From Mucilaginibacter sp. (GTDB taxonomy: Bacteria > Bacteroidota > Bacteroidia > Sphingobacteriales > Sphingobacteriaceae), in assembly GCA_025934475.1 (NCBI GenBank), contig JAICXZ010000027.1:1-12449 (forward strand): 12,449 nt of DNA, read 5' to 3'. Both the position numbers and the translations under genes were made by a program. Numbering within the stretch: position 1 is the stretch's first letter; every line of letters starts with the position of its first letter. The notes under the pieces are model-generated. The model was not told the DNA's origin. It made no database searches and saw only the letters and a program-made list of their open reading frames with translations. Shown piece by piece: positions 1 to 12,449 of the stretch.

Positions 1-501
1 GAAAATAGCAGTAAGCCCATCATAGCTGCCATCAATGGTTTTGCTCTTGGCGGGGGATTGGAACTAGCCCTGGCTTGTCATATCCGTATCGCTTCTGATA
101 ATGCCAAAATGGGACTTCCCGAAGTTACCCTTGGCCTGATTCCTGGTTACGGTGGAACTCAACGTTTAACCCAGTTGGTTGGCAAAGGCCGTGCTATGGA
201 AATGATTCTCACTGGTGATATGATCACTGCTCTGGAGGCACACCAGTTTGGTCTGGTAAATCATATAGTCAGCCAGTTTGAGTTGCTGCCGCGAGCAGAA
301 GCTATCATGAACCAGATCTTATCCCGGGCGCCTTTGGCCGTTGAAGCAGGTATCCGTGCTGTCAATGCATCGGTTCAAAAAGGCGTGAACGGTTTCGAAG
401 AGGAGATCGAATTATTCGGCAAAAGCTTCGATACCGAAGACTTCAAAGAGGGAGTCTCCGCTTTTCTAGAAAAACGAAAACCCGCTTTTCGGAGCAAATA
501 A
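1..501 (+). CDS. Enoyl-CoA hydratase/isomerase family protein (5' truncated by window)
   Basis: This is the C-terminal 166 residues of a crotonase-fold enzyme. The reading frame is open from base 1 and the start lies outside the window. Crotonases of this type hydrate trans-2-enoyl-CoA to 3-hydroxyacyl-CoA in fatty-acid or amino-acid breakdown in the cytoplasm. The oxyanion-hole stretch GFALGGGLELA is at residues 14-24 of the fragment. Both glutamates used for water activation in true hydratases are present: Glu21 in GGGLELA and Glu41 in LPEVTLGLIPGYGGTQRL. This favours a hydratase over a catalytically divergent family member. The family is usually about 260 residues, so roughly 95 N-terminal residues are missing. 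The C-terminus (EGVSAFLEKRKPAF) is typical and complete. The exact substrate cannot be told from the sequence; a short-chain (crotonyl-CoA) hydratase is the default guess. Confidence 0.93.
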   Translation, partial: ENSSKPIIAAINGFALGGGLELALACHIRIASDNAKMGLPEVTLGLIPGYGGTQRLTQLVGKGRAMEMILTGDMITALEAHQFGLVNHIVSQFELLPRAEAIMNQILSRAPLAVEAGIRAVNASVQKGVNGFEEEIELFGKSFDTEDFKEGVSAFLEKRKPAFRSK

Positions 502-523
502 GCCACTTTTTATGACAATATCC

Positions 524-546
524 TGACCATTTCAAATAAATGGTCA
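524..546. repeat. Perfect 9-bp inverted repeat after the hydratase gene
   Basis: TGACCATTT and AAATGGTCA are separated by 5 nt, starting 22 nt after the hydratase stop. In RNA this makes a 9-bp hairpin, but it is followed by an A-rich rather than a U-rich stretch, so it is not a canonical intrinsic terminator. It could mark the 3' end of the upstream transcript or act as a dimer-binding operator for the downstream gene. The symmetry is certain; the role is not. Confidence 0.6.
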
Positions 547-568
547 AAAATAATTCATTGTTAATCAA

Positions 569-584
569 ACGATTGAATAATCGT
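569..584. repeat. Second short inverted repeat, upstream of the barrel gene
   Basis: ACGATT and AATCGT flank a 4-nt spacer, 85 nt before the start codon of the outer-membrane protein. It could be an operator half-site pair, since it lies upstream of a possible Bacteroidota -7-like element (TTACTTTG at 621-628, one mismatch to TAnnTTTG). A 6-bp palindrome can occur by chance, so support is weak. Confidence 0.3.
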
Positions 585-669
585 GACATTGGGATGAAAC
601 TCCGTCTTACTTTTCGTGCTTTACTTTGTCGCCGTGTTCAAAACACATCTATTGAAAAAACATAATATC

Positions 670-1281
670 ATGAAAAGTACATTCAAAATTTCAGCCTTAG
701 TGCTCGCCTTTGCCGGACTGGCATTTGGCGCTCAAGCACAAACAAACCCTACATCTTCCACAAAAACAACTTCAGGATCAAACGGAATTATTTTAAGCGT
801 CGGCGCCGATGCCGGTATACCTACCGGTAGTTTTTCGAACGCTTATAACTGGAACCTGGGTGGTTCACTGCAAGCCGACATCCCGGTTTTGAAAAATCAA
901 TTGTTCGTAACTGTTAATGCCGGCTATAACAACTTTTTCGGTAAGAAAAACATAGCCAATATTGATGGCGTCAGCATCGATGCTCCCAATGTACAGTTGC
1001 TGCCGGTTAAAGCAGGTTTAAAATACTTCCCGGTTAGTCACTTCTACATCCAGGGTGAAGCAGGTGCTGCGTTTGCTCTGAATAAATCAGAAGCAGGTTT
1101 CGATAACAGCGCAGCATTTATTTATGCACCGCAAATCGGTTATCAGTTTCCGCTGGGTGGCAAGAGCTATCTTGATGCCGGTGTACGCTGGGAAAGTTCA
1201 ACCAAATTTAACAGCGCTATTGACGACAGCAAAGTAAATTTCTTTGGTCTGCGTGTTGCTTATGCGTTTGACACCAAGTAA
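670..1281 (+). CDS. Outer-membrane beta-barrel protein
   Basis: A 203-residue protein with a clear Sec signal peptide: MKS start, basic Lys2/Lys6, hydrophobic core at about 7-20, and a likely signal peptidase I cut after Ala-Gln-Ala23. The ATG at 670 is preferred over an in-frame TTG at 616, because only the former places the signal peptide at the N-terminus. After a Ser/Thr-rich linker (about 25-38) the chain shows alternating hydrophobic and polar residues with Gly/Asn turns, ending in KVNFFGLRVAYAF, as expected of an 8-strand barrel of the OmpA/OmpW-like size class. Such proteins sit in the outer membrane; no ligand or pore function can be assigned. The gene appears monocistronic, with palindromes upstream and a strong terminator downstream. 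No confident promoter was found. Confidence 0.85.
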   Translation: MKSTFKISALVLAFAGLAFGAQAQTNPTSSTKTTSGSNGIILSVGADAGIPTGSFSNAYNWNLGGSLQADIPVLKNQLFVTVNAGYNNFFGKKNIANIDGVSIDAPNVQLLPVKAGLKYFPVSHFYIQGEAGAAFALNKSEAGFDNSAAFIYAPQIGYQFPLGGKSYLDAGVRWESSTKFNSAIDDSKVNFFGLRVAYAFDTK

Positions 1282-1309
1282 TTTCTACTCAATTAATTAA
1301 AGTAACGGG

Positions 1310-1340
1310 AGGGCCTTAACGGGCCCTTTTGTTGTTTTTT
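1310..1340 (+). terminator. Rho-independent terminator of the barrel gene
   Basis: AGGGCC (1310-1315) pairs with GGCCCT (1322-1327) around a 6-nt loop, followed by a T-rich tract (TTTTGTTGTTTTTT, 1327-1340). It lies 28 nt after the stop codon of the outer-membrane protein. GC-rich stem plus U tract is the classical intrinsic terminator form. Confidence 0.9.
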
Positions 1341-1460
1341 AGCCCAGAAATATAAAAATTAGACCTATAATTAAATTTTACCTTAAAAAATTAGCAATTT
1401 TGTATGTAACTTGACTTAGGTTTAATCCGTTTACCTGTCAAAATTAGCTAACACCCTGTT

Positions 1461-2900
1461 ATGAAGAAAATACTCATCATTGATGATGAAGTGAATGTTG
1501 CGTTATTACTCTCCAAGTTTTTAACGCGTAATGGATTTGATGTTGCTACAGCGGCTACGGGGGCCAGCGGTCTCGAATTTTTAAAAAACGGCGGCTACGA
1601 TTTAGTGCTTTGCGACTTTCGCCTCGAAGATACCGACGGGCGTGAGATGCTGAAAAGCATCAAAACCCAATATCCTAAAACGGGTGTTATCATCATAACC
1701 GGTTATTCGGACATCAAAATGGCGGTTGAGCTCATCAAGATGGGCGCATACGATTACATCACCAAACCGCTTTATCCCGACGAGATATTAAATACTATAA
1801 ATAAGGCTTTCGAAACGCATCACGCTTTAGTTGATGAGCCGGCGGCGGCCGTTACCGTAACCAAACCTACAAACGGCAAAAAACCGCAACTGCCAAATAC
1901 CGATTTTGTTGTTGGTACCAGCAAGGCAGCCAAGGAGCTGATGCGCCAGATAGAACTGGTTGCCCCAACTAACTACAGCGTAATTATCCTCGGAGAAAGC
2001 GGTACAGGTAAAGAATCGGCAGCTAAAAATATTCACCTGCATAGCCAGCGTGCCAACATGCCCTTCATTGCGATGGACTGCGGTTCGCTGACCAAAGAGC
2101 TTGCCGCCAGCGAATTCTTCGGTCACGAAAAAGGTTCATTCACCGGCGCTCTCTATACCAAGATTGGCCACTTTGAAATGGCCAATGGTGGTACACTTTT
2201 TTTGGATGAGGTGGGCAACTTGTCGTACGATATACAGGCAGCGTTGCTTCGTACTGTTCAGGAAAGGAAAGTAAAACGCATAGGCAGCACTAAAGAGATC
2301 GATCTTGATGTACGTATCATAATAGCTACCAACGAAAACCTGCAGGATGGCATTTCCAAAGGACGTTTCAGGGAAGACCTTTACCACCGCTTTAACGAAT
2401 TTACCATTTACATGCCTGCTCTCCGTGAGTTGGGAACTGACATTATGCTGCTGGCGAATCATTTTCTGCAAATTGCCAATAACGAGCTGGGCCGCAACGT
2501 TACTGGCTTCTCGCCTGAGGTGGAAGAATGTTTCATGAACTACCGCTGGGCGGGCAACATCCGCGAATTAAAGAACGTGGTGCGCCGCGCTACGCTTATC
2601 ACTGAAGGTGATATTATCCCTCTAAAAGCCTTACCGCTCGAAATATCAAATTATAAATCGACACCTGCCGCCGCTGTCGTCGCTGAGCCCGTCGCTGTTT
2701 CTGTTCCTGTCTACGAACCGGTAGCAGCAGCAAAGGAAGCACGCCACGACTTGAAGAACGCAGCACAGGAAGCCGAATATGATACCATCCTGAAAGTATT
2801 GCGCGAAGTAAACTTCAACAAAACAAAAGCTGCTGAAATATTAAACATCGACCGAAAAACTCTTTACAATAAGATGAAAGCTATTAACTTAGGCAAGTAA
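1461..2900 (+). CDS. Sigma-54-dependent response regulator, NtrC/AtoC family
   Basis: A 479-residue cytoplasmic transcription activator with three domains. The receiver domain (about 3-120) has the acidic pair Asp8/Asp9, phospho-acceptor Asp52 (LVLCDFRL), Thr80 and Lys102 (ITKP), so it should be phosphorylatable. The AAA+ sigma-54 interaction domain (about 148-385) has Walker A GESGTGKE at 178-185 and Walker B GGTLFLDE at 243-250. The sigma-54 contact loop reads GSFTGA at 225-230, Ser in place of the usual Ala. The sensor region RFREDLYHR follows. An Ala/Val/Pro-rich linker (about 400-425) leads to a Fis-type helix-turn-helix (about 436-475, NKTKAAEILNIDRKTLYNK). The family uses ATP hydrolysis to open sigma-54 promoter complexes once phosphorylated. 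No cognate full-length histidine kinase is adjacent; the next gene, 2 nt downstream, is a small DHp-like protein. Confidence 0.96.
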   Translation: MKKILIIDDEVNVALLLSKFLTRNGFDVATAATGASGLEFLKNGGYDLVLCDFRLEDTDGREMLKSIKTQYPKTGVIIITGYSDIKMAVELIKMGAYDYITKPLYPDEILNTINKAFETHHALVDEPAAAVTVTKPTNGKKPQLPNTDFVVGTSKAAKELMRQIELVAPTNYSVIILGESGTGKESAAKNIHLHSQRANMPFIAMDCGSLTKELAASEFFGHEKGSFTGALYTKIGHFEMANGGTLFLDEVGNLSYDIQAALLRTVQERKVKRIGSTKEIDLDVRIIIATNENLQDGISKGRFREDLYHRFNEFTIYMPALRELGTDIMLLANHFLQIANNELGRNVTGFSPEVEECFMNYRWAGNIRELKNVVRRATLITEGDIIPLKALPLEISNYKSTPAAAVVAEPVAVSVPVYEPVAAAKEARHDLKNAAQEAEYDTILKVLREVNFNKTKAAEILNIDRKTLYNKMKAINLGK

Positions 2901-2902
2901 TT

Positions 2903-3115
2903 ATGGAAGAGTCACCAAAGGATAACGTTGCCGGCGAAAACAACAATCGCAGGATACGGCATGATATCCGCAACCAGCTTTCGAATATTAACTTATCGGT
3001 TGAGCAATTAAAATACGAAATACCTGATGACGCCACTTCAGATATCGAGTTCTATATCAATACCATTGCTGTAAGCTGCGCCAAAATCAACCTTTTGCTC
3101 GACGACATCGAATAA
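2903..3115 (+). CDS. Small DHp-only protein resembling a histidine-kinase phosphoacceptor hairpin
   Basis: A 70-residue protein starting 2 nt after the response-regulator stop, so surely co-transcribed and probably translationally coupled. Residues 1-15 are polar and likely flexible. Residues 16-40 form a probable helix with an H-box-like motif, RHDIRNQLSNINLSVEQL, centred on His20. It aligns by eye with kinase DHp helix 1 (EnvZ: HDLRTPLTRIRLATE). Residues 44-70 look like DHp helix 2, ending LLLDDIE. Asp21 with Asn24 and Gln25 fits both the (E/D)xxN/T motif of HisKA and the DxxxQ motif of HisKA_3, which are linked to phosphatase activity in those families. The proline usual after the H-box is Gln here. 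There is no N/G1/G2 ATP-binding region, and the gene stops cleanly before a strong terminator, so it is not an obvious truncation. Inference: a Spo0B- or Hpt-like phosphotransfer partner, phosphatase, or kinase antagonist for the adjacent regulator. The coding call is firm; the function is a hypothesis. Confidence 0.8.
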   Translation: MEESPKDNVAGENNNRRIRHDIRNQLSNINLSVEQLKYEIPDDATSDIEFYINTIAVSCAKINLLLDDIE

Positions 3116-3143
3116 GTACCTGAAACTTAACATATTTTAACAG

Positions 3144-3176
3144 AAGCGCTAAAAACATTTTAGTGCTTTTTTGTTT
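3144..3176 (+). terminator. Rho-independent terminator of the regulator/DHp operon
   Basis: AAGCGCTAAAA (3144-3154) pairs with TTTTAGTGCTT (3158-3168) over 11 bp with one G-U wobble and a 3-nt loop. A T tract, TTTTTTG then TTT, follows. It sits 28 nt after the DHp-like gene stop, which shows the two-gene operon ends here and supports a downstream start at 3207 rather than 3171. Confidence 0.88.
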
Positions 3177-3206
3177 ATAGGGTGTACTTATTGCAATGGT
3201 CTCCCG

Positions 3207-4250
3207 ATGTCAATTTTCAACCATAAACAGCGCGACAACATAATCCTGGTGGCTATAGTTATCCTGGGCTGTTTTATCCTTTACGCCTTATCAGGACTGT
3301 TCAGTTCGATTCTCGGAGCGATAGTTCTGTTCACCATATTCCGGCCTATTTACCTGGACCTCGTAGAAAAGCATCGCTGGAATAGATCGCTTACGGCCCT
3401 GGTAATCATGTTAACATCTCTCATCGTTATAGTGATCCCTTTTCTTTTTATGTGTATTATGATCGTCGGCAAGATCTCGGCACTCACACGGGACGGGCTA
3501 CCCATTCAGGACTGGATCTACAAGATCGACATTTATGCGGCCCAACACCTGGGGCAACCTAAGCTTGCCGAGAGTACTTTGCAAAAGCTCAGCACGTTTT
3601 TAACGGATCTTTTTCCCTCCATCATTAGCAGTGCGGTAAACATTGTACTTACCTTGCTCGTGATGTATTTTTTGCTGTTTTTTATGTTCACACAGATGAA
3701 AGAGTTTGAACTGGCACTGGTAAAATATGCCCCGTTTCGCGAGCAGCATGCGCTTAAGTTTGCAACAGCGCTAAAGAATGTCACTTATAGTAATGTACTC
3801 GGCCAGGGCATTATAGCACTAGTTCAGGGCACTCTGCTGGGGATGGGATTCTACGCCTTTGGGATACCAGATCCCATATTTTGGGGAATGTTGGGTGCGT
3901 TAATTTCTTTTTTGCCTGTGGTAGGTGCGCCAACGTTAACCATCCCTACCAGTATCATTCTTTTCGCCAACGGGCATACCCTTAAAGGTATCGCCCTGCT
4001 CGCTTATGGCTTGCTGATCATCGGCAACATTGACAATATCCTGCGTATGATCATTAATAAACGCCTGGCCAATACCCACCCAATTATATCAGTAATCGGC
4101 GTCTTTATTGGCATCCCATTATTTGGGATTTTGGGGCTGGTTTTCGGGCCGCTGCTATTATCATATTTCTTACTTTTGCTGGAGATATACGAAACCAACC
4201 GGATGGCAGCCAACAGGCTCGAACGGATAAAAACCATTGGCGATAGCTGA
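3207..4250 (+). CDS. AI-2E family transporter (PerM/YdiK-like membrane protein)
   Basis: A 347-residue inner-membrane protein. The ATG at 3207 is chosen because the upstream in-frame TTG (3171) lies within the preceding terminator. Hydrophobic segments fall at about 11-48 (two helices), 62-85, 135-163, 200-250 (two), 258-277 and 295-330. This is the usual pattern of about eight helices, with a soluble-looking stretch at about 88-130. The conserved C-terminal signature reads PIISVIGVFIGIPLFGILG followed by GLVFGP. The family is named for the E. coli exporter TqsA, but most members have no proven autoinducer role; others have been linked to Na+/H+ antiport or general export. It stands alone on the plus strand, with 150 bp before the next gene. 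That interval (4251-4400) is AT-rich and holds no terminator or clear promoter that I can see. Confidence 0.92.
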   Translation: MSIFNHKQRDNIILVAIVILGCFILYALSGLFSSILGAIVLFTIFRPIYLDLVEKHRWNRSLTALVIMLTSLIVIVIPFLFMCIMIVGKISALTRDGLPIQDWIYKIDIYAAQHLGQPKLAESTLQKLSTFLTDLFPSIISSAVNIVLTLLVMYFLLFFMFTQMKEFELALVKYAPFREQHALKFATALKNVTYSNVLGQGIIALVQGTLLGMGFYAFGIPDPIFWGMLGALISFLPVVGAPTLTIPTSIILFANGHTLKGIALLAYGLLIIGNIDNILRMIINKRLANTHPIISVIGVFIGIPLFGILGLVFGPLLLSYFLLLLEIYETNRMAANRLERIKTIGDS

Positions 4251-4400
4251 TTTAATGATATTATTTTGGCAGGCACGGGGGAAATACCGATATTGATGAC
4301 AATTTAAAACGGTCCGTCTGACTAAATGTCCGCCTGGTAATATTTGGCAAGATATTTAACTGTGATAAAACAAATTAGTTCAACTTAAAATTATATTGAT

Positions 4401-4667
4401 ATGTCTGACAACTCGAAAGTAGTGGTTGCTTTGCTGGCAGGATTAGCGGCAGGAGCAGCACTGGGGATATTGTTTGCACCCGATAAAGGAACTGAAACCC
4501 GCGATAAACTAACTGACTCACTCAAGAAGCTTGGTGATTCGATAAGGGAAACCGCTGCCAACGAAATCGACAGCCTGGTTGGCCTTAAGGACAAAGTGGT
4601 TGACAACATCAAGAGCAAGATCAAAAACGCCGACGAGGAATACCAGGACGACCTGGAACACGCATAA
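4401..4667 (+). CDS. YtxH domain-containing small membrane protein
   Basis: An 88-residue protein. One transmembrane helix at about 7-26 (VVVALLAGLAAGAALGILFA) runs straight into the YtxH hallmark APDKGTETRDKL. A charged amphipathic region (about 36-85) with heptad-like spacing follows and is probably helical or coiled-coil. YtxH proteins are common envelope or general-stress proteins of unknown biochemical role in Firmicutes and Bacteroidota. It is the first gene of a three-gene cluster with a holin-X-like protein and an unknown protein, a grouping I recognise from Bacteroidota genomes. The upstream region contains TTTGG and TAAAA-rich sequence but no promoter I would name. Confidence 0.92.
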   Translation: MSDNSKVVVALLAGLAAGAALGILFAPDKGTETRDKLTDSLKKLGDSIRETAANEIDSLVGLKDKVVDNIKSKIKNADEEYQDDLEHA

Positions 4668-4678
4668 CAACTAAGGCC

Positions 4679-4703
4679 GGTCCCGGTATTTTTACCCGGG
4701 ACC
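4679..4703 (+). other. Intercistronic hairpin between the ytxH-like and holin-like genes
   Basis: GGTCCCGG (4679-4686) and CCGGGACC (4696-4703) form a perfect 8-bp GC-rich stem with a 9-nt loop containing five T. It begins 12 nt after the YtxH stop and ends 13 nt before the next start. No T tract follows on either strand, so it is not a standard terminator. An mRNA stability or processing element that sets different protein levels within the operon is plausible. Confidence 0.6.
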
Positions 4704-4716
4704 ACACTATAAACCT

Positions 4717-5061
4717 ATGGAAGAAGAAAAAAAGGAAACTCCTCCGCAACCCATCCTCGACCAGCTAAAGGAATACGCCGAAACTCAGATTAAGCTGGCC
4801 AAATATGAGGCCATTGATCGCAGCTCGAAATTTATGGCGAGTGTTATTACCGATATTATTATTGCGGTGATCTTTGTACTGGCTTTCCTCTTTATCAGCT
4901 TTGCGCTGGCGTTCGTGCTTTCGGCTTTGTTGGGTTCTCATTGGGCTGGGTTTGCCTGCATGGGAGGAATTTATATTATTCTTGCGCTCATCATTATCTG
5001 GAAAAAAGATAAGATCGAGATACCGCTTATTAACCTCTTTATTAAAAAATTCTTCGGCTAA
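4717..5061 (+). CDS. Phage-holin-family / holin-X (DUF1469-like) membrane protein
   Basis: A 114-residue protein. A charged N-terminus with a predicted helix (about 10-38, LDQLKEYAETQIKLAKYEAIDRS) is followed by two transmembrane segments (about 42-72 and 76-95) and a lysine-rich cytoplasmic tail ending KKFFG. This layout (EYAETQIKLAKYEAIDR before two helices) matches the Actinobacterial holin-X/DUF1469 type. It is often labelled 'phage holin' but sits in ordinary chromosomal envelope operons. No endolysin or other phage gene is nearby, so lysis is an unlikely role. The next gene begins 3 nt after its stop, which indicates translational coupling. Confidence 0.82.
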   Translation: MEEEKKETPPQPILDQLKEYAETQIKLAKYEAIDRSSKFMASVITDIIIAVIFVLAFLFISFALAFVLSALLGSHWAGFACMGGIYIILALIIIWKKDKIEIPLINLFIKKFFG

Positions 5062-5064
5062 CCT

Positions 5065-5490
5065 ATGGCTAATGCTACTATAAATAATGTAACTGAACTT
5101 CAGATGGAAATAGCCCGGCTGAAGGTGCAGCGCGAAGAGCAGGGAAAAGCTATTGGTCAGCGTTTTAGCTCGGTTGGCGCTACTTTTTCTACGGTAATGA
5201 GTCTGTTCCCAAAATCTACTAATAAGGGACAAGGCTCAAAATATGATATTTTCCACCAGGATATGTTTGGCGTATTATCGCGTATATTCCTGCCTTTTGC
5301 ACTCAATAAAACGTTCTTCCGCAATTCCAATTTCATTGTGAAGGGTCTTATTGGGCTGCTTTCACAAAAAGCATCGCATTATATCAATGAAGATACGATT
5401 ACCGGCGCATGGGGAAAAGTAAAATCTCTCTTCGACAAAAAGCGCAAAGACGTCGATTACGGTATTCCGCCGGAGAGTGAAGCATCTTGA
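5065..5490 (+). CDS. Conserved hypothetical protein of the YtxH/holin-X cluster
   Basis: A 141-residue protein that I cannot assign to a characterised family. Residues about 8-30 form a charged, probably coiled-coil helix (VTELQMEIARLKVQREEQGK). The middle (about 32-48) is Ser/Thr/Phe-rich. Residues 72-105 contain semi-hydrophobic helices (GVLSRIFLPFALNKTFFRNS and FIVKGLIGLLSQKASHYI). The C-terminus is basic then acidic (KKRKDVDY, PESEAS). No signal peptide or convincing transmembrane helix is seen, though the 72-105 region could lie on the membrane. Its 3-nt spacing from the holin-X-like gene argues for a shared complex or pathway in the envelope. Same-strand codon use and the tight operon make it a real gene. 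Confidence 0.8.
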   Translation: MANATINNVTELQMEIARLKVQREEQGKAIGQRFSSVGATFSTVMSLFPKSTNKGQGSKYDIFHQDMFGVLSRIFLPFALNKTFFRNSNFIVKGLIGLLSQKASHYINEDTITGAWGKVKSLFDKKRKDVDYGIPPESEAS

Positions 5491-5500
5491 AGGAGCCAGG

Positions 5501-5598
5501 AAGTCCGAAAGTCCGCATAAGTCCGAAAGAAGCTTAAAGCGAAAAGCCCGTAACGATACAAAAAAAGCTTTCTGCTTTAGACTTTCAGCTTTCTGCTT
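5501..5598. repeat. Short direct repeats in the spacer before trmB
   Basis: AAGTCCGAAAG occurs at 5501-5511 and 5519-5529, and GTCCG occurs three times (5503, 5511, 5521). Further on, AGCTTTCTGCTT occurs at 5566-5577 and 5587-5598 with a 21-bp period. The two halves are also partly complementary (GAAAG and TAAAGC against GCTTTA and CTTTC), so the region may fold into an imperfect hairpin. It looks like a dispersed low-complexity intergenic repeat rather than coding sequence. Confidence 0.6.
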
Positions 5599-5622
5599 AA
5601 TTTTGCCCACTAATTCCAAACT

Positions 5623-6273
5623 GTGGGAAAAGATAAATTAAAACGATTCGCCGAGGTGGCCACTTTTAGCAATGTGGTGCAACTGGATGCAGGGATACCT
5701 TATAAAGGTAATTGGGCCAAAGATTTCTTCAAAAACGATAATCCTCTTGTACTCGAGCTGGCCTGCGGGAAAGGCGAGTACACCGTGAACCTGGCGCGGC
5801 TGTTTCCCAGCAGAAATTTTATCGGCATTGATTACAAAGGCAATCGAATCTGGCGGGGTGCGAAGGATGCGCTGGAAGAAGGTGTAACCAATGTTGGGTT
5901 TCTACGGATACAGATTGAAACCATCCTCGATTATTTTGCACCCGATGAAATAGATGAGATTTGGATCACTTTTCCAGATCCTCAGCCACAGATCAGTCGC
6001 GAGAAAAAGCGCCTTACTTCGCCGCGTTTCCTTGAGAAATACAAAATATTGCTCAAGCCTTCAGGCTATGTAAACCTGAAAACGGATGATGACGGCCTGC
6101 ACGCTTATACCTCAGAAAAAATTGAAGAGCTGGGCCTAAACCTGCACGTTCGCACCGAGGACTTATACAACTCTGACCACGCCGACGAGGTGCTATCGAT
6201 AAAAACCTATTACGAGAAAAAATACTTGCAGCATAACAAGAATATCAACTACCTTAAGTTTTCATTTAAGTAA
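5623..6273 (+). CDS. trmB: tRNA (guanine(46)-N7)-methyltransferase
   Basis: A 216-residue SAM-dependent enzyme that makes m7G at position 46 in the variable loop of tRNAs. The SAM-binding motif I is LELACGKGEY at 44-53, followed by the ribose-binding acid Asp70 (IGIDYKG). The TrmB signature FPDPQP at 117-122 replaces the E. coli FPDPWH; basic residues after it (REKKRLTSPRFL) match the conserved region. LKTDDD near 150 corresponds to the family's late TD motif. The start is GTG at 5623, giving the N-terminus GKDKLKRFAEVATF that is typical of Bacteroidota TrmB. No in-frame ATG upstream fits. An alkyltransferase-like gene starts 4 nt after the stop, so the two form an operon. Confidence 0.94.
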   Translation: MGKDKLKRFAEVATFSNVVQLDAGIPYKGNWAKDFFKNDNPLVLELACGKGEYTVNLARLFPSRNFIGIDYKGNRIWRGAKDALEEGVTNVGFLRIQIETILDYFAPDEIDEIWITFPDPQPQISREKKRLTSPRFLEKYKILLKPSGYVNLKTDDDGLHAYTSEKIEELGLNLHVRTEDLYNSDHADEVLSIKTYYEKKYLQHNKNINYLKFSFK

Positions 6274-6277
6274 GTCT

Positions 6278-6610
6278 ATGCCGGATCTGAATTTTTACGA
6301 CAAGGTTTACCAGGTGGTGCGTCTCATTCCTCCCGGTCGCGTGACTTCGTATGGCGCCATTGCTAATTATCTCGGAACAAAAGGCTCCTCGCGAATGGTT
6401 GGTTATGCGATGCAGGCCTGCGGAGGGGCAAATCCGCCGGTTCCGGCACATCGTGTGGTTAACAGCGCCGGGCTGCTGACCGGCAAATTCCATTTTGGCG
6501 GCGATAGGATGGAGCAGATGCTGGCATCAGAAGGCGTAAAGGTAGAGAACGATAAAGTCGTAAATTTCAAGCAGGTTTTTTGGAATCCGACTTCAGAATT
6601 AGATATGTAA
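6278..6610 (+). CDS. Alkyltransferase-like (ATL) protein of the MGMT family, lacking the catalytic cysteine
   Basis: A 110-residue protein matching the C-terminal DNA-binding domain of O6-alkylguanine-DNA alkyltransferase. The active-site motif PCHRV reads PAHRV here (Ala57 replaces the alkyl-accepting Cys), so it cannot remove alkyl groups itself. Tyr25 (VTSYGAIA) and the arginine finger Arg39 (SSRMVGYAM) are present at the same numbering as the Tyr25 and Arg39 used by S. pombe Atl1 to flip the lesion. In the family, ATL proteins bind O6-alkylguanine and flag it for nucleotide excision repair. The usual ATL substitution at the Cys site is Trp; Ala is another known type. It starts 4 nt after trmB and is likely co-transcribed with it. 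Identity as ATL is strong; coupling to UvrABC is inferred from the family. Confidence 0.93.
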   Translation: MPDLNFYDKVYQVVRLIPPGRVTSYGAIANYLGTKGSSRMVGYAMQACGGANPPVPAHRVVNSAGLLTGKFHFGGDRMEQMLASEGVKVENDKVVNFKQVFWNPTSELDM

Positions 6611-6626
6611 TATTTTCTCATATCTT
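6601..6626 (+). terminator. Possible weak terminator after the ATL gene
   Basis: AGATATG (6601-6607) is complementary to CATATCT (6619-6625) with an 11-nt loop, followed by TTTACC. The stem overlaps the ATL stop codon. It is AT-rich, with only a three-T tail, so termination would be weak. It is noted because nothing else separates the ATL gene from the next transcript. Confidence 0.25.
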
Positions 6627-6646
6627 TACCTTAATCTTATCGTACC

Positions 6647-8150
6647 ATGAAAGCAAATCTTATCGCGATAATCGCTTTACTTTTCATTATAAAAAGTGCA
6701 TCCGCTCAAAATGTAACCTTAAAAGTAACGCTCGTTAATTCAAAATCAACAAGCTTTAATATCTGGATGCCTAATGCGTTGATCATTAAAAATCGGTCGA
6801 AGTGCCGTTAAATTCAAACGGTACCGGTAGCTATCGGTTTTCGCTGAATGGTCCGCAATGGGCTTATCTAAGGTGTCAAAACAGCGATGCTGATACCGCA
6901 AAATTCTTCGATTATGTTCTTTACCTGTCGCCCGGCGATGACCTCAATTTCAAAGCCGATTTTAAAATAAAAGATAATGGAATAGTGGTAACAGGTAAAG
7001 GCAGCAATAATAACCAGCCGCTTTTATCAATACTTGAGGGTGAAAGCGGCCGGCAATTCTACGGCGATACCTTACCGAACAGGATAATAGCTTTTGCAAA
7101 CAAGCATCAGGCTGAGCTAAGATCTGCATTTGATAAATATACCGGCACCTACAAGCCAAGTGCTGATTTTATAAAGAAAAAAAACAGAACATTCTTTATG
7201 ACGCTATAATTAGGTATTACGATTTCAGTGAAAATAATAAGTTCCAGATAGGTAATGCGTATGGAAATCCGAAAAATAGATGGAAGGCGATACAGGATAG
7301 CTTGTTTGCAACAGTAAAATTGAACAATGACGAGGCGCTTGGCTCGATGAATTACCCATATCTTCTGCGTACCTTTTTATCTCGCGAAAAAGAAAGACTT
7401 TGGAGCGTGCGTTATGAAAGCCCCGAACCCTTTTTTAAAGAATGGTACAATAGCGATGTATCGGTGGGAAAGAAAGAATTCGAGGCTGACCCGCAAAACC
7501 TTTTGAAGGAAAAGATAATCAATCACTACTTTACAGGCAGACCGGCAGAGTTCTTGTACGCTGTTCTGTTTGATGATGCAATTTTCGAACATTATCCCAC
7601 AAATGTATTGGCGATTTTTGATAGATTCAGGCTAAAATATCCTCATAGCAAATATCTGGACAGCTTTCTTCCTGCGATAGATACCATTCGTCAGAAAGAA
7701 AACCATCTTACTCCCGACATGGTTTTTGTACCGGATAACGGCACAAAACTCGACAAGTTTGAAGATCTGTTAACCCTGGTTAAAGGAAAAACGGTGTTAC
7801 TGGACATGTGGGGAACCTGGTGCTTACCATGCCGAAACGAGATTAGTGAAAATGGCCAGGCCATAAAAGAACATTTTAAAGGCAAGGGACTCGACTATTT
7901 TTACGTGGCCAATAATGATCTTAATCGCGAAGATCAATGGAAAAAACTGATCGCCTATCTCGACATGAAAGGCACCCATATCTTAGCCAATAAGAACCTT
8001 AGTAAGGATATAATGGCCAAAGTAAAAAGCAACGGTTACCCAACCTACGTCGTCATAAAAAAAGACGGCTCTTATGAACTTTCGAAGGCTGGTTATCCGA
8101 TGAAAAGAGAAATATTGATCAAGCAGCTCGAAGAAGCTTTAGCTCAATGA
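6647..8150 (+). pseudogene. TlpA/ResA-like thiol-disulfide oxidoreductase, disrupted by two frameshifts
   Basis: Joined across two shifts, this would be a protein of about 501 residues. Segment 1 (from ATG 6647) starts with a signal peptide (MKANLIAIIALLFIIKSASA) and ends at TAA 6809-6811. Segment 2 (open to 7209) holds the beta-rich N-terminal region (SPGDDLNF, VTGKGSNNNQPL) seen in Bacteroidota TlpA-like proteins. Segment 3 (open from 7167 to 8150) has the long helical middle and a C-terminal thioredoxin fold with Cys-Leu-Pro-Cys at 7821-7832 (LDMWGTWCLPCRNEI). Each shift is a loss of one base next to an A run: A5 at 6788-6792 and A8 at 7177-7184. Adding one A to each restores a smooth sequence (ALIIKKSVEVPL and DFIKKKKQNILYD). 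The intact enzyme would act on disulfides in the periplasm. Either the gene is decaying or the assembly has homopolymer errors; see findings. Confidence 0.85.
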
Positions 8151-8153
8151 TAC

Positions 8154-8195
8154 TCATCCCAAAATCAATTAAATCCGCTTAATCCCGGTTCAGAC
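8154..8195. repeat. Dispersed intergenic repeat fragment between convergent genes
   Basis: Read on the minus strand this interval begins GTCTGAACCGGGATTAAG, continues through CGGATTTAAT and ends in GGGATGA. It matches my recollection of a very common Bacteroidota intergenic motif (GTCTGAACCGGGATT, then repeated GGATT blocks). It sits between the convergent TlpA-like and VOC genes, and it contains the TGA stop of the VOC gene (8190-8192). Copy number in the genome cannot be seen here. Confidence 0.5.
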
Positions 8196-8549
8196 ATATT
8201 GCAGCAATTCCATCCTATTTCCAAATGGATCAAGGAAAAAGAAGCGATCCCGGTCGGCCAGTTTTTCTTCTTCATAAGTTTTTACGCCGTTGTCTTCGAG
8301 TTGCTTCCGGGCAGCTTCCAGATCGGCTACTTCGAAGGCGCTATGGCGAGATGTACTCAACAGTCCGGGTTCTATACCAATGTGAAAGCCGATATCGCCT
8401 ATCTCAAACCAATAACCCGGGTGACGGAACACAGTTGGTCGATCGGTAAGTTTCAGGCCGACTATGTCCGTATAAAATTGCTTCGCTTCTTCCAGCCTTT
8501 CCGGCGGAACGCAGATATGGATGTGATCAGCTCGTTTAAATTGTATCAT
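8190..8549 (-). CDS. VOC-fold (glyoxalase/bleomycin-resistance superfamily) protein
   Basis: A 119-residue single-module VOC protein with two beta-alpha-beta-beta-beta halves. Potential metal ligands are His9 or His11 (ADHIHICVP), His69 (SRHSAFEV) and Glu114 (GNRMELLQ). The pattern LDPFGNRMEL near the C-terminus is the standard second-module signature. Such proteins bind divalent metal and act as lyases, isomerases, dioxygenases or resistance proteins; the substrate is not recognisable. The start codon ATG overlaps the stop of the upstream VOC gene by 4 nt (8546-8549, ATGA), so the pair is translationally coupled. The C-terminus is short (LLQYV), and the TGA lies in a repeat-like sequence that may have trimmed the original tail. 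Confidence 0.9.
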   Translation of the reverse strand: MIQFKRADHIHICVPPERLEEAKQFYTDIVGLKLTDRPTVFRHPGYWFEIGDIGFHIGIEPGLLSTSRHSAFEVADLEAARKQLEDNGVKTYEEEKLADRDRFFFLDPFGNRMELLQYV

Positions 8550-8923
8550 TCGTGCTCCGCAAAAGTAAGCACATAATTGTTGTTATCGACGATGGAAAAC
8601 TCGGTGGCGCCGTAAAAAGTTTTCTCAAGCCCTTTCAACACTTTTACTTTGTTTTTTATCGATTCAAAGAACTCGCGGATATTTTTCACATTGATGTATA
8701 AAAGCAAAGATCCCCCATCTTTGCGACTGATCTCCGGCAGATCATTTTCAAGACTCGCGAAGGTTTGAAACATGATCGTCACGCTGCCATTAACCATCAT
8801 CGCCCAAACCAGCTCGTCGCCCTGCTCAGGTACCGACATAGTTACTTTAAAACCCAGCAATGTGTAAAGTGCTACGGTTTCCTGTATGTTATTCGTAAAA
8901 ATATTAGGTGCTAAACTTTCCAT
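8546..8923 (-). CDS. VOC-fold protein, probably lacking the metal site
   Basis: A 125-residue VOC protein, first gene of the minus-strand pair. It shows the two-module pattern (NIFTNNIQETVALYTLLGFKV at about 7-27; LLLYINVKNIREFFESIKNK at about 73-92). The usual ligand positions are not His/Glu: the first strand has Asn7 (PNIFTNN) and the second module begins LLLYINV. The C-terminal block reads EFSIVDNNNYVLTFAEHE rather than DPxGNxxEL. This resembles the PhnB/VOC subset that lost metal binding and may bind small molecules without classical catalysis. Encoded divergently from the CMD-type gene at 9083 across a 159-bp intergenic space. Confidence 0.87.
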   Translation of the reverse strand: MESLAPNIFTNNIQETVALYTLLGFKVTMSVPEQGDELVWAMMVNGSVTIMFQTFASLENDLPEISRKDGGSLLLYINVKNIREFFESIKNKVKVLKGLEKTFYGATEFSIVDNNNYVLTFAEHE

Positions 8924-9038
8924 AAGATATGGTGAATTGGTAAAAGACTAACTTTGAAGAACGACAATAAAGTTAAGAATTATTTTGGATAAAAGCTAAT
9001 TTTTTTAGCATTTTTACTCCCGATAGCTTCATTGGCGA

Positions 9039-9070
9039 AAATCTATAATTCAGTAAATCTATAATTCAAT
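9039..9070 (+). repeat. Two tandem copies of a 16-bp AT-rich unit before the CMD gene
   Basis: AAATCTATAATTCAGT (9039-9054) is followed directly by AAATCTATAATTCAAT (9055-9070), one mismatch in 16. A third partial unit may begin at about 9071. The array ends 12 nt before the ATG at 9083, so it falls in the 5' untranslated or promoter region of the gene. Copy-number change would alter promoter or leader spacing. Confidence 0.75.
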
Positions 9071-9082
9071 AATTAAATCCCC

Positions 9083-9427
9083 ATGGGAAAATTAGCAGAC
9101 GATTTTAACGATTACCGCACCCGGATGAACGACCGCATCATGGAGTCGGCCAATACCAATATCAAACGGTTTTTTGCGCTTGACACCACCAGCTATGCCG
9201 AAGGCGCCCTGGACGTAAAAACCAAGGAAATGCTGGGCCTGGTGGCCTCTATGGTTTTGCGCTGTGACGATTGCATCAAATACCATTTGGGCAAATGCCA
9301 CGAGGCAGGGGTGAATAATGACGAGATGAACGAGATTTTTATGATCGCCAATTTGGTGGGTGGATCGATCGTTATTCCGCATTATAGGAGGGCGGTTGAG
9401 TATTGGGATGAATTAAATGGATTGTAA
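9083..9427 (+). CDS. Carboxymuconolactone decarboxylase (AhpD-like) family protein
   Basis: A 114-residue all-helical protein of the CMD/AhpD fold. The AhpD-type catalytic pattern is present: Glu49, then Cys61-Asp-Asp-Cys64, then His68 (LRCDDCIKYHLGKC). The Cys pair and His give a thiol peroxidase or disulfide-reductase centre in AhpD, so a redox role is more likely than true decarboxylation. The C-terminal helices (NNDEMNEIFMIANLVGGSIVIPHYRRAVEYW) are typical. Members usually form trimers or hexamers in the cytoplasm. It is monocistronic, with a tandem repeat immediately upstream and a palindromic repeat downstream. ATG at 9083 is the only sensible start. Confidence 0.92.
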   Translation: MGKLADDFNDYRTRMNDRIMESANTNIKRFFALDTTSYAEGALDVKTKEMLGLVASMVLRCDDCIKYHLGKCHEAGVNNDEMNEIFMIANLVGGSIVIPHYRRAVEYWDELNGL

Positions 9428-9436
9428 TTAGCCAAA

Positions 9437-9533
9437 TTGTCATTGCGAGGGGGTTGTGGAAAGCCTGCGCTGCGAAGCAATCCAGTCGCATGCTACGACG
9501 AGGTTGCTTCGTCGTTCCTCCTCGCAATGACAA
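9437..9533. repeat. 97-bp palindromic repeat element (MITE/REP-like)
   Basis: Perfect 14-bp terminal inverted repeats, TTGTCATTGCGAGG (9437-9450) and CCTCGCAATGACAA (9520-9533), enclose an interior with a second inverted pair, GAAGCAA (9474-9480) and TTGCTTC (9504-9510), which is followed by GTCG. The whole can fold into a long hairpin. I recognise the ends (GTCATTGCGAGG) as a widespread non-coding intergenic palindrome in many bacteria, including Bacteroidota. It lies between the CMD and tag genes and may act as a transcription end for the former. Confidence 0.85.
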
Positions 9534-9561
9534 AGTTTTATACATTTTTTAAACCTTAATT

Positions 9562-10116
9562 ATGTCAACTGAAATCAAACGCTGCTTATGGCCAGGGACC
9601 GATGAGCTCTATATTAAATACCACGATGAAGAATGGGGCAAACCTGTTCATGATGACAAAAAACTGTTCGAATTCCTCATCCTCGAATCCGCGCAGGCAG
9701 GGCTGAGCTGGATCACCATTTTACGCCGCCGCGAAGGCTATCGCAAGGCATTTGCGGACTTTGACGTGCAGAAAGTCGCGAAGTTTTCCCAAGAGGATGT
9801 CGAACGCCTGATGCAAGATACCGGCATCATTCGCAATCGCGCCAAGATTGAATCCGCCGTGAGCAATGCGCAGAGGTTTATCGAAGTGCAGAAAGAGTTT
9901 GGCTCGTTTGACAAATACATGTACAGCTTTATGCCGGATGGGAAGCCGATCGTTAATCATACCCACCAGATTCCGGCGAGTACACCCATTTCTGACACCA
10001 TCAGCAAGGACATGAAAAAGCGCGGTTTCAAATTTTTCGGGACCACCATCGCTTACGCCCACATGCAGGCCGTTGGCATGGTGAATGACCATTTGCCCGA
10101 CTGTAGTTTTAAATAG
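9562..10116 (+). CDS. tag: DNA-3-methyladenine glycosylase I
   Basis: A 184-residue base-excision repair enzyme of the HhH superfamily that removes 3-methyladenine from DNA. The zinc site typical of Tag is complete: Cys8 (KRCLW), His21 (YHDEEWG), His177 and Cys181 (NDHLPDC). Glu42 in LILESAQAGLSW corresponds to the conserved Glu38 of E. coli Tag, and Trp50 to the base-pocket tryptophan. ITILRRREGYRKAFADFD follows as in the family. Length is close to E. coli Tag (187). ATG at 9562 sits just after an A/T-rich stretch and a palindromic repeat. The stop TAG abuts the next inverted repeat. Confidence 0.97.
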   Translation: MSTEIKRCLWPGTDELYIKYHDEEWGKPVHDDKKLFEFLILESAQAGLSWITILRRREGYRKAFADFDVQKVAKFSQEDVERLMQDTGIIRNRAKIESAVSNAQRFIEVQKEFGSFDKYMYSFMPDGKPIVNHTHQIPASTPISDTISKDMKKRGFKFFGTTIAYAHMQAVGMVNDHLPDCSFK

Positions 10117-10228
10117 GATTACACCGATTATTTTTCGATTCCACTGATTAATGTAATTTTGGAAACATCGGCATTGGTGGCATCACTTTGAAAAATCGGT
10201 GCAATCATCAATAATAATCGGCGTGATC
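10117..10228. repeat. Imperfect inverted repeats between tag and polA
   Basis: GATTACACCGATT (10117-10129) is inverted as AATCGGTGCAATC at 10194-10206 (12 of 13) and again as AATCGGCGTGATC at 10216-10228 (11 of 13). A further GATT-CCAC-TGATTA block at 10138-10150 looks like a degenerate copy. The element starts at the first base after the tag stop and ends 7 nt before the polA start. This GATTACACCGATT type of palindrome is, from memory, common in Bacteroidota intergenic DNA. It could act as a terminator or stem-loop in the polA leader. Confidence 0.65.
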
Positions 10229-10235
10229 AAAAATT

Positions 10236-12449
<2,214 letters not shown>

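Follow-up and report, generated by a model that had tools for sequence, protein, structure and literature searches.

A free-standing 70-residue DHp hairpin encoded next to a sigma-54 response regulator in Mucilaginibacter

The regulator-DHp locus

The window, i.e., the whole stretch of 12,449 nucleotides of Mucilaginibacter sp. analysed here, contains a gene pair composed of a sigma-54 response regulator and a small protein that corresponds to a DHp hairpin, followed by a terminator-like structure and by a transporter gene (Table 1). The regulator comprises a receiver, an AAA+ domain with a GSFTGA loop and a Fis-type HTH, and the residues of the receiver pocket (Asp8, Asp9, Asp52, Thr80, and Lys102) are invariant in the nine regulators that were aligned. 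The ORF of the hairpin protein starts 2 nt past the TAA codon of the regulator and its His20 codon occupies positions 2960-2962. Both this location and the terminator at its end had been pointed out in the initial annotation, and they are borne out by the ORF positions and by the predicted fold. The mechanically delimited ORF of the AI-2E transporter begins at TTG 3171, immediately past the terminator stem.

Table 1. Features of the regulator-DHp locus and the evidence for each of them
Feature	Positions	Strand	Evidence
NtrC-type sigma-54 response regulator, 479 aa, intact	1461..2900	+	Response_reg 9.5e-29, Sigma54_activat 1.7e-63, HTH_8 2.4e-10 (Pfam)
Free-standing DHp (HisKA-type) hairpin protein, 70 aa	2903..3115	+	ATG start; ORF, Pfam, model, genus-wide matches
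H-box HDIRNQLSNIN (His20, Asp21, Asn24, Gln25)	2960..2992	+	Residue counts across 356 sequences
Terminator-like hairpin with T-rich tail, 3' of the regulator-DHp pair	3142..3170	+	Fold of 3132-3180, z = -4.1
AI-2E family transporter, next gene	3207..4250	+	Pfam 5.6e-36; ATG start read from sequence

Some other genes of the window deserve a comment. Upstream of the regulator, positions 616-1281 hold what by eye appears to be a secreted, barrel-like gene, with no Pfam match at E <= 0.5, and such barrel-like genes flank the regulator-DHp pair on both sides in two of the three loci (L045 and L048) of another genus, coded g3. The frames 6647-6811, 6802-7209, and 7302-8150 are apparently, also by eye, one split thioredoxin-fold (TlpA-like) gene; a frameshift may have caused the split, or else an error in the assembly, which has 852 contigs. 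A short frame on the minus strand (9372-9545) contains the peptide SLRGGTTKQ, which we take to be one known from dispersed repeats of Bacteroidetes, and a DNA search of its own genome (70% complete) returned no further copies of this frame.

The 70-residue protein was initially described as a free-standing DHp with a near-textbook H-box and no ATP-binding domain, and both features hold. The window copy matches HisKA in Pfam (E = 2e-4; 21.8 bits, under the curated cut-off of 26.9 bits), and apart from it only DUF7278, an unrelated family, comes up at E <= 1 (0.06). HisKA (PF00512) matches all 33 aligned relatives at E <= 1, with a best value of 1.1e-7. Among the other families suggested at first, SPOB_a (PF14689) matches three of the 33 relatives at E <= 1 (best 0.038), which does not place the protein in the Spo0B type, and HisKA_3 is not among the Pfam matches listed for the window copy or the 33 relatives. 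Pfam gives no match to HATPase_c or any ATPase domain in the 70 residues, whose stop codon is followed by the terminator-like hairpin. A sensor domain is also absent, and the protein ends after the DHp hairpin, without a second C-terminal domain.

The predicted model of the monomer consists of two helices (residues 6-39 and 46-68; mean pLDDT 85). The comparison with DHp domains by Foldseek yielded weak DHp matches mixed with unrelated hairpins, the best of them by E-value being the RetS-GacS DHp co-complex (7n0e), with a non-significant E of 0.64. The H-box carries the HisKA motif, i.e., His, an acidic residue at +1, and Asn/Thr at +4. A Pro at His+5 is usual in HisKA domains, though not obligatory, and in the hairpin protein this Pro is absent. 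Asp21 and Gln25, at His+1 and His+5, present the spacing of DxxxQ, the motif reported for HisKA_3 and CheZ phosphatases (PMC3510030), the corresponding Gln of DesK being Gln193 (PMC5231405). The initial annotation was right in noticing this spacing, but the protein matches HisKA, a family whose phosphatase residue stands at His+4 (Asn24 in this protein).

Conservation and distribution of the hairpin protein

A profile search detected strong open matches (E <= 2.7e-21; frames of 61-95 aa) in 142 of the 149 Mucilaginibacter genomes, and matches of any strength in 146. Seven genomes have no strong match: three of them (G246, G251, and G265) have none at all and the other four (G249, G252, G262, and G273) have only weak ones. 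The regulator of G262 runs to the contig end, and the remaining six yielded no orthologue of the regulator, with a best identity of 45% or no match; five of these six assemblies are 58-83% complete and that of G273 is 94% complete.

The first search matched 58 of the 201 genomes of the family, with frames of 65-83 aa in 35 Mucilaginibacter genomes, 69-80 aa in three genomes of g3, and 240-933 aa in the other 20 matches. With E <= 0.001 and a limited length range, a profile search of a protein collection retrieved 994 proteins, and the organism names shown among the matches listed (120 of 994) are Mucilaginibacter, one name being incomplete. In 395 genomes of the phylum, a sample without g3, no frames shorter than 110 aa outside the genus were found among the matches listed.

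The regulator lies immediately 5' of the hairpin gene in all the 116 loci parsed, and the start of the hairpin gene falls between -4 and +18 nt from the regulator stop. The partnership with the regulator, for which a survey of the whole family had been suggested, is thus constant within the genus but does not extend across the Sphingobacteriaceae: of 25 genera sampled, the hairpin protein was found in Mucilaginibacter and g3.

His20, Asn24, and Leu26 are invariant in 356 sequences (240 database proteins plus the 116 loci), so that the loss of His20 in orthologues, regarded at first as a possible argument against the DHp reading, was not observed. Asp21 and Gln25 are each present in 355 of them, replaced in the remaining sequence by Glu and Lys, respectively. 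The dN/dS ratio, calculated by counting, has a median of 0.36 and a highest value of 0.85, and it is below 1 in 299 of 299 pairs, which are non-independent. The protein is under purifying selection and is neither a chance ORF nor a decay product, in agreement with the absence of decay that had been noticed in the window copy.

Kinases at the same locus in other genera and origin of the hairpin

Behind the same regulator, other genera encode, in this order, a kinase (HK1), a single receiver, and a second kinase (HK2). HK1 contains a MASE3-like membrane sensor, PAS, HisKA, and an ATPase (CA) domain, and HK2, of about 480 aa, is composed of REC, PAS, DHp, and CA; the Pfam domain runs on the proteins of this kinase slot covered L161, L162, L165, L171, and L031. 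Across the other Sphingobacteriaceae genera examined, the slot is occupied by a full or a truncated kinase, or is empty. The genes located behind the kinases are those that come next in the window: an AI-2E homologue behind the kinase slot was confirmed in seven of the 11 relative loci searched, and outer-membrane protein, YtxH-like, and holin-like genes, named by likeness only, are also found there. In three genera (L167, L168, and L170) an AI-2E-like gene lies directly 3' of the regulator.

The best match of the hairpin protein in other genera is HK2 or, in the genus coded g5, a kinase of 927 aa. This g5 kinase, located next to the regulator (L031-L033), consists of a membrane sensor of the HK1 type and a PAS-DHp-CA part of the HK2 type, and the same genomes encode a second HK2 elsewhere (L176-L178).

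In a tree of DHp domains built on few columns, whose bootstrap had not settled, the hairpin proteins of both genera cluster in a single clade (98/99) and, together with the HK2 DHps, are separated from 15 further DHps from the family (91/84), these being weaker matches of the same profile. The reverse search with a g5 DHp returned the hairpin protein as the top match in 37 of 41 Mucilaginibacter genomes; a full kinase ranked above it in G240 and G036, and G249 and G265 have no hairpin protein that was found. The regulator tree unites Mucilaginibacter and g3 (94/100) and nests the pair in a larger clade (99/96), in the rest of which the HK2 of the locus is His-less, further truncated, or absent; g5, g8, g24, and g23 lie outside this clade. 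The sensor part of HK1 was detected in none of 31 Mucilaginibacter genomes, while the same query reaches HK1 of distant genera in a local tblastn, and an HK2 search at E <= 1e-15 matched 39 of 201 genomes, none of them from the genus.

Relatives thus have a catalytic domain at this place, which points to a kinase stripped to its DHp as the likely origin. Most likely, the protein is a remnant by descent of an ancestral REC-PAS-DHp-CA kinase (HK2), of which the DHp hairpin is left. Such a domain in relatives had been put forward initially as a sign against an independent role. It was indeed found, in other genera, and it tells about the origin; a function of the remnant is not refuted by it, because the gene is under purifying selection and its catalytic residues are unchanged.

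The HK2 family presents a gradation of forms: complete HK2, HK2 without the ATPase domain, REC-PAS only, DHp only, and nothing. The phosphoacceptor position is His in all ten HK2-type DHps of outside genera (L031-L033, L038, L043, L046, L050, and L176-L178) and in none of the 22 sister-lineage HK2 DHps examined, which have Asn, Asp, Lys, Glu, Leu, or Arg instead. These 22 proteins all keep the Pro at His+5, and at His+4 they carry Asn (13), Asp (7), Ser (1), or Thr (1). Six of them (L049, L165, L166, and L196-L198) are devoid of CA and end 48-60 residues past the His position, with no CA match behind their stops; in five of these six loci the AI-2E gene starts 58-231 nt downstream. In the genus coded g20, L171 and L200 end after the PAS part and L199 has no alignable H-box.

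The His-less, CA-less HK2 relatives are likely pseudokinases. These REC-PAS-DHp proteins come from the genera g2, g25, and g20, plus one from g18, and by eye the receiver of L165 and L166 is also without its usual acidic residues. The hairpin protein mirrors its sisters, with the His retained, the Pro lost, and all else gone. At His+1, the outlying HK2 proteins have Glu and the hairpin protein has Asp.

Possible function of the hairpin protein

The hairpin protein has no CA domain and is therefore incapable of autophosphorylation. Its anatomy, its conservation, its constant neighbour, its relation to HK2, and the purifying selection are the data from which a role can be proposed. We rank first, with a probability of about 0.45, that a dimeric DHp coming from HK2 docks on the neighbouring receiver and acts most likely as a phosphatase, possibly as a phosphotransferase. 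The ancestral HK2 would have belonged to the operon of this regulator. A single loss of its sensor modules and ATPase domain, before Mucilaginibacter and g3 diverged, would be the simplest course, and the hairpin would have been retained as a separate gene beside the regulator. Two copies would pair into a four-helix bundle that would dock on the receiver of the adjacent regulator and remove its phosphate, with His20 and Asn24, perhaps together with Asp21/Gln25, orienting the water. The regulator might receive its phosphate from kinases encoded elsewhere or from small-molecule donors and be reset by its own phosphatase, presumably made along with it.

This proposal finds a precedent in the isolated DHps of EnvZ, NtrB, and HK853, which like the hairpin protein have a HisKA H-box and no CA, and which are reported to be enough to dephosphorylate the cognate regulator, this being NtrC for NtrB (PMC3510030, PMC5727384). 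The DHp of NtrB or EnvZ alone is described as a constitutive phosphatase in vivo, although a weaker one, since CA raises the activity greatly (PMC3510030). In CrdS, the Asn at His+4 is reported to be required for the phosphatase activity only, and the change of Glu to Asp at His+1 removed the kinase activity and kept the phosphatase (PMC3510030). The published activity of DHps alone and the role of this Asn favour a phosphatase, which needs no unknown donor. However, those DHps are laboratory constructs and the hairpin protein is a natural gene with Gln replacing Pro at His+5. This Pro matters, given that its change to Ala lowered the phosphatase activity of CrdS (PMC3510030) and eliminated that of EnvZ (PMC2991266), and its loss in the hairpin protein counts against a phosphatase; the Gln at +5 with the Asp at +1 might compensate for the missing Pro. 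The His poses a second difficulty. It is reported to be helpful but not required for the phosphatase activity (PMC3510030), the activity of the HK853 DHp with a mutated His being diminished (PMC5727384), and if the His only helped, its presence in all 356 sequences would be surprising when 22 of 22 sisters have lost it.

These two difficulties turn in favour of the explanation that we rank second, i.e., a minimal phosphotransferase, of the Spo0B/ChpT kind cut to the hairpin, whose His20 would be charged by a receiver, or in trans by the ATPase domain of a kinase, and would hand the phosphate on to the sigma-54 regulator. This is possible, although we hold it to be less probable than a phosphatase. 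It would account for a His that is invariant without an ATPase domain, in contrast with the His-less HK2 of the sister genera, and in EnvZ the loss of the Pro is reported to remove the phosphatase activity and to spare the transfer (PMC2991266). Relay components are present in the operon of related genera, namely HK1, a single receiver, the REC-PAS-DHp-CA kinase, and the regulator. Nevertheless, no donor was identified, the Mucilaginibacter locus being without kinase or single receiver, and among the matches listed of 205 HATPase_c in three complete genomes of the genus there is no lone ATPase domain, except a frame of 116 aa in G111. Spo0B and ChpT are described as phosphotransferases that, like the hairpin protein, have a DHp hairpin with a His serving a regulator. 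Both retain a second domain, C-terminal and degenerate ATPase-like, whereas the hairpin protein has nothing behind the hairpin. Split kinases such as CheA3/CheA4, in which the phosphoacceptor and catalytic parts are reported to be on separate proteins, are also different in that the acceptor is the P1 domain of CheA3 and the partner CheA4 is dedicated (PMC3591291).

It is rather unlikely that the protein is an adaptor forming mixed bundles with the DHp of a kinase encoded elsewhere, which it would bring to the regulator or block, in the way known for RetS and GacS. Possible partners are abundant (58, 64, and 83 HATPase_c matches in three genomes of the genus), and the best Foldseek match is precisely a complex in which the DHp regions of RetS and GacS are described to pair. 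That match is non-significant, no partner gene lies at the locus, and mixed pairing alone leaves the invariant His, Asp, Asn, and Gln unexplained. Still more improbable would be a non-catalytic binder that senses the phosphorylated receiver, as described for the DHp region of DivL with DivK~P. The locus tolerates non-catalytic forms, as suggested by the 22 His-less HK2 pseudokinases of the sisters, six of them without ATPase domain, but the hairpin protein retains the catalytic His that they have lost. In addition, RetS-GacS and DivL are long multi-domain kinases, unlike the hairpin protein. Finally, a decaying kinase remnant or a spurious ORF can be practically dismissed, since the protein, even if a remnant by descent, has an open frame in 142 of 149 genomes, a dN/dS below 1 in all pairs, and His and Asn in all sequences.

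To our knowledge, DHp domains are generally described as working within a kinase or joined to a second domain. We found no description of a natural DHp-only protein in the literature searched (open-licence full texts). Some members carry source names such as histidine kinase or phospho-acceptor domain protein and, as far as we have seen, the gene is annotated yet unstudied. The domain and its chemistry are both known; what is new here is the likely origin of the hairpin protein from HK2.

Evolution has seemingly arrived at what biochemists obtained by cutting EnvZ and NtrB, and it has kept this construct across the genus, with intermediates in sister genera. The lineages with His and without Pro, versus those with Pro and without His, provide a natural test of the residues needed by a DHp without autokinase, and the hairpin protein is a small target for structural and phosphotransfer work. 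The His-less, CA-less HK2 relatives, as likely pseudokinases, merit their own study. As a tentative view, less probable than a phosphatase role, the genus may run a sigma-54 regulator through a bare 70-residue DHp phosphotransfer bundle fed by kinases encoded elsewhere. This bundle would be perhaps the smallest natural histidine-aspartate relay module, and it would stand at one end of a series in which different routes led the same kinase to lose either the catalytic histidine or the catalytic domain.
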